From the NCBI RefSeq assembly GCF_001590835.1, contig NZ_LTAQ01000045.1:134795-198794 (forward strand): DNA of 64,000 nucleotides, read 5' to 3'. The DNA is from Bacillus gaemokensis (GTDB taxonomy: Bacteria > Bacillota > Bacilli > Bacillales > Bacillaceae_G). The translations under genes and the position numbers were made by a program. The notes beneath the pieces are model-generated. The model saw only the letters and a list, made by a program, of their open reading frames with translations. It was not told where the DNA came from and searched no databases. Positions 1-64,000 of the stretch are shown piece after piece. Positions within the stretch are counted from its first letter, which is position 1. Each line of letters opens with the position of its first letter.

Positions 1-3000
1 ATCAATGACACCTTCTGTAATGTCTTTACCAATGTTTTCAAATGTATGATGTACATATTCCTGTAAGACTGTAAACTCTTGCTCACTCGCAATACTAGAG
101 CGCGCACTAAAACTACCATCTTTCTTCAAGCCAGCAGAAATAATATCAGAACTTCCTGATGAAAGCTTATTATCCATCAAGCGGACAATATCTGCATCCC
201 CAAGCACAAGTCCCCTCATTTTAAATTTCTTTAAGATTTCTTTTTCAATCTCTGCTTCTGAAGCATCACCTTTCATCTCGACAATCGGATTATGAATGTG
301 GAAATACAGAACTCCAGCAGGTGATGCCGTTCCATCTTTCTTCATCCACGTATTCGCATTTGAAATGACAACATCTAAATACGTTAACATTTGCAGCGCT
401 AATCCATAATACACTTCCGTTAAATCTAATGCTTTGGCACTTGATTTATAATCGATAATACGGAGGAACGTGCCGCTCTCATCTTCCGCTTTATCAACCC
501 TGTCAATTCGGCCAACGACTTCCATCTTCACACCATTTGGCAATGCAAATTCCATTGGAGGAAGCGATCCTGCACCACCCATACCAAATGGAACTTCTAA
601 ATCAACTGGTACAAATCCACTAGACTTCGCATGCTCACGAAGAATCAATGATGTCCGGAAAATAATTTGTTGTAACTTTTGTTTTAAATAAAAGTGGCGA
701 TTCGAGCTTAATAAAATTTGTCGTTGCAGCAATGGTGCAATTTCTTCTATAACTACAGCAGAAAGATGCTCACACTCTTTTATAGATAAATCAGCCCAAG
801 TTCGATTTTCACGCAATAATTTATCTGCAATTTTCTTTAATGCGGCATGGAATAATTCCCCGATATCTGGTGCATCTAATTTAAAAATATCACGCTCTCT
901 TAGTGATAATCCGTGCTGGGCAAAATGAGCATAAGCACAACGATTAAACAGCTCCATACGAGAAACGCTGCCTTTAATTTTATCTCCGTATAACTCTCTA
1001 CTTACAACTGGACTCAATTTCTGTGCACGGTTTCGATAAAACAAACTAGATAACACGCGACTACTTTTTTGCTTCCAATCATCCGAAGTCACATAGAAGT
1101 TATATACATCCCACCAAAAGTCTAAATTCCCTTCAAAACCGTATCGTTTCCAGTTTTGCAATTGCTGCGTCACATACGACAGCGTAACCTCTGGCGTTGC
1201 TACATAGGAAATTTGTGCTGAACGTGACAAATCGTTTACATCGTTTGTTATAAATACTTCTTTCATATCTGGAAACATTCTTTTTATCTTCTTAATAAAG
1301 CTAGATGTAAGTAATGTCTTCCCTTCCTCATCTGCGAGCGGACAAGAAATATATAATCTCTCAGATGCACGTGTCACTGTTTGATAAATAACAAATTGTT
1401 CTTCGAGCAAAGTCTGCCTTGTTGTCGGTGCCAGTTCAACACCGGCCGTAGAGAGAACTTCTCGTTCTTCATCAGATAACATTCCTTCATCTAAAGGAGC
1501 TGCTGGAATAACACCTTCATTTGCTCCAATTACAAATGCCGCACGAACATTTGATAGCCTCGAACGATCGATATTTGCAATTAGCACTTGATCTAAAGAT
1601 GGTGGAATATTAGCAAACTGAAGTGCCTCAAGTCCAGTTGTCATCACATCGATAAACATCGAAAGAGACATCTTTTCCTCACCAAGCATCTCTACAAATG
1701 TATCAAGAAGACCCATTACCTCTTCCCATACTTGGTCATGGTCACTAGCAAACAGGAAATCTCCTCCTGCTTCAGCACGCAGACGTAAATCTTCTAATTT
1801 CTTTGGAACATCCAATTCTTCTAAAAATAAATACACCGCTTCGCACATTTGCATTACCGATCCAGCACGCTTTAAACGCTTTTGCAAACGAATAATTGGC
1901 GTCCTCACTACGTCACGAAGGCGATTTATTTTCTCTTCCATTTCACGCTCACTATCCGTTACCGTTCCATTCACTCCATCTAACGAACGATAGCGACGAT
2001 ATGTCCACGGTTCATCCGCAGTCCATCTTTTTCCTTGCACACCGTATGCTAAACAGTAATTTTCAAACTCATCCATTTCTTCACGCATTGCTTCTTTTCT
2101 TACATCTAACGGATACAAAAGTTCCGTTTTAATGCTACGAAAAATAGCATCATAACGCCAATTCCCGCTAATTACTTCGAATGCAGAACGAATGCATTCA
2201 ATTAATGGATGATGCGACATTGGGCGCTTCTCATCAATAAAGTGTGGAATGTCATAATCCGTAAATAAAGTTCTCATTACATCATAATAACTTTCTCCAT
2301 TACGGAGAAGAACCGCAATATCTCGGTAGCGATAGCCCTCTTCTGCAATAAGTCTACGAATTTCACGAGCCACTCCTTCGACTTCCGCACGTAAGTTAGC
2401 CGCTGTATATAATGTAATACTCGCTTCACCTGAAAACTTATCATATAGGCGCGATTCATATTGGGCTTCTAAGTGTGCCAATGCTGGTGAAAGAAAGCGG
2501 GGCTGTTCTCTCATTGAAATCGTATTCTCAATCGTGACTTTCTCTTCACGTGCTAATTGTTTCACTTTTTCATACGTAAGCACCGTTTGATAGAACAAAT
2601 CTAATTCACTCACCGGCTGCGCTAATATTTGTTCATCTACCGTTAATGTAATGGTTACCCTTGCCCCGCATCTCATAATTTGCCTAATAATCTCTAATTC
2701 TCCGGGTGAAAACGAATGAAATCCATCTATATAAATTTCCGCACCATTAACATAATCAGATTGCGGAAGCTTCTCTACAAGCAACTGTAAATAATCTTCT
2801 GAATCTAAATATTTTCCAATTAAAGCTCGTTCAAAATCATCATATAAGAGCTGCAAATCGTACATTTTATTTGCTAATAATTTTTGCTCAGCACCGCTGC
2901 TATGAGCATCTAACTGTTGCCACATCTCATATACATTCGATGGTGTTACATTGTAACGCTTAAACTCCGTAATCATGCTGCCAAGATGTTCGAAAAAACC

Positions 3001-3351
3001 ATTCTGCTCTGCTGCTTTTTGAAACACATATAAACCTTCTTTACGTGATTCCACAATTTTGCGCAGTAACATATGCACCCCCGCTTCATCAATATGAAGA
3101 CGGCTTGCACCACCAACTTCTTGCAGCACTTTCCATGCTAACCTTGAAAAACTGAACACTTGCGCCCGAATGGAACCTCTTACATCCTCACTACCTATTA
3201 ACGCCTGCTGCGTTTGGAATGTCATTTGCTCTGGCACAAGGTATAAAATCGTTTCGCCTCTTGGACGCTGCTTTAATTCTTCTTGTACTTCGCGTAAACA
3301 AAGTGTACTTTTTCCACTTCCAGCTCTACCAATCACAAATCGAAGCGACAT
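1..3351 (-). CDS. addB: ATP-dependent helicase/nuclease subunit B (AddB), 3'-truncated by the window edge
   Basis: AddB is the second subunit of the AddAB (RecBCD-like) enzyme that resects double-strand breaks and recognises Chi. Codons 1-1117 are present and the reading frame is still open at base 1. The start ATG at 3351 follows a GGTGGGG ribosome site. The N-terminus carries a Walker A motif, GRAGSGKST, at residues 8-16. Cys805 (MELFNRC) matches the first of the four cysteines that hold the Fe-S cluster of the C-terminal nuclease domain. The nuclease motif IDYKSSAK is also seen. The other three cysteines are expected near the C-terminus, outside the window. The family is about 1170 residues, so roughly 50 are missing. 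addA should follow off the left edge. Confidence 0.97.
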
Positions 3352-3415
3352 ATAATCCCCCACCTTTCACTTACATAACGAACGTTAGTTTGCTGTCATT
3401 ATTGTATTATAGGAC

Positions 3416-3448
3416 AAGAAAAAAGACAAACAGAGGCTGCTTGTCTTT
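3416..3448 (-). terminator. Rho-independent terminator after the signal peptidase gene
   Basis: On the minus strand AAAGACAA pairs with TTTGTCTTT around a short loop, followed by a T run. It lies between the signal peptidase stop and the addB start. Confidence 0.6.
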
Positions 3449-3472
3449 ATCTTTCATGCACCGTAAATTATT

Positions 3473-4039
3473 TCATTCGCCTTTTGAAAAGTTTGTTTGC
3501 ACTTCATTAATTGGCCAATATCGTAAATCTACTTTTCCAACAACAGTATCCGCTTTCACAAAACCAAAATGTCTGCTATCCCAGCTCCCTAGACGATTAT
3601 CACCAATCACAAAAATATGCCCTGTCGGAACAACCTTTTCTCTCGTTAGTTCTTCTAATGTAAAATCGCCTGTTAGCTGCCGTCCCTCTGCTTGCCTCTT
3701 ATACGTTTCCAAATAAGGCTCATCAATAAATTGACCATTTATATACAGTTTATCTTGCTTATATTCAATATGATCACCTGGTAAACCAATAACCCGCTTT
3801 ACATAGTCTTCTTTTTTATTTGCATGAAACACAACAACATCAAATCGGTTCAATTCCCCGACTTGATAACTAACTTTATTCACAACAAGCATGTTTCCAT
3901 CTTGCAGTGTCGGCATCATTGACTTCCCCTCTACAACATACGTTGAGAAGAAAAACGTTCGAAAAAAAACAGCTAATAGCACACCTATAAAGATTGTTCG
4001 CATCCACTCTAAACTTTCTTTTTTCAACGCTCGCTTCAT
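3473..4039 (-). CDS. Type I signal peptidase
   Basis: This 188-residue enzyme cleaves signal peptides from exported proteins at the outer face of the membrane. One N-terminal membrane anchor spans about residues 15-33. The catalytic Ser40 lies in the GKSMMPTL box and the general base Lys81 in DYVKRVIGLPGD. The C-terminal GDNRLGSWDSRHFG box is intact, so the Ser/Lys dyad is complete. The start ATG follows GGGGAGAAGCAG. Its position beside addB and the TVP38 gene matches the B. subtilis sipV locus, so it is probably the positional counterpart of sipV. Redundant signal peptidases are usual in Bacillus, so it need not be the essential one. Confidence 0.95.
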   Translation of the reverse strand: MKRALKKESLEWMRTIFIGVLLAVFFRTFFFSTYVVEGKSMMPTLQDGNMLVVNKVSYQVGELNRFDVVVFHANKKEDYVKRVIGLPGDHIEYKQDKLYINGQFIDEPYLETYKRQAEGRQLTGDFTLEELTREKVVPTGHIFVIGDNRLGSWDSRHFGFVKADTVVGKVDLRYWPINEVQTNFSKGE

Positions 4040-4096
4040 CTGCTTCTCCCCTCACCCTTTTCTATAATGACGTTGTAATCACAGCGAAGACTAGTC

Positions 4097-4690
4097 TCAA
4101 TGCAGTTCTAACTTTACCTCAATCTTCTTACCGATATACCATAAAAGAAAAATAACACCTATGACAATAACTGTTTTCACAGGCTTATGGATAAAAGAGG
4201 TCAAATCATGTCCGATATAACTTAAAATAAAAATCATTACTAGTTTTCCAAGCACTAGCGCTAATCCAAACTGCCTTATACTAATACGTGATAAACCAGC
4301 TACAACATTAATAAGTGCAGACGGCGTAAACGGAAAACAAAATAATACAAAAATAGGCGCGAACCCTCTTCTTTCAATCCATCCCATTGCACTTCGCACT
4401 TTCGGATGTTTATTTACAAAAGAAAAAAATCGACTCCGTCCAAAACGACGAATAACTAAAAATACAATGAACGCACCTAAAACCGATCCGAGCCATGAAT
4501 ACAGAAAGCCCAGCCATAAACCGAATGCAACTGCATTCGCCATCACAAACAAAATAAGTGGCAATGCTGGGATAAGTGCTTCTATCATTGGTAAACCAAT
4601 ACCAAGAAGCGGCCCAAATGCTCTGTAACTCTCGACAAGCCGATCCATATTTTCTGCTGAGAAGTACTCTTTGATTGTTTGAAAATCCAT
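4097..4690 (-). CDS. TVP38/TMEM64 (DedA-superfamily) membrane protein, YhjE-like
   Basis: This 197-residue polytopic membrane protein has hydrophobic segments near residues 27-50, 52-80, 110-130, 140-160 and 172-187. The motif FCFPFTPSALINVVAGL at about residues 117-133 is the signature of the SNARE-associated/VTT domain (TVP38/TMEM64 family). Members of this superfamily are linked to lipid scrambling or undecaprenyl-phosphate recycling, but the role of this branch is not settled. The ATG at 4690 follows AAAGGGG. It lies 57 bp upstream of the signal peptidase gene in the same orientation, and the gene order with addB matches yhjE-sipV-addB of B. subtilis. Co-transcription with the peptidase is likely. 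Confidence 0.85.
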   Translation of the reverse strand: MDFQTIKEYFSAENMDRLVESYRAFGPLLGIGLPMIEALIPALPLILFVMANAVAFGLWLGFLYSWLGSVLGAFIVFLVIRRFGRSRFFSFVNKHPKVRSAMGWIERRGFAPIFVLFCFPFTPSALINVVAGLSRISIRQFGLALVLGKLVMIFILSYIGHDLTSFIHKPVKTVIVIGVIFLLWYIGKKIEVKLELH

Positions 4691-4872
4691 TCTACAATTT
4701 ACCCCTTTGCTATATTACTATCCCTACTTTATCACTGCTTATCGTACAGAGGAAATGGTAGATACGACATATGGAGATGTATTTATTAATGTTCCATACT
4801 TTTATGTAGAAATCCTCCATTATTATTGTATGATAATCTATCATTATTTGACAGGATATTACATATTGAAAA

Positions 4873-4900
4873 ATAAAAAAAGGATGGTTGCCCATCCTTT
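4873..4900 (-). terminator. comK terminator
   Basis: On the minus strand an AAAGGATGG/CCATCCTTT hairpin with a 4-nt loop is followed by a T run. It lies 58 bp beyond the comK stop. Confidence 0.8.
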
Positions 4901-4957
4901 CTGTTTATCTCACTTCTTGATAAGAAACAAAACTTTACTACATCAATTCGCATCTTA

Positions 4958-5545
4958 TCAATCATTATTTTCATCTTCTTTTACAACATAAGCCTTTTCA
5001 TATGCAGGCTTCAATTTAGATTCATCTTTCTTATCAATTTCTTTAAATCGAAGGCTCCCCTGCTTATCTTTACGATCTTCATACTCTGTCCGTAGTTTTG
5101 CAGTACGATTTTGTTGATTTTCAAAACTGCTTTTAGACATTTCTAGTTTTACTCCCAAGCCATTAATGAATCGAATCATAAGGTTACCATCTGCTAGTTC
5201 TTTATTGTTTGCAATGTGAAAATGAGACAACCATGCGCATTCCTTTCTAGAATACGAATACGTAGGAAAGAAATAAAGCTGATCTGTCGGGCTAATCGCA
5301 ATGGGTGCTTTGTGTGTAATACGTGTCAATTCTTTCGTACCTTCTTTTCTCCCTAAAAAACTAGATCCATGCTTACGGCAACTTTGCTCTACAATATCGA
5401 GAGGCTTTTGAAACATGAAAAAAGAGTCTTCTACTTCAACCACTCGCGTTACAATTGTTTTTTCACCTAAAATAATTGGAAGTAAGGCCATAGTTTTCTT
5501 GTTTACGACATAGTTTTCGACATAGCGTTCTACTGTGTCACCCAT
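4958..5545 (-). CDS. comK: Competence transcription factor ComK
   Basis: ComK is the master activator of the late competence (DNA uptake) genes. In B. subtilis it binds paired AT-boxes as a tetramer. The 195-residue product is close to the B. subtilis length of 192. It keeps family blocks such as SCRKHGSSFLGRKEGT, THKAPIAISP and SKSSFENQQNRTAKLRT. The start ATG follows an AAGGAG site. B. cereus carries two comK paralogues, and the position near aceBA and addB suggests this is comK1. I see no clean AAAA-N5-TTTT box pair upstream, so autoactivation cannot be claimed here. Natural competence is poorly induced in this group, but the reading frame looks intact. Confidence 0.9.
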   Translation of the reverse strand: MGDTVERYVENYVVNKKTMALLPIILGEKTIVTRVVEVEDSFFMFQKPLDIVEQSCRKHGSSFLGRKEGTKELTRITHKAPIAISPTDQLYFFPTYSYSRKECAWLSHFHIANNKELADGNLMIRFINGLGVKLEMSKSSFENQQNRTAKLRTEYEDRKDKQGSLRFKEIDKKDESKLKPAYEKAYVVKEDENND

Positions 5546-5852
5546 CTTATACTCGCTCCTTCATTATTTTAATTCGTACTAGCAGCTGCATGGATAATTG
5601 TACCATTTTCAAATTAAAATAGTTTATATTTTCAAATATTTTACAATCACTTATAAAACTTTAACATCTACTTACATCTATTCATGAAAATATCCATATA
5701 AACCTTCTATTTCTCTCAATCCAAACCAACATATTCTTATAGATAAAAGAGAAATTTTCTTTTTTGAAACATTTGTAACATAATGAGATTCTCTGTAAAC
5801 TACATTCTTTCTTCTATACTGCAAGCAAACTATTTTTAGTTTTTTAGCACAC
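5546..5852. other. A/T-rich intergenic region between comK and cspA
   Basis: About 300 bp of very A/T-rich sequence without a convincing gene. A 70-codon minus-strand frame at 5678-5890 overlaps the cspA terminator, lacks a ribosome site and is treated as chance. The comK promoter presumably lies here, but no clear -10/-35 pair stands out. Confidence 0.5.
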
Positions 5853-5880
5853 AAAAAAAGGATGGCATAAGCCATCCTTT
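5853..5880 (-). terminator. cspA terminator
   Basis: A perfect AAAGGATGGC/GCCATCCTTT hairpin lies 21 bp past the cspA stop, followed on the minus strand by a T run. Confidence 0.85.
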
Positions 5881-5901
5881 TTTCCATCACATACTATAAA
5901 A

Positions 5902-6105
5902 TTATAGTTTGATAACGTTTTTAGCTTGAGGTCCACGGTTGCCATCTTCGATTTCGAAGCTAACTTTTTGACCTTCTTCTAAAGATTTGAAACCTTCAGT
6001 TTCGATTGCTGAGAAATGTACGAATACATCGTTTCCGCCTGGAACTTCGATGAAACCGAAACCTTTTTCGTTGTTAAACCATTTTACTTGTCCTGTTACT
6101 GCCAT
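5902..6105 (-). CDS. cspA: Cold shock protein, CspA-type
   Basis: This 67-residue single-OB-fold RNA chaperone melts mRNA structure at low temperature and is also common at 37 C. Both RNA-binding motifs are present: KGFGFIEV (RNP1) at residues 14-21 and VFVHFSAI (RNP2) at about 27-34. The sequence appears nearly identical to the main CspA of B. cereus. A strong AGGAGG ribosome site precedes the ATG. A probable promoter at 6275-6304 gives an untranslated leader of about 160 nt. Long leaders are typical of cold-shock mRNAs and control their stability and translation. Confidence 0.95.
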
Positions 6106-6274
6106 AATTATTTCCTCCTAAAGAAAACACAATTTTTTTTAGTTTTCATACATAAAAAAAGAATCCACACATTATCAAATACGAAACATAAAACAGTTCT
6201 CACATACTTTTTCTCGTTCGTTTTCAGCACTTGATAATATATGGATTGCTTGATTTAATTATTCAACTAGGATC

Positions 6275-6304
6275 ATCATAACACACTTAAAATAGAATGT
6301 ACAA
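6275..6304 (-). promoter_or_regulatory. Candidate sigma-A promoter for cspA
   Basis: On the minus strand TTGTAC and TATGAT are separated by 18 bp. The predicted start near 6268 gives an mRNA leader of about 160 nt ahead of cspA. Confidence 0.5.
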
Positions 6305-6347
6305 TATTTTTCGAAAGTATTTATCTGTAAATTTTTACAACTAGTTG

Positions 6348-6384
6348 AAAAAATGCAAGCAGATGTCCTCTAAGGACACCTGCT
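6348..6384 (-). terminator. aceBA terminator
   Basis: An AGCAGATGTCC/GGACACCTGCT hairpin lies just after the aceA stop, followed on the minus strand by TTTTTT. Confidence 0.8.
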
Positions 6385-6391
6385 CCTACAT

Positions 6392-7669
6392 TTATTTCGT
6401 AAATTGCGCTTCTTCCGTTGAACCTTTCAACGCTGTTGTCGAAGAAGTTCCACCTGTAATCACTTGTGCTACTTCGTCAAAGTAGCCTGTTCCGACTTCA
6501 CGCTGATGACGCGTTGCAGAGTATCCATGTTGTTCTGCCGCAAATTCTGCTTGTTGTAATTCAGAATAAGCTGCCATACCACGTTCTTTATAGCCACGTG
6601 CTAATTCAAACATACCGTAGTTTAGCGCATGGAATCCTGCCAATGTTACAAATTGGAATTTGTAACCGTATGATGCAATTTCTTTTTGGAAATTTGCAAT
6701 CGTCTTTTCATCTAATTTTTGTTTCCAGTTAAAGGACGGTGAACAGTTATATGCTAGTAATTTCCCTGGGTATTTCTCATGAATTGCTTCCGCGAAACGC
6801 TTCGCATCTTCTAAATTTGGTTCAGATGTTTCACACCAGACAAGGTCTGCATACGGTGCGTACGCTAATCCGCGTGCAATCGCTTGATCGAGGCCTGCTT
6901 TTGTACGGTAGAAACCTTCCGGTGTTCTTTCGCCCGTAATAAACTCTTGGTCAACTGGATCAATATCACTCGTAATTAAATCCGCCGCATCTGCATCTGT
7001 TCTTGCCACAATGATTGTTGGCACGCCCATTACATCCGCAGCTAGACGAGCAGAAATCAAATTACGTACCGCCGTTTGCGTTGGTAGTAGTACTTTTCCA
7101 CCTAAATGTCCGCATTTTTTCTCTGAAGATAATTGATCCTCAAAATGTACACCTGATGCTCCCGCTTCAATCATACCTTTCATTAATTCAAATACATTTA
7201 ATTGCCCGCCAAATCCCGCTTCAGCGTCCGCAACAATTGGTACGAAATAGTCCGTATCGCCACTGCCTTCCATATGCTGAATTTGATCTGCACGTTGCAG
7301 CGTTTGATTAATACGTTTTACAACAGCTGGCACACTGTTCGCTGGGTATAAACTTTGGTCCGGATACATGTGTCCGGATAGATTGGCATCAGCAGCCACT
7401 TGCCACCCGCTTAAATAGATTGCTTTTAACCCTGCTTTCACTTGCTGCATCGCTTGATTTCCTGTTAACGCCCCAAGCGCATTAATATAATCTTCCGTAT
7501 GAAGTGATGCCCAAAGTTTCTCTGCCCCGCGTCGCGCTAGCGTATGTTCAATATCAATAGATCCACGAAGACGAATCACATCTTCAGCTGAATAAGGACG
7601 TGTTACTCCGTTCCAACGTTCATCTAACTCCCAGCTTTCTTGTAATTGCTGTGCTCTTTCATTTTTCAT
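6392..7669 (-). CDS. aceA: Isocitrate lyase
   Basis: Isocitrate lyase splits isocitrate into glyoxylate and succinate, the first step of the glyoxylate bypass used on acetate and fatty acids. The catalytic KKCGH motif is present (Cys186). The family block WQVAADAN is near residue 90. I place the start at the ATG at 7669 (MKNERAQQ), giving 425 residues. The frame extends upstream to 7705, but those codons overlap the aceB end and the shorter start fits family length. AAAGGGG sits 10 bp ahead of it. aceB lies immediately upstream, so the two form one operon. Confidence 0.96.
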
Positions 7670-7691
7670 TTCTTCCATCCCCTTTTCTTTT

Positions 7692-9281
7692 TTATAAAAT
7701 TTCATAACCCGGCAATGTTAAAAACGGTTTAAATTCATCATTACGAACTAAATCTGTGAACAATTTTGTTGCTTCAATGAACCTAGCTTTCTTAAACTGG
7801 TCACTACCTATCTCTCGTTCTATTTTTTCTAACTCTTCTTCCTTTAGTTCTTCCATTAATTCGAATGTAATCTTGCGTCCGTCATCCAGCTTTCCACCTT
7901 CATGACGAATCCACTGCCATACTTGCGCACGTGAAATTTCCGCTGTCGCTGCGTCTTCCATCAAATTGTAAATCGGCGCTGCCCCGCGGCCACTTAACCA
8001 AGATGCAATATATTGAATGCCAACGCTAATATTCATACGAAGTCCTTCTTCTGTAATCGTTCCCACTGGTATTTCTAATAAATCCTTTTCTGTTACATCA
8101 ATCTCTTCACGTTTTCTAAAAATTTGATTCGGTGTTTTCATAATGTGATTAAATACTTCCATCGCAACCGGTACAAGTCCCGGATGGGCAACCCAAGTCC
8201 CGTCATGTCCATCTAAAGCTTCACGTTCTTTATCCATACGCACCTTTTCAAAAGCAGCCTCATTTGCCACTGGATCATTTTTAATAGGAATTTGTGCGGC
8301 CATTCCGCCAATTGCTGGTGCATTGCGTCGATGGCATGTTTGAATTACTTTTAAAGAATACGCTCGCATAAACGGAGCCGTCATTGTAACTTGCGCCCTG
8401 TCTGGAAGCAGAAATTCATTATGGTTACGAAAACTTTTTAAAAAGCTAAAAATATAATCCCAGCGCCCACAATTCAGTCCTGCTGAATGATCACGCAATT
8501 CATATAAAATTTCATCCATTTCAAAAGAAGCATGAATTGTCTCTAGTAAAACAGTTGCTTTAATTGTTCCATTTGGAATCCCCATATATTTCTGGGCAAA
8601 CATAAAGACATCGTTCCACAATCTAGCTTCTAAATGGCTTTCCATCTTCGGCAAGTAAAAATATGGCCCGCTTCCTTTCTCTAACAACGTTTTTGCGTTA
8701 TGGAAAAAGTACAGACCAAAATCAACAAGACTACCTGACATCTTTTCTCCATCGACTAGCATATGTTTTTCCTCTAAATGCCAGCCACGTGGCCGAACAA
8801 TTAATACAGCTGTTTTACCGCTAAGGCGATATTCCTTTCCGCTTGGGTTCTTATATGAGATCGTTCCCTTAACTGCATCTCTTAAATTAATCTGTCCTTC
8901 CACTGCATTTTCCCAAGTTGGGGAGTTAGAATCTTCAAAGTCAGCCATAAATAGGTGTGCTCCCGAGTTTAAAGCATTAATCACCATCTTTCGATCTACT
9001 GGCCCTGTAATTTCTACACGACGATCCTCTAAATCTCGCGGAAGTGGTGCGATTGTCCAATCTCCCTCGCGTATATGTGCCGTTTCTGGTAAGAAGCTCG
9101 GAAACTCTCCTGCATCAATCCTTTTTTGTTTTTCTACTCGTTTTTGCAATAAGCTTAGTCGGCGTTCGTTAAAATTCTCATGTAGCTCTTTTAAAAAATT
9201 GAGCACTTCCGGTGTCAAAATTTCACTGTGCGCCGGTAATACTTCTAAGGCGAGTGTAACCCGTGAAGTTTGCGTCGACAT
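7692..9281 (-). CDS. aceB: Malate synthase A
   Basis: Malate synthase condenses glyoxylate with acetyl-CoA to malate, the second glyoxylate-bypass step. The 529-residue length matches malate synthase A. Family blocks seen include [46 protein letters not shown] and [14 protein letters not shown]. The ATG at 9281 follows AAAGGGAGATGCTAAT. The gene is first in an operon with aceA, with 22 bp between the aceB stop and the chosen aceA start. Such operons are usually under carbon catabolite control, but I did not find a convincing cre site in the roughly 150 bp upstream. Confidence 0.97.
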
Positions 9282-9436
9282 ATTAGCATCTCCCTTTCAA
9301 ACTGTCTTATAACAGATTGTATTTTATGTTTTATATTATATAACAAATTTTCAGAAAAGGAAGGAATTTTTTTGAAAATTTAACTTATTTTTTTGTAAAA
9401 CCTTGTTTCCCTGTATTCATTTAACCTTTTTGATGC

Positions 9437-9473
9437 AAAAAAAGGACTAGTGTTATATAACACTAGTCCTTTT
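9437..9473 (-). terminator. Terminator after the EamA transporter gene
   Basis: A fully palindromic hairpin covers 9441-9473 (AAAGGACTAGTGTTA with its complement), followed on the minus strand by TTTTTTT. It lies 60 bp past the transporter stop. Confidence 0.85.
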
Positions 9474-9533
9474 CATTTACATTTAAACAAAACGATTCCT
9501 CGCGAAAACAAGTCATTTTGTAAAGCATATATT

Positions 9534-10475
9534 TTACTCCGAAGATGCCATTTCTCTTTGCTTTCCTTCTGACTGTACCTCTTTTTTTGACTTTCGGAAT
9601 GTAAACGCCATTCCAGCAAAAATAAGAACAATACCTACAACTTGAACCACAGTTGGGCGAAATCCTGTAAACACTGTATCTAATAGAATTGCTACACCTG
9701 GGTCTAAAAACACTAATACAGAAATGAGCCTTGTTGGCAAATCTCGTAAGCTATCAAAAAACAAATAATAAACGAATCCTGTATGGATGAGACCTGTCGC
9801 CGTAATCGCAATCCAATTGCTTTGTGTTAGCCCCTGAAATGCCCCAAAATCTACAAATGGAAGTAAAAGAAATATCCCTAGAAACGTTTGCAAAAAAGTC
9901 ATCGCATACGCACTTGTCTTCCTAATCCCTTTTCCTAATAAAGTTGTAAATGCATAAAACAGTGCTGCAAGAAGTGCCCAAATCATCCCGGAAGACATCA
10001 GTTTTTCTAAAGAAACACTCCCATCTACGCCCGCCACTAAAACTGTACCAACAAAACAAATTACAATTGAAATAACGGATAGCATTGTTAATTTCTCTTT
10101 AAATACTACACTTCCAATGATTAAGACAATAATTGGTGCCAGATGATACACCGAAATCGCGATCGTTATTGACATTACTTCAAAAGCTTTAAATAAAAAC
10201 ACCCAGTTAAAAACAAGAAATACACCACAAGCTAATATTTGCAGAATTTCTTTTCGGTCCCACTTCTCTTCTTTAAACTGCCTTGTTGCGATCCAGCATA
10301 ATGTTAAAAAGATTGTGGCACAAATGCAGCGAATAAATACTAATTCGAACGATGGTAAACCCGTTTTCACTGAGAAAAATCCAATTGAACCAAAAATAGA
10401 CATGGATGCTATCATTTTTATAGCCGGCATCGATTTTGTTTGAAATAACATATTTGTTTTATTCCCTTGCAACAC
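9534..10475 (-). CDS. EamA/DMT-family membrane transporter
   Basis: This 313-residue protein has ten predicted membrane helices in two homologous halves, the EamA (drug/metabolite transporter) layout. The two repeats run roughly from residues 20-155 and 165-295. Proteins of this kind export amino acids or other metabolites, and the substrate cannot be read from sequence. The GTG at 10475 has GGAGGG 8 bp upstream, so it is favoured over the internal ATG at 10451. It is monocistronic, with its own terminator. The charged tail KSKKEVQSEGKQREMASSE is cytoplasmic. Confidence 0.85.
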   Translation of the reverse strand: MLQGNKTNMLFQTKSMPAIKMIASMSIFGSIGFFSVKTGLPSFELVFIRCICATIFLTLCWIATRQFKEEKWDRKEILQILACGVFLVFNWVFLFKAFEVMSITIAISVYHLAPIIVLIIGSVVFKEKLTMLSVISIVICFVGTVLVAGVDGSVSLEKLMSSGMIWALLAALFYAFTTLLGKGIRKTSAYAMTFLQTFLGIFLLLPFVDFGAFQGLTQSNWIAITATGLIHTGFVYYLFFDSLRDLPTRLISVLVFLDPGVAILLDTVFTGFRPTVVQVVGIVLIFAGMAFTFRKSKKEVQSEGKQREMASSE

Positions 10476-10566
10476 TATGTATACCCTCCAATAACAAGAA
10501 CGATTAATTATTCTTAATATTCTTTTTTTATTTTAACTTTAATCATACAATATACAAAATAAAATG

Positions 10567-10598
10567 TAAAAAATAAGAAGCAGCTCAATCGCTGCTCC
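10567..10598 (-). terminator. Terminator after the M48 peptidase gene
   Basis: A GAAGCAGC/GCTGCTCC imperfect hairpin abuts the stop codon and is followed on the minus strand by a T run. Confidence 0.6.
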
Positions 10599-11861
10599 TC
10601 ATTTCTTTTGCTTATCATACTCTTCAAATGCATGGATTCTTTCAAAAATTGGAGGGTGCGTATATAAGAAAAACTTCACTAACGCCGGTGGATTCACTTG
10701 GCTCAATCCTGTTTTTGATAAATACTGGAATGTTTTTACTCCCGATGTCCCGTCCTTTGTCATATCCAATGCATATTGATCAGCTGCACGTTCTTCTACT
10801 CGAGATACATAGTTTGATAATGGACTTACCGCAAAAGATAATACGGAAGAGATAAGGAAAAACAACGGAATAACCGAGAGGCATGCCACCTTTGGAATTT
10901 GCAATGTATTTCCCCATTTTCGCAGGCACATATTGATAATGCGGCTAATGAGATACATCCCTACAAACGTTAACACAATATAACTCGCTACGCCCCAATA
11001 TATATGTTTCATCACATAATGTCCCATTTCGTGCGCCATAATAAATAAAATCTCTTTATCTTTTAACTGCTGAAGTGTTGTATCCCATAATACAATTCGA
11101 GAATTTGAACCAATTCCTGTTACATAAGCATTTAGTGCCGTCGTTTTTTCTGACATGTTCACTTCATATACATGTTCAGTTGGAATATGCGCCTGATCTG
11201 CAATCGCTAAAATTTTCGTTTCTAATTCTTTATTTGTTAGTGTAGAAAAATCATGATACAGCGGATCAATTAAAACCGGCTGTACAAACGTTAAAAAAAT
11301 TGTAAATGGTACAGATAATGCCCATCCAGCTAGCCACCATTTTCTCGGGAATTTATAAATAAGCCATAGAAGTACAGAAACGATTAGTAGCATTGTAATA
11401 TAGTTCACCCAAAAATCAATTACATGATCTTTTATCCAGCTCGCTGCTGCTTGAGTTGAAATGCCATAATCGACTGATATTTGATGGCCTATCCATTGAA
11501 GCGGTAATGAAAGAGCCGTTGTAAGCAGCGATAAATAGAATAAATAGATAGCAACTTGTATCACCCGTACTTTTGTCGTTTCCTTTGACCATTGTTCAAA
11601 ACGCTTTGATACCCCTAAAACAAGAACAAACAATAGAATAATCCATTCAAGAGGCGTCGCTAAAAAAAAGAGTAAGTTTTTCACTCGTGAATAATCTTGA
11701 CTTAATGTAAGCTCCTTCGCATTCATAAACGTCTGTGGATCAGCACTCGTTCCTTTATACATATCTGGAATAATCTCATGGTTCCATCCAAATAAATACC
11801 AATATATAAATAACGCAAAACCAACGTACAAAAAAAGCGACCACCTAACAACTTTCCTCAC
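10599..11861 (-). CDS. M48 family (Ste24/HtpX-like) membrane zinc metalloprotease
   Basis: This membrane metallopeptidase resembles CAAX-prenyl protease Ste24. The zinc site HEMGH is near residue 277, with the downstream glutamate ligand in EERAADQYAL near residue 350. Several transmembrane helices surround the site, and the N-terminus has a membrane anchor at about residues 7-25. I chose the GTG at 11861 (420 residues) because GAGGAGGGGAAAAC lies directly ahead of it. The longer frame to 11963 lacks a ribosome site. Bacterial members act in membrane protein quality control, but no substrate can be named. It is divergent from the sco gene. Confidence 0.9.
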   Translation of the reverse strand: MRKVVRWSLFLYVGFALFIYWYLFGWNHEIIPDMYKGTSADPQTFMNAKELTLSQDYSRVKNLLFFLATPLEWIILLFVLVLGVSKRFEQWSKETTKVRVIQVAIYLFYLSLLTTALSLPLQWIGHQISVDYGISTQAAASWIKDHVIDFWVNYITMLLIVSVLLWLIYKFPRKWWLAGWALSVPFTIFLTFVQPVLIDPLYHDFSTLTNKELETKILAIADQAHIPTEHVYEVNMSEKTTALNAYVTGIGSNSRIVLWDTTLQQLKDKEILFIMAHEMGHYVMKHIYWGVASYIVLTFVGMYLISRIINMCLRKWGNTLQIPKVACLSVIPLFFLISSVLSFAVSPLSNYVSRVEERAADQYALDMTKDGTSGVKTFQYLSKTGLSQVNPPALVKFFLYTHPPIFERIHAFEEYDKQKK

Positions 11862-12018
11862 GTTTTCCCCTCCTCTATGCTGCCTGTCTATTATTATTGT
11901 AAGTTCGTTCTTTCTAAAATAGAACAAGCTAACACATAGAATTGTCATGCAATTTTCAATCACTCCTTAAAAATTGTCGGATTTTTCTTATAAAATATAC
12001 TTGGGAGGGGATTGGTAA

Positions 12019-12603
12019 ATGAAAAAATTTTATCTTACTTTTACACTAGGTTTAGTCATTGTAATCGGAATTGGAATTTACTATTTTACAGATTATCGTA
12101 AGGCTTCCGCTGAAATACCACGTGGCATTGTCATGGAGGATATAAATGGAACAACGCTATCTTTTGATAACTTGCCTAAAAAACTAAAACTTGTAGAATT
12201 TATATATACAAAATGTCCTGATATTTGCCCAGTTACCACCTACAAAATGAAACATCTACGAGACGAATTAGAAAAGGAAAACCTATTTCATAAAGAAATT
12301 GAATTTATCACAATTACCATTGATCCAAAATTCGATACAAAAGAAATATTAACTACATACGCTAACACATTTGAAATGAAAAAAACAAAAGGATGGCACT
12401 TACTACGTGGGGATGTAGATGAAACGAAACAACTAGCAGATACCTTTAACTTTCAGTACCGCGATCCAGGGAGCGGACTATATATTCATACTTCCAACTC
12501 TTATTTACTCGATGAAAATGATTGCTTAATTGAAGTGTTCGGTATGGGGGAACGTGGATTTAATAGTAAGAAAGTACTCAACACAATTAAAGATGCTATA
12601 TAA
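12019..12603 (+). CDS. SCO1/SenC family copper-binding protein
   Basis: Sco proteins deliver copper to the CuA site of cytochrome c oxidase and have a thioredoxin fold. The CxxxC copper site is present as Cys66-Cys70 (TKCPDICP), and the third ligand is the histidine of LYIHTSN near residue 157. The N-terminus (residues 5-23) is a hydrophobic anchor without a lipobox cysteine, so it is probably a membrane-anchored outer-face protein, unlike the lipoprotein form in B. subtilis. GGGAGGGG lies ahead of the ATG. A long hairpin follows the stop. Confidence 0.9.
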   Translation: MKKFYLTFTLGLVIVIGIGIYYFTDYRKASAEIPRGIVMEDINGTTLSFDNLPKKLKLVEFIYTKCPDICPVTTYKMKHLRDELEKENLFHKEIEFITITIDPKFDTKEILTTYANTFEMKKTKGWHLLRGDVDETKQLADTFNFQYRDPGSGLYIHTSNSYLLDENDCLIEVFGMGERGFNSKKVLNTIKDAI

Positions 12604-12623
12604 AAAAGCTTCTATGAATAATA

Positions 12624-12659
12624 AATGAATGATGTGATAGTAACATCACATCATTCATT
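12624..12659. terminator. Bidirectional terminator after sco
   Basis: Perfect 15-bp arms (AATGAATGATGTGAT and its complement) surround a 6-nt loop. T-rich sequence follows on the plus strand. The hairpin overlaps the 3' end of the converging broken gene. Confidence 0.7.
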
Positions 12660-12989
12660 GGTAGTTAAGTTAATTTTTTTAAGCATTCTCATAAGGTTAT
12701 CTAGTTTTTGTTTATACATAATTAGCTGTTGTACTCCGTCTTCATCTGGTTGTATCAAATTATCTTTATGCTGTTTTAATTTTAGATTAATTGCATCATC
12801 GTTTTGTAAAAATTTTTTATTGAGCCTTTTTCCACATAAGAAACTCGATACTAACCCCGCTACAAAACTATCATATTCCACTAACTCGCTATAAATATCA
12901 TCTAATTTATCATCCTCAGGACAATCTGGAAAAGGCTCTTTAACAAACAACTCATATTCTTCTCATAACTTAGAAACAGTAGCTTTCAT
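12651..12989 (-). pseudogene. Small hypothetical gene interrupted by an in-frame TGA
   Basis: An ATG at 12989 with AAAGGAA upstream reads MKATVSKL, then TGA at 12963-12965. The same frame then continues EEYELFVKEPFPDCPEDD for about 100 more codons. Without the stop the product would be about 112 residues, acidic at the N-terminus and with a helical, charged C-terminal half. One base change (for example CGA to TGA) would explain the interruption. A TTG at 12950 could restart translation, but no good ribosome site precedes it. I do not recognise the family. Read-through or a sequencing error cannot be excluded. Confidence 0.55.
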
Positions 12990-13006
12990 TTGATGACAAA
13001 TTCCTT

Positions 13007-13196
13007 TCATCTATATATAGTCAATATCAAATTCGTTATCGGAAATCCAGAATCCTCTCCTATAACAGCGTCAATTCCACAGTAAGGACATGTTGCTGCG
13101 TCGTCACCTTCCCACCAGTCCGTGATTTCAATAGGACTAAAGATCTTTAAATAATAAAAACAACCTAAAATTATACTGTATTTATCCAGTAGGCTT
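13007..13196 (-). pseudogene. Remnant of a small CPYCG zinc-ribbon protein gene
   Basis: An open frame without a start codon reads GCFYYLKIFSPIE, then TDWWEGDDAATCPYCGID, then AVIGEDSGFPIT, and ends in an unrelated tail and stop. The CPYCG knuckle, the upstream C-F-Y-Y and the WWEGD stretch resemble a short Bacillus family of cytoplasmic zinc-ribbon proteins as I remember it (CFYC...CPYCGIDSVI). The second cysteine of the first knuckle is Tyr here, and both ends appear lost. I therefore call it a decayed copy. It sits directly upstream of the other broken gene, so the two may have been an operon. Confidence 0.5.
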
Positions 13197-13295
13197 TAGA
13201 TTGTTTTTGTTTACTCATAAAAAATTGATTACAATACATCCAAGTAAAGTAACTACATATCCAACTTGTTTTTCATCAAAACAAACTAGCATTCC

Positions 13296-13595
13296 TCACC
13301 CAAAAATATTCACGAAGAAACTGAGATCCTGAAAGGAAATGGAACTATATTTCATAATTCCTTGTACTGTTAAAAGTAGTACAAGACCAAGCACACATAT
13401 ATAGTTAATGCCATCCTCACTTCTTTTTTCAACTACAATCCCGCCGCCAATACATAATAGCCCTAGAAGATGCAGTGCTAAATAAACAAAAAAGTATGAC
13501 TCATTCCAACGAAAGCCAACATTCATTGTCGTAATAACAATTAGACTCCCCATAATCAAATAAAACAGTTTATTTGATTGTATCGTTTTATTCAT
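13296..13595 (-). CDS. Small hypothetical membrane protein
   Basis: This 99-residue product has three hydrophobic segments, at about residues 9-26, 33-52 and 66-84, and is probably an integral membrane protein. AAAGGAG precedes the ATG at a rather long spacing of about 12 bp. No family is recognised. It follows the 122-codon membrane protein gene and the CPBP gene in the same direction, with short gaps, so the three may be expressed together. Confidence 0.55.
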   Translation of the reverse strand: MNKTIQSNKLFYLIMGSLIVITTMNVGFRWNESYFFVYLALHLLGLLCIGGGIVVEKRSEDGINYICVLGLVLLLTVQGIMKYSSISFQDLSFFVNIFG

Positions 13596-13643
13596 ATAGC
13601 TGTATACACTCCTTTCTATGTTTTTTCGTTGTTCAGTATATAT

Positions 13644-14006
13644 TTAATGACGTTTCATTATAATGAAATAAATAATAGCTTTGATACAATAAAAAGATAT
13701 ACAAACGATCATCACTTTTTCAAAGATTTTGTTAAATACAACTCGATTCTCTTCATTTTTGCAATATCTTTGAAACACACGCTTCAGTATTTCTTCCAAA
13801 ATAAAACCACTTAAAATGAATATCCCTACCAGGACAAGTAAAAAAATAATACTTTCTTTATAGCTACTACTTGTAAACAAATGAAATTCTGGAAATATAA
13901 TAGGATCAACTACCGGGCTAACGAATTCACAAAATCCCCCATTACATATATCTGTAATAGATGTAGAGTCTACAATTTCTTTCAAGATTTTTTCAATTAA
14001 CTTCAT
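13644..14006 (-). CDS. Hypothetical membrane protein with an extracytoplasmic CNGGFC segment
   Basis: About 120 residues with two hydrophobic segments, near residues 50-70 and 97-115. A polar N-terminal part holds CNGGFC, and a basic KRH tail ends the protein. The ATG at 14006 has GGAGAG at 8 bp and is preferred over the ATG at 14012. No family is recognised. It lies 25 bp downstream of the CPBP gene in the same orientation. CPBP proteins are often found beside bacteriocin or immunity genes, but nothing here proves such a role. Confidence 0.55.
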   Translation of the reverse strand: MKLIEKILKEIVDSTSITDICNGGFCEFVSPVVDPIIFPEFHLFTSSSYKESIIFLLVLVGIFILSGFILEEILKRVFQRYCKNEENRVVFNKIFEKVMIVCISFYCIKAIIYFIIMKRH

Positions 14007-14031
14007 CCCCATTACTCTCCTAAAATATAAG

Positions 14032-14859
14032 CTATAACTCTCTCATTTTATTTACGTATGCCACTGATACCTCTTTATTTATATAACTGCGATTGATAAA
14101 CAAAAAGATGAGTACTAAATTTAAACCAATACTAAAAATAATAAGTCCTGTAAAGAATGGCGTATACTTAGAAAAGTCAGCTAGACTTATCATTTCTTCT
14201 TTACTAAACATAAGAGATGCAATAAGTACAATCGCATTATAGAGCATATGAATACTGATCGGTATTAGTAAACTTTTTGTACGAATGTATACAATTGATA
14301 AGACGATGCTAAATATGGCAGCACCGAGAAAATCAACATGCAAACATCCAAAAAGAAGCGCTACCGTAATCATCCCTTTTACCGCTCCCCATTTTGCTGC
14401 AAAACGGTGGAATAGAAATCCCCTAAATACAAATTCGCCTATAATAGGAGCCACCAAAACTACTACTATAAATTGATATACATACCCACCCGTACTACTT
14501 ATAATAGGTTCATGTAATATATTTATAATAAAATCTGGTGTAATCCATGCGAAGCTATACATATACAATACAATGTATCCATAACTAAAAAGACACAGCA
14601 TTCCTGTAATCATCAAAACTTGTAAAAGATTAAATGATTCTCTTCTATTCATAAATAAAGTAAATGGAATACCGTTGTGCTTACATTGATACCACAACCA
14701 AACAGATGGAAATATATATATCACGAGTAGGCTTGTGAATGAAGAAATTGATATATGAAATGTATTTTCTAAAAATTGTTTACTAACACGTTCTATACAA
14801 AGAAGTAGTGCATATACAATCAAAAAATATCTAGCTCGCATCGAATAAAAAGGATTCAC
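14032..14859 (-). CDS. CPBP family intramembrane protease-like protein
   Basis: This polytopic protein of about 275 residues belongs to the CAAX protease/bacteriocin-processing (Abi) family. The motifs seen are GEFVFRGFLFHRF, then FGCLHVDFLG, then ISIHMLYNAIVL. In most members the first motif is EExxxR. Here the first Glu is Gly (GEFVFR), so a catalytic residue may be missing and activity is uncertain. The GTG at 14859 has GGGGAGGAG about 6 bp upstream, which I favour over the longer frame from 14901. It heads a set of three small membrane-protein genes. Confidence 0.75.
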   Translation of the reverse strand: MNPFYSMRARYFLIVYALLLCIERVSKQFLENTFHISISSFTSLLVIYIFPSVWLWYQCKHNGIPFTLFMNRRESFNLLQVLMITGMLCLFSYGYIVLYMYSFAWITPDFIINILHEPIISSTGGYVYQFIVVVLVAPIIGEFVFRGFLFHRFAAKWGAVKGMITVALLFGCLHVDFLGAAIFSIVLSIVYIRTKSLLIPISIHMLYNAIVLIASLMFSKEEMISLADFSKYTPFFTGLIIFSIGLNLVLIFLFINRSYINKEVSVAYVNKMREL

Positions 14860-14999
14860 CCTCATCTCCTCCCCTATGTTACTTTTATCATACCATCTCA
14901 ATCTTATTTCTAAGCAAAGAAAACCTTAATTTTCCCTTAAAAATTCCATAACTTACAAGAAAATGTTATGATATTCGTTGGAAATAGGGGGGATTTATT

Positions 15000-15704
15000 G
15001 TGTACAACGCAAATATTTTACTAGTCGATGATGAAACAGCAATTTTACAGCTATTAACTACTATTCTACAAAAAGAGGGATTTTCTCATATTACAACTGC
15101 TACATCTGCTGAAGAAGCTCTACGCCTTGTAGCGCAACACAGTTATGATTTAATGGTTCTAGATGTAATGCTTCCAGGAAAATCTGGATTTGATATTTGT
15201 CCAATCATTCGTCAAAAAACAGACTGTCCGATTTTCTTCTTAACAGCAAAATCATCTGATTTAGATAAAGTATCCGGCTTCCTATACGGAGCTGACGATT
15301 ATATTACAAAACCATTCAACCCACTAGAAGTAGTCGCCCGAATGAAAGCTCAACTCCGAAGACATATGAAGAAAGCTACACAATCTATGGAAGAAAAACA
15401 CTTCATTTCTTTTGAAAGATTTCAAGTTGATATACACGCAGCAGAATTACAAGTAGATGGAAAAACTGTTGAATGTTCAGCTCAACTTTTTCAGCTACTA
15501 CTCTTTTTCTGTGAACATCCTAATTACGTATTTTCCAAAGAAGAAATATATGAAAAGGTCTGGGGCGCTCCTGCCTACAATGGGGATGATAATACTATTA
15601 TGGTCCACATTCGAAAATTACGTGAAAAAATTGAAATTGATCCAAGTAACCCGCAGTATATAAAGACCGTTCGTGGACTTGGCTATAAATTCGTTGCAAA
15701 GTAG
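15000..15704 (+). CDS. OmpR/PhoB-family response regulator
   Basis: A 234-residue two-component response regulator. The receiver domain spans residues 1-120, with acidic pocket Asp10-Asp11, phospho-acceptor Asp55 (VLDVMLPG) and conserved Lys in FLTAKSSD. A winged-helix DNA-binding domain (about residues 135-232) ends with IKTVRGLGYKF. The start is GTG at 15000 behind GGGGGGATT. The kinase gene begins 10 bp downstream, so the two form an operon. No target operator could be identified. Confidence 0.93.
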   Translation: MYNANILLVDDETAILQLLTTILQKEGFSHITTATSAEEALRLVAQHSYDLMVLDVMLPGKSGFDICPIIRQKTDCPIFFLTAKSSDLDKVSGFLYGADDYITKPFNPLEVVARMKAQLRRHMKKATQSMEEKHFISFERFQVDIHAAELQVDGKTVECSAQLFQLLLFFCEHPNYVFSKEEIYEKVWGAPAYNGDDNTIMVHIRKLREKIEIDPSNPQYIKTVRGLGYKFVAK

Positions 15705-15713
15705 GTAGTACAT

Positions 15714-17453
15714 ATGAATTTAAGTAGAAGGCTCATTATCCAGTTTATTATGCAGCATATTTTCGTCCTGTTTACTTTACTAATTGCAGTAGTAGTCGCT
15801 TTTGTTTATTTAGCTTACCTTGTCAGTACAACTTTATATGAACCGAACATCCCAAAATCCGATAGTTCCGCAATCTCTCAATATATCTCTTCAGAAGATG
15901 GTCATATTACATTGAATTCTGATGTAAAAAAATTAATTACAGATAAAGATGACTGGCTACAAATTGTAGATGATAACGGAAAAGTTCTCTATCATTTCAA
16001 TACTCCAGATGATGTCCCTGCTTCTTATACAAAGACATCTCTAGTTGCATATTTACAGCACCATATACAGAGTCCGTATAAATTCACTTATTGGGAAATT
16101 GAGTTAGAAGATAAAAAAGCAATCGTTATTTATGGAGGCGTGATGAAAAGTAGTACGCTACTACAAAAACTCAACCAAAATCATCCTTCTCCATTGATCG
16201 ATAATTTTTCATTAACCGAACAAGAAAAGGAATTATTCTCTAAAGAAAAAGCAACGCTACAAATATTCGATGTAAATGGAGAAGCAGTTTTTTCATATCC
16301 ACATGGAAAGAAAAAAACACTTTCAGCAATACAAGCCGCACTTGCCGAAAAAGAACCATGGAATCACGAGGAGAACATCTCTAGTTTCTATCATTCAGAT
16401 AGTGGACTTCTCTTCGTCATAACAGCGAAAAATGATTATTATTATCCAGATGATGAAACAGAAATCCAATTTGCAAAAAAATTCTTTACAGGAGTCGGCT
16501 CTATATTTCTTGTCGTGTTTGCCTACTTAGTAATTCTCTCTATTTGGTACGGAAGAAAATTTGGTAAACCATTATTACATACAATGCGTTGGCTCAAAAA
16601 TATTGCTGGAGGGAAATATGAAGAACCGGTAAGTAAAAAAGGGAAATCCGTTCGCTTCCGGCGCTCTGGTAAAGAAAAGTGGTCATTCCGTCTGTTTAAA
16701 GATGTTACAAATACGTTAGAACATCTTTCTATTACTCTTCAAAAAAATGACGCGATGCGAAAAGTGCTCCAACAAACACGCGAAGAATGGATCACCGGTC
16801 TCACGCATGATTTAAAAACACCGCTCAGTTCCATTTACGGCTATTCTCTCTTATTAGAGTCTAAGCAATATAACTGGACTGATAAAGATATTCAAGAATT
16901 CGGCCGCGTGATGAAAGAAAAGTCACAATATATGACAACATTAATTGACGACTTAAGCTTAACTTACCAATTAAAAAACAATGCGCTTCCCTCTCAGCAC
17001 GTTCATGTTGAAATCAACCAGTTTGTACAAAAAGTCTTATTACAATTTATTAATAACCCGACACTTCAAAATCAAAATATCGAATTTGTTCCTAGTGCTA
17101 ATAAAATTTATTATTCTATCGAGGAAAAATGGTTCCAACGCATCATTGAAAACTTATTAGCAAATGCCGTAAAGCATAATAATGAAACAACAAAGGTGAT
17201 TGTAAAGCTTGGACAAGGTGCAGACTCTTTTACACTTTCTATTTCTGATAACGGAAAAGGTATGGATGAACAAACAAAAGGTTTATTGTTTGAACGCTAT
17301 TATCGCGGTACAAATACCGAAGAAAATAATGCCGGAACAGGGCTTGGCTTAGCGATTACAAAACAACTTGTACTCGCTCATAACGGTACGATTTCAATTG
17401 AAAGTGAGCTTGGAGAAGGAACGACCATTATTATCGTATTTCCGCTTAACTAA
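15714..17453 (+). CDS. Membrane sensor histidine kinase
   Basis: The 579-residue partner kinase of the upstream regulator. Transmembrane segment 1 lies at about residues 12-34 and segment 2 at about 258-282, enclosing a sensor domain of about 220 residues outside the cell. The phosphorylation box GLTHDLKTPLSSIYGYS puts the histidine at about residue 365. ATPase motifs follow: N-box NLLANAVKHN, G1 SDNGKGMD and G2 GTGLGLAI. All catalytic motifs look intact. The signal sensed cannot be inferred, because neither target genes nor an ABC exporter adjoin the pair. Confidence 0.92.
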   Translation: MNLSRRLIIQFIMQHIFVLFTLLIAVVVAFVYLAYLVSTTLYEPNIPKSDSSAISQYISSEDGHITLNSDVKKLITDKDDWLQIVDDNGKVLYHFNTPDDVPASYTKTSLVAYLQHHIQSPYKFTYWEIELEDKKAIVIYGGVMKSSTLLQKLNQNHPSPLIDNFSLTEQEKELFSKEKATLQIFDVNGEAVFSYPHGKKKTLSAIQAALAEKEPWNHEENISSFYHSDSGLLFVITAKNDYYYPDDETEIQFAKKFFTGVGSIFLVVFAYLVILSIWYGRKFGKPLLHTMRWLKNIAGGKYEEPVSKKGKSVRFRRSGKEKWSFRLFKDVTNTLEHLSITLQKNDAMRKVLQQTREEWITGLTHDLKTPLSSIYGYSLLLESKQYNWTDKDIQEFGRVMKEKSQYMTTLIDDLSLTYQLKNNALPSQHVHVEINQFVQKVLLQFINNPTLQNQNIEFVPSANKIYYSIEEKWFQRIIENLLANAVKHNNETTKVIVKLGQGADSFTLSISDNGKGMDEQTKGLLFERYYRGTNTEENNAGTGLGLAITKQLVLAHNGTISIESELGEGTTIIIVFPLN

Positions 17454-17459
17454 CAAAAA

Positions 17460-17494
17460 AAGAACTTCCTAGGGTATCAATCTAGGAAGTTCTT
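17460..17494. terminator. Terminator after the two-component operon
   Basis: Perfect 13-bp arms (AAGAACTTCCTAG and its complement) with a 9-nt loop and TTTTC after it on the plus strand. It can also serve the converging VOC gene. Confidence 0.85.
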
Positions 17495-17497
17495 TTC

Positions 17498-17863
17498 TTA
17501 TTTACCAACCAATACAAACACATTCTCATCTGGCGCCTCCATCACTGCTACATGACCTGACTCTGTTTGAAACGGCTCACGTATCCATTTCACATCTTTA
17601 TTTTCTTTTAAACTCTCATATGTTTGAAGAACATCTTCTACCAATATCTCAACTTCCATAAAATTAATATCTGGATGATTGCTTAATACTAACTCGGAAC
17701 TATGCTTCTCTGGAAATTTCAGTCCTATTAAAGTCCAAACCTGGTCATTTTCTAAATTTCTCTCCACAATCCAATGTTGTTTCAATCCCATTGATTTATA
17801 AAACAAAGCAGACTTCTCTATATCCTTTGTATGTATGGATACACATTCTAATTTTTTAAACAT
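17498..17863 (-). CDS. VOC (glyoxalase/bleomycin-resistance fold) family protein
   Basis: A 121-residue single-domain vicinal-oxygen-chelate protein. It starts with CVSIHTKDIEKSALFYKSMG, the usual first beta-alpha unit. His and Glu residues at the expected metal positions (SIHTKD and HVAVMEAPDENVFVLVG) are seen. The family includes metal-dependent lyases, dioxygenases and drug-binding proteins, so the specific role is unknown. AAAGGGGATAGGAGAGT precedes the ATG. It follows the AraC gene in the same direction across a hairpin. Confidence 0.85.
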   Translation of the reverse strand: MFKKLECVSIHTKDIEKSALFYKSMGLKQHWIVERNLENDQVWTLIGLKFPEKHSSELVLSNHPDINFMEVEILVEDVLQTYESLKENKDVKWIREPFQTESGHVAVMEAPDENVFVLVGK

Positions 17864-17882
17864 ACTCTCCTATCCCCTTTAT

Positions 17883-17921
17883 AAGAAGAGCGAATCATTT
17901 TTTAATGATTCGCTCCTTCTT
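17883..17921. terminator. Hairpin between the AraC and VOC genes
   Basis: GCGAATCATT and AATGATTCGC form the core stem, extended by AAGAAG/CTTCTT. It directly abuts the AraC stop codon. The T run is weak on the minus strand and stronger on the plus strand. Confidence 0.6.
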
Positions 17922-18827
17922 TTATTGTTTTTTCTGCACTGGTATCCAAATCTCAACTTGAGCAGATTCGCTCTTATCTTCATGGCAACGCTCATCGTAT
18001 AGTTCAAACTCTACACTCCCGCAATGCTCATATCCTGAATGTGGGAACCATTCTGAGAAAACAGCATTCCAGGTTTGATGGATTGACGGGACCATATCTT
18101 TATGAGGTACTTTCGGCGTTGTAAATACCGCATACGTTGCCTCTGGGAATGTACGCTTCGTAAGTTCACTTGGCACATTATTAAAGTCTGTAACTTCCAT
18201 TCCGATAATATAAGTGAAGTCTCCTGTTTCTAAATTAAAATCTGTACACATTCCAAGTTCTACCCATTGACTTGTATCTTTACTGTTTGGAATAGTCGTT
18301 CCTAGATCTTTTTGTAAATAATTATCCCAAAACGCTGGGATGTCTTGATGATTTTTCCCTTCTTTACTAGTCGTCTTCATCTCATACCCCGCTACAAGAA
18401 ACTCTGGCTTTTTCACAATACGAAATTCCATTTTTATTCCCCCTAAATATGGATTTAATTTTCTCTGTTTCACATTCACTTTGTAATACATTGGTGTTTT
18501 TATTTCTTGCTTTCGATACTCACTTGGCGTCATTTGAAACAATTTTTTAAAGGCTCGAATGAACGTTTCGTGAGATTGAAAGCCATGTTCGAATGCGATA
18601 TCAATAATTTTTTCGTCCGTATGAGAAAGCTGATAAGCTGCCCGGGCTAGCCTCCTCTTCCGAACATACTCCATTACTGGATCACCGACTAACGCCTGGA
18701 ATACACGATGAAAATGAGACTCAGAAAAACCTGCCATATGAGCTAAATTACGTAACGTTTGTTTTTCCATCACATCTTCTTCAATATAATCAATCGCTTT
18801 TTGAATTTGCATTTCATAGCTTTCCAT
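17922..18827 (-). CDS. AraC-family regulator with a GyrI-like effector domain
   Basis: A 301-residue transcription factor. Two helix-turn-helix motifs fill residues 8-106 (LRNLAHMAGFSESHFHRVFQ and IIDIAFEHGFQSHETFIRAF). A GyrI-like/Rob-type small-molecule-binding domain covers about residues 130-300 (EFRIVKKPEFLVAGYEMKTT). Such proteins usually sense drugs or other hydrophobic ligands. The start ATG has GGCGGG upstream. The right end of a TnpB element lies about 30 bp ahead of the start codon, so the native promoter has probably been displaced. Expression may now depend on read-through from the element. Confidence 0.9.
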   Translation of the reverse strand: MESYEMQIQKAIDYIEEDVMEKQTLRNLAHMAGFSESHFHRVFQALVGDPVMEYVRKRRLARAAYQLSHTDEKIIDIAFEHGFQSHETFIRAFKKLFQMTPSEYRKQEIKTPMYYKVNVKQRKLNPYLGGIKMEFRIVKKPEFLVAGYEMKTTSKEGKNHQDIPAFWDNYLQKDLGTTIPNSKDTSQWVELGMCTDFNLETGDFTYIIGMEVTDFNNVPSELTKRTFPEATYAVFTTPKVPHKDMVPSIHQTWNAVFSEWFPHSGYEHCGSVEFELYDERCHEDKSESAQVEIWIPVQKKQ

Positions 18828-18854
18828 CTCTGTTCACCCGCCTTATATGTATTA

Positions 18855-19131
18855 TGTTGAACTACCCCACGAGCTTGAGGTGGGGATTCCACTGTTTCTG
18901 CCCTAACAAAAACACTTCCTCTCGTTCAACAAAGAGGATACAACAATATAGAAATTCGGTAGTGTCCTTAAGCAAGACGACCTCTTTCTGTCTTCTGAGG
19001 AAAACAGAAAAGGTACAGCTACTTTCTTCCTATATCAAGGCGAAGAACACCCTGTCATGCATCCAGTTCCTAGACCTGTTATCTGCTCTGGTGACAAGTG
19101 TAAGAGACTGGGACAAGGGGATCTTTTTTCA
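18855..19131 (-). ncRNA. Right end and probable omega-RNA region of the TnpB element
   Basis: TnpB elements encode a guide RNA that overlaps the tnpB 3' end and the element right end. Here about 275 bp after the tnpB stop end in a strong hairpin, CCCCAC-gagcttga-GTGGGG read across both strands (18865-18886). Pairs such as CTTCCTCTCGTTC/GAACGAGAGGAAG are suggested further in. By known architecture the RNA would extend a few nucleotides past the element. Its guide would then copy the adjoining araC leader (CATAATACATATAAGG). Boundary and RNA are inferred, not shown. Confidence 0.5.
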
Positions 19132-20802
19132 TTATGCAAACAGTTTTTCTAGTTTTTTCTTCTCACTTTCCAATAAGTCTAATCGCTTGATTTGTAATGC
19201 CTCTTTCGGTTGATTCACATCATATAACTGATAGAAATGATGCGTACGAATATCCAATCGATTGTTTAATTGATGCCAATGGCTCCAGTGATGTGCGTCT
19301 TTTCTTGTAATATAAAGCTGCAACACTTGAGGTACCTTTTCTTTATACCCTAATCCACGACGACCAATTGTAAAGGCTGCGGATTGATGAATAGGGATGC
19401 CGAATTTCCGCATATATTTCATCTTCCCTGAGATAGAAGTGTATGCGGGATTAACTTGAAAGACAGCTACGCCTATTTTATGCGCACGCCCCAGAATCGC
19501 GCTTGTCATCTTCTCATAAGCAAACATACTCTTCATCCAATTTGCTCGCTTATTTCCATATTGATCACCTGTCTTTGATTGCGTGGTATCCAACTTCTCT
19601 ATGACAATCGGCTTGTTATACCGCTCCGCTAAGTCAACTAAACGAATGGCTTCTGCTTCGATGATTTTTGTGATTTGTCCAGTAGATTTCCACATAATCG
19701 AAAAGCGAAAGGAGCCACTTCCTTTGTAATTCCCATCCTTCGTTACATTCGCCCAAGCAAAATGATCTAGATTACAATCCACACCAATGACACCATCCGA
19801 TTTACTATAATTCGTATGAGGGTTTTCTGGCACATCGACTAAACATTTTACAATGTAATACTCCCCATGGTCTTCCACAGACCACGCAATCGGTTTTCCA
19901 TATTTTTACTTATCCTTACACTGCAATTGGTTTGTGATTACTTCTTCAATGATTTCTTTTCCATACGTGAATGTAACAGCTGGAAACATGACTCGTTTTC
20001 CTGTACTTGTCGTCATCCATAATTCCTGGTTCTCCATCACATACTGAAACACAAAGTTTCCATGTTTGGCGTCTTTACGACCAGATAGTATATGTTGTTT
20101 ATTTCGAGCACGAGAAAATAATGTTTTCCATTTATCATGGTTCTGTACGAACTCATCGATTGTAAATTGAGACCGAAACAATTTTTTACTCCCAAACACC
20201 GCACTCGGAATATGCGTTTTGTACGATTCAAGCTTCTGCGTTAAACGGTATTGCCGGTGGGTCAAAAGGCCAATTTTTGCCTGAATCCTTTTGATTTGAA
20301 CATCTAAGTACTGGTGCTCAAAAAGATATTCATTCAGCCAAATCAATGTGTCTTCTTTACGAGACAAAGAGATGACCTTGTTGTTCTTGGAGAAGCGAGT
20401 GTTTTTCGGAAACGTCATCTTTCCTTTCACACAACTTTGTTTAATTTTACGAAGGTTTGTCAGTTTTGTTCGTTCTTGTTTCAATTTCTTCTTAAGTTTC
20501 TTGATTTTCTCTTGTGTTTGTTTCTCATATATTTTCTGTAACTCCATTAAACCTGTAAACAATGCTTTTGCTTCTTGTACCGCTCTGTTGGCATAGTAAT
20601 CGTTCAATTGATAATTCCGCTTGAGAACGAGATGAAGACTATCCGCGTGCATCTTGCGGTTCCAGCGCTTTTCTCGGACGATCGTTTGAAACGCATATCG
20701 TTTCGCTCGATTAAATGTTTCGATTGTCTGTGTCAATGTATCTACTATTTCATGCGATAGATCTGTCTTATAGATCCGTTTCGAAAAATACGCTTTCTTC
20801 AC
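19132..20802 (-). pseudogene. tnpB: tnpB (IS605 OrfB family) interrupted by an in-frame TAA
   Basis: TnpB proteins are RNA-guided nucleases ancestral to Cas12. A GTG at 20802 behind GAGGTGAGAACAG opens a frame that stops at TAA 19906-19908. The same frame continues without a shift to 19132, and the total would be about 556 residues. RuvC-I (GVDCNLDHFAWANV) and RuvC-II (PIVIEKLDTT) are present. The usual CxxC zinc finger is absent, and the RuvC-III position reads IHQSAAFTIGRR, with His where Asp is expected. This occurs in one known TnpB branch, so it may be a family trait. The TAA splits the protein before RuvC, so it is probably inactive. Confidence 0.8.
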
Positions 20803-21010
20803 CTGTTCTCACCTCATTTTATTTGATAAGACAATTATACAACGAAATAAAACGTACGTTCTCATTAATTGTAATTTTCTTCAAAAAAAAAAAAAAACCG
20901 ATTCATCGCCCACCTTCACTTCGTTTAGAGGAGGAGGTCTTATCAGTTAAAATGATAAAAGAAAAGACAATTCTTTTCTTGACGTTTTTTGCTTTTATTT
21001 TACAGAATCT

Positions 21011-21038
21011 TGTAACTTTTTCATATGTATTTCGTTGT
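21011..21038 (+). promoter_or_regulatory. ECF-type promoter candidate ahead of the sigma gene
   Basis: TGTAAC, a 16-bp spacer and CGTTGT resemble the Bacillus ECF consensus (TGAAAC-N16-CGTC). It lies 24 bp ahead of the sigma-factor start, as expected for autoregulation. The leader would be short. Confidence 0.4.
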
Positions 21039-21061
21039 TATAAGTGAGGGGAGGGAAATTA

Positions 21062-21547
21062 GTGAAGGATAATCAAACATTAGAACAAATTTACAAACAA
21101 CATATTCATGATCTATTTCGCTATCTTCTCTCCCTAACAGGACATTTCCATTCAGCAGAAGATCTTATGCAAGAAACCTTCTACCGAATGCTCGTCCATA
21201 TTGACTATTATAAAGGCGAAGAAGTCAGGCCGTGGTTATTTACAATTGCCTACCATGCTTTTATTGATTGGCGGCGAAAAGAAACAAAATATAAAACAAC
21301 AACACTCGAAGACTTTCATTTGCCAAATGTGCCAAGTACAGAGAACGCCTATTTCATAAAACATGAAATTTCAAGTTGGTTACAAGGGTTACGCGCCCTT
21401 CCACTAGAAAGGCGAAACGTTTTACTATTACGAGATTACTATGGTTTCTCCTATAAAGAAATCACAGAGATGACTGGTCTCACACTAGCAAAAGTCAAAA
21501 TCGAATTGCACCGTGGCCGAAAAGAACTTCGAATCATAAAGGAGTGA
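21062..21547 (+). CDS. ECF RNA polymerase sigma factor
   Basis: A sigma-70 family protein of 161 residues with region 2 (DLFRYLLSLTG and EDLMQETFYRMLVHI) and region 4 (LPLERRNVLLLRDYYGFSYKEITEMTGL), the pattern of extracytoplasmic-function factors. I take the GTG at 21062 as start because GAGGGGAGGG precedes it. The frame itself opens at 21044. The anti-sigma gene follows after 5 bp and is probably translationally coupled. The B. subtilis counterpart cannot be named with confidence. Confidence 0.9.
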   Translation: MKDNQTLEQIYKQHIHDLFRYLLSLTGHFHSAEDLMQETFYRMLVHIDYYKGEEVRPWLFTIAYHAFIDWRRKETKYKTTTLEDFHLPNVPSTENAYFIKHEISSWLQGLRALPLERRNVLLLRDYYGFSYKEITEMTGLTLAKVKIELHRGRKELRIIKE

Positions 21548-21552
21548 TATAA

Positions 21553-22671
21553 ATGAGTTGTTCAGAATTTAAAAAGATTTGGGAGAAATATGAGAACGGC
21601 ACTCTTACACATGGAGAACAAGAAAAACTAGAAAATCATATTGAAACTTGTGCGATATGTGAAGCCTACTTAGATGAACTGCTAACTAAAACAGAGCGAG
21701 TAAAGAAAAAGCTCCCGCCACCGCCAAATCTGCAAGTACCTTTTCGAAGAATCAAATGGAAACATCGTTTGCAAACTATCGGTTTTATGCTTGCAGTTTG
21801 TATGGTCTTATATATGATTGGTGGCGTTCTATCCTCTATTTACTTTCAATTTAACAACGAACAAAAACTAAAAGAAGTTAGAGACGTACCTGCACTTGCG
21901 CTACAAGCTACAATTCCAAACGTACAGATTCGTGGTGGTGGAACACGTACAGATTCATTTTTCGGCACCCACTCTGATGTTAATTTAGTCAAAACTGTCG
22001 GAAAAAACGATGTGAGATTGGGCACATTCCAAATCAATAGCTTCTTCACCTCTATTCAAAAAAAAGAAGAATGGGACGATAAAATGGCTTATCAAAAAAG
22101 ATTATTCTTTGTGCATCCACAAGCAGAAGAAATTGGTGACCCATCCTTGAATTCAAAAAAAACGTGGGAAACTTTGCAGAAAATCCCGGATGGAACCGTT
22201 GCAGATGTGGCTATTTCTTTTGATCGTTCTTATACTTTACAAGAATTAGAATCTCTTCTTTATAGTATATTTGAAGCCCAAGAAATGCCTCCAACACCTG
22301 TTTGGTATGCATTGGATACAGGGCTCGAACAAACCGATAAGGCCTTTTTCCTATCAAAATTCGAGATATTCGGTTTTCCTAATCATTTAAGTTGGGGTAA
22401 CCTTGAAGAAAGACAATTTAAAACGAAAGAAGACGAAGTAATTGAAATGATGCATACTTTATCAAAGCACGAGGACATCGTCAAAGAGGTTGCTTGGTAC
22501 GACAATAAACCACTCGACCTATCCAAACGATATAAATATGTAAACAAGAACGGTGTAAAAGTATATGGTATCGTCATCACAGGCCCCTCAAAAGAACTAT
22601 TAAAACTCAAAAATTCTCCCCATATACGCTCTGCCGCACTTGGTAATATTGAATTTTGGAATTGGTTTTAA
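21553..22671 (+). CDS. Membrane anti-sigma factor with zinc-finger N-terminus
   Basis: The 372-residue cognate regulator. The N-terminal anti-sigma zinc domain carries HIETCAICEAY (HxxxCxxC) at residues 29-39. One transmembrane helix lies at about residues 73-96. The long extracellular part resembles the sigma-factor-regulator N and C domains found in B. cereus anti-sigma proteins. The topology suits a signal-controlled membrane tether for the upstream sigma factor. AAAGGAG precedes the ATG. Targets and the activating signal are unknown. Confidence 0.85.
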   Translation: MSCSEFKKIWEKYENGTLTHGEQEKLENHIETCAICEAYLDELLTKTERVKKKLPPPPNLQVPFRRIKWKHRLQTIGFMLAVCMVLYMIGGVLSSIYFQFNNEQKLKEVRDVPALALQATIPNVQIRGGGTRTDSFFGTHSDVNLVKTVGKNDVRLGTFQINSFFTSIQKKEEWDDKMAYQKRLFFVHPQAEEIGDPSLNSKKTWETLQKIPDGTVADVAISFDRSYTLQELESLLYSIFEAQEMPPTPVWYALDTGLEQTDKAFFLSKFEIFGFPNHLSWGNLEERQFKTKEDEVIEMMHTLSKHEDIVKEVAWYDNKPLDLSKRYKYVNKNGVKVYGIVITGPSKELLKLKNSPHIRSAALGNIEFWNWF

Positions 22672-22680
22672 CATATTTCC

Positions 22681-22721
22681 CATCATAAAAACCCACTCGG
22701 AAAAAGTGGGTTTTTATGATG
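22681..22721. terminator. Bidirectional terminator
   Basis: Perfect 17-bp arms (CATCATAAAAACCCACT and its complement) with a 7-nt loop lie between the converging anti-sigma and phosphoesterase genes. Confidence 0.9.
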
Positions 22722-22753
22722 AAAGAGTATATATTTTTCTTATTTCTTCTAAA

Positions 22754-23863
22754 TCACCCAAACGTAACCTCTATCTGAATAATCTCTGACCGACTACCAA
22801 GCCTTAGCGGGGGTCCCCAAAATCCAAATCCCGAAGAAACAATTGCATGAAATGCTTCTTTTTGTGCATATCCCCAGTCTAATTCATACATCCGTTTCGT
22901 AATCAAATGGTTAGGCGCCATTTGCCCTCTATGTGTATGACCGGATAGTAATAAATCGACACCTGATGCCTCTGCTTGTTTTAATTCAAACGGTTGATGA
23001 TCCATCGCGATAACAGGAAGCGATTTATCAACTGTACTCATTAATTCTTCAAAACTTTGGCGATCTCGCTCTGTTTTATCTCTTCTTCCAACAAGATAAA
23101 AACTATCTTCTATCTTGATTACTTCATCTAAAAGGATATGAACGTCAATCTTATCCATCTCTTGTAAAAATTCAGGAATTGCCTTGCCGTAATATTCATG
23201 ATTTCCGAGTACTCCGTATACACCTAATGGAGCGTGCATTTGCTTCATAATTTGTCCCATGTTTTTCTTAATGAATACTCCTGGATGATCATCAATGATA
23301 TCTCCAGGTAGTAAAATCATGTCCGGTTTCATTTCATTTACATGATGGACTAATCTTTTTAAATGAGAAACACCTGATAATTTACCAAAGTGCATATCAG
23401 AAGCCATTGCAATGCGAAGAGTTTTACGCTCCTTCATTTCTTTCGGTATATGTATCTCATATTTTCGAACAACTGGACTATACGCATTAAATGTTCCATA
23501 ACCAAAGATGAAAATGAACATGCTAAGAGTAACGATTCCTGTCCAAATAATAGCCGTTTCTACCTGCACTGATAATAACCGTAAAATAAACACCGTTATA
23601 TCAGCTAGTGGCAATAATATAAGCGCGTATTGTATGACCGCAAACCAATATGAGCCAATTGTTCGTAAGAAAGGAAGAAACTTAAACACTTGAACAACTA
23701 AATACGCATACGAGAAGAGACCAACCAATAAGGCATAGTATCCCCAAGACTCCCAGCCAAAGAGCGTGCTTAGCCACACCCAGCCATTCCATCCGATATA
23801 AAACATCAGTAATGTGTATATGATAAAAATAGTAGTTATATTCAAATATCGTCTTATTTTCAC
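22754..23863 (-). CDS. Membrane metallophosphoesterase, YpbG-like
   Basis: A 369-residue protein with four N-terminal membrane helices (about residues 5-130) followed by a calcineurin-like phosphoesterase domain. Metal-site motifs are complete: ASDMHFG (about residue 154), LLPGDIIDD, GVLGNHEYYG, MDHQPF and SGHTHRGQ. It therefore should hydrolyse a phosphoester at the membrane. The substrate is not known. The start GTG at 23863 has GGAGGC upstream. It is monocistronic and shares its 3' terminator with the converging sigma operon. Confidence 0.88.
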   Translation of the reverse strand: MKIRRYLNITTIFIIYTLLMFYIGWNGWVWLSTLFGWESWGYYALLVGLFSYAYLVVQVFKFLPFLRTIGSYWFAVIQYALILLPLADITVFILRLLSVQVETAIIWTGIVTLSMFIFIFGYGTFNAYSPVVRKYEIHIPKEMKERKTLRIAMASDMHFGKLSGVSHLKRLVHHVNEMKPDMILLPGDIIDDHPGVFIKKNMGQIMKQMHAPLGVYGVLGNHEYYGKAIPEFLQEMDKIDVHILLDEVIKIEDSFYLVGRRDKTERDRQSFEELMSTVDKSLPVIAMDHQPFELKQAEASGVDLLLSGHTHRGQMAPNHLITKRMYELDWGYAQKEAFHAIVSSGFGFWGPPLRLGSRSEIIQIEVTFG

Positions 23864-24051
23864 AGAATGCCTCCTCTATTATTTCTTTCATTATAACCTG
23901 CAATCCATGTATACCGTGAATATTACGCATCATAAGATACTTACTAAGTTTATACCCCTAACTCTAACTTCAAACTTAATCTTTCTCACAAAATAGTAGA
24001 AAAATAAAACGAACCATCGTTTATAGATGATTCGCCTCCATTTCCAATATA

Positions 24052-24875
24052 TTAAATAACAAAATCCTCTGGAATGAATACCTTCACTTCTTTTGGATGT
24101 ACATATACAACTTCACCAACTTGAATCTGTAGCTGTATGAACTGTTCCTTACTAATCTCTGCTTCCAAATACTCTTCTGTCCCCTCGCGTCTTAACTCCA
24201 CATATACAACAGGGCCAACAGCATGTGAATATGTTACTTTTGCAGAAATGGCATCTACACTTTGTTTTGTCCGTGTAATCGATAAGTCGTGTGGTCGTAC
24301 ATATGCAATTGCATCCGTATCAGAAACATGCGTATGTTCTGGTGCTTCTAGTTCAATCGAACCTAAATTCAACTTCCCTTTATGGACACGTCCATGGAAT
24401 AAGTTCACATTCCCTAAAAAATCATATACAAATGGACTCGCTGGATTATCATACACTTCTTCTGGTGTTCCCATTTGTTCAATACGCCCTTCGTTCATCA
24501 CAACAATCCGATCCGCAACATCTAACGCTTCCTCTTGGTCATGTGTAACGAATACGCTAATGCAAGTGTTACAACATCCGCTTCTAAACCATCAATAACG
24601 GAACGTGCTTGACTACCTGACCCTCCGTGCGATTGCTTCACTGTTACGGTTTGACCAGATTTCTCTTTCCAATACTTCGCAAAATCTTTATTAAAATCTT
24701 GATACAATTCACGAGTCGGATCATATGAAACATTTAACAGTTCAATTGATTTTTTCTCCTGCCCCGATTCTGACTTACTAGTGGATGTTGTCGATGCACA
24801 CCCCGACAAAAGAACAAATGCCGATAACAACACACCTGCACTTTTTGTAATTGATGCCTTACCCCACAGTTTCAT
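24052..24875 (-). pseudogene. Fused remnant of a sulfate ABC transporter: start of sbp joined to the end of cysA
   Basis: The frame from ATG 24875 (behind GGGGGATT) encodes a lipoprotein signal with the lipobox LLSGCAS and about 108 residues of a sulfate-binding protein. It reaches [13 protein letters not shown] and then runs out of frame to a stop at 24522. From about 24552 a different frame reads [20 protein letters not shown] and continues for about 166 residues as the end of the CysA ATPase, including its TOBE-like tail. The middle of the operon (rest of sbp, two permeases, CysA Walker A) is gone, probably by one deletion of about 3 kb. No functional transporter can be made. Confidence 0.85.
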
Positions 24876-24897
24876 CAATAAATCCCCCTTGTTTTGT

Positions 24898-24975
24898 ACA
24901 ATAGAAAAAAGGCCCACAATCCATTCACAAAGTGAACGTTGTGCGCCTTCAGTTTCTCTGATTAGTTTCTATTGT
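24898..24975 (-). promoter_or_regulatory. Structured leader with terminator hairpin ahead of sbp'
   Basis: On the minus strand ACAATAGAAA (24966-24975) pairs with TTTCTATTGT (24898-24907). Inside lies a terminator-like hairpin, AAGGC-g-CACAA...TTGTG-g-GCCTT (24909-24949), with a T run. It ends about 20 nt before the ribosome site, so it may be an attenuator. It does not match the S-box or T-box consensus. Confidence 0.45.
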
Positions 24976-24995
24976 ATTTTGTTTAATTTCCTTTC

Positions 24996-25024
24996 ATTGT
25001 AATTTAATAATTCTTATATGTCAA
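24996..25024 (-). promoter_or_regulatory. Sigma-A promoter for the sbp/cysA remnant
   Basis: On the minus strand TTGACA and TACAAT are separated by 17 bp, a near-consensus promoter. It survives although the operon behind it is deleted. Confidence 0.7.
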
Positions 25025-25051
25025 CTCGGAATTAAGTTGTTTACAATTCAC

Positions 25052-25078
25052 TATTACTCTGCAAATAGCGAGACAAAT
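25052..25078 (-). repeat. Short bcr1-like end fragment
   Basis: About 27 bp (TTTGTCTCGCTATTTGCAG on the minus strand) resembles the first bases of the bcr1 copies at 31134 and 49714. No second end is present nearby. Probably a decayed remnant. Confidence 0.35.
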
Positions 25079-25080
25079 GA

Positions 25081-25127
25081 AAAGCTACGTCTTCACATAA
25101 CAACTCATCATGTAGAGACATAGCTTT
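25081..25127 (-). terminator. lcfB terminator candidate
   Basis: AAAGCTA-n-GTCT pairs with AGAC-n-TAGCTTT around a loop of about 23 nt, roughly 100 bp past the lcfB stop. Confidence 0.5.
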
Positions 25128-25225
25128 TTATAAACATATATTTTTTATTACCGTACAATCAAATTACATGTATAAACAACTTTATTTTTCATCTGATAAA
25201 ATTCATTACTTTTATTACATACTCA

Positions 25226-26758
25226 CTATACCTGCATTGCCTTCTCTCTCAAAGCTCTTCTCAGCAATTTACCTGTTGTATTCTTTGGTAATTCTTCCAA
25301 GAACTCGATACTTTTTGGCACTTTATATTTCGCAAGGTGTAAAGAACAATAATGCATCAGTTCCTCTTCTGTGACAACTCCTTGTTTCAGAACAGCATAC
25401 GCCCGTACCGCTTCGCCTAAATTCTCATCTGGAACACCAATTACAACAACTTCCGCAACCATCTCATGTTGATATAGCACTTCTTCTACTTCGCGAGGAT
25501 ATACATTATAGCCACCTACAAGGACAATATCCTTTTTACGGTCAACAATATAAAAATAACCTTCTTCATCCATTTTCGCTAAATCACCTGTATATAACCA
25601 TCCATCACGAAGCGTTGCCGCTGTATCTTCAGGTGCATTATAATAGCCCTTCATAACATTTGGACCACGAACAATCAGTTCGCCTACTTCACCGACAGAA
25701 ACTTCTTCGCCAAGCTCATTGACGATTTTATTTTCTACATGCCAAATATTTGTACCAATTGATCCTGGTTTACGCGGACGATCTAACGGATTAAAGCAAG
25801 TAACTGGTGAAGCCTCTGACAATCCATATCCTTCTGAAACAATAACTCCAAAGCGATTTTCAAAGTTTTTCAAAAGGGCAACGGGCATAGAAGCACCACC
25901 GGAAATACAGAGCCTAAGTGTTTGAACATCCTCCGCACTTGCTTCCTCATATAAATATAAATAATTATACATCGTCGGTACCCCAGCAAAGATTGTCGGC
26001 TCATATGTACGACAAATACGAAATACTTCTTTTGGACTAAACTTTGGTAACATTAAAATCGTCGCCCCATTAATAATTGGCGCATTCACTGCAACCGTTA
26101 AACAAAACACATGAAACATTGGAAGTGCCGCAACAATACGGTCTTCCCCTGTATATTGTAAATACGACGCTACATCGCTAGCATTACTGTATAAATTTTT
26201 ATGTGTTAACATAGCCCCTTTTGGTTTTCCTGTTGTGCCTGAAGTGTATAAAATAACCGCTACATCTTCTTCATCTAGCTCAGGACCTTCGTAGAATAGA
26301 TCTCCAGTTCCTACGAGACTAGTAAACGTTTTCATTTTTTCACTTTCTGTATGATTGAAATCTGATGAGGTTTCACATATGATGATATGTTCAAGTGAAG
26401 GAAGTCTTGTTGTAAGAGATTGTATAACAGGTAGAAGGACGTCGAGTGTGATGATTGTTTTTACATCTCCATTTTGTAAAATATAATGCATTTCATCTGC
26501 TGTATAAATTGGATTAATAGGAATGACAGTTGCTCCAGTTTTCATCGTTCCATATAGCCCAACTAAAAAATGTGGTGAATTACCTACAACTAATGCGACA
26601 TTGTCCCCTTTTCCAATGCCCATTTTTGCTAAATTACTAGAAAACCTCGTGACCATTTTGTTTAATTGGTCATACGAGACCGACTGATCCATAAAAATAT
26701 ACGCCGGTTTCTCTCCTTTCTTTGTTGCTGTTTCAGCTAAAGATTGAACGAGATTCAC
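25226..26758 (-). CDS. lcfB: Long-chain-fatty-acid-CoA ligase
   Basis: A 510-residue ANL-superfamily enzyme that activates fatty acids with ATP and CoA. The AMP-binding core VILYTSGTTGKPKGAMLTH is at about residue 170. The motifs EGYGLSEASP, GWLYTGDLAKMDEEGYFYIVDR and the C-terminal catalytic Lys in PKNTTGKLLRR are complete. The gene starts with GTG behind AAGGTGGGG. Its B. subtilis counterpart (yhfL/lcfB) also lies near lplJ and yhfI, supporting the call. An inverted repeat at 26778-26805 may control it. Substrate chain length is inferred from family only. Confidence 0.92.
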   Translation of the reverse strand: MNLVQSLAETATKKGEKPAYIFMDQSVSYDQLNKMVTRFSSNLAKMGIGKGDNVALVVGNSPHFLVGLYGTMKTGATVIPINPIYTADEMHYILQNGDVKTIITLDVLLPVIQSLTTRLPSLEHIIICETSSDFNHTESEKMKTFTSLVGTGDLFYEGPELDEEDVAVILYTSGTTGKPKGAMLTHKNLYSNASDVASYLQYTGEDRIVAALPMFHVFCLTVAVNAPIINGATILMLPKFSPKEVFRICRTYEPTIFAGVPTMYNYLYLYEEASAEDVQTLRLCISGGASMPVALLKNFENRFGVIVSEGYGLSEASPVTCFNPLDRPRKPGSIGTNIWHVENKIVNELGEEVSVGEVGELIVRGPNVMKGYYNAPEDTAATLRDGWLYTGDLAKMDEEGYFYIVDRKKDIVLVGGYNVYPREVEEVLYQHEMVAEVVVIGVPDENLGEAVRAYAVLKQGVVTEEELMHYCSLHLAKYKVPKSIEFLEELPKNTTGKLLRRALREKAMQV

Positions 26759-26777
26759 ACAAACCCCACCTTTATAA

Positions 26778-26805
26778 AATTTAGAAAATTTAAAAATTCT
26801 AAATT
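26778..26805. promoter_or_regulatory. Inverted repeat upstream of lcfB, possible operator
   Basis: AATTTAGAA and TTCTAAATT form perfect 9-bp arms around a 10-bp A/T spacer, 20 bp ahead of the lcfB start. Base composition alone makes such repeats more likely here. Confidence 0.35.
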
Positions 26806-26856
26806 AATTATATTAAAAGAAAATTAAAGTAGCAAGTGATATTCAATTAAATGAAT

Positions 26857-26955
26857 ATAAAGTGAGACTTTAATCAGTGAAAAAGCTTCAGCCCTTCACA
26901 GGTTATTAGTCGAACCAACCGGGCATTTACAGACGGTTTCCCTCATTCGCTTTCT
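26857..26955 (-). repeat. Degraded bcr1-type repeat
   Basis: Starting with ATAAA, about 95 bp align with the intact bcr1 at 31134 (AGACTTTAATCAGTG and AACCGGGCATTT blocks). The other end is lost. It lies between lcfB and the lplJ terminator. Confidence 0.6.
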
Positions 26956-27077
26956 ATATTTTTAACTACATTTTTTTATGACATTACGGTTGCCAGTTCA
27001 TGCGAGAGAAATGAGCATTCATTCATTTTTCAACCCAAGTTTGTACATATTGTTTTTATGCACCCTTTTAGAACAAC

Positions 27078-27110
27078 ATAAAAAACGATCATACAAATCG
27101 TATGACCGTT
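27078..27110 (-). terminator. lplJ terminator
   Basis: AACGGTCATAC pairs with GTATGATCGTT (one mismatch), followed on the minus strand by TTTTT. Confidence 0.8.
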
Positions 27111-27117
27111 CTTCCTT

Positions 27118-28107
27118 TTAGAAGAATAAAGTTAAGAAATCTTCTTTTGTTATATTACCAAAGTAGCGTTTTACATCTACATCTTCTAAAGCAGTAGCAA
27201 AAGCTTCTTTGTCAAACTGTACCCCTGTTAAACGCTCTTCAATATCATGAACATCTAGGGCGCCGAAGAAATCACCGTATACTTTACATTCCGTTACTGT
27301 TCCTTTTGTTACCTCTAGACGAACATCAACTTGTCCAACTGGGAAACGGTGCGAATGTTGTAAGTTGAATTTAGGAGACTTCCCATAGTTCCAATCCCAA
27401 TTGCGGTAGCGTTCTTCAGAAATTTTATAAATTTCTTTCCAATCCTCTTCTGTTAACTCGTATGTTGGAACTTCTGTTTCTCCTTCAAAAATCGTTGCAA
27501 GAAGAAGCTGTTTAAACTCTTCTGTTGTCATTTTTTCATTTAAAAATTCCGTAATATTCGCCACGCGGCTACGGATTGATTTGATTCCTTTTGATTGAAT
27601 CTTATCCATTTTCACTTTCAGTGCAGATACAACGTGATCGATTTCAGAATCAAACAGTAATGTACCGTGACTAAACATACGACCTTTCGTTGAAAACTGC
27701 GCGTTACCTGAAATTTTTCTACCTTCAGCTAAAATATCATTACGGCCGCTTAATTCAGCATTTACACCTAATTTTCCAAGCGCTTTTGTAACAGGTTCTG
27801 TGAACTTTTTAAAGTTATGAAAACTGTCTCCATCATCTTTCGTAATAAAGCTGAAGTTTAAGTTTCCTAAATCATGATACACAGCACCGCCGCCGGATAA
27901 ACGTCTTACAACATGGATGCCTTTTTCTTTCACATAATCAGCATTAATTTCTTCCACTGTATTTTGGTTTTTTCCAATGATAATGGAAGGTTCATTAATG
28001 TAAAACAGTAAGTATGTTTCATTAATATCTAAGTTTTTCACACAGTATTCTTCAATTGCTAAGTTAATCGTAGGATCTGTAATCCCTTTATTATCAATAA
28101 ATAACAT
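27118..28107 (-). CDS. lplJ: Lipoate-protein ligase LplJ
   Basis: LplJ uses ATP to attach scavenged lipoate to 2-oxoacid dehydrogenase and GcvH proteins. The 329-residue product has the N-terminal BPL/LplA catalytic domain with VRRLSGGGAVYHDLGNLNFS near residue 68 and the SGNAQF motif near residue 132. A C-terminal accessory domain covers about residues 240-329. GAGGTGATAAC precedes the ATG. It follows yhfI by 9 bp and its ribosome site overlaps the yhfI end, so the two are co-transcribed, as in B. subtilis. Confidence 0.94.
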   Translation of the reverse strand: MLFIDNKGITDPTINLAIEEYCVKNLDINETYLLFYINEPSIIIGKNQNTVEEINADYVKEKGIHVVRRLSGGGAVYHDLGNLNFSFITKDDGDSFHNFKKFTEPVTKALGKLGVNAELSGRNDILAEGRKISGNAQFSTKGRMFSHGTLLFDSEIDHVVSALKVKMDKIQSKGIKSIRSRVANITEFLNEKMTTEEFKQLLLATIFEGETEVPTYELTEEDWKEIYKISEERYRNWDWNYGKSPKFNLQHSHRFPVGQVDVRLEVTKGTVTECKVYGDFFGALDVHDIEERLTGVQFDKEAFATALEDVDVKRYFGNITKEDFLTLFF

Positions 28108-28116
28108 GTTATCACC

Positions 28117-28851
28117 TCATGAATTCCAAACGTAACCGCTATGCGCAAGCGTAATGCGACCACCAAAAATTTGTTTTGCTTCCTCTACTAAATCAGAAGG
28201 ATTTCCCGTATGCGGCAAATGCGTTAATAAGAGCTCCTGAACATTTGCATTCTTTGCAATGTCTGCTACTTCTGTACTGTTCATATGCCCTGCTTTTGCA
28301 GCTTCCTGATGTGCATACATATTACACTCACAAATAAATAAATCTGCATCTTTTGTAAATGGAATAAATTCAGGAATGTAGCTGGAATCAGCGCTATATA
28401 CGATAACTTTATCTCCGGCCGTAATACGCATCGCATAGCATATAACAGGATGTACCGTTTTTAAGAATGAAATCGTGAACGGTCCAATCTGAAGTAGTTC
28501 TTCCGGATTGTAAACAATCCCTTTCGTATGTGGTTCATGTGTTAAAGAAGAGAATCCTTGTACATCAAACCCATGACCATAAATCGGAAGTTCCGGTAGT
28601 TGTCCTTTTGTCGCACTCGTAATTAACCGCGCATATTGCAATACCCCAATATCAGCAACATGATCGTGGTGATAATGTGACAATAGAACTGCATCTATAT
28701 CAGATGGTGTTATATATTTTTGAAGCTGTGCTAGTACACCACTACCACAGTCAACGAGTAAACGAAAACCATCGTGTTCAAACAAATACCCCGACGTTGC
28801 TTCTCCCGCTTCTGGAAAGCCACCCCAAAAGCCAACAACAGTCATTTTCAT
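28117..28851 (-). CDS. yhfI: Metallo-beta-lactamase-fold hydrolase, YhfI
   Basis: A 244-residue MBL-fold protein. The binuclear zinc motif SHYHHDHVADI (HxHxDH) is at about residues 58-68, and further ligands lie in KTVHPV, YSADSSY and LTHLPH. The closest type is the RNase Z-like/YhfI branch, with phosphodiesterase-type activity possible but unproven. GGATGGATACAT precedes the ATG. It forms an operon with lplJ, and the same pairing occurs in B. subtilis, so a link to lipoate use is possible but unsupported by motif. Confidence 0.85.
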   Translation of the reverse strand: MKMTVVGFWGGFPEAGEATSGYLFEHDGFRLLVDCGSGVLAQLQKYITPSDIDAVLLSHYHHDHVADIGVLQYARLITSATKGQLPELPIYGHGFDVQGFSSLTHEPHTKGIVYNPEELLQIGPFTISFLKTVHPVICYAMRITAGDKVIVYSADSSYIPEFIPFTKDADLFICECNMYAHQEAAKAGHMNSTEVADIAKNANVQELLLTHLPHTGNPSDLVEEAKQIFGGRITLAHSGYVWNS

Positions 28852-29052
28852 ATGTATCCATCCTTTCTAAAACCACTAGAAATGCAGTATTTCCTCCCAT
28901 TAAGAAGGGTTTTCACCTACACTCTACAGTCTTAACTATAATTCATTTCCTAAACTTTTTCATTATTTTTCAATTTTGTTATAAAACAGTTGTTGACTTT
29001 TGTTTTTTGTACTAATACAATATTAGTAAGAAATGGAAATGGAGGGATTTAC

Positions 29053-29181
29053 ATGATAGATCAACCAATGGAGTTTTTCAGAAATTTACCAACGAAAACT
29101 TGTGCGCATTGCGGAAAGGAAATTGATGAACAGCACGAGGCATATCATAATAAATGTGACGATTGCGTTCACGAAGAATAG
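29053..29181 (+). CDS. yhfH: YhfH family small zinc-knuckle protein
   Basis: A 42-residue protein with two CxxC pairs, CAHCGKE and CDDC, separated by about 14 residues, so it probably binds one zinc. GGAGGG lies 6 bp ahead of the ATG. It is divergent from yhfI, as in B. subtilis. The function is unknown. The longer open frame from 28990 has no ribosome site and is rejected as the start. Confidence 0.8.
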   Translation: MIDQPMEFFRNLPTKTCAHCGKEIDEQHEAYHNKCDDCVHEE

Positions 29182-29203
29182 TAGTTTGTAAACATAAGAA
29201 AAA

Positions 29204-29226
29204 CCTAGCAGACATCGTCTACTAGG
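29204..29226. terminator. Hairpin between yhfH and the LacI gene
   Basis: CCTAG-c-AGAC pairs with GTCT-a-CTAGG around atc. TTTTTC follows on the minus strand. It overlaps the last codons of the LacI-family gene and lies past the yhfH stop. Confidence 0.7.
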
Positions 29227-30235
29227 CTAGCAACATCGTATTTCTCATCGTTGAACCTTTCACCAAGAGCTCCAATTCAAACTCATATAATTCTTTTTTT
29301 CGGTAATTTTTCGTATGGATTTTATCCATCATTAAATCGACAACTTTTCGAGCCATTTCATCAATTGGCTGTTCAATTGTCGTAATACCTGGCTCTGTAA
29401 TCTGTGATAAAATTTGATTATCGAAGCCAATTACAGCTAAATCATCAGGAATGCTCCAGTTGTGACTTTTTGCCTCTGCGATAATTCCAGCTGCGACTTC
29501 ATCGCCTCCTGCCAAAATAGCGGTAGGATTTTTTTTGTCCTTCAATGCTTCATGAAATATTCTTTTTCCATCTTCCCAAGAGAAAGCGTTTTCAAGAAAA
29601 TCGATCGCTTCCACTTGTTTACTCTGTTCAGTAATCGCGCGTAAAAATCCCATTTTTCGCTGTTGGCTCATTACTTTTGTTTCATTTCCACGGCAAAAAA
29701 TAAGATTGCGATATCCTTGTTCTAATACATGTTTTGCAGCTATGTAAGCTCCTTGCGCATGATCAAATTTAACCGTTGGAATATTTGCTTCTTCAATATA
29801 TTCATTACATAAAACCATTGGACCGTGTTGTAAATATGGCTCTACATTCTCCCATGGATTCTCAAGTGAACACAAAATAATACCATCAACTTGTTTCGTT
29901 GATAACAGTTGTAAGTATTCCATCTCTTTTTCTGGCAAGTATCTTGTTTGGCAAATAATCAGTTTATATTTATGTTCAGAAGCTGCAATCTCAATCGCTT
30001 CAATAAATCTACTGAAAAAAGGATTAGTAATCCTTGGAACAAGTACCGCAATTGTCTCTGTCTTTTGTTTTCTAAGTCTTCTTGCTGCAGAATTAGGAAC
30101 GAATCCTAAATGCTTCATCGCCAATTGAACCCTCTTTTTCTTCTCATCTGATACATACGGATGGTTATTAATCACCCGAGAAACCGTTGTTCTTGATAAC
30201 CCCGCTAATTTCGCTACGTCCTCGATCGTCGACAC
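29222..30235 (-). CDS. LacI-family transcriptional regulator
   Basis: A 337-residue repressor-type protein. The helix-turn-helix (TIEDVAKLAGLSRTTVSRV) fills residues 3-21, followed by the hinge helix SAARRLRKQKT and a periplasmic-binding-like effector domain from about residue 60. I place the start at GTG 30235 because GGGGGAGAATTTC precedes it. The frame upstream to 30343 has no ribosome site and crosses the promoter. A 12-bp perfect palindrome (30256-30267) right upstream fits autoregulation or CcpA control. No sugar genes adjoin, so the effector is unknown. Confidence 0.9.
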   Translation of the reverse strand: MSTIEDVAKLAGLSRTTVSRVINNHPYVSDEKKKRVQLAMKHLGFVPNSAARRLRKQKTETIAVLVPRITNPFFSRFIEAIEIAASEHKYKLIICQTRYLPEKEMEYLQLLSTKQVDGIILCSLENPWENVEPYLQHGPMVLCNEYIEEANIPTVKFDHAQGAYIAAKHVLEQGYRNLIFCRGNETKVMSQQRKMGFLRAITEQSKQVEAIDFLENAFSWEDGKRIFHEALKDKKNPTAILAGGDEVAAGIIAEAKSHNWSIPDDLAVIGFDNQILSQITEPGITTIEQPIDEMARKVVDLMMDKIHTKNYRKKELYEFELELLVKGSTMRNTMLLA

Positions 30236-30254
30236 GAAATTCTCCCCCTTTATA

Positions 30255-30268
30255 TGAAAACGTTTTCT
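30255..30268. promoter_or_regulatory. LacI/CcpA-type operator
   Basis: TGAAAACGTTTTCT matches the cre consensus TGWAANCGNTNWCA at all but the last base. It holds the perfect palindrome GAAAACGTTTTC and lies 20 bp ahead of the LacI-family start. Confidence 0.6.
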
Positions 30269-30491
30269 TAAGTAGATTATATAGTATATTATTGGAAACT
30301 GCAATACAGGTTCGAATGATTTTACTATATTAATATTATACATAGGAAAAAGTCTGTTATTTGCAGGAGAAACAGCTATGGCTTTCGAACATTCCTATTA
30401 TAACGATTACTGTACTAACATAATGGTGTCCACCGCACTCGTTTATAGTAATCTTTAGGAACTAAATTTTATAGAAAAAGGAGCTAATCCT

Positions 30492-31016
30492 ATGTATACT
30501 AATGTCATTTTAGAGAAATTCGAAAGTTTAGCTATGGATTACGTGAATGAATTAGAAAAATACTCCCTTGAACAATTTAGAAGAAAACCTTCTGAAGAAG
30601 AATGGTCTCTCGGACAAATGTATAATCATTTGATTGCAGCTTCACATATGCAATTAGGTGCCATCGCAAAATGTACAACTGATTCTGCAACGATAGATGG
30701 CCAGAAAACCGAAATGGGTGAAAAAGTATACAAGGTGGGAGCTTTCCCTCCTATACAAATAAAATTGCCTAATCGCCCTGGATACGCACCTGAAAATCCT
30801 ACAGATAAAGAAGACGTTAAACAACGATTGCTACAACTAATTAAGGACATGAAGGAAGTTGAACCATCACTAGCTTCTACTTCAAGTAACCGCAAAGTAG
30901 AGCACCCTGGACTAGGTTATTTAAATGCAGTGGAATGGTTTCAACTCGTTTATATGCATTTTGTTCATCATCTTCATCAGAAGGAGAGATTGGAACAGAG
31001 TTTGGTTCTTAAATAA
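30492..31016 (+). CDS. DinB-family protein
   Basis: A 174-residue four-helix-bundle protein of the DinB/YfiT type. Possible metal-ligand histidines are seen in GQMYNHLI and in the C-terminal HFVHHLHQKE, the usual pattern. The family includes thiol transferases (for example bacillithiol-dependent enzymes) and damage-induced proteins, so the exact role is open. AAAAGGAG precedes the ATG. It is monocistronic, with a strong terminator at 31082-31115. Confidence 0.85.
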   Translation: MYTNVILEKFESLAMDYVNELEKYSLEQFRRKPSEEEWSLGQMYNHLIAASHMQLGAIAKCTTDSATIDGQKTEMGEKVYKVGAFPPIQIKLPNRPGYAPENPTDKEDVKQRLLQLIKDMKEVEPSLASTSSNRKVEHPGLGYLNAVEWFQLVYMHFVHHLHQKERLEQSLVLK

Positions 31017-31081
31017 AAAATATCTTTTTCTTGTCTAACTATTACTGTTCCATTACGGACAGAGCTAGCTAATCGTAATAA

Positions 31082-31115
31082 AACATCCCAATATAGTCTA
31101 CTCTATTGGGATGTT
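31082..31115 (+). terminator. Terminator of the DinB gene
   Basis: AACATCCCAATA and TATTGGGATGTT form perfect arms, followed by TTTGC on the plus strand. Confidence 0.85.
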
Positions 31116-31133
31116 TTTGCGAATATCTGACTA

Positions 31134-31290
31134 ATGAAGTGAAACTTTAATCAGTGGGGGGTCTTCATCCCCTACTGATTATTAGCCTTCACCAATCGGG
31201 CTTTTATGGGCAATTTATCTCCCACTTGACTTCTTTGCTTCCGCTGAATTTTGAGGTGGGAGTATTACTGCTCGCAAATAGCGGGATAAA
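31134..31290 (-). repeat. bcr1-type interspersed repeat
   Basis: About 157 bp matching the copy at 49714-49867 in opposite orientation. Ends are ATGAA (31134-31138) and ATAAA (31286-31290), the latter the TTTAT target typical of bcr1. bcr1 is a MITE-like repeat known in the B. cereus group. Confidence 0.8.
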
Positions 31291-31525
31291 CAAAAAGTGA
31301 TTTTTGATTAAAATGAATTGCATAAAAGATATATGCTATTTAGCATATATTGCCGTTAAAATGCGGGCGATAGCCTTTTAGTAGTTATGTTCTTAGTAGA
31401 ATTAGGCATATTAAGTTTATGAACCTAATTAATAAATAAAAGATAAGGTTAAAACAAGATAAGAAATAAATGTAATTAAAACAAGAAAACATATAAATCT
31501 AGCATTAGATACACATTGTTTTATT

Positions 31526-32503
31526 TTATTTTTTAAATTTCGCAGTATCAATTTGAAGTTGACCTTTCCAAGATCCAGCTACTTTCCCAATTTTATTTAT
31601 ATTTACATCTAACGTAAGTGGTTGTTTAAGCGATCCTTTCCCTTCAGAACCTTCAACAAATGTAATGACACCTTCTGGTCTATCTTTCTCACGAATGCCC
31701 ACATGTTCTAATTTTTTTCCTGCTGCCATCAATTCAAACGGTAAACCATCTGTACCTTGAATAAATGCTAACTGTGAGAACATACCATCCTTCGTTTTAT
31801 ATTCAGGATTCTCTTCTTGTTGTGCGTTTACCTTTCCATCACTTTTAAGATCTAATCCAGTTGTATCAAATTCAAACGGTACTACACTTCCATCGGCCTT
31901 CTCAATTTTATAATGAATAGATATACGTGAATCTGCTACATACAATTCTTTGAAATGTACAGTAATCTCTTGATCCGTTATTTTTTCATCTATAGGAAGA
32001 AATTGACCATTCTTCATCATATCTTGTGTGACACCATTTTCATCTTTTATTCCCTCATTTACAACCTTATCATTTGCAACTTCATTAGAAAAATACGAGG
32101 CAACATTAGTAGCCGCAACTTGTACTTGCGGAATCATTGCTGTTGTAACAAGCCCTGCCACAGCTACTGCTGTATACATTAAACGTTTTGATTTTTTATT
32201 CATGTTTGTAAACAATCCTTTCTTCTTCTCCATTTTATGATTTATATCAGACACATTTTCTAACTGGGTATGGCTTTCGAATGTTTTCCACGCTTGTTCC
32301 ACATCAATATTGATTTCTTGTGTTTCATGTGTACACTCTTCATCAAGTATCAAATTTTCCCATTGATTTAATTTACTAATTTCTATCAATGCTTTTTGAC
32401 ACTTTTCACATGTATCTAGATGCTGTATAAATTTCTTTCTTGTCTCACGAGGAAGTTCTCCATCTATATATGCTTGAATTAACCCCATATCATAACAAGT
32501 CAT
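31526..32503 (-). CDS. Anti-sigma factor with zinc finger and DUF4179-like domain
   Basis: A 325-residue membrane anti-sigma protein. The N-terminal zinc finger is HLDTCEKC (HxxxCxxC) at about residues 28-35. One membrane helix lies at about residues 108-127 (MYTAVAVAGLVTTAMI). The extracellular part carries a DUF4179-like beta domain (EKITDQEITVHFKELYVADSRISIHY). It follows its sigma gene by 3 bp, so the two are coupled. The protein is thought to hold the sigma factor inactive until a signal arrives. The signal is unknown. Confidence 0.85.
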   Translation of the reverse strand: MTCYDMGLIQAYIDGELPRETRKKFIQHLDTCEKCQKALIEISKLNQWENLILDEECTHETQEINIDVEQAWKTFESHTQLENVSDINHKMEKKKGLFTNMNKKSKRLMYTAVAVAGLVTTAMIPQVQVAATNVASYFSNEVANDKVVNEGIKDENGVTQDMMKNGQFLPIDEKITDQEITVHFKELYVADSRISIHYKIEKADGSVVPFEFDTTGLDLKSDGKVNAQQEENPEYKTKDGMFSQLAFIQGTDGLPFELMAAGKKLEHVGIREKDRPEGVITFVEGSEGKGSLKQPLTLDVNINKIGKVAGSWKGQLQIDTAKFKK

Positions 32504-32506
32504 TTG

Positions 32507-33073
32507 TTATGCCTCCTCCATCTGTTTATAAATCTTGCGAAATTTTGTTTTGGCTCGTACCAATAATGTTCCAATAGAAGATACGTCCATTTGAAGTACT
32601 TGTGCAATTTCTTTATATTGAAATCCGGAAAATTTCATTAATAAAATTGTTCGATCTTGATCGCTCATTTTTATTAATGCATTTTGTACCTTTGTAATCT
32701 CCTCTTTTCGTATCCATTGATCATCTAGTGATGAATCATTTCGTATTTCATGATATTGTATTTCTTTATCTATTCTCGCCTGATGTCTTTTCTCAGAGCG
32801 TAAATAGTTATAAGCTACATAAGTAGAAGATTTAATCAGCCATCCAGGTAAATTTTCAATTTCTTTCCAATCAGTGCGATGTAATTGTAAAAATACTTCT
32901 TGCGCTAACTCTTCAGCGATAGTTTGTTTTTTGATAATCCATACTATCTGTTTCACAACGTACACATAGTATTGTTTAAACAAATCTTCAAATGTCACAT
33001 CCGAAACATGCCTCTCCTCACCTTTTATAGTTAACATTTTAGTTAAAACCTCACTCTCATTTGATGCCTGCAT
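32507..33073 (-). CDS. ECF RNA polymerase sigma factor
   Basis: A sigma-70 family protein of up to 188 residues. Region 2 reads AEELAQEVFLQLHRTDW and region 4 SDQDRTILLMKFSGFQYKEIAQVLQMD, typical of ECF factors. The start is uncertain. The ATG at 33073 has no ribosome site and overlaps a TATAAT. The ATG at 33037 lies behind GAGTGAGG at a long spacing and may be the true start. It is the first gene of an operon with the anti-sigma factor. Confidence 0.85.
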   Translation of the reverse strand: MQASNESEVLTKMLTIKGEERHVSDVTFEDLFKQYYVYVVKQIVWIIKKQTIAEELAQEVFLQLHRTDWKEIENLPGWLIKSSTYVAYNYLRSEKRHQARIDKEIQYHEIRNDSSLDDQWIRKEEITKVQNALIKMSDQDRTILLMKFSGFQYKEIAQVLQMDVSSIGTLLVRAKTKFRKIYKQMEEA

Positions 33074-33418
33074 TATAGAGAAACCAGAAAACCTAGTTTT
33101 GTGACAAAAATTTTTATTTTTTTATTATGTACTAAAAAAAATCATTCATTTTTCAATCCGATACATGCAAAAATTTGATTCAGATTAATCCCTGATACGA
33201 ATTAACCTTACTTTTGTTTTTGGTTGTGAGGCGGTGATTGGTGTGAAGCGAGGGTCTAGCCACTACTTGTGTCATAAAAATATAGAGTAAGAGTTATTTC
33301 CTAAACAGCTGATTTAAGTGGTTCATCTTGGCAATAGAACCTGTTAGAAATATGCAAACGAATCACTACATATAAACTTCATATAACCCCCTTATATCTC
33401 TAGATAAACTACTGAATA
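33074..33418. other. Intergenic region between two divergent operons
   Basis: About 345 bp without a convincing gene. The left side should hold the sigma operon promoter, with a TATAAT on the minus strand at about 33072-33077. The right side holds the exporter promoter and a degenerate copy of its operator at about 33395-33416. The middle (GAGGCGGTGATTGG) is unexplained. Confidence 0.4.
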
Positions 33419-33440
33419 TCTCCATATAGACTCCAGATAG
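33419..33440 (+). promoter_or_regulatory. Operator shared with the two-component gene, ABC exporter side
   Basis: The 22-bp box contains CTCCAYATARACTCCAGAT, a direct repeat of CTCCA with 11-bp spacing. A near-identical copy (20 of 22) lies at 37781-37802 ahead of the response regulator. Its distance to a -10-like TATAGAAT suits an activator overlapping the -35 region. Confidence 0.7.
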
Positions 33441-33478
33441 CTCATATAGAATAACAGCTATCAAGGAGGTTAGAAACA

Positions 33479-34909
33479 ATGAATTTTATAAAACGCGCAA
33501 TTCTCAGTATGAAAAAAAGAATAGGAACATCATTAATTTTGATGGCTGTCTTCCTGATTGTTACAAATTTAGTGCTGGCAGGATTCACAATCCAAAATGC
33601 ATCAAAAAAAGCTACTGAATCAGCAAGAAAAAAACTGGGTGCAGATGTTACTTTAGGTCTTGATTTTGATAAATTAGGAAAACAAGCAAGGGAAAGTGGA
33701 GAAATGCCTAATCCGCCGCATCTCAATACAAAAGAAGCAGATCAATTAGCGAAGTCCAAGTATGTAAAAGACTATAATTATATAACCCATACTTTCGGAA
33801 TTCCGGATGGGTTTAAATTAGTAGGATCTTCAGAAGAAGTAGGAGAAGGAAAAAGTGGAGTGGGAATGGCTGTACGAGGAGGTTCAGGTTCAGAAATAGA
33901 TCCGAATTCTTCTTTTATGATAGAAGGAGTTCGCAAGACTTTATTACAAGAAAGTTTTAAAAATGGAAAAAGTAAAATCATTGATGGGAAACCAATTACA
34001 GAAAAGATGAAAGATCAGAATGTAACTTTAATGGAAAAACGATTAGCGGAACAAAACAAATTGAAAGTAGGAGATAAGGTTAAAATTCAATCAGGGGATA
34101 AGAAGAAAACTCTTGAATTTGAAATTATTGGTATTTACGAAACAGATGAGCAAGCACCATCGATGGGTGGAAATGCCCCTCCTATGATGAATCCAGCTAA
34201 TAAGCTATATATGCCTCACTCTACTTTAAAAAAATTAGAAGCAGAGCAAGGTACTAGTAGTAGCATTCAAGTCGTATACTTCTTGAACGATCCACAATAC
34301 ATTGATGCATTTAAAAAAGAAGCAAAACAATCTGATATTGATTTTAATTATTTTAAGTTAGATGCACATGATTCATTGTACAAACAAATGATTGGTCCTA
34401 TCGAAAATATCTCTTCTACTTCTCAAATGATTATATATATTGTATCTATTGCGGGTGCTATTATCTTAGGATTAATCATTATGTTATCGATTAAAGCACG
34501 TCGTAAGGAAATGGGGATTCTATTGTCTATTGGAGAGAAAAAATGGAAACTGATGGCGCAGTTCGTAGTAGAAGTAGTATGTATTGCTATTTTAGCATTT
34601 GGATTATCCATAACAACAGGAGCTAAAGTTTCTCAATTCATAGGAGATCATTTACTTTCTAATGAAATTGCTACAGCAAGCGAAGAAAAAGACGATCCAC
34701 AAAATGGTAGTGTAATGATGGTTGGACCTGGTGGTACTCTACAAAACCAAAAAGAAGATCCAATTGATAAAATTGATGTAAGTGTAACAGGAGAGGATTT
34801 AGGAAAAATGGGGGGGATTGGACTGACTATTGCTTTACTAGCAACTATTCTTCCAGCATTATCGATTCTACGCTTAAATCCAAAACAAATCCTTTTAAAA
34901 GATGAATAA
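33479..34909 (+). CDS. ABC transporter permease, FtsX/MacB type
   Basis: A 476-residue membrane protein with the FtsX layout. One helix at about residues 12-34, a large extracellular domain (35-310) and three C-terminal helices (about 312-338, 362-384 and 450-470) are seen. The cytoplasmic stretch KARRKEMGILLSIGEKKWK is the coupling region. Permeases of this type with a partner ATPase export or sense peptides and cell-envelope drugs. AAGGAGG precedes the ATG. The ATPase gene follows by 11 bp, and the neighbouring two-component system carries the same operator. Confidence 0.9.
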   Translation: MNFIKRAILSMKKRIGTSLILMAVFLIVTNLVLAGFTIQNASKKATESARKKLGADVTLGLDFDKLGKQARESGEMPNPPHLNTKEADQLAKSKYVKDYNYITHTFGIPDGFKLVGSSEEVGEGKSGVGMAVRGGSGSEIDPNSSFMIEGVRKTLLQESFKNGKSKIIDGKPITEKMKDQNVTLMEKRLAEQNKLKVGDKVKIQSGDKKKTLEFEIIGIYETDEQAPSMGGNAPPMMNPANKLYMPHSTLKKLEAEQGTSSSIQVVYFLNDPQYIDAFKKEAKQSDIDFNYFKLDAHDSLYKQMIGPIENISSTSQMIIYIVSIAGAIILGLIIMLSIKARRKEMGILLSIGEKKWKLMAQFVVEVVCIAILAFGLSITTGAKVSQFIGDHLLSNEIATASEEKDDPQNGSVMMVGPGGTLQNQKEDPIDKIDVSVTGEDLGKMGGIGLTIALLATILPALSILRLNPKQILLKDE

Positions 34910-34920
34910 GGAGGCTCGAC

Positions 34921-35607
34921 ATGGAGACAATTTTACAATTTAAGAACTTAAATTATTATTATGAAAGTAACCGAAAAAAAGTAACGATACTAGATGATGT
35001 TACGTTTTCTTTTCAAAAAGGGCATTTTTACACGATTTTAGGGCCATCTGGATCTGGTAAAACCACAGCTCTTAGCCTAGGTTGCGGATTGGATATACCA
35101 AAAACTGGTTATGTTCTGTATAAGGGCAAGGACATTCGAAAAATTGGTTTAGATCGATACCGTAATCAATATGTATCCGTGATTTTCCAATCATATAATT
35201 TAATTACCTATATGACTGCTCTTCAAAATGTACTAACGGCAATGGAAATTACAGGTGTTAAGGTGCAAAATAAAAAGGCAAGAGCATTAGAATTATTAGA
35301 GAAAGTAGGACTCACAGAAGTAGAAGCGAAACGAAATGTCCTGCAACTAAGTGGTGGACAACAACAACGTGTAGCAATTGCTCGAGCACTATCTTGCAAT
35401 GTTGATTTACTTATTGCTGACGAACCAACAGGAAACCTTGATGAAGAAACAGCACAAGAGATTATTGAATTGTTTCAGGAGCTCGCCCATCAAGAGAATA
35501 AATGTGTAATTGTTGTTACGCATTCACAAGAAGTTGCAAAAAAATCGGATCGAGCAGTTTATTTAAGCAAAAAGAAATTAGTAGTAAACGATATTAATAA
35601 CTCCTAA
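34921..35607 (+). CDS. ABC transporter ATP-binding protein
   Basis: The 228-residue ATPase partner of the upstream permease, of the LolD/MacB type. Walker A GPSGSGKTT (residues 41-49), signature LSGGQQQRVAIARA, Walker B LLIADEPTGNLD and the H-loop VTHS are complete. GGAGG precedes the ATG. The stop codon lies inside the left arm of a bidirectional terminator shared with the converging kinase gene. A drug or peptide exporter regulated by the adjacent kinase/regulator pair is the likely role, without a named substrate. Confidence 0.95.
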   Translation: METILQFKNLNYYYESNRKKVTILDDVTFSFQKGHFYTILGPSGSGKTTALSLGCGLDIPKTGYVLYKGKDIRKIGLDRYRNQYVSVIFQSYNLITYMTALQNVLTAMEITGVKVQNKKARALELLEKVGLTEVEAKRNVLQLSGGQQQRVAIARALSCNVDLLIADEPTGNLDEETAQEIIELFQELAHQENKCVIVVTHSQEVAKKSDRAVYLSKKKLVVNDINNS

Positions 35608-35644
35608 TAAACAACTCCCCTTTTAGTAGGGGAGTTTGTTTATT
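35606..35644. terminator. Bidirectional terminator holding both stop codons
   Basis: AATAAACAACTCCCC pairs with GGGGAGTTTGTTTATT. The ATPase stop (35605-35607) and the kinase stop (35643-35645) sit on opposite outer edges of the stem. Confidence 0.85.
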
Positions 35645-37091
35645 ATTTAGATATTGGAATACTAACAAAAAATTGTACACCCTGTTCTACATTGTTTATA
35701 GAATACCTTATACCCAGTGCTTCAAAAATTTGTTTGACGATATATAACCCTAAGCCACTCCCCCCAGTATTTCGATTTCTTGACTTTTCGATTCGATAAA
35801 ATGGTTTGAAGATATCTTGTATATTCTCTTCTTTAATTTTGACACCTGTATTGATGACTTGCATTTGGATGTGGCTGTGTTTTGAATCCTGAGTTAGCTG
35901 TATATATACTTTCTCGCCATGCGGTGAATACATAACCGCATTATGAATAATGTTTTTACAGGCTTTTTCTAAAAGAACACAATCCGTATAAACAAAAAGG
36001 TCAGAATCAATTTGTTTTATTATTTGAATGTCTTTTTCAGAAGCAAAAAATTCGAGATCTTTTATGATTGTATCCATTAATTCCGAGAGATTTACTTCTT
36101 CTACTTGTAGTTTAAAGGTATGTTGTTCTAGTTTTGACATGCTTAAAATTTCACGAACCAGTTGTTCCATACTTTCAATAATTTGGTGATTTTTCTTTAA
36201 GTATTGGTCACGATTTTGATATGGACCAATATTATAGATCATCCCTTCTAAGTATCCTTTCATAACAGTGAGAGGAGTCTTTAATTCATGCGCTACAATC
36301 GCAAAAAATTCCCTGCGTTTTGTTTCTATTTCTCTTTCTTTTTCAATATCGCTTTTTAATTGCTGATTCGCTTTTTGTAAATCGAACATAGCTTGTTGTA
36401 AATTAATGGACATATCATTCAAGCTATTGGATAATTCCCCTAATTCATCAATGGAACGAACCTCAATTTTTTCCGAGAAATCTAAGTTTGCCATCTTTTG
36501 TGCGCCCTCATTAATATAAATGAGTGGTTTTGTAATAAACCTTGAATATATATAAGCACTTCCTACCCCAATAACAAGTACAATGATGCTGATATAGGGG
36601 AGAAAACGTACCAAGACCTGCGTGGCTTCATCAATAGGTTGAAATGTTGCGAACACCACGAGCGTTAAGGTGCCATCTTGGAATTGGATCGGCATGGTAA
36701 CCTCATATGAATTGCGAAGGTTATCTAAACTTCCTAATGGTGCTGCTTTAGCAAAAATTTTTGCTTGCGTACCTCCTTGAATAAAAGTAAATGAAGGAGA
36801 ATAAATAATTAATCCCTCTTTATTTTGAAGGGAAATCATTGCGTTATTTTTTTGTGCGTATTCATCAAAAAGTGGTATTGCATTTTGGAACGTAAGATCT
36901 TTAGATTTATCAATTATTTCTTCTATTCCTGTTTGAAGCTGATCTGTTTTGTATTGCTCATAAAATGTAGGGAGAAAGAAGTATAAAGTTAAATAAATCA
37001 GGACTGCAAAGGCTAACAATATGAGAAATGTAGTCATAAAGAGTTTATAGGTAATTCTCTTCATCTTCATGATTTTTACAATCCTATTCAT
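35643..37091 (-). CDS. Sensor histidine kinase of the exporter locus
   Basis: A membrane kinase of about 482 residues. Two transmembrane helices (about residues 15-40 and 165-190) enclose an extracellular sensor of about 120 residues. A HAMP domain follows, then the phosphorylation box FAIVAHELKTPLTVMKGY, N-box NIIHNAVMYSPHG and G2 box GGSGLGLYIVKQ. The ATG at 37091 overlaps the response-regulator stop (ATGAATAG), which suggests translational coupling. The frame also opens with TTG at 37106. It converges on the ABC exporter genes it probably controls. Confidence 0.9.
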   Translation of the reverse strand: MNRIVKIMKMKRITYKLFMTTFLILLAFAVLIYLTLYFFLPTFYEQYKTDQLQTGIEEIIDKSKDLTFQNAIPLFDEYAQKNNAMISLQNKEGLIIYSPSFTFIQGGTQAKIFAKAAPLGSLDNLRNSYEVTMPIQFQDGTLTLVVFATFQPIDEATQVLVRFLPYISIIVLVIGVGSAYIYSRFITKPLIYINEGAQKMANLDFSEKIEVRSIDELGELSNSLNDMSINLQQAMFDLQKANQQLKSDIEKEREIETKRREFFAIVAHELKTPLTVMKGYLEGMIYNIGPYQNRDQYLKKNHQIIESMEQLVREILSMSKLEQHTFKLQVEEVNLSELMDTIIKDLEFFASEKDIQIIKQIDSDLFVYTDCVLLEKACKNIIHNAVMYSPHGEKVYIQLTQDSKHSHIQMQVINTGVKIKEENIQDIFKPFYRIEKSRNRNTGGSGLGLYIVKQIFEALGIRYSINNVEQGVQFFVSIPISK

Positions 37092-37749
37092 CAATTTTGT
37101 AACCAATGCCCTTTACTGTTTTAATGTAGGAAATATCTAATTTTTTTCTTATGTTTTTAATGTGTGTATCAATTATTCGTGTTTCTCCGTGATACTCGTA
37201 TCCCCAAACTTTTTCTACAATACTTTCTCTTGTAAGTACTTTTTTCTCATTTTGAAGTAGTAGTTGCAGAATTTCGAATTCTTTTGTCGTTAAGGGGATT
37301 TCAACCTTATTTACATATACTTTATATGCATCACTATCGACATGTATTTCTTTAAAAACTAAATGATTATCCGTGCTTTGATCATAGCTTCTTCTCATTA
37401 CTGCTTCGACTCGTCTAATCAAAACATGAAAGGAAAAAGGTTTCGTAATATAATCATCGATTCCAAGATCAAATCCCTTCATTTGATCTTGTTCTTCTTC
37501 TAACGCGGTTAGCATAATAATTGGTATATTTGACTGACTTCGAATCATTTTGGCAACTTCAAATCCATTAAGGTTTGGCATCATCACATCTAGAAGAATT
37601 AAATCAAAAGATTGCTTATTAAATTGCTTCATGCCCTCTAATCCATCTGATGCAACTGCAACAGTATACTGTTGTGTCATTAAAAACTGTTTAATTAATT
37701 CCTGAATTTCTTGATCATCCTCTACCACAAGAATATGATAGTTCATCAT
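37084..37749 (-). CDS. OmpR/PhoB-family response regulator of the exporter locus
   Basis: A 221-residue regulator with receiver domain (acidic pocket Asp11-Asp12, phospho-acceptor Asp54 in LLDVMMPN, Lys in MLTALEEEQ... IDDYITKPF) and a winged-helix output domain ending IKTVKGIGYKID. GAGGTGATATA precedes the ATG at 37749, which is preferred to the longer frame from 37770. Its own promoter carries the same 22-bp box as the ABC exporter promoter, so it probably regulates both transcription units. Confidence 0.93.
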   Translation of the reverse strand: MMNYHILVVEDDQEIQELIKQFLMTQQYTVAVASDGLEGMKQFNKQSFDLILLDVMMPNLNGFEVAKMIRSQSNIPIIMLTALEEEQDQMKGFDLGIDDYITKPFSFHVLIRRVEAVMRRSYDQSTDNHLVFKEIHVDSDAYKVYVNKVEIPLTTKEFEILQLLLQNEKKVLTRESIVEKVWGYEYHGETRIIDTHIKNIRKKLDISYIKTVKGIGYKIDE

Positions 37750-37780
37750 TATATCACCTCTCGTAGCCATTATAACCTTA

Positions 37781-37802
37781 CTATCTGGAGTTTATGTGGA
37801 GA
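37781..37802 (-). promoter_or_regulatory. Operator shared with the ABC exporter, response-regulator side
   Basis: Read on the minus strand, the box matches 33419-33440 at 20 of 22 bases. A TATAAT (37769-37774) follows at about the same distance as the -10-like sequence on the exporter side. Confidence 0.7.
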
Positions 37803-38153
37803 CGCATTAGACTATATAGAAAAATTCAAATATGACGTGACCCCTATTATGACGAAAGAGACCAAATTATTAATTAAATATATATAACATTTATTGAACA
37901 CTAAAATATAGAGCCTGTATCGACAATTACCAAGTAATTATCGATACAGGTGTCTTATTAAAAAATGTTTTAGACTATAAAAAAAGTATTAGATCATTAA
38001 AAAATAGTTTTAGACTGAAAAAGGTGCTTTCTATACATGAAAAGAATCCATTTTGAAAAATAGATGAACAGCTCCCTGTCAAGTAGACAGTGGAAATAAT
38101 AAAAAAGTTTAATCGTTTTTTATTATTTGTAACAGACTATCTGTCATTTTCAA
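37803..38153. other. Gene-free region with hairpin and direct repeats
   Basis: Holds a 17-bp-arm hairpin with one mismatch (37914-37950, CCTGTATCGA core) and two related A/T-rich direct repeats built on ATTAAAAAAT and TTTTAGACT (about 37957 and 37999). A dyad, CTGTCAAGTAGACAG, at about 38078 resembles an insertion-sequence end. No gene is seen. Looks like a scar region. Confidence 0.4.
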
Positions 38154-38294
38154 CTACTTCACTTTTAAATCACTCTTGCTTTTTTTGACCTCGATACCAT
38201 CTATAGATGACATCGCATTCATTTCTGTTGACCTTGTTAATTCTTCGGTAGTATTTGCAATTAAATTCATGTTATCAGAAAGATAAAAAAACAT
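38154..38294 (-). pseudogene. 46-codon open fragment, probably the tail of a lost gene
   Basis: The frame reads SDNMNLIANTTEELTRST, then EMNAMSSIDGIEVKKSK, to a TAG at 38154. The composition is protein-like, but no ribosome site precedes the only ATG (38294). I do not recognise the family. Interpreted as a remnant C-terminus in a scarred intergenic region. Confidence 0.3.
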
Positions 38295-38311
38295 GTTGTT
38301 TATTTTTAGAA

Positions 38312-38392
38312 TTGACATGACATTATATTACATCTATACTGTCAGTAACACATTACTGTTAACAACAGTATATTATTACTAACAGTAATAAT
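38312..38392 (+). promoter_or_regulatory. PadR promoter with three nested palindromic operators
   Basis: TTGACA (38312-38317), 17 bp and TATACT (38335-38340) form a near-consensus promoter. Three dyads built on TACTGT or ATTACT follow: TACTG-T-CAGTA (38337-38347, over the -10), TACTGTT-AAC-AACAGTA (38354-38370) and ATTATTACT-AAC-AGTAATAAT (38372-38392). All are perfect. Tight autorepression by PadR is the likely reading. Confidence 0.75.
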
Positions 38393-38451
38393 TTTAATGT
38401 TATGATGACAAAAAATATTTTTTACATTTAATTCAGGAGGTTAGATATTTT

Positions 38452-38793
38452 ATGAAACATACAGGGAGACATACAGGTGCATTTCTTTTGCTGTTTTTAA
38501 CAGAGGGAGATAGCTATGGAGGAAAACTTCTGCAGAAATGTGAAGAAAAACTTCCCGTCAATCCAATTGATAGTGCCATCATATACCGCACTCTAAAAAA
38601 ATTAGAAAAAGAAGGTGCTGTTGAATCTTATTTGGATACATCTGATCAAGATAAGCCAATAAAGATGTACAAAATTACTACAGCCGGAAAAAAACAATTA
38701 GAAGAGTTTCAAATAGATATTGAAGAAAAAATTAAAAATTTATCATTTTTCTTAGACAAATATAAAGACTGGAAAGAGTCTAATCATGATTAA
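38452..38793 (+). CDS. PadR-family transcriptional regulator
   Basis: A 113-residue winged-helix regulator. Residues 10-85 match the PadR fold (FLLLFLTEGDSYGGKLLQ, then AIIYRTLKKLEKEGAVES, then KMYKITTAGKKQLEEF), followed by a short dimerisation helix. AGGAGG precedes the ATG. The promoter holds three perfect palindromes, so autoregulation is likely. The two permease genes overlap or abut it and are surely co-transcribed. PadR proteins often sense small toxic molecules, and the ligand here is unknown. Confidence 0.88.
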   Translation: MKHTGRHTGAFLLLFLTEGDSYGGKLLQKCEEKLPVNPIDSAIIYRTLKKLEKEGAVESYLDTSDQDKPIKMYKITTAGKKQLEEFQIDIEEKIKNLSFFLDKYKDWKESNHD

Positions 38794-39268
38794 TGGCGCT
38801 ATCCTTTACTCTTTAGCCATTATTCTTATCTGTATTTCTTTTGTGAAGGATCGGAATAAAACAAAAGATGCGCTATTCAAGTCATGGAAAATGTTTCGTA
38901 ATCTTATACCTGACATGTTATCAATTATGCTTTTCGTTGGACTATCACTCTCTATATTAACGCCTTCCTTCATTTCTTCCATCATTGGGGAAAAATCTGG
39001 ATTCATCGGTATTGTTTATTCAGCAATAATTGGCTCTGTTGCACTCATTCCAAGCTTTGTTGTGTTTCCTCTTGGAAATACATTAGTCCAGAATGGTGCG
39101 GGCCTTCCTCAAGTTGCGGCATTAATGTCTACATTAATGTCAGTAGGAATCACAACTTTACCTATGGAACAAAAGATATTTGGGCGAAGTTTTGCTTATT
39201 CTCGTAATGCATCTGCATTGTTAATGTCTCTCATATTCTCATATATTATTTGGGTGGTGATGGCATGA
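38786..39268 (+). CDS. Half-size permease, first subunit
   Basis: A 160-residue protein with four or five membrane helices. It resembles one half of the predicted permease family PF03773 (ArsP-like), which usually has both halves in one chain of over 300 residues. The shared core here is SFVVFPLGNTLVQNGA. It overlaps the PadR gene by 8 bp, and its TGA overlaps the next start (ATGA). Function by family is efflux of an unknown compound. The cysteines of arsenical permeases are not seen. Confidence 0.7.
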   Translation: MINGAILYSLAIILICISFVKDRNKTKDALFKSWKMFRNLIPDMLSIMLFVGLSLSILTPSFISSIIGEKSGFIGIVYSAIIGSVALIPSFVVFPLGNTLVQNGAGLPQVAALMSTLMSVGITTLPMEQKIFGRSFAYSRNASALLMSLIFSYIIWVVMA

Positions 39269-39792
39269 ATGAGCTAAGAAAATATCGTTTCTTTTTCATT
39301 TTACTATTCGGGCTCATTATATTAACTTTTGTAAACCAATCGTTGGGATGGAACGCATTTCAATTAACAGGAAAAAGTATTTTAGATATGCTGTTTCTAC
39401 TTCCTCCTGTCTTAATATTCGTAGGGTTGCTTGACCAGTGGGTGAAGAAAGAAACATTAATTAAATATATGGGGAAAAATTCTGGCATCTATGGCATCTT
39501 GTTCTCCCTATTATTAGGAGGAATTGCAGCTGGTCCCCTCTATGTTGCTTTTCCAATCGCGGCACTTTTATTAAAAAAAGGAGCGAGCATACGATACATT
39601 ATATTTTTTCTAGGAGTTTGGACAACTGCAAAATTACCAGTTATGGTGTATGAATTTGCTTCATTTGGAGCTAAATTTACACTCATTCACATTTGTTTTG
39701 GTCTATTATTTTTCTATTTAATGGGTATTATTTATGAGAAGTTTTATGACCAACGACAACTGTTAAAGTATGATATAACTAAAGAAATTTAG
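39265..39792 (+). CDS. Half-size permease, second subunit
   Basis: A 175-residue membrane protein with about five helices, related to the second half of PF03773-type permeases. Its core GGIAAGPLYVAFPIAALLLKKGA parallels the SFVVFPLGNTLVQNGA core of the upstream protein. I chose the ATG at 39265, which overlaps the upstream stop (ATGA), over the frame start at 39250. The two products probably assemble as a heterodimer under PadR control. No substrate can be named. Confidence 0.7.
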   Translation: MNELRKYRFFFILLFGLIILTFVNQSLGWNAFQLTGKSILDMLFLLPPVLIFVGLLDQWVKKETLIKYMGKNSGIYGILFSLLLGGIAAGPLYVAFPIAALLLKKGASIRYIIFFLGVWTTAKLPVMVYEFASFGAKFTLIHICFGLLFFYLMGIIYEKFYDQRQLLKYDITKEI

Positions 39793-40288
39793 ATTTAGAT
39801 CAATAAGTCTTTAAGCCCTTCCACCCCAGATTCTTTTGTAGCTGTAACCTTTAAAGATATGATGGTACATCTTTTTTGCAAACGGTATGACTTTATTTCA
39901 AAGCTACAATAGAATCTTTTTGTGGTATATAAAATATGTACATTCATTCCGCTATATTTTTGTAGGGGAATGGACTTTTCGGAGAAATCCTTGAGGTTGT
40001 GCTTTTTTGCACAGAAGTTTGGGAGGGTAGGCTTTTGCCTAGTTAAGCTCCAGAAATTGGAGGATGTATGAGTAAAAAGTCCTATATACAAATTCAATCT
40101 CAAATACTCCTTAAACTAACCGTTAAATTATAACATTATTCAGTTTTTTTAGCCGTATTGAAAAATCCTTGCCAATTTAACAAACTCTCCAATTCTTCTA
40201 TATAAATCTATTTGTATTTTCAACATACAAGTTATGGCTTTGAAAACAAACGAAGATCCCCACTCATTTCCTCCTTTTGTTCTCACAT
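39793..40288. other. Gene-free region after the PadR operon
   Basis: About 500 bp without a supported gene. A minus-strand frame (39795-40103) lacks a ribosome site. Only its end (KVTATKESGVEGLKDLLI) looks protein-like, so it may be a remnant C-terminus. No terminator for the permease operon stands out. Confidence 0.35.
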
Positions 40289-40378
40289 GGCATGGGGCTA
40301 AAAAAGGACCTGACCGCTTCTACGCACGGTCGGATGCTCTCTCCAAACTAAAAAGAAATGGTTTTCTATCTTTTTTAC
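40289..40378 (+). repeat. Interspersed repeat of about 90 bp, copy A
   Basis: Shares GGCATGGGGCTAAAAAAGGA and the following tract with 58513-58602 (about 46 of the first 53 bases equal). This copy forms a GACCG/CGGTC hairpin. Both copies are intergenic and in plus orientation. Probably a B. cereus-group dispersed repeat. I cannot name the family. Confidence 0.6.
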
Positions 40379-40388
40379 ATATTTGAAA

Positions 40389-40416
40389 AAGCCTAAAGGA
40401 TCACTCCCCTAGGCTT
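40389..40416 (-). terminator. yhgE terminator
   Basis: AAGCCTA and TAGGCTT pair across a 14-nt loop at the yhgE stop, followed on the minus strand by TTTTTC. Confidence 0.7.
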
Positions 40417-43093
40417 CTATCGATTTCTCTTCTACTATATTTCTAAATTGACGCTTATGCATCCAAGTTAACGAACCTATTGTTCCGAGTGATAACAGAA
40501 CGATAAAGATCATTAAAATACCAGCATTTTGCCACATAAAGTCGAAGTCTCCACTTGATACCACCGCTTTAAAACCAGATACAGAATATGTCATCGGTAA
40601 CCAAGCGTTAAAGTATTGTAAAAACTTCGGAATTAACTCAAGTGGGAATGTACCCGCACTTGTTGTTAACTGCAGAATTAAGGTTAAAATCGCAATAAAT
40701 CGTCCTGCATCTCCAAATGCTGTTACTAAGCACTGAATTAATGCAATAAATGATAGACTTGTAAGAATACTAAATAAAATGAAGTATGGAACACTCTTTA
40801 CTTCCACACCTAATCCTAACAGCAGTACTAAATCTGCAACTAAAGCTTGGATAATACCTACTGATAATAAAACACCAAATTTACTAATAAACCAACTAAA
40901 TCCCGATTTCGGAATACCTACTGTATCACGCAGTGGATATACAATGGATAAAAGAAGCGCCCCAACGAATAGACCAAGAGATAAGAAATATGGTGTAAAT
41001 CCTGTTCCGTAGTTTGGTACTTCTGACATCTTCTCCGTTTGTACTTTCACTGGATCTGCAAACATGTCGTATGTTTTATCAGTTCCTTTTACTTCACCTG
41101 TTTTCTCAGCACCCTCACCAAGTTTTGCAGCGAGTTCATTTGTTCCGTCATTTACTTTGACTAAACCATCTGTTACTTTTTCAGATCCGTCTGCTAGTTT
41201 GTTTACTCCGTCGATTAATTGATTGGAACCGTTTGACATTGTTCCTAAGCCATTTGTTACTTGGCTTGAGCCATCTGCTAATGTTCCTAAGCCATTTGTT
41301 ACTTGGCTTGAGCCATCTGCTAATGTTCCTAAGCCATTCGTTACTTGACTAGAGCCATCTGCTAATTGATTAACACCTGTAATTAATTGACCTGAACCTG
41401 TTGATAATGTACCTATCCCTCCATTTAACTTACCTGCACCATTTGTTAGTTCACTTACTCCATTTACAAGTTTCGGACCATTTTCAGCTAATTGACTAAC
41501 ACCATCATTCAATTGCTTACTTCCTGATGCTAATCGATCGGCTCCAGATTTTGCCGCATCTAACCCTTTACCAAATTCTTGGAACTTAGCAACGAATTCA
41601 TTTTGTCCTTTTGTTAACTCATTCACACCAGCGACTAAGCCATTTAGCTTCTCTGGATTTGGTAATTTCGCTTGTAATCCTTTTGTTGTTGCATTTACTT
41701 TTTCTTGTAACTGCGACACTTCTACTTTTAATTGACTTGTTGCACTTGCTACTCCAGCTGATTTCTTTTGAACGCTAGTTGTACTATTCGTAGCATTCGT
41801 TATAAAAGGGGTTAATTGGTCTTGATATTCTTTTGGTAAACTTTCAATTTGTTTTTTCAGAGCAGCTACGTCTTGTGTTGCTTTATTCGCCTCCTCTGCA
41901 TTAGACAGAGAAACTGCGTCTAATCGACTTATATTGTCTGCTGCGTCATCTACCTCTTTATTTGCTTTTTGTATTGCCGCTGGTATTTCTTGCATGTCTG
42001 AGAATCCAGTTACAGCATTTTGCAATTGATTATTTAATCCTTGTAAACCTTTTTGAATTTTTTGTGCACCTTGTTCTAATTGCCCTTGCGCACCGTTAAG
42101 TGTTCCCACGCCGCTCGAAAGATCAGCAGTACCTTTTTGTAATTCATTAGAACCGGATGAAGCACGTTTTAAACCAGCATTAAACTCAATTGATTTGCCT
42201 GTTAATTCTTTTAAACCACCATATAATTGACCTGAACCATTAGAAAGATCGCCTATTCCTTTTTGTAGTTCGCTAGATTTATTAACTAATAAGTTTAAAC
42301 CGTCTGTTACTTTTCCAGAACCATTTAATAGCTTATTTGCACCGTCTGTTACCTTGCCAGAACCATCTAATAGTTTATTTGCACCATCTGTTACCTTGCC
42401 AGAACCATCTTGTAATTTGTTGACTCCAACTACCATCTCTCCAGACTTCCCTTGCAGCGTATGCAAGCCATCTGTTACCTTGCCAGAACCATCTTGTAAC
42501 TCTCCAGCTCCATCATGTAACTTATTCGCTCCATCCGCTCCATCAGCGAGACCTTGTGAAACATCTTTTATCGAATCAAACATTTTCTCTGCATACGTTT
42601 TTGTTAATGTACTCGATACTTCACCTTTAATTTTTTCAATGGCTGTTCCACCAATTTGTGAAGATAAGAAGTTTAAGCTTTCATTTGGAATATATTCTAA
42701 GTTTAATGGTTTTGGATTTTCTTTTAACAGCGTTGTCGCATTGTCTGAGAAATTATCTGGAATACGAACTAGCATATAGTATTTCCTGTTCTCCATTCCT
42801 TCTCTCGCTGTTTTTTCACTAACAAACTCCCATTTGAAACTTTTATTATCTTTTAATTTATCTACGAGTCCTTTACCAACCTCAATTGGTTTGCCATCAA
42901 ATACTGCACCTTGATCTAGATTCACTACCGCGACCGGCAAATCATCTAACTGTTCATATGGATCCCAAAACGCCCATAAAAACATCCCCGCATATAAAAG
43001 TGGTACAAATAAAACGGCTATAATGGGTATTAAAATTTTTTTACTTTTTATAATCTCTACAAATTCCTTACCAAGTAACGTAAATCCTTTCAT
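40409..43093 (-). CDS. yhgE: YhgE/Pip family membrane protein
   Basis: An 894-residue protein of the YhgE/Pip (phage infection protein) family. One N-terminal helix (about residues 20-40) and about five C-terminal helices (from about residue 715) flank a very long extracellular segment. That segment is built of repeats with LxDGSxKVTDG and LADGSSQVTNG units, typical of these proteins, and is predicted to form a long fibre. The C-terminus resembles ABC-2 permeases. In other Firmicutes, Pip serves as a phage receptor and YhgE-like proteins are tied to type VII secretion. Four matching operators link it to the upstream TetR gene. Tandem 42-bp units suggest length variation. Confidence 0.9.
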   Translation of the reverse strand: MKGFTLLGKEFVEIIKSKKILIPIIAVLFVPLLYAGMFLWAFWDPYEQLDDLPVAVVNLDQGAVFDGKPIEVGKGLVDKLKDNKSFKWEFVSEKTAREGMENRKYYMLVRIPDNFSDNATTLLKENPKPLNLEYIPNESLNFLSSQIGGTAIEKIKGEVSSTLTKTYAEKMFDSIKDVSQGLADGADGANKLHDGAGELQDGSGKVTDGLHTLQGKSGEMVVGVNKLQDGSGKVTDGANKLLDGSGKVTDGANKLLNGSGKVTDGLNLLVNKSSELQKGIGDLSNGSGQLYGGLKELTGKSIEFNAGLKRASSGSNELQKGTADLSSGVGTLNGAQGQLEQGAQKIQKGLQGLNNQLQNAVTGFSDMQEIPAAIQKANKEVDDAADNISRLDAVSLSNAEEANKATQDVAALKKQIESLPKEYQDQLTPFITNATNSTTSVQKKSAGVASATSQLKVEVSQLQEKVNATTKGLQAKLPNPEKLNGLVAGVNELTKGQNEFVAKFQEFGKGLDAAKSGADRLASGSKQLNDGVSQLAENGPKLVNGVSELTNGAGKLNGGIGTLSTGSGQLITGVNQLADGSSQVTNGLGTLADGSSQVTNGLGTLADGSSQVTNGLGTMSNGSNQLIDGVNKLADGSEKVTDGLVKVNDGTNELAAKLGEGAEKTGEVKGTDKTYDMFADPVKVQTEKMSEVPNYGTGFTPYFLSLGLFVGALLLSIVYPLRDTVGIPKSGFSWFISKFGVLLSVGIIQALVADLVLLLGLGVEVKSVPYFILFSILTSLSFIALIQCLVTAFGDAGRFIAILTLILQLTTSAGTFPLELIPKFLQYFNAWLPMTYSVSGFKAVVSSGDFDFMWQNAGILMIFIVLLSLGTIGSLTWMHKRQFRNIVEEKSIEA
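41241..41366. repeat. Three tandem 42-bp units inside yhgE
   Basis: Units at 41241-41282 and 41283-41324 are identical and the third (41325-41366) differs at three bases. Each encodes a 14-residue LxTLADGSSQVTNG-type unit. A second, more diverged set of 42-bp units lies at about 42280-42500. Confidence 0.9.
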
Positions 43094-43115
43094 AAATCCT
43101 CCCCCTCGTAATAGT

Positions 43116-43138
43116 TGACTACTTTGTTCATACGGTCA
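43116..43138. promoter_or_regulatory. YhgD-type operator 1 (yhgE promoter)
   Basis: Read on the minus strand, TGACCGTAT-N8-TAGTCA, a 23-bp partial dyad, 22 bp ahead of the yhgE start codon. One of four matching sites. Confidence 0.7.
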
Positions 43139-43235
43139 TTTTATAACAAATAAAAAGACTATAGCATGTTATATATATTACCTAGCCCTAACTTTTATGA
43201 TCTAATTTTTATATTATGTTTCTTTTTATTTTAAA

Positions 43236-43258
43236 TGACCGTTTAATCCACCTAGTCA
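43236..43258. promoter_or_regulatory. YhgD-type operator 2
   Basis: TGACCGTTT-N8-TAGTCA, 23 bp, mid-way between yhgD and yhgE. Confidence 0.7.
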
Positions 43259-43333
43259 ATGCAAACAAATAAAATGATCTTTTTGATAATCGTATATACT
43301 TAATCTGCTGTTTTTTATATCCCCTCTCACTTT

Positions 43334-43356
43334 TGACCATTTTATTTAATTAGTCA
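43334..43356. promoter_or_regulatory. YhgD-type operator 3
   Basis: TGACCATTT-N8-TAGTCA, 23 bp, 27 bp past the yhgD stop, in the yhgE upstream region. Confidence 0.7.
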
Positions 43357-43382
43357 TTTTTATATATAATAAAAGGATTATC

Positions 43383-43955
43383 TTAATTTGACAATCCTTT
43401 TAATAAATAAAGTTCGAAAAGCTCTGCAATTCTCTCTTTTTCTAATGGTTTATGATTTTTTTCCCAATCAAAGATCAGTGATACATATAGTCGAAGCATA
43501 ATAAATGCCGTGATTTCTGGGTCACATTTACTAATCTCGCCTTTTTCAATCGCGATTTCTAAATAGGATTGAATAACAGATACAATTTCAACATCAACTT
43601 GCTGCATAACCTCTTGTACTTCTTTCGTTCCCATATCTCGCTCTTCTTGAATGAGTTTAATCATGAGCTGATGTTCTTTTCTAAACTCTAAAATGCTATA
43701 TAATGCTCTATGTACATTTTCAAAAAATGAAACTTCTGGACGAATTGCTTCTTTTGCAACTTGCTTCATTTCTGTAATTAAATTAGAAATAATTTCTCCG
43801 AATAATTCCTCTTTGTTTTTGAAAAAAGTATAAATCGTTCCTTTTCCGACATTCGCTAGTTTAGCAACTTGATCCATTGTTGTTGCCTTATAGCCAAAAG
43901 CTGAAAAAGATTTTGTCGCAGCTTCAATGATAGAACGTTTTCGATCTACTGCCAC
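43383..43955 (-). CDS. yhgD: TetR-family regulator YhgD
   Basis: A 190-residue TetR-type repressor. The helix-turn-helix sits at about residues 25-45 (TTMDQVAKLANVGKGTIYTF), followed by an all-helical ligand/dimer domain. GGAGGTGAAGAT precedes the GTG start. The gene lies directly upstream of yhgE, as in B. subtilis. Three identical-format operators stand in the 290-bp gap before yhgE and one covers its own promoter. This strongly suggests that it represses both. No ligand can be inferred. Confidence 0.9.
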   Translation of the reverse strand: MAVDRKRSIIEAATKSFSAFGYKATTMDQVAKLANVGKGTIYTFFKNKEELFGEIISNLITEMKQVAKEAIRPEVSFFENVHRALYSILEFRKEHQLMIKLIQEERDMGTKEVQEVMQQVDVEIVSVIQSYLEIAIEKGEISKCDPEITAFIMLRLYVSLIFDWEKNHKPLEKERIAELFELYLLKGLSN

Positions 43956-43971
43956 ATCTTCACCTCCAAAA

Positions 43972-43994
43972 TGACCATTTGGATAATATAGTCA
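43972..43994. promoter_or_regulatory. YhgD-type operator 4 (yhgD promoter)
   Basis: TGACCATTT-N8-TAGTCA, 23 bp, 17 bp ahead of the yhgD start codon. Confidence 0.7.
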
Positions 43995-44271
43995 ATTAGT
44001 ACACTTTTGATATTATCACAGTCTTCCATTGTATACAAGTTCTCTTTTTATTTATTCCCAGTATAAAAAATTCCAGTCTATCAATTGTTTTTTATTCACA
44101 ATCAATTACTATAATACTGTCATAGTGTATCAAAAAGAGAGTGGAAATGAAAAGGTAAAAAAACACTTCTTTTTTTATATAATCAACATGAAAAAACAAG
44201 AAAATCTTTACAAATAATAGTAGTATAGAACATAGACATATTTATTACATTTAGTGGGGGCTAAATCAAAC
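43995..44271. other. Intergenic region ahead of the ABC-2-like permease
   Basis: About 280 bp of A/T-rich sequence. A 62-codon frame at 44029 lacks a ribosome site. A possible promoter (TTTACA with TATAGA about 17 bp later) lies near 44209-44230. Nothing else is seen. Confidence 0.3.
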
Positions 44272-45129
44272 ATGATGCATGCACTTCGTTTAAATATAAA
44301 GCAAGCCTTTTTGAATCGGATTTCGATGAGTTTCTTTTTCAGTATGTTCGTTCTTATTTTAATTTATCATTATTACTATGTCATACAATACATAGGAGAC
44401 ATACCTGATAATGTTGTAACCACTGCATATAAATGGATTGGCTTTCGTGATAATGAGATGGATGTTTATTTATTATTAATGCCTGTTATCGCTTCTTTAC
44501 CATTTAGTACGAGCTATAACTCTGATAAATCGGATGGTTTTAAATCATTTATAAGTAGAGAGATTCCTATATTCCCCTATCTATTCACGAAATATATCGT
44601 TACATTTTTTTCTGGTGGAATTCTTTATATTTTTCCGTTTTTGTTTTCTTTATTACTTTGTAAACTAACAATACCAGATGGCATGCCACCATTAACCTCT
44701 GAGATTATAAACAATAACGGTATGTTTGCATCACTATACTACACTTCTCCTATCACTTATATTTCCCTGTATATTGGGATTAATTTTTTGTTTGCAGGTT
44801 TAATGGCTGTATTAGGATTAGCTGCATCTATATGGTCAAAAAAAGATTACATGGCTATTTTATTTCCATTTGCCGTTAGCTCACTTCCCTATGTAATTTT
44901 AAATGTTATATTCCCTACCATCGGGGGTGCACCTATTCATTTATATGATCCAAAGCAACCACTGCAAGGAATGTCACCTTATGTTTTAAGCATACAATGC
45001 ATGCTATTTTTATTAATTAGCTTATTTATGTATATAAAAGGTGTACAAAAAGATAACAAAAAATATATGCGAAGACTACAAAAAAGAATGAGATGCAAAG
45101 AATCCATTGGAAAATCAATAAATTTATAA
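44272..45129 (+). CDS. Orphan ABC-2-type permease-like membrane protein
   Basis: A protein of about 285 residues with six predicted helices, resembling the permease subunit of ABC-2 exporters. Segments lie near residues 16-36, 66-84, 107-134, 160-190, 200-220 and 240-262. No ATPase gene adjoins it, so it would need a partner from elsewhere. GTGGGGGC lies about 10 bp ahead of the ATG at 44272. The frame opens at 44254. The basic tail (RRLQKRMRCKESIGKS) is cytoplasmic. Family assignment is moderate and no substrate is known. Confidence 0.65.
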   Translation: MMHALRLNIKQAFLNRISMSFFFSMFVLILIYHYYYVIQYIGDIPDNVVTTAYKWIGFRDNEMDVYLLLMPVIASLPFSTSYNSDKSDGFKSFISREIPIFPYLFTKYIVTFFSGGILYIFPFLFSLLLCKLTIPDGMPPLTSEIINNNGMFASLYYTSPITYISLYIGINFLFAGLMAVLGLAASIWSKKDYMAILFPFAVSSLPYVILNVIFPTIGGAPIHLYDPKQPLQGMSPYVLSIQCMLFLLISLFMYIKGVQKDNKKYMRRLQKRMRCKESIGKSINL

Positions 45130-45131
45130 TA

Positions 45132-45170
45132 CAAAAATATCCCTTAGCTTAATTGCTAAGGGATATTTTG
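45132..45170. terminator. Bidirectional terminator
   Basis: CAAAAATATCCCTTAGC pairs with GCTAAGGGATATTTTG around a 6-nt loop, between the converging permease and nuclease genes. Confidence 0.85.
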
Positions 45171-45175
45171 TATAC

Positions 45176-47536
45176 TCAAGAAGCCTTTTTCAAATCAATT
45201 TGAGCGAGTACTGGATCATGATCACTAACGCGTCCATGTTCCTTCATAACATTTGAGTTTAGATGTACAGGATCTACAATCGTATGCGGAGCAATATTAT
45301 TTGTAACTAAAATATGATCTAATACTTGTGCATTTCCTTCATGAATATACGTGTAACGATTTTCTTTCGAAACCGTTTCTAACATATCTTGCATTGTATC
45401 ACCTTTTAGAGCTTGCAGTGGTTTAGAGAATTCAAAGTCGTTCATATCACCAACTACAACAACAGGTGCATCCGCATCTCTTTCTTGTATACCTTTTACG
45501 AAATGATTCACTTCTTGCGCGAGCTGAATTCGTCTCTCTTCACTCTTTAATACAAGCGGTTGTATTTTTCCAAATGGCGTCGCATCCCCAAGTTTAGAGT
45601 TTAAATGATTCGAAACAACAACGATATTTTGACCTTGGAATGTAAATTCAGCAGCTAATGGTTTACGTGTATTTTCAAATAATGGGTTGTCTTGTCCAAT
45701 ACGCGTTGGATTTGTTTCTAACAACTTTGGCTGATCTGCTAATTTCACACGTGATGCATTATAGAAGAAACCAACGCGAATATTCGCTCCTGGTGCTCCT
45801 CCATCTTGATTATTCTGCGGAGTAACTTCTACATATTCATACTTTGGTCCACGAATTTCTTGCACAGCATCAATAATACGCTTTGCACTTAATGAAGCAT
45901 CTGTTGTTCCATCGTTAAGTGTTCCATTGTTATCCTGCATCTCTTGTATACCAATAATATCTGGCATCTTTAAATTATATTTAATAGAATACGCAAGTGC
46001 CTTTACCTTTTCATCAGATGTTTCTTTTTTGTTTGCGGAAAAGTTCTCAATGTTATATGTTGCCACTGTTAGTTTTCCAAGTCGTGGTTGAATATTTGCC
46101 CCCACTTGTTTAAATCCGCCATCCGTTACAGATGGTAGTTCTGTTACTGGGGAAATACGATACGAACCATAGTCATAACCTACTATTCCCGTTATATCTC
46201 CATTAAATGTATCTCCTACTTTCGCGACATAATCACGAGATACTTTTAGAGAAAGACGTTCTGGATTTAGTTGATTCTCGCCTAAGAGTGGTGTTCCATA
46301 TTTTGTTACGATTTTATCGCTACCATTTGCAACGGTTACATATAGATTCCCGTTTTTCTGAGGTGCAATAACTTTTGGTGTTTGCATTGTAACACGCATA
46401 CCTTCTAAACTTTCATAAAAATCAATTGCATCTTCATTTGGATCAAATACTCCAAATGCATCATTATCAATAATTTGATCAGGAATCTTTAAACCATTTT
46501 CACCTAATACAATCGCAGATGGTAACTGTTGATTCTTTACTTTTACTACGGCGCGATTTGCTTTAATTTCGGTAATAGATAAATCTGTTTCAAACTTCTC
46601 AGCATACCCAGGTCCAATATACTCTTCAACATCTCCATCAACTTGCACAAGATCTCCTACTACTACATTTGCCTCTTTTTTATATACATAGATTCCTTCT
46701 GAAGTTGCCGGATCATTATCAGGCTGTTGGTCTTGCATATAAAAACCATTTTTATCTAGCGCAGTTACAACACCTTCTATATTTCGTACTTTTTTTCCAT
46801 TATAAGGGGAAATATGTGATTTCCCTTGAATATCATGAATGCGAATTTGCTCACTTTTTTCGATTGTAAAAGAAAACGTAGAAATAGCCGAAGATACAAG
46901 ACCTTCTTTTACTCCAATCGCTTTTACAACACTATTTTCATTTAAAACAATAGGTGCATGATAACGAATACTTTTATCTGTAGGAACAGATCCATCTAGC
47001 GTATAATAGATTGCTGCTCCCTCTGTATTTGTTGTTAATGTAACTACTGTTCCTTTTTCAATTTCTCCACCATTTGGTGATGCACTAACATCCCCAACAC
47101 GATTTGGTATTTCACCTTGAAACTTGTAAGCTGTTACTGATTTTAGGCCAGGGCTACTAAAATACAAATCAAGTGTCCCTGTTAAACGAACCTTCTTCCC
47201 CATATTTTCAGGGTGATCCTTTACATTTACCGCTGTTCTCACGTCACCTTTTGGCAACTGAACAGGCATAATTTTCGCTGGATCTGTCTCATTTGGAGAA
47301 TCAGCGATCGCCACATTCGTATCTTCAAACTTCGCTGGATCCTTCGTGTATTTAGAAGGGCTTTGCGTATATCCAACAATATACCCTTCTACTACCCCTT
47401 TACCTTTTCCCTGATTTTGAAACATTTGAATTGCATCCTGTACTGACAACGAAGCATTCTCCTCTGCTTTTGCTACAGTGCCAGTAAATGAAATCAGTAG
47501 AATCAATGATAAAAAGACACTTACTATCTTCTTCAA
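45176..47536 (-). CDS. Secreted multidomain nuclease (endonuclease/exonuclease/phosphatase family)
   Basis: A 786-residue exported protein. A signal peptide (residues 1-26) is followed by a DUF6359-like OB domain (about 30-140), a chitobiase C-terminal-like repeat with AAIYYTLDGSVPTD (about 150-225), further OB-type domains (about 230-465) and a C-terminal EEP nuclease domain. The EEP motifs seen are LTVATYNIENFS, IGIQEMQDN, VVSNHLNSK, VVVGDMNDFEFSKP and GRVSDHDPVLAQ, so the active site looks complete. The start is TTG with AGGGGAGGAAGAAGG ahead. No sortase motif is seen. Likely an extracellular DNase/RNase that releases nutrients. Confidence 0.88.
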   Translation of the reverse strand: MKKIVSVFLSLILLISFTGTVAKAEENASLSVQDAIQMFQNQGKGKGVVEGYIVGYTQSPSKYTKDPAKFEDTNVAIADSPNETDPAKIMPVQLPKGDVRTAVNVKDHPENMGKKVRLTGTLDLYFSSPGLKSVTAYKFQGEIPNRVGDVSASPNGGEIEKGTVVTLTTNTEGAAIYYTLDGSVPTDKSIRYHAPIVLNENSVVKAIGVKEGLVSSAISTFSFTIEKSEQIRIHDIQGKSHISPYNGKKVRNIEGVVTALDKNGFYMQDQQPDNDPATSEGIYVYKKEANVVVGDLVQVDGDVEEYIGPGYAEKFETDLSITEIKANRAVVKVKNQQLPSAIVLGENGLKIPDQIIDNDAFGVFDPNEDAIDFYESLEGMRVTMQTPKVIAPQKNGNLYVTVANGSDKIVTKYGTPLLGENQLNPERLSLKVSRDYVAKVGDTFNGDITGIVGYDYGSYRISPVTELPSVTDGGFKQVGANIQPRLGKLTVATYNIENFSANKKETSDEKVKALAYSIKYNLKMPDIIGIQEMQDNNGTLNDGTTDASLSAKRIIDAVQEIRGPKYEYVEVTPQNNQDGGAPGANIRVGFFYNASRVKLADQPKLLETNPTRIGQDNPLFENTRKPLAAEFTFQGQNIVVVSNHLNSKLGDATPFGKIQPLVLKSEERRIQLAQEVNHFVKGIQERDADAPVVVVGDMNDFEFSKPLQALKGDTMQDMLETVSKENRYTYIHEGNAQVLDHILVTNNIAPHTIVDPVHLNSNVMKEHGRVSDHDPVLAQIDLKKAS

Positions 47537-48051
47537 ATCCTTCTTCCTCCCCTAATTTTGTATTTTCTCAGCATGTACTATCATAACAAATAGTTCTTTA
47601 TAAAGAACTAAAAATTCGACAAACTTTACAAAAAATTAATCTCATCCTTCTGTAAGAAATTCTTTCTTTTCTGTGACGACCGTGAGATGAAAGAAAGGTT
47701 TGAAAAATCCGACGAAGGCTATCAGACGAAATAGGAGAGACAAAAGAAAGAAATCATTACATGAAAAAAAGTGTCTACTAAATTGTCCTGTTTCTTGCAT
47801 AAGAATAAGGCGACCTCCTTTTTCGAAGAATCGCCCCATAGTAATGTCTTTATTTTTTGGGAATTCACGCTATTTCGTCATATATCCTTCTTCAACTAAC
47901 CTACTTCGTTAATACAATAAGAAAAACCGAAAGACTTCCCTTTTGGTGCTCAAAGGCATTTTATTACTTTCCAATATTAATAACTAGACACAAAACTCTA
48001 AAAATACTGTAAAATAAGATGGTATAATTTTCAAAAGGTGGGAGATAACAA
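47537..48051. other. Long intergenic region, mostly unexplained
   Basis: About 515 bp. The right part holds a Nudix promoter region. A minus-strand stretch (GAAGTAGGTTAGTTGAAG to GACGAAATAGC) near 47870-47910 looks like a dispersed-repeat sequence known to me from this group, but I cannot name it. One low-confidence small gene is listed separately. Confidence 0.35.
47642..47800 (-). CDS. Possible small membrane protein
   Basis: A 52-codon frame from ATG 47800 carries AAAGGAGG upstream, but at a long spacing of about 13 bp. The product has one hydrophobic stretch (FFLLSLLFRLIAFVGFF). No homologue is recognised, and it could be chance. Confidence 0.25.
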   Translation of the reverse strand: MQETGQFSRHFFSCNDFFLLSLLFRLIAFVGFFKPFFHLTVVTEKKEFLTEG

Positions 48052-48537
48052 ATGACTTATCATATTAGAGTAAGAGCCGGAGCAGTTATTATAGAAAATG
48101 ATTCAATCCTGTTAATTGAATTTAATGATGAAAATGGACTCCATTATAATTTACCAGCTGGCGGAGCGGAACCTGGTGAAACAGTTATCGACGCTGTACA
48201 AAGGGAAGCGAAAGAAGAAGCATCCGTTGATGTAGAAGTTGGTTCATTAGCATTTGCTTATGAATATGCGCCACATCTAAATGCTAATAAATATGGTCCA
48301 ATCCATTCTTTATGTCTCATGTTTGAATGTAAAATACAAGATGGATCTGCACCGAAAATGCCCGCTAACCCCGATCCGAATCAAACTGATGTAAAATGGA
48401 TACCGCTATCTGAATTACATACTATTATTCTGTATCCAAACATAAAAGATCATATCATCCATTATGCAAAAAACAAAAGAAATATAGATATGATTGAAGA
48501 GCATGCCTTAGAAGAATATCCTACGGCTGTTAACTAA
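48052..48537 (+). CDS. Nudix hydrolase 1
   Basis: A 161-residue Nudix protein. The Nudix box GGAEPGETVIDAVQREAKEEASVDV (GX5EX7REVXEEXGX form, with Ala for the terminal Gly) covers about residues 40-64. Such enzymes hydrolyse nucleoside diphosphates linked to another group. The replaced Gly and altered box end leave the substrate open. GGTGGGAG precedes the ATG. The next Nudix gene follows by about 15 bp, so the pair is one operon. Confidence 0.88.
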   Translation: MTYHIRVRAGAVIIENDSILLIEFNDENGLHYNLPAGGAEPGETVIDAVQREAKEEASVDVEVGSLAFAYEYAPHLNANKYGPIHSLCLMFECKIQDGSAPKMPANPDPNQTDVKWIPLSELHTIILYPNIKDHIIHYAKNKRNIDMIEEHALEEYPTAVN

Positions 48538-48552
48538 AAGAGAGTGATGCAC

Positions 48553-48996
48553 ATGAAAATTAGAAATTCAGTCAAAGCCATACTCATACATGAAGAAAAA
48601 TTATTAGTAACAACTTATGAAGATGAGGAAGGTATCTATCACCTACTTCCTGGTGGCGGACAAGAGGTTGGAGAAACTCTAGATAAAACCTTGAAAAGAG
48701 AATGTCTTGAAGAGACAGGAATTGAAGTAAAAGAAGGCGATCTCTTATTCATCAGAGAATGTTTTATGGATTCAGAAATACACAGAGTTGAATTTATGTA
48801 TTCATGTACACCGGTATCCTTTACAAATGTAAAGTCCAAAAGTCTAAATATGGACAGCAAACAAACAGGGATTTTATGGTTACCAATCGCTGACTTACAA
48901 CATTATCCACTGTTTCCCATTGGCATCAGGAAGCTTATTAAAGACTTTCATACAGGAAATCCATCAAGTCCCGTTTATATAGGTGAAATTGATTAA
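48553..48996 (+). CDS. Nudix hydrolase 2
   Basis: A protein of about 147 residues. The Nudix box GGGQEVGETLDKTLKRECLEETGI is complete, at about residues 35-58. I favour the ATG at 48553 (MKIRNSV), with AGAGAGTGA ahead, over the frame start at 48544. Substrate unknown. It resembles ADP-ribose or NTP pyrophosphohydrolases by length only. It is probably co-transcribed with Nudix 1, and a long hairpin lies about 60 bp downstream. Confidence 0.88.
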   Translation: MKIRNSVKAILIHEEKLLVTTYEDEEGIYHLLPGGGQEVGETLDKTLKRECLEETGIEVKEGDLLFIRECFMDSEIHRVEFMYSCTPVSFTNVKSKSLNMDSKQTGILWLPIADLQHYPLFPIGIRKLIKDFHTGNPSSPVYIGEID

Positions 48997-49056
48997 ATGC
49001 TTCAGTTAAAATGAACTTCTTAAAAGATCGATATCGCTAACACTGATTATACGAAT

Positions 49057-49091
49057 GAAAAATTTCTTCAGTTCTTCCGAAGAAATTTTTC
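49057..49091 (+). terminator. Hairpin after the Nudix 1-2 operon
   Basis: GAAAAATTTCTTC and GAAGAAATTTTTC form perfect 13-bp arms with a 9-nt loop. No T run follows outside the stem. Confidence 0.5.
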
Positions 49092-49183
49092 AAGGTTTTG
49101 CAACACATTGTTTTTATGTACAGAAAACACCTTTTCAGTCTACAACTATTTTTTAATATAACAATTACAGAGGAGGACTTATT

Positions 49184-49678
49184 TTGTATAAGCATACTTT
49201 GTGCTTTATGAAAAGAAATGATGAAATACTCATGTTAAACCGAGAATATGATCCATTAAAAGGCTTGTGGAACGGTGTAGGAGGAAAAATAGCGAACCAA
49301 GAAACACCATTAGCTTGCATTATTCGAGAAGTAAAGGAAGAAACAGGGATTGACATACTAGACAATCAAGTACAGTTTAAAGGGATTATAAAGTGGGAAT
49401 TTGATGATGCTTATTTTGGTGGAATGTATGCTTACTTGGTTAATATTCCTAAAGATTATTCTTATCCCACTCCTAAGAAAGTAGATGAAGGCATATTAGA
49501 CTGGAAAAATATTTCGTGGCTTTTAAGTGAAGGGAATTATGGATTAGATGAAATAATACCACACATTTTACCTAAGATTCTCGATAGCTCGAAGAAATTT
49601 GAACATAGATGCGTAATTATAAATAATAAAATGGTTGCGTACGAATGCAAGGAATTAGAAATATTAGAAATATTATAA
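49184..49678 (+). CDS. Nudix hydrolase 3 (8-oxo-dGTP diphosphatase-like)
   Basis: A 164-residue MutT-type protein. The Nudix box (GGKIANQETPLACIIREVKEETGI) is complete, at about residues 36-59. The N-terminal TLCFMKRNDEILMLNRE and GLWNGVGGK resemble 8-oxo-dGTP hydrolases. The start is TTG at 49184 with GAGGAGGACTTATT ahead of it. It has its own transcription unit and ends in a terminator that is repeated 2 kb downstream. Substrate by family resemblance only. Confidence 0.85.
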   Translation: MYKHTLCFMKRNDEILMLNREYDPLKGLWNGVGGKIANQETPLACIIREVKEETGIDILDNQVQFKGIIKWEFDDAYFGGMYAYLVNIPKDYSYPTPKKVDEGILDWKNISWLLSEGNYGLDEIIPHILPKILDSSKKFEHRCVIINNKMVAYECKELEILEIL

Positions 49679-49683
49679 GATAT

Positions 49684-49723
49684 AAAATAACAGCTTGGTC
49701 AATCACCAAGCTGTTTATCCCGC
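49684..49723. repeat. 40-bp direct repeat, copy 1 (terminator plus bcr1 head)
   Basis: Identical over 40 bp to 51654-51693. It contains an AACAGCTTGGT/ACCAAGCTGTT hairpin that can terminate Nudix 3 on the plus strand, plus TTTATCCCGC, the first bases of bcr1. Confidence 0.9.
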
Positions 49724-49867
49724 ATTAACGAGCAGTAAGACCCCCATCTCAAGATTCAGCAAAAGCAAAGCAGTTAGATGAGGGATCAACTGCCCGTAAA
49801 GACTCGATTGGTTGACTAATAATCAGTAGGGGATGAAGCCTACCCACTGATTAAAGTTTCACTTTAT
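49714..49867 (+). repeat. Complete bcr1-type repeat flanked by TTTAT
   Basis: 154 bp with TTTAT at both ends (49714-49718 and 49863-49867), the target duplication expected for this MITE-like element. It aligns over its length with the copy at 31134-31290. The right TTTAT contains the stop codon of the LysR gene. Confidence 0.85.
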
Positions 49868-50739
49868 AATAACGACACTTGAATCAATTTCATAAGTTGT
49901 TGTTTTGTTTGACTCAAATAGTTTCTTTTTTTCGAAGAAATTAATAATCCGATAGGCATTTTAGGATCAAATCCTCTAACCTTAAATGATATATTACTTT
50001 CTTTTAAGTTAGTTCCCTTAGGAATAATACCTATCATATCCTCAAAAATCATTTGTGGAATGAGATGTAGTGCACTACAATTGTAGACTTTTTTAAATGA
50101 TAAATTGTTTTCTGATAAGAAAGCATTCACAGATCGATAATAATAACAACTATTCTCCCCAATTAAAATAGGATACTCAATGATATCAAATATTTCTACT
50201 GACTCTTTTTGTAATAATGGATGATGATGATTATCGACGATAAATTGTATTTGTTCATGGCAAAGTGGAGTGAAATTCACATTGGAAATGTTTTTGTTGT
50301 TTCCACAAACAGCAAAATCAATCTTATTTTGCTCTATCATTTGTGATAAAAGCGCTGTGTTTCCTACAACAAAATCACAATGTATGTATGGTTTCTCCTC
50401 ATGTAAACATTTTAATATACGGGGAATTAATTTTTCTGCAACAGATTCTAATAACCCGATTCTTACTGTTCCTTTCTCTTCATTGCTGATACGCTGCGCT
50501 TGAGATATTGAATAATCCCAATGCATTAACAAGTTATCTACTTCCTCTGCAAATAGAATGCCTTCATCTGTTAATCGAGCATCCCATCCTCGTTCAAATA
50601 GAAGAAAACCAAGTTCATTTTCGAGTTTTTTTATATGTGTTGTTACGGTTGACTGCGCATAGTTTAATTTTTTGGCTGCAAGTGAAAAAGTGCCTTCCTG
50701 GGCAATCATTTTGAACGTTTTTAACTCTTTTATTTCCAT
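49864..50739 (-). CDS. LysR-family transcriptional regulator
   Basis: A 291-residue regulator. The N-terminal helix-turn-helix reads GTFSLAAKKLNYAQSTVTTHI (about residues 14-34), followed by the two-lobed ligand domain from about residue 90. The ATG at 50739 has AGGTG upstream, and GTG at 50745 is a weaker alternative. Its stop codon lies in the TTTAT duplication of a bcr1 repeat. It faces the tautomerase gene across a region with a T-N11-A dyad (50756-50772), so it most likely controls the tautomerase/decarboxylase pair. Confidence 0.9.
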   Translation of the reverse strand: MEIKELKTFKMIAQEGTFSLAAKKLNYAQSTVTTHIKKLENELGFLLFERGWDARLTDEGILFAEEVDNLLMHWDYSISQAQRISNEEKGTVRIGLLESVAEKLIPRILKCLHEEKPYIHCDFVVGNTALLSQMIEQNKIDFAVCGNNKNISNVNFTPLCHEQIQFIVDNHHHPLLQKESVEIFDIIEYPILIGENSCYYYRSVNAFLSENNLSFKKVYNCSALHLIPQMIFEDMIGIIPKGTNLKESNISFKVRGFDPKMPIGLLISSKKRNYLSQTKQQLMKLIQVSLL

Positions 50740-50755
50740 TTTCACACCTGATCTC

Positions 50756-50772
50756 TATCGGTTTTATTGATA
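50756..50772. promoter_or_regulatory. LysR-type box between regulator and tautomerase
   Basis: TATC-N9-GATA, a 17-bp dyad with T-N11-A core, 17 bp from the LysR start and about 75 bp from the tautomerase start. Confidence 0.5.
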
Positions 50773-50848
50773 ATTTTATTATATATTTTCAATTATACAA
50801 ATCGAAGTTACAAACGTAAAATAAAACCATAAGAAAGGGAGTGAATAT

Positions 50849-51262
50849 ATGCCATTTGTTACTGTTTATTATCCAGACGGTCAATTGCATAGAGAAGAGT
50901 TAAAAAAAGTAAGTAATCGTATTCACCATTCATTAATTGAACATTTTAGAATTCCAGAAAATGATTACTTTCACATGTTCTTACCCTACCCATCTCATCA
51001 ATTTTTTTACGATCCGTATTATCTCTTAGAAGGGCAGAAAAAGAGAACAGATAAAATGATTCATGTTTCTATTACATGCGGACCAGGAAGAACAATACAG
51101 CAAAAAAGAAATTTGTATCGATCAATCTCAGAAGCTTTTTATAATCATTTAAACATCTCTACAACTGATATTTTTATTACATTAAACGAAACATCTGCTG
51201 AAAACTGGTCATTTGGTCAAGGAATAGCACAAATGGTTAATATGAGGGGAGAAAAAGAATAG
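50849..51262 (+). CDS. Tautomerase-superfamily protein
   Basis: A 137-residue protein of the 4-oxalocrotonate tautomerase superfamily. Pro2 directly after Met (MPFVTVYY) is the expected catalytic base. The chain length and second half (TCGPGRTIQQKRNLYRSI) match the fused-repeat tautomerase branch. AAAGGGAGTGAATAT precedes the ATG. The stop overlaps the next start (TAGTG), so it is coupled to the decarboxylase-like gene. The pair and the LysR gene suggest use of an aromatic or keto acid, as inference. Confidence 0.82.
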   Translation: MPFVTVYYPDGQLHREELKKVSNRIHHSLIEHFRIPENDYFHMFLPYPSHQFFYDPYYLLEGQKKRTDKMIHVSITCGPGRTIQQKRNLYRSISEAFYNHLNISTTDIFITLNETSAENWSFGQGIAQMVNMRGEKE

Positions 51263-51570
51263 TGAATGATCGTATCGAATTCAATATACCAAAGAAAATG
51301 AGAGATACTGCTCCCGATTTTGTTGATTATAGTGAAAACGTGTTATTCGAAAAAGTATGGAGAGAACCTACTTTAACATCAAAAGAAAGAAGTTTAATTA
51401 CACTTTCTGCTCTAATTAGTATTGGTAATACAGAACAACTACCATTTCATATACAATTAGCCGAAAAAAACGGAATGAACCAACAAGAAATGATTGCTTT
51501 AATAACCCATCTAGCCTTTTATGTTGGATGGCCGAAAGCGGCTGCAGCTCTAAACGTAATACTGAGTTAA
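51262..51570 (+). CDS. Carboxymuconolactone decarboxylase-family protein
   Basis: A 102-residue all-helical protein of the AhpD/CMD family. The stretch SKERSLITLSALISIGNTEQ and the later LITHLAFYVGWPKAAAALNV match the family. The CxxC pair of AhpD peroxidases is absent, so it belongs to the CMD branch. It starts with GTG at 51262 overlapping the tautomerase TAG. The activity is unproven, because many members are not true decarboxylases. Confidence 0.82.
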   Translation: MNDRIEFNIPKKMRDTAPDFVDYSENVLFEKVWREPTLTSKERSLITLSALISIGNTEQLPFHIQLAEKNGMNQQEMIALITHLAFYVGWPKAAAALNVILS

Positions 51571-51653
51571 AAAGCTCCCAAAGATATGCATGCGTCTGCT
51601 ATGGAATTAAATAGAATGAAGTATTTAAGCGAGAACCTGTGTTATGAAAATAA

Positions 51654-51693
51654 AAAATAACAGCTTGGTCAATCACCAAGCTGTTTATCCCGC
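51654..51693. repeat. 40-bp direct repeat, copy 2 (terminator plus bcr1 head)
   Basis: Identical to 49684-49723. After TTTATCCCGC the bcr1 likeness continues for three bases (TAT) and then ends. The hairpin can terminate the decarboxylase gene. Confidence 0.9.
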
Positions 51694-51733
51694 TATGTCT
51701 TTGCAGTTTTACATGCATAAAAGATTTCTTTCA

Positions 51734-53155
51734 TTATTGCGCAATTAATTCAGCTTCATCTCTTTTTTCCAAATAGGATAATACATGCTTCACAGCTGCC
51801 TCACCTTGATCAATACAATCAGGAAGACCAGTTCCGCCATAAGAGCTCCCTGCTAAATAAACACCTGGTAATTCTTGCTCCATAAATGTTCTTAACTCGT
51901 CCATTCGCTCTTTATGTCCCACGGTATATTGCGGCATTGCTTCTTTCCAGCGACTCACAACGGTAAAGTCTGGATCGGCTGTTATATCCATTGTTTTTTG
52001 CAAATCTTCTACTACAAATTGAACAATTTCTTCATCCGTTTGTTCTACAATTGCTTCATCACCTGGACGTCCAACGTAGCAACGAAGCAATACTTTTCCT
52101 TCTGGAGTTGTATGTGGCCACTTCTTATGCGTCCACGTACACGCTGTAATGGAGAAATCACTATTTCGCGATACTACAAATCCCGTACCTTCAATGTCAC
52201 GCTGAATTGCTTCTTTCGGAAAAGCTAACGCAACATTAGCAACCGATGTCGAGGGAATATTACGGAAGAAACGAAACTGCTTATACTGTGCAAACATAGA
52301 CGGCAACACTTTATGAGAAGTTGCAACAACAATAGAATCTGCTTCAATTTCTTTTCCGTTGCTAAGCGTAAGCGTATAACCATCGCCTATCTTTGCAATT
52401 TTTTCAATACGAGTTCCCTTCATAACAGTTCTACTATCAAGCTTCTCCTCAATTTCTTCCACTAAGGATTCTAAACCTGTTTTCAATGTTAAAAAGATTC
52501 CCTTTGGCTTTACATCCTTTGCTTTCTTCGGTGCTAACGTACGCATACCAAGTGAAATACTACGGTATTTCTGCTCAACTTGATAGAATTGTGGGAACGT
52601 CGCCATTAAACTCATTTGGTCGATATCCCCCGCATAAATACCAGATAGTAACGGTTCAATTAAGTTTTCAACCACTTCATTTCCTAGACGACGACGGAAA
52701 AACTGCCCAAGTGATTGATCAGAAACTGGTTTCGAACGTGGTAACACAAAATCAAAACCAGCTCTTAATTTACCAATCGGAGAGAACAATCCTGAAAATA
52801 GAAACGGGGTAATTTGCGTTGGAATTCCCATCATTGATCCGCTCGGCATTCCATGTAATCGGTTGTTCACAAGAACAAATGATTTACCCGTTGCATTATT
52901 TACAAGCCCATCTCCAAGTCCTAGTTCTCTCGCTAATCTAGCTGCACTTTCTTTTCTTTCTAAAAAAGAATCCGGACCGCGCTCAATTGTAAATCCATCT
53001 TTTTGAACGGTTTGAATTTTCCCTCCAAGCTTACCCGATGCTTCTATCAGTAATGTATCAATCGGCAATCCTTTTTCGCGAATTTCTTTTTGTAAGTAAT
53101 ACGCTGTTGTTAAACCTGTAATGCCACCACCGATGACCACAACTTTCTTCTTCAA
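51734..53155 (-). CDS. hemY: Coproporphyrinogen III oxidase (HemY/CgoX)
   Basis: In Gram-positive bacteria this FAD enzyme oxidises coproporphyrinogen III to coproporphyrin III, ahead of iron insertion. The 473-residue chain opens with the dinucleotide motif VVVIGGGITGLTTAYYL and ends with YLAGSSYGGTGLPDCIDQG, both typical. The start is TTG at 53155 behind AAAGGAGGAGC. hemH lies 24 bp upstream and hemE before that, so the three form the usual hemEHY operon. The older name protoporphyrinogen oxidase is misleading for this group. Confidence 0.96.
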   Translation of the reverse strand: MKKKVVVIGGGITGLTTAYYLQKEIREKGLPIDTLLIEASGKLGGKIQTVQKDGFTIERGPDSFLERKESAARLARELGLGDGLVNNATGKSFVLVNNRLHGMPSGSMMGIPTQITPFLFSGLFSPIGKLRAGFDFVLPRSKPVSDQSLGQFFRRRLGNEVVENLIEPLLSGIYAGDIDQMSLMATFPQFYQVEQKYRSISLGMRTLAPKKAKDVKPKGIFLTLKTGLESLVEEIEEKLDSRTVMKGTRIEKIAKIGDGYTLTLSNGKEIEADSIVVATSHKVLPSMFAQYKQFRFFRNIPSTSVANVALAFPKEAIQRDIEGTGFVVSRNSDFSITACTWTHKKWPHTTPEGKVLLRCYVGRPGDEAIVEQTDEEIVQFVVEDLQKTMDITADPDFTVVSRWKEAMPQYTVGHKERMDELRTFMEQELPGVYLAGSSYGGTGLPDCIDQGEAAVKHVLSYLEKRDEAELIAQ

Positions 53156-53179
53156 AATAGCTCCTCCTTTCCCAAGGTA

Positions 53180-54115
53180 TTACAAAACAGTTGCTTGTTT
53201 GTTTAAAACTACATCCGCTAAACAAGAAATAAATGCCTCTGATGCATTTGGCATTTCTGGACGATAATACTTCGCCCCGATTTCTTCTGTAACGACTTTA
53301 CATTCAATATCATTATCGTATAGTACTTCTAAATGTTCAGCTACGAACCCAACCGGCGCATATACAAATGAAGTGTAACCATACTTTTCATTTAATTCTC
53401 TCGTTAAATCTTGTACATCTGGTCCAATCCATGGGTCCGGTGTATTCCCTGCACTTTGCCAACCTACTGCGTAATTTGGCACTTCTGCACCACGTGCAAT
53501 GTAATCGGCTGTTTCATTTAATTGTTCTGGGTACGGATCGCCTAGCGCAATAATTTTCTCGGGCAAACTATGTGCAGACACAATTAAAACTGCTTTCTCA
53601 CGTTCTTCTTCTGTCATACCACCATATATTTTTTTCACTTCGTCTACCCAATACTGAATAAACTTCGGTTCTTTATACCAACTATCAATACCATGAATCT
53701 GTAAATCACCTAGTTTTTCCGCTTCTTCTTGTGCTCGTCCAACGTATGATTTCACACTAAAAGTAGAATAATGCGGAGCAAGGACAAGGGCAATGGCCTC
53801 TTCAATTCCATCATTATGCATTGTCTGCACAGCATCTTCAATAAAAGGCTCAATGTGCTTTAAGCCGAGATACATATGAAATTCCACGTTATCCTGCATT
53901 TCGTTTAAACGCGTCTCTAATTTTTTTGCTTGTTCTAATGTAATAGTAGCTAAAGGAGAAATACCACCGATCGCACGGTAACGCTCTGTTAGGTCCTCTA
54001 ACATTTCAGGGCTCGGCTTTCTTCCTCTACGAATATGTGTATAGTAACGTTCAATATCTTCTTCTTTATACGGTGTTCCGTATGCCATTACAAGCAAACC
54101 AATTTTCTTTTTCAT
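53180..54115 (-). CDS. hemH: Coproporphyrin III ferrochelatase (HemH/CpfC)
   Basis: Inserts iron into coproporphyrin III in the Gram-positive heme route. The 311-residue protein keeps [10 protein letters not shown] at the start, the metal-site [21 protein letters not shown] and the C-terminal [16 protein letters not shown], where the catalytic His and Glu lie. AAAGGAGAATAGGTGT precedes the ATG. It sits between hemE and hemY with short gaps (14 and 24 bp). Confidence 0.96.
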
Positions 54116-54129
54116 ACACCTATTCTCCT

Positions 54130-55176
54130 TTACTTCGCTAACTGTCCTTTAGAATAATCATGAATAAATGCTGTTAAGCGTTTTAATGTATCTGGATTTA
54201 CTTCTGGGAACACACCGTGGCCTAGGTTAAATACATAGCCAGGTTGCTTCATCCCTTGATCTAAAATGCCTTTTACATGTTCTTCAATTACATGCCAAGG
54301 TGCAAGTAATAAAGAAGGATCCATATTTCCTTGTATCGCTTTATGAATACCACGCGCGCGCGCTTCTTCAATCGGTAAACGCCAATCTAGCCCCACTACA
54401 TCAAGAGGTAAATCATGCCATTCATTTGCTAAATGCCCTGCGCCTACACCGTGCATAATCATCGGTACATTCATAGCCTTAAGCTCTGTAAAAATACGCT
54501 CCATTGCTGGCTTAATAAATAGACGATAATCTACTACATTTACCGCTCCAACCCAAGAATCAAATATTTGTACAGCCTTTGCTCCTGCTTTAACCTGTGC
54601 CTTCAAGTATGTAATTACCATATCTGCAAGCTTATCCATTAAAGCAAACCAAGCTTTTGGCTCAGCATACATAAATGCCTTCGTCTTATGATAGTTACGA
54701 GAAGGACCGCCTTCAATCATATAACTCGCTAATGTAAACGGTGCTCCTGAAAAACCAATTAACGGAACATCTAACATTTCTGTTGTTAATAAGCGGATTG
54801 TATCTAATATGTATGGTACATCCTCTTCCGGATGAATTTCACCAAGCTTTTCCACGTCCTGTAAAGAACGAATCGGGTTGTCAATAACCGGACCAATCCC
54901 AGATTTAATTTCCACATCTACACCAATTGCTGGAAGGGGCGACATAATATCTTTGTAAAGAATCGCCGCATCTACGTTATATTGATCAACTGGAAGCTTT
55001 GTAACATACGCACATAGCTCCGGGTTATGTGTGATTTCAAATAAAGAATACTTTTCTTTTATCTTTCTATATTCAGGCTGCGAACGCCCTGCTTGTCGCA
55101 TATACCATGCTGGTACATATTCCGTTTGTTCCCCCATACATGCTTTTAAAAATGTCTCATTTATATTTCTTACCAA
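54130..55176 (-). CDS. hemE: Uroporphyrinogen decarboxylase
   Basis: Decarboxylates uroporphyrinogen III to coproporphyrinogen III. The family signature [11 protein letters not shown] (about residues 22-32) and [16 protein letters not shown] are present, with the catalytic Asp in [10 protein letters not shown] take the TTG at 55176 (reading MVRNINET, 348 residues) as start, with AGGGAG about 8 bp ahead. It matches the family N-terminus, while the frame continuing to 55287 does not. It is the first gene of hemEHY. Confidence 0.95.
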
Positions 55177-55357
55177 GACCCTTGCTCCCTTCCTTACTAA
55201 CACTTCTAAGAACCTTATCCGATATTTATCTTTTTTTACTATACATCTTGTAAAAACAAAATGCATACCATTATGTACGTTGTTCATGAAATTGACACAA
55301 ACGTTCGTAAAAACGCTTACTATTTTTGTAACATTCTTATTATAACATAAGCAAAAA

Positions 55358-58078
<2,721 letters not shown>

Positions 58079-58090
58079 ACATTTTAAAGT

Positions 58091-58127
58091 AGAAAAGCAC
58101 TTCTTTACGTAAAAGAAGTGCTTTTTC
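58091..58127 (+). terminator. hmoB terminator
   Basis: AAAGCACTTCTTT and AAAAGAAGTGCTTT pair around a short loop, followed by TTTCTCC. Confidence 0.85.
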
Positions 58128-58150
58128 TCCCCCTCATATGAACCTCACTA

Positions 58151-58178
58151 CACAGTCATAGTTATTAATATGACTGTG
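58151..58178. repeat. Inverted repeat of unknown role
   Basis: CACAGTCATA and TATGACTGTG form perfect 10-bp arms with an 8-bp A/T spacer in gene-free sequence between the hmoB terminator and a Nudix remnant. Confidence 0.6.
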
Positions 58179-58278
58179 ACTGAATTTCTAATTTTCATTT
58201 ACATCACCTATTATCTTTTTTACTTAAAAGAATTACCGTTATCAGAAGTTGTTTTAACTCCTTTATAATCGATAAATA

Positions 58279-58512
58279 CTATCCCATATCCCCGACATAG
58301 GTTGCCAACTTCCTATTTCTAAGTCCATATTCTGTTAAGAACGGTATGATTGCTTTTGGATAAAGGTTTGTGTTTTGAAGGTCTTCTAATGGCAACCATT
58401 CAAGTGCTAATTGATCAAGATCAAATTCTATACCTTTCCCAAAAGAACGATCGTCATCAGGATACAGGCATTCAAAAAGATGAACAACGACATGTACATT
58501 ACTATCCCACTC
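58279..58512 (-). pseudogene. 5'-truncated Nudix hydrolase gene remnant
   Basis: The frame reads EWDSNVHVVVHLFECLYPDD, then EFDLDQLALEWLPLEDL, and ends with ATYVGDMG and TAG at 58279. This is the second half of a Nudix protein, after the catalytic box. No start codon and no box are present. The frame is interrupted where the 90-bp repeat begins (58513). It is clearly a lost gene. Confidence 0.7.
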
Positions 58513-58602
58513 GGCATGGGGCTAAAAAAGGATCTGACTGCTTTTATGCATGGCCGGATCCTCTCGCCCTCCTAAAAAGAAAAGGCTTTTGTCTTTTTTA
58601 CT
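58513..58602 (+). repeat. Interspersed repeat of about 90 bp, copy B
   Basis: Matches copy A at 40289-40378. It abuts the truncated Nudix frame and the converging bPH2 gene terminator. Confidence 0.6.
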
Positions 58603-58609
58603 TTATTAA

Positions 58610-58635
58610 AAAACACCCTTTCAAAAGGGTGTTTT
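58610..58635 (-). terminator. Terminator of the bPH2 gene pair
   Basis: AAAACACCCTTT and AAAGGGTGTTTT form perfect arms around two bases. A T run follows on the minus strand. Confidence 0.85.
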
Positions 58636-58638
58636 CTT

Positions 58639-60069
58639 CTACTTCTTTTTATACCAATCTTGCATACACTCTGCATCTTCTAAACGCGTATGCTCCAACT
58701 TGTAATGATGTCCGCCCTCTGATGAAGCAATAATAAATATATATGTGCATAACTTATCTTTACGTTGAAAGAACGTTTGCGTCTTCGAGAGTGATTGTAT
58801 ATGCCTTCTACGAATTAAACCTGTACGCTTTCCAAGACCTCTAGATACGATTGTCAGCTGCTGGTCATGTAGTGCATATCCACCAGCTGTAAACGATATG
58901 TAACCTAACCATGTAAGCAAAATAAATAGCGGAAGTAATACTAACAATGCAATATATTTTTCAAAATATATCCCTGCTCCTGCAATTAGGATTGTTAAAA
59001 AAATAAAGAAGATCCAACTTCCAAGTAAGTAACGTCTTAATGCCGCCTTTGGTAACCCGATAAGATTTGTTTCCATTTTATAAGGGAGTTCCAGATGCTC
59101 TAGTAAACCGGATACATGCGCTTTTTTCATAAGGGGATGTATCGTTACACTTTTCTCCCCTTTTTCAGCATTTTGAATGACTTCTACATGAATCGAACAA
59201 TAACCTAACCATTCACGTAACAACGTTTCTTTTATTGTAATCCCTTGAATACGATGCGTTTTTAAAACAATTTCTTTCTTCTCAAAAAGACCTTGTGAAA
59301 CTCGTATTTCATTGCCATTTCGAACGATAGTAAAATTGGCGTGCTTCATTGCATATCGAATCGTTGATAAGATCCACGACAGAACAAGTAGCACTGCAAC
59401 GCCGTATACCCAAACGTAAACATCAAAATCAAAATCCATCACATATTTTTCAGCTTTTTCTACAATCCATTTCGGAGCATAGTCGTGCGCTTTTGAATAA
59501 ATAAACAATAGCACAGAGAACACGATTCCAAATTCACCAGAAGTGATGGAAGCAAAAATAATTTCTTTCCATGTTAGTTTGTATTCAGACGATTTCGGTT
59601 CTTCTTGTAAAACTGAATCTGTTATCTCTTCCTGATTTTCTCTTTTTACAGTCGCTTCCTCATTTAATAGAGAAATAAGTGCTTTTGCCTCTTCAAGGGT
59701 TACACCAGCCAAACTTACTTCTGGTTCTTTCCCCCCACCCGCTGTTTCAATCTTCAGTTTCGTTAATCCTAATAATTGATATAGAACATTTGAACTTGTA
59801 TTTATTGTTTGTACACGTTCTTTATTTAAGTAACTCTCTTTTTTCACAAACATTCCTTGCTTTATGTGCAATACATTGCCCTTAATCCAATATACTTTGT
59901 AATACCAATGTATAACTGCAAAGAAAATCGTCCCAACAAAAACTGCAATCGGGATCATATACCAAAAAGGAAACTTCCCATTTAAACTAATTAAAGGAAT
60001 CAGCCCTGGTAAGAGGTGAGAAATTTTTATTTCCAGTAAAATTGTTATGGGATGCTGCCTCTTATACAT
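58639..60069 (-). CDS. bPH2 (PH-like) domain membrane protein, YdbT-like
   Basis: A protein of about 476 residues with paired membrane helices and three bacterial PH-like domains (about residues 62-145, 250-330 and 390-475, with the repeated pattern LxxHRIQ or RERVQTI). It resembles B. subtilis YdbT, which acts together with YdbS in resistance to an antimicrobial peptide. The ATG at 60069 lies behind AAGGTGAG and overlaps the end of the upstream bPH2 gene. The two are co-transcribed. The function is inferred from the family. Confidence 0.82.
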   Translation of the reverse strand: MYKRQHPITILLEIKISHLLPGLIPLISLNGKFPFWYMIPIAVFVGTIFFAVIHWYYKVYWIKGNVLHIKQGMFVKKESYLNKERVQTINTSSNVLYQLLGLTKLKIETAGGGKEPEVSLAGVTLEEAKALISLLNEEATVKRENQEEITDSVLQEEPKSSEYKLTWKEIIFASITSGEFGIVFSVLLFIYSKAHDYAPKWIVEKAEKYVMDFDFDVYVWVYGVAVLLVLSWILSTIRYAMKHANFTIVRNGNEIRVSQGLFEKKEIVLKTHRIQGITIKETLLREWLGYCSIHVEVIQNAEKGEKSVTIHPLMKKAHVSGLLEHLELPYKMETNLIGLPKAALRRYLLGSWIFFIFLTILIAGAGIYFEKYIALLVLLPLFILLTWLGYISFTAGGYALHDQQLTIVSRGLGKRTGLIRRRHIQSLSKTQTFFQRKDKLCTYIFIIASSEGGHHYKLEHTRLEDAECMQDWYKKK

Positions 60070-60538
60070 CCTCATCACTCACCTTCGCAAGTTCTGCAAT
60101 TTGTCGTTTCAATTGCTCTGCCTCTCTCATCTTTAAACCTGGAATACTATGAGAAGTAGCCGCCGTTGAAATTTGTAATTCTGCTAAATCGTATTTTCTC
60201 ATAACTGGACCTTGTTCAATTGTAACGTGTTGCACACGAATCATCGGAACTAATACACGTTTTACTGTAAACATTCCGTGCTGAATTTCTAATTCTTCTT
60301 CATTTAATTGATAACTATGGTAACGTTGACGTAGTTTTTGAAACACAAAATAATCGAATGGTGTATATACAATCGTCGCAACAACAAGCACCCAGAAAAG
60401 CCACTCCCACCAATTAAACTTAATCATAAAAAAGAGATAAGCTAGAATTACTAGTACACTAATTCCCGTTTCAATCAAAACTCGAATTTTCCACACCTTG
60501 ACCATATCAGGATGAATTTCATTTTCCAATGGCTGCAT
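60062..60538 (-). CDS. bPH2 domain membrane protein, YdbS-like
   Basis: A 158-residue protein with two membrane helices (about residues 19-40 and 47-65) followed by a bPH2 domain (IQHGMFTVKRVLVPMIRVQHV and LQISTAATSH). The layout is that of YdbS. It overlaps the downstream YdbT-like gene by a few bases. YdbS/YdbT-type pairs are thought to form a membrane complex. Upstream sequence AGTGATTAG leaves only a weak ribosome site at the ATG. Confidence 0.82.
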   Translation of the reverse strand: MQPLENEIHPDMVKVWKIRVLIETGISVLVILAYLFFMIKFNWWEWLFWVLVVATIVYTPFDYFVFQKLRQRYHSYQLNEEELEIQHGMFTVKRVLVPMIRVQHVTIEQGPVMRKYDLAELQISTAATSHSIPGLKMREAEQLKRQIAELAKVSDEDV

Positions 60539-60622
60539 CTAATCACTCCAAATCTAGAAATCTAATATATATAAATTCTCTTATTATATATATTATAAGG
60601 TTTTACAAAAAATAGAAATGTT

Positions 60623-60805
60623 TTAATGCTCCTTCTTTTCCTCTTCTTTCTTCTCTGGTATAAAACAACCGAACCAAATGAACCAAATGAGACTAATGTA
60701 TGCCGTCCATTCTTTTTCACCTTGAAACGCATCAATCACATCAGGAAATTTATAAACTCCAATTAAACCAAGAAATCCAAGAAACCAATCTTTTCGAAAC
60801 TTCAT
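60623..60805 (-). CDS. Small membrane protein, 60 residues
   Basis: A short protein with one or two hydrophobic segments (about residues 8-18 and 35-48) and a highly charged tail (EKKEEEKKEH). AGGAGAGGGAAAT precedes the ATG, so it is probably real. No family is recognised. It lies between the bPH2 pair and a phased repeat array upstream of ecsC's terminator. Confidence 0.6.
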   Translation of the reverse strand: MKFRKDWFLGFLGLIGVYKFPDVIDAFQGEKEWTAYISLIWFIWFGCFIPEKKEEEKKEH

Positions 60806-60890
60806 ATTTCCCTCTCCTCTCTATCGATTAATTGATTTTATCTATTTTTGCTTTCCCACATACGAATCGCAATTATGAAAACAAAAGCGA

Positions 60891-60978
60891 ATCGGCGCAA
60901 ATTCAAATATATCGACCGTTTCTCAAAATGTATCGGCGATTTTTTCAATATATCGGCTTTGCGACAAAGGATATCGGC
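60891..60978. repeat. Helically phased ATCGRC repeat array
   Basis: Five ATCGGC/ATCGAC boxes start at 60891, 60911, 60932, 60952 and 60973, spaced 20, 21, 20 and 21 bp. The last two units are nearly identical (TATCGGCTTTGCGACAAA). Confidence 0.85.
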
Positions 60979-60993
60979 TTTGCGACAAATAAC

Positions 60994-61027
60994 AACAAAA
61001 AAACAGGAGCCAGAGGGCTCCTGTTTT
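60994..61027 (-). terminator. ecsC terminator
   Basis: AAAACAGGAGCC and GGCTCCTGTTTT pair around a 4-nt loop, followed by a T run on the minus strand, just after the ecsC stop. Confidence 0.9.
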
Positions 61028-61028
61028 C

Positions 61029-61748
61029 TCAAATAACGAGTCCCTTTTGCTGAAGTAATCGCAAACGATAACAGTTCATCGTCACTTCTCCGAGTCGTTG
61101 TAGTAATTGATAATTCGCATAAGCTCCAACTGGTGCACCAATAACCGGAACAAGCTGGAGCATCTTCGCTAAATCGATATAATCACGATATTCTTGCTGA
61201 AATTTCTCCCAATCGATATGGTTTTCTTCCTTCGTATCCCATGTTTCAATTGCTTTCCATATTTCTTTACGGTACTCATCGCTTGAAAAGGCAAGTTGAA
61301 AGACATGAAGGATAAAAAGCCGTTCTTCTTCTTTGCTCGTATCAAACCCATAAACAGTAGCTGCATCAAATAAAAATTTAATTTTAATACTGAGTAAGAG
61401 CGGAAAATCTGCAAGCCCAAGGAGAAAACCACCAGCCCCCGTCCCTGCACCTTCTGCTGCCGCAATTTTTTTATACTCATCCATTTTTTTGATGACTTCT
61501 TCATCTCTTCTTTGCAGCGACCAATCTGTTTCCTTTAATTTGGGCTTTATAAAATTAGAACCAACACTAATACCTTGAACCATCTTTTTGATTGTTTCTG
61601 TTAAGGCTTTTTGCACTTTTTCAGGGATAAGCTGTTGTACTTTCGTTTGTACCTTTTTGGAAAACCGGGTCATCATAGAAGAATCTTTCATGATCGTATG
61701 CTTCCACTGCTGCACTTCTTTTATGACCTTCTCTTCATATTCAGTCAT
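61029..61748 (-). CDS. ecsC: EcsC family protein
   Basis: A 239-residue protein of the EcsC family, close to the B. subtilis length of 236. A glycine-rich segment (AAAEGAGTGAGGFLLGLAD) marks the family core. It is encoded after ecsA and ecsB and is probably a peripheral partner of the transporter, but its role is unknown. AAAGGAATGAACCT precedes the ATG. The gene follows ecsB by 13 bp, and the terminator lies directly behind. Confidence 0.92.
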   Translation of the reverse strand: MTEYEEKVIKEVQQWKHTIMKDSSMMTRFSKKVQTKVQQLIPEKVQKALTETIKKMVQGISVGSNFIKPKLKETDWSLQRRDEEVIKKMDEYKKIAAAEGAGTGAGGFLLGLADFPLLLSIKIKFLFDAATVYGFDTSKEEERLFILHVFQLAFSSDEYRKEIWKAIETWDTKEENHIDWEKFQQEYRDYIDLAKMLQLVPVIGAPVGAYANYQLLQRLGEVTMNCYRLRLLQQKGLVI

Positions 61749-61761
61749 AGGTTCATTCCTT

Positions 61762-62973
61762 TCAACTTAAACGCTCAATGCGTTTTGCACCGTATTGATA
61801 GACGAAGCCAATACTAAAGACTATGCTAACAGCAAATAAAATACACGTCATAATGATATCTTTTGTTGCGAAAGCAAATATGATTGTAAATACAATACTA
61901 CCTGTGCAGAGAATTGCACGTAGCAGGGTAAGAAAATCTGTTTTCTTTTCTTCTATAGCTACTGGATATAGATCAAGCCAAAGTTTCAAACGATGATGTT
62001 TCCAAAGGCTTAATAGCTGATAACCAATTAAGTATAAAAACACAATACTTACAATGAAACGACCATATAAAAATGGGATAAAGTAAAGAATGACACCGCC
62101 AATAGCGAGTAAACGAATATACAAACCAAAATAATTACCCGATCTTAAGAACGTTCTTGTATATAAATATAAATACATCCGTTTTTCACCAATGATTGTA
62201 AGAACAAAATCAAGCCACTTCCGGCGTGATACCCGTTCTTTTAATGCTGGTACATCAACAAACATATTCGCAATACGGTATAGGAACATCATTTTCTTGC
62301 CTTCTTCTGCAATTAAATATTCCCAATTCAGCGGTTTTCCTTTAACCATTTGATGCATAGCTACGAGGTACATAACCATTACAAGGAGAATAGCCCCTAT
62401 GTAAATGACAGAAGCATGTCCGACAAGAATGTATACAAACAAAGCATTACATATAAAACGAATAAACCAATCTCCACGCTGCATTCTTTGATCTGTTAAA
62501 AATGATTTTTCCCATGTCACAAATAAATTCCACGCTTTTACTAAAACGAGTGCAACGACAATCCATATGTAAGCCCCACCCGTCTGCTTCGTTTGCTGGA
62601 AATATAAAGGAGCAAGTGCAGCGGCCACAATCGCTATCACATAGAGCTGAATTGTAAATGTAAAGAAAAACGCCTTTGTAAAGTATGGTTTTAATCTTTC
62701 TTCGACCGGAAGCAAATATACAAGATCCGCTTCTTTTAATAACGTCTGAATGGAGCCTGTCGTTAAAGCAAGTCCAAGTAAAACTGCCATAACGAGTGCG
62801 GTGGGAAACGAAGGTGTTAGCGTTTGTAACCATTGCTGATAATAGTAAGCCCCCGCACCAATGATAAAGACAAAAATAAATTTCAAATGATCATTAAAAA
62901 CATATTTACTATATGTACGAACTTCCTTTAAAAAATGCCTGAATCGTTCTTTCCATAACGCTTTACTATTCAT
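61762..62973 (-). CDS. ecsB: ABC transporter permease EcsB
   Basis: A 403-residue polytopic membrane protein, the permease partner of EcsA. The EcsAB transporter of B. subtilis affects secretion, regulated proteolysis, competence and biofilm formation. About eight to ten helices are predicted. The ATG at 62973 overlaps the ecsA end by 8 bp, so translation is coupled. No substrate is established. Confidence 0.92.
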   Translation of the reverse strand: MNSKALWKERFRHFLKEVRTYSKYVFNDHLKFIFVFIIGAGAYYYQQWLQTLTPSFPTALVMAVLLGLALTTGSIQTLLKEADLVYLLPVEERLKPYFTKAFFFTFTIQLYVIAIVAAALAPLYFQQTKQTGGAYIWIVVALVLVKAWNLFVTWEKSFLTDQRMQRGDWFIRFICNALFVYILVGHASVIYIGAILLVMVMYLVAMHQMVKGKPLNWEYLIAEEGKKMMFLYRIANMFVDVPALKERVSRRKWLDFVLTIIGEKRMYLYLYTRTFLRSGNYFGLYIRLLAIGGVILYFIPFLYGRFIVSIVFLYLIGYQLLSLWKHHRLKLWLDLYPVAIEEKKTDFLTLLRAILCTGSIVFTIIFAFATKDIIMTCILFAVSIVFSIGFVYQYGAKRIERLS

Positions 62974-63709
62974 AATCTTCTTCCTTTGTTAATGCAATAT
63001 AAATATCGTCTAGTGTTGCACCAGGCATATTAAATTGCGACTGCAATTCAGATAATGTCCCTTTCGCCCTTACTTCACCTTGATGTAAAATAATAAAAGA
63101 ATCACAATAGCGCTCTGCTGTCGCTAAAATATGTGTACTCATTAAAATTCCCGCACCGCTCTTTTTCATTTGATCCATCATTTGTAGAAGTGATTGAATT
63201 GCTAATGGATCTAACCCCACAAAAGGTTCGTCAACAATATAAAGCGCTGGTTCAACAAGAAACGCACTCATAATCATGACCTTTTGTTTCATCCCTTTTG
63301 AAAAATGGGCTGGGAACCATTTTAAGCGATTTTTCATTCGAAATTCTTGCAATAACTGCCCTACGCGTTCCTCATATTGCTTCTCATCTACGCCATATGC
63401 CATCGCTGTTAACTTTAAATGTTCTTCTAATGTTAACTCATCGTATAATACAGGCGTTTCAGGAATAAAAGAAAAACTGGATCGATATGCCGTCATATCT
63501 TCGCGAATTGTTTTTCCGTTAATTGTTACACTGCCTTTTTTCGGTTCCATTAAGCCAATAATATGTTTAATCGTCGTACTCTTACCAGCTCCATTTAAGC
63601 CGATTAAACCAACAAGTTCACCTTTATTAACAGAAAATGAAACATTTTGTAATACAGGTCGCTTCGTATATCCCCCTGTAACATTGTCCACACGTAATAA
63701 CTGTTCCAT
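62966..63709 (-). CDS. ecsA: ABC transporter ATP-binding protein EcsA
   Basis: The 247-residue ATPase of the Ecs transporter. Walker A GLNGAGKST (about residues 37-45), the signature FSKGMKQKV (a common form with Phe for Leu), Walker B LYIVDEPFVGLD and the H-loop STH are complete. The Ecs transporter influences intramembrane proteolysis of anti-sigma factors in B. subtilis. GTGGTGTCAT precedes the ATG. It is the first gene of ecsABC. Confidence 0.95.
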   Translation of the reverse strand: MEQLLRVDNVTGGYTKRPVLQNVSFSVNKGELVGLIGLNGAGKSTTIKHIIGLMEPKKGSVTINGKTIREDMTAYRSSFSFIPETPVLYDELTLEEHLKLTAMAYGVDEKQYEERVGQLLQEFRMKNRLKWFPAHFSKGMKQKVMIMSAFLVEPALYIVDEPFVGLDPLAIQSLLQMMDQMKKSGAGILMSTHILATAERYCDSFIILHQGEVRAKGTLSELQSQFNMPGATLDDIYIALTKEEDYE

Positions 63710-64000
63710 ATGACACCACTTTCTTCGTTATATTCATTCGCTTTTAAAAAGCGTATACTCCACTAGAATGTATATATCCATCTTACCAAAAACAGAAGAT
63801 ACTACATAGTACCCTGATTTCTTCAAAAAAAATTTAATTTCTTTACATATCCTCTGCAAAACGGGACATCATAATTAGTGAAGAAGGAACACATTGAAAA
63901 AGCAACCACCAAATTGATGAATACAACTTAGTGAAATCATCATGAAATGGGGTGTCCATCATGGACAAAGAAAATTTACACGAAACCAGATAATTTGTTT
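63710..64000. other. Region upstream of ecsA to the window edge
   Basis: About 290 bp without a supported gene. A hit gene often lies divergently upstream of ecsA in bacilli, but the short plus-strand frames seen here (for example ATG at 63961, 10 codons) do not match it. The ecsA promoter should lie here. Confidence 0.4.

What the first reader, a model, noticed from the sequence alone, without database searches (positions are those of the whole stretch)
43116..43994. Four copies of a 23-bp operator tie YhgD to yhgE and to itself
TGACCRTWT-N8-TAGTCA occurs at 43116-43138, 43236-43258, 43334-43356 and 43972-43994, always 23 bp long. Three sites lie in the 290 bp between yhgD and yhgE and one at the yhgD promoter. 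TetR proteins bind such dyads. To my knowledge the operator of this YhgD/YhgE pair is not described. Several sites ahead of a large surface protein (possible phage receptor or secretion factor) suggest tight silencing.
Basis: partly seen in the sequence, partly recalled or inferred. Interest (0 to 1): 0.72.

Follow-up and report, generated by a model that had tools for sequence, protein, structure and literature searches.

The report
YhgD repressor sites guarding yhgD and yhgE
Four copies of a short palindrome beside a regulator gene and a membrane-protein gene are very probably the switches by which the regulator controls itself and its partner gene; the arrangement is of a familiar kind, but we found no published description of this switch in the library we could search.

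Summary
The four sites are real and exact. They belong to a broader 23-bp palindrome, TGACY-N13-RGTCA. Of 80 YhgD-orthologue loci, 77 carry it upstream of yhgD; of the 70 with yhgE adjacent, 69 carry it between the genes; 3 further copies occur in 748 kb of flanks. In the 10 genomes where yhgE is not beside that yhgD, an unlinked yhgE carries the operator; nearly all are one clade, so perhaps two independent cases. In 15 genomes, 25 of 38 strict matches are at yhgD/yhgE, and 11 of the other 13 lie in long open frames. Nine distant TetR paralogues have none.

YhgD is therefore very probably an autorepressor with a local regulon. A B. subtilis array shows both genes rising together, 7.5x and 5.1x (PMC4326333). 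Relatives usually have one inter-gene operator, 14-18 nt after a hairpin near the yhgD stop; the window has three, perhaps by duplication. Binding, inducer and 'tight silencing' are untested. A fifth strong palindrome lies inside an acyl-CoA ligase gene (26650-26672). Ordinary in kind; no published description found.

The parts
43972..43994 (.). operator 1, in the yhgD promoter/leader region (TGACCATTTGGATAATATAGTCA)
   Evidence: 0 mismatches to the reported motif; 28.7 bits, best 23-mer in the window by the relatives' matrix; a corresponding site in 77 of 80 loci
43334..43356 (.). operator 2, first inter-gene operator, 26 bp after the yhgD stop codon
   Evidence: 23.5 bits; an inter-gene site is present in 69 of the 70 loci with yhgE adjacent
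43236..43258 (.). operator 3, middle inter-gene operator (the weakest)
   Evidence: 15.2 bits, against a maximum of 12.8 in 20 random sequences
43116..43138 (.). operator 4, 22 bp upstream of the yhgE start codon; centre TATGAACAAAG like relatives' inter-gene sites
   Evidence: 24.1 bits
43383..43955 (-). yhgD, TetR-family regulator (190 aa)
   Evidence: Pfam TetR_N 58.3 bits (cut-off 24) and TetR_C_24 30.3 (cut-off 26.4); nine-helix predicted fold, mean pLDDT 90.8
40409..43093 (-). yhgE, YhgE/Pip-family membrane protein (894 aa)
   Evidence: TIGR03061 200.4 bits and TIGR03062 222.4 bits, both above cut-off
43370..43402 (-). terminator-like hairpin overlapping the yhgD stop codon, ending 13 nt before operator 2
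   Evidence: 13-pair stem; RNA fold of 43357-43415 z = -4.78; hairpins in the corresponding place in relatives
43366..43394 (-). candidate yhgE promoter TTGTCA-17-TATTAT lying within the hairpin (tentative)
   Evidence: 10 of 12 consensus matches, but promoter-like hits in this region are no more frequent than in shuffles: 5 found, 7.3 expected

Best explanation
YhgD is a TetR-family autorepressor whose dimer recognises the 23-bp palindrome TGACY-N13-RGTCA. At its own promoter the operator probably lies just downstream of the transcription start (in relatives the predicted -10 box most often begins about 20 bp before it), so bound YhgD would block promoter clearance or early elongation. Between yhgD and yhgE, a hairpin at the yhgD stop codon followed by one operator (three in the window) gates transcription into yhgE. 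When an inducer, not identified, releases YhgD, both genes come on together. The regulon is essentially yhgD plus yhgE. Shown here: the sites, their conservation, their placement, and their presence at yhgE also when it is unlinked. Inferred: binding, repression, the blocking step and induction.
For: Operator upstream of yhgD in 77 of 80 orthologue loci and between the genes in 69 of 70 with yhgE adjacent; 3 further copies in 748 kb. In the 10 genomes (of the 80 loci) where yhgE is not beside that yhgD, an unlinked yhgE carries the operator; in 9 of the 10 the best-scoring promoter is TTGATA-17-TATATT with its -10 starting 18-20 bp before the operator, like yhgD. In 15 whole genomes 25 of 38 strict matches are at yhgD/yhgE (reversed control: 6 places), and 11 of the other 13 lie in open frames of at least 297 codons. 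In an evenly drawn sample of 61 genomes of one order, 49 have a match, 109 places against 26 for the reversed control (my sums of the rows). Of 18 further YhgD homologues at 51-76% identity, 17 carry the upstream site, and 7 of 7 with yhgE adjacent carry the inter-gene one; 9 more distant TetR paralogues (26-31% over most of the protein, one a short 52% match) have none. Of residues 34-48, holding the predicted recognition helix (38-44), 14 of 15 are invariant or at least 90% conserved in 39 sequences. yhgD and yhgE rise together, 7.5x and 5.1x, in B. subtilis OKB105 exposed to rice seedlings (PMC4326333, section 7 part 1).
Against: No binding or expression data for this organism, and no genome of it was held. 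No close relative of the window's strain came up (best YhgD identity 80%), so conservation of the three-site array could not be tested. The 10 unlinked cases are mostly one clade (9 alike in promoter and leader), so they may stand for only about two separations; and I went from site to gene, so yhgE copies without a site in those genomes were not looked for. With the looser pattern used on 8 of those genomes, 17 of 53 places are at yhgD/yhgE and the control gives 34 places (my sums): most loose matches are background. The window's own promoter calls are weak: 5 hits against 7.3 expected in shuffles, and the best-scoring yhgD promoter reaches only 7 of 12 and lies elsewhere than in relatives. 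One of 18 extra homologues (L120) and 3 of 80 loci lack the upstream site. PMC2743287 reports yhgD repressed 9-fold by glutamate without mention of yhgE in the main text.
Confidence: 0.87

Rival explanations
1. The palindrome is the site of another regulator that controls both genes, and YhgD is a bystander.
For: No binding data exist here; another dimeric regulator could also read a palindrome.
Against: Most strict matches in 15 genomes are at yhgD or yhgE (25 of 38); the site sits upstream of YhgD homologues also where no yhgE is adjacent (8 of 10 such loci among the 80; 10 of 11 among the extra homologues); the YhgD recognition-helix region is nearly invariant.
Confidence: 0.07
2. YhgD activates rather than represses yhgE.
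For: Some TetR proteins activate; FasR, the best NCBIfam hit though far below its cut-off (54.4 against 330), is annotated as an activator.
Against: The operator lies downstream of the predicted -10 box at yhgD (start at -21 or -20 in 40 of 77) and at 9 of 10 unlinked yhgE genes, a place that suits blocking rather than recruiting polymerase (general knowledge).
Confidence: 0.05
3. The three inter-gene copies are remnants of a local duplication and only one is used.
For: The 5' flanks of the three sites are weakly alike (shuffle p 0.023, 0.024 and 0.054; 3' flanks not alike); most relatives manage with one (66 of 80 loci have exactly one upstream and one inter-gene site).
Against: All three keep the TGACY/RGTCA arms while their flanks differ, and two other loci also have two exact inter-gene sites.
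Confidence: 0.35

Closest known systems
TetR/AcrR autorepressors with a neighbouring membrane-protein target
   Same: TetR HTH and predicted fold, palindromic operator at its own promoter region, one neighbouring membrane-protein target
   Different: A 23-bp palindrome with 13 bp between the arms; the target is a YhgE/Pip protein rather than a classic efflux pump; the inter-gene operator sits behind a hairpin at the regulator's stop codon
FatR/Bm3R1 (Bacillus TetR displaced by fatty acids; Bm3R1 described as acting by roadblock; passages of PMC3814354)
   Same: A Bacillus TetR repressor; operator placed so as to block transcription; the paper says B. subtilis YhgD has the conserved Tyr45
   Different: Different target (a cytochrome P450); YhgD was not phosphorylated by PtkA; no fatty-acid response of YhgD in the passages seen
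Bacillus FadR and FasR
   Same: Weak profile similarity (51.6 and 54.4 bits)
   Different: Far below the family cut-offs of 200 and 330
YhgE/Pip proteins: Lactococcus PIP and Enterococcus PIP_EF (passages of PMC4999554)
   Same: YhgE/Pip family; the paper names a YhgE/PIP domain in PIP_EF
   Different: No phage requirement is shown for this Bacillus-type YhgE

Membership tests
TetR/AcrR family regulators | TetR_N helix-turn-helix domain | tested here: met
   PF00440 58.3 bits, cut-off 24
TetR/AcrR family regulators | All-helical fold with N-terminal HTH | tested here: met
   Nine helices, no strands, mean pLDDT 90.8; comparison with solved folds was not accepted
TetR/AcrR family regulators | Dimer binding to a palindromic operator, released by a ligand | not testable with these tools
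   Palindrome conserved; binding and ligand need experiment
YhgE/Pip family | Both YhgE/Pip terminal domains above cut-off | tested here: met
   TIGR03061 200.4 (cut-off 96.15) and TIGR03062 222.4 (102.2)
EsaA (type VII secretion) | EsaA N-terminal model above cut-off | tested here: not met
   TIGR03929 77.4 bits, cut-off 122
Bacillus FadR | NF053878 above cut-off | tested here: not met
   51.6 bits, cut-off 200
FasR | NF053731 above cut-off | tested here: not met
   54.4 bits, cut-off 330
Roadblock-type repressor | Operator downstream of the transcription start | tested here: inconclusive
   Predicted -10 boxes start at -21 or -20 before the operator in 40 of 77 loci and 18-20 bp before it at 9 of 10 unlinked yhgE genes; no start is mapped, and the window's own promoter is uncertain

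The most novel reading that the evidence does not exclude
Hairpin and operator form one composite gate. In relatives a terminator-like hairpin at the yhgD stop codon ends 14-18 nt before the operator (65 of 69 loci), and no promoter of the yhgD kind stands at one fixed place before it, so bound YhgD could stop polymerase over the terminator and make readthrough into yhgE depend on the inducer: a repressor-controlled terminator. In the window this module would have been copied into a three-operator array. In addition, the fifth palindrome inside the acyl-CoA ligase gene could extend YhgD control to fatty-acid activation.
Probability: 0.2. Interest if true: 0.62.

Novelty: new member of a known kind. 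Interest (0 to 1): 0.42.

Why it matters
A YhgE/Pip relative is required for phage infection in Enterococcus (PMC4999554, passages), and that paper calls the YhgE/PIP domain conserved and without known function. A well-defined operator and a two-gene regulon make the question tractable: a reporter on this operator could find the inducer, which would point to what YhgE does. The hairpin-operator pairing, if functional, would be a compact example of a repressor acting together with a terminator.

Tried and rejected
Whole-genome scan of the window's own strain: not held. Plasmid records: one weak match, covering 10% of the query. Literature for a described operator: ten searches (one search was on roadblocks and terminators) showed none. 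The whole word YhgD is in 7 held papers: three B. subtilis arrays (section or passages seen), the FatR paper (passages seen) and three on Lactococcus pilus genes of the same name (listing only). Databases such as RegPrecise and SubtiWiki could not be searched, so a database-only prediction is not excluded; one 2013 paper that I recalled as a B. subtilis regulon reconstruction was not held.

A wide regulon: not supported, since 11 of the 13 strict matches away from yhgD/yhgE lie in long open frames; two (L102, L106) do not and remain possible. In the 8 genomes the looser pattern left 36 places away from yhgD/yhgE (of 53), of which I fetched one (L162: no long frame, no yhgE). The acyl-CoA ligase palindrome as a conserved operator: in 26 homologous genes found among the 80 loci, at most 6 of the 10 arm bases match at that place. 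Hairpin and operator as an obligatory unit: counter-example L111, where about 150 bp separate them. Covariation support for the hairpin is thin: 7 double changes in all, over 4 of its 9 pairs, although its folding energy is well below shuffles (mean -11.2 against -3.95 kcal/mol, mononucleotide shuffles). For the inter-gene operator the best-scoring -10 positions are scattered, with clusters at +12 (18 of 69), -5 (13) and -26 (10); a weak yhgE promoter there is not excluded. Duplication of 3' flanks: not supported.

Full report
Observation. The four 23-bp sites are present at the stated coordinates with no mismatch. yhgD (43383-43955, minus) and yhgE (40409-43093, minus) lie head to tail with a 289-bp gap that holds three sites; the fourth is 16 bp upstream of the yhgD start codon. 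YhgD is a TetR-family protein and YhgE a YhgE/Pip protein, with domain scores above the curated cut-offs. The surroundings keep the order pbpF-hemE-hemH-hemY ... yhgD-yhgE ... yhfI-lplJ-acyl-CoA ligase seen in relatives, with genes inserted between (the gene names are recalled, the matches are from the call).

Is it more than chance. The genome of the window is not held, so I used relatives. TGACY-N13-RGTCA occurs upstream of yhgD in 77 of 80; yhgE is adjacent in 70 of 80, and 69 of those 70 have an inter-gene site; loci with a miss are L002, L038, L060 and L074. Outside these places there are 3 copies in 748 kb. A matrix from the relatives' 127 distinct sites ranks the window's four sites first, third, fourth and fifth, all above the best score in 20 random 64-kb sequences; the second rank is a palindrome at 26650-26672 inside an acyl-CoA ligase gene.

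Does it follow the genes. In 10 of the 80 loci yhgE is not adjacent. Pattern scans of those 10 genomes (2, 8) each gave a site which, when fetched, lies upstream of an unlinked yhgE, 143-192 bp from where the yhgE match begins. In 9 of these 10 the best-scoring promoter is TTGATA-17-TATATT with the -10 starting 18-20 bp before the operator; for the tenth (L097) the best score lies elsewhere, though by eye a TTGATT-17-TATTCT stands at about -20. At yhgD itself the best -10 starts at -21 or -20 in 40 of 77 loci, and 55 of 77 have a TG before it. The operator therefore probably lies just inside the transcribed region at both genes. Two cautions: nearly all these genomes belong to one clade (titles), so there may be only about two independent separations; and I went from site to gene and did not look for yhgE copies without a site.

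Regulon size. A strict form of the motif gives 38 places in 15 whole genomes (66.5 Mb by the rounded sizes listed), 25 of them at yhgD or yhgE; the reversed control gives 6. All 13 others were fetched: 11 lie inside open frames of at least 297 codons, 2 do not. By that rate (13 in 66.5 Mb) a 64-kb window would hold about 0.01 such matches by chance, so the acyl-CoA ligase palindrome is a mild surprise. With a looser pattern on 8 genomes, 17 of 53 places are at yhgD/yhgE and the control gives 34 (my sums). In an even sample of 61 genomes of one order, 49 have a strict match; the rows sum to 109 places against 26 for the control; three of these genomes (G012, G014, G028) had been searched before. 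These places were not assigned to genes, but in the listing, which was cut, 13 genomes show a pair 635-651 bp apart, the yhgD spacing. Among 18 further YhgD homologues not already in the set, 17 have the upstream site and all 7 with yhgE adjacent have the inter-gene one; 9 more distant TetR paralogues have none.

Hairpin and operator. In relatives the inter-gene operator follows a hairpin, mostly overlapping the yhgD stop codon, and then a T-rich run. In 69 loci the mean folding energy is -11.2 kcal/mol against -3.95 for shuffles, and the stem ends 14-18 nt before the operator in 65 of 69. The best-scoring promoter positions before the inter-gene operator are scattered, so linked yhgE may depend on readthrough from yhgD; a weak promoter is not excluded. 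Against a strict unit: L111 has about 150 bp between hairpin and operator, and covariation is thin. The window keeps the hairpin (z -4.78), ending 13 nt before its first inter-gene operator; its tail is A-rich as well as T-rich and contains a promoter-like TTGTCA-17-TATTAT, in a region where such hits are no more frequent than in shuffles.

Three sites. Relatives usually have one inter-gene site; two of 80 loci have two exact ones, and L080 has a second with one mismatch. The three window copies share weakly similar 5' flanks (shuffle p 0.023-0.054) but not 3' flanks, which fits an old local duplication but does not prove it. Whether all three are used is unknown.

Published expression. In B. 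subtilis OKB105 exposed to rice seedlings, yhgD is up 7.5-fold and yhgE 5.1-fold in the table of up-regulated genes, together with the exporter genes ydgH and yhcA (PMC4326333, section 7 part 1 read). Glutamate lowers yhgD 9-fold (PMC2743287, passages), and yhgD is listed at 4.6-fold in a table of genes changed by low electric current (PMC3294250, one passage). PMC3814354 used B. subtilis YhgD as a control for PtkA phosphorylation, with a negative result (passages). None of the passages seen describes the operator.

Verdict. The finding is right in its core: a conserved operator ties yhgD and yhgE, and YhgD is its likely reader. It is a normal kind of local TetR autoregulation, for which the library searched showed no published description. 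The composite hairpin-operator gate, the three-copy array and the acyl-CoA ligase palindrome are the open and more interesting parts.

Noticed in passing
26650-26672: A perfect-armed TGACC-N13-GGTCA palindrome (25.7 bits, second best in the window by the relatives' matrix) inside the 5' part of an acyl-CoA ligase gene (25226-26758, minus); not found at the homologous place in 26 relatives' genes.
   Followed up: partly
L113 and L126 (G029); L119 and L127 (G024): Two genomes carry two YhgD homologues each; one copy has yhgE beside it, the other has none within the stretch held, yet still has the upstream palindrome.
   Followed up: partly
L102:2955-2977 and L106:2788-2810: Two strict palindromes away from yhgD/yhgE that are not inside long open frames; possible extra operators.
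   Followed up: no
L160 and L161 (G039): A genome with an unlinked yhgE and also a second yhgD-yhgE pair, all carrying the palindrome, while its first yhgD (L074) lacks an exact one.
   Followed up: partly
upstream and inter-gene sites of L001-L080: The operator centre is asymmetric: mostly TGTTCA at yhgD and its reverse complement TGAACA at the inter-gene site, so the two operators face opposite ways.
   Followed up: partly
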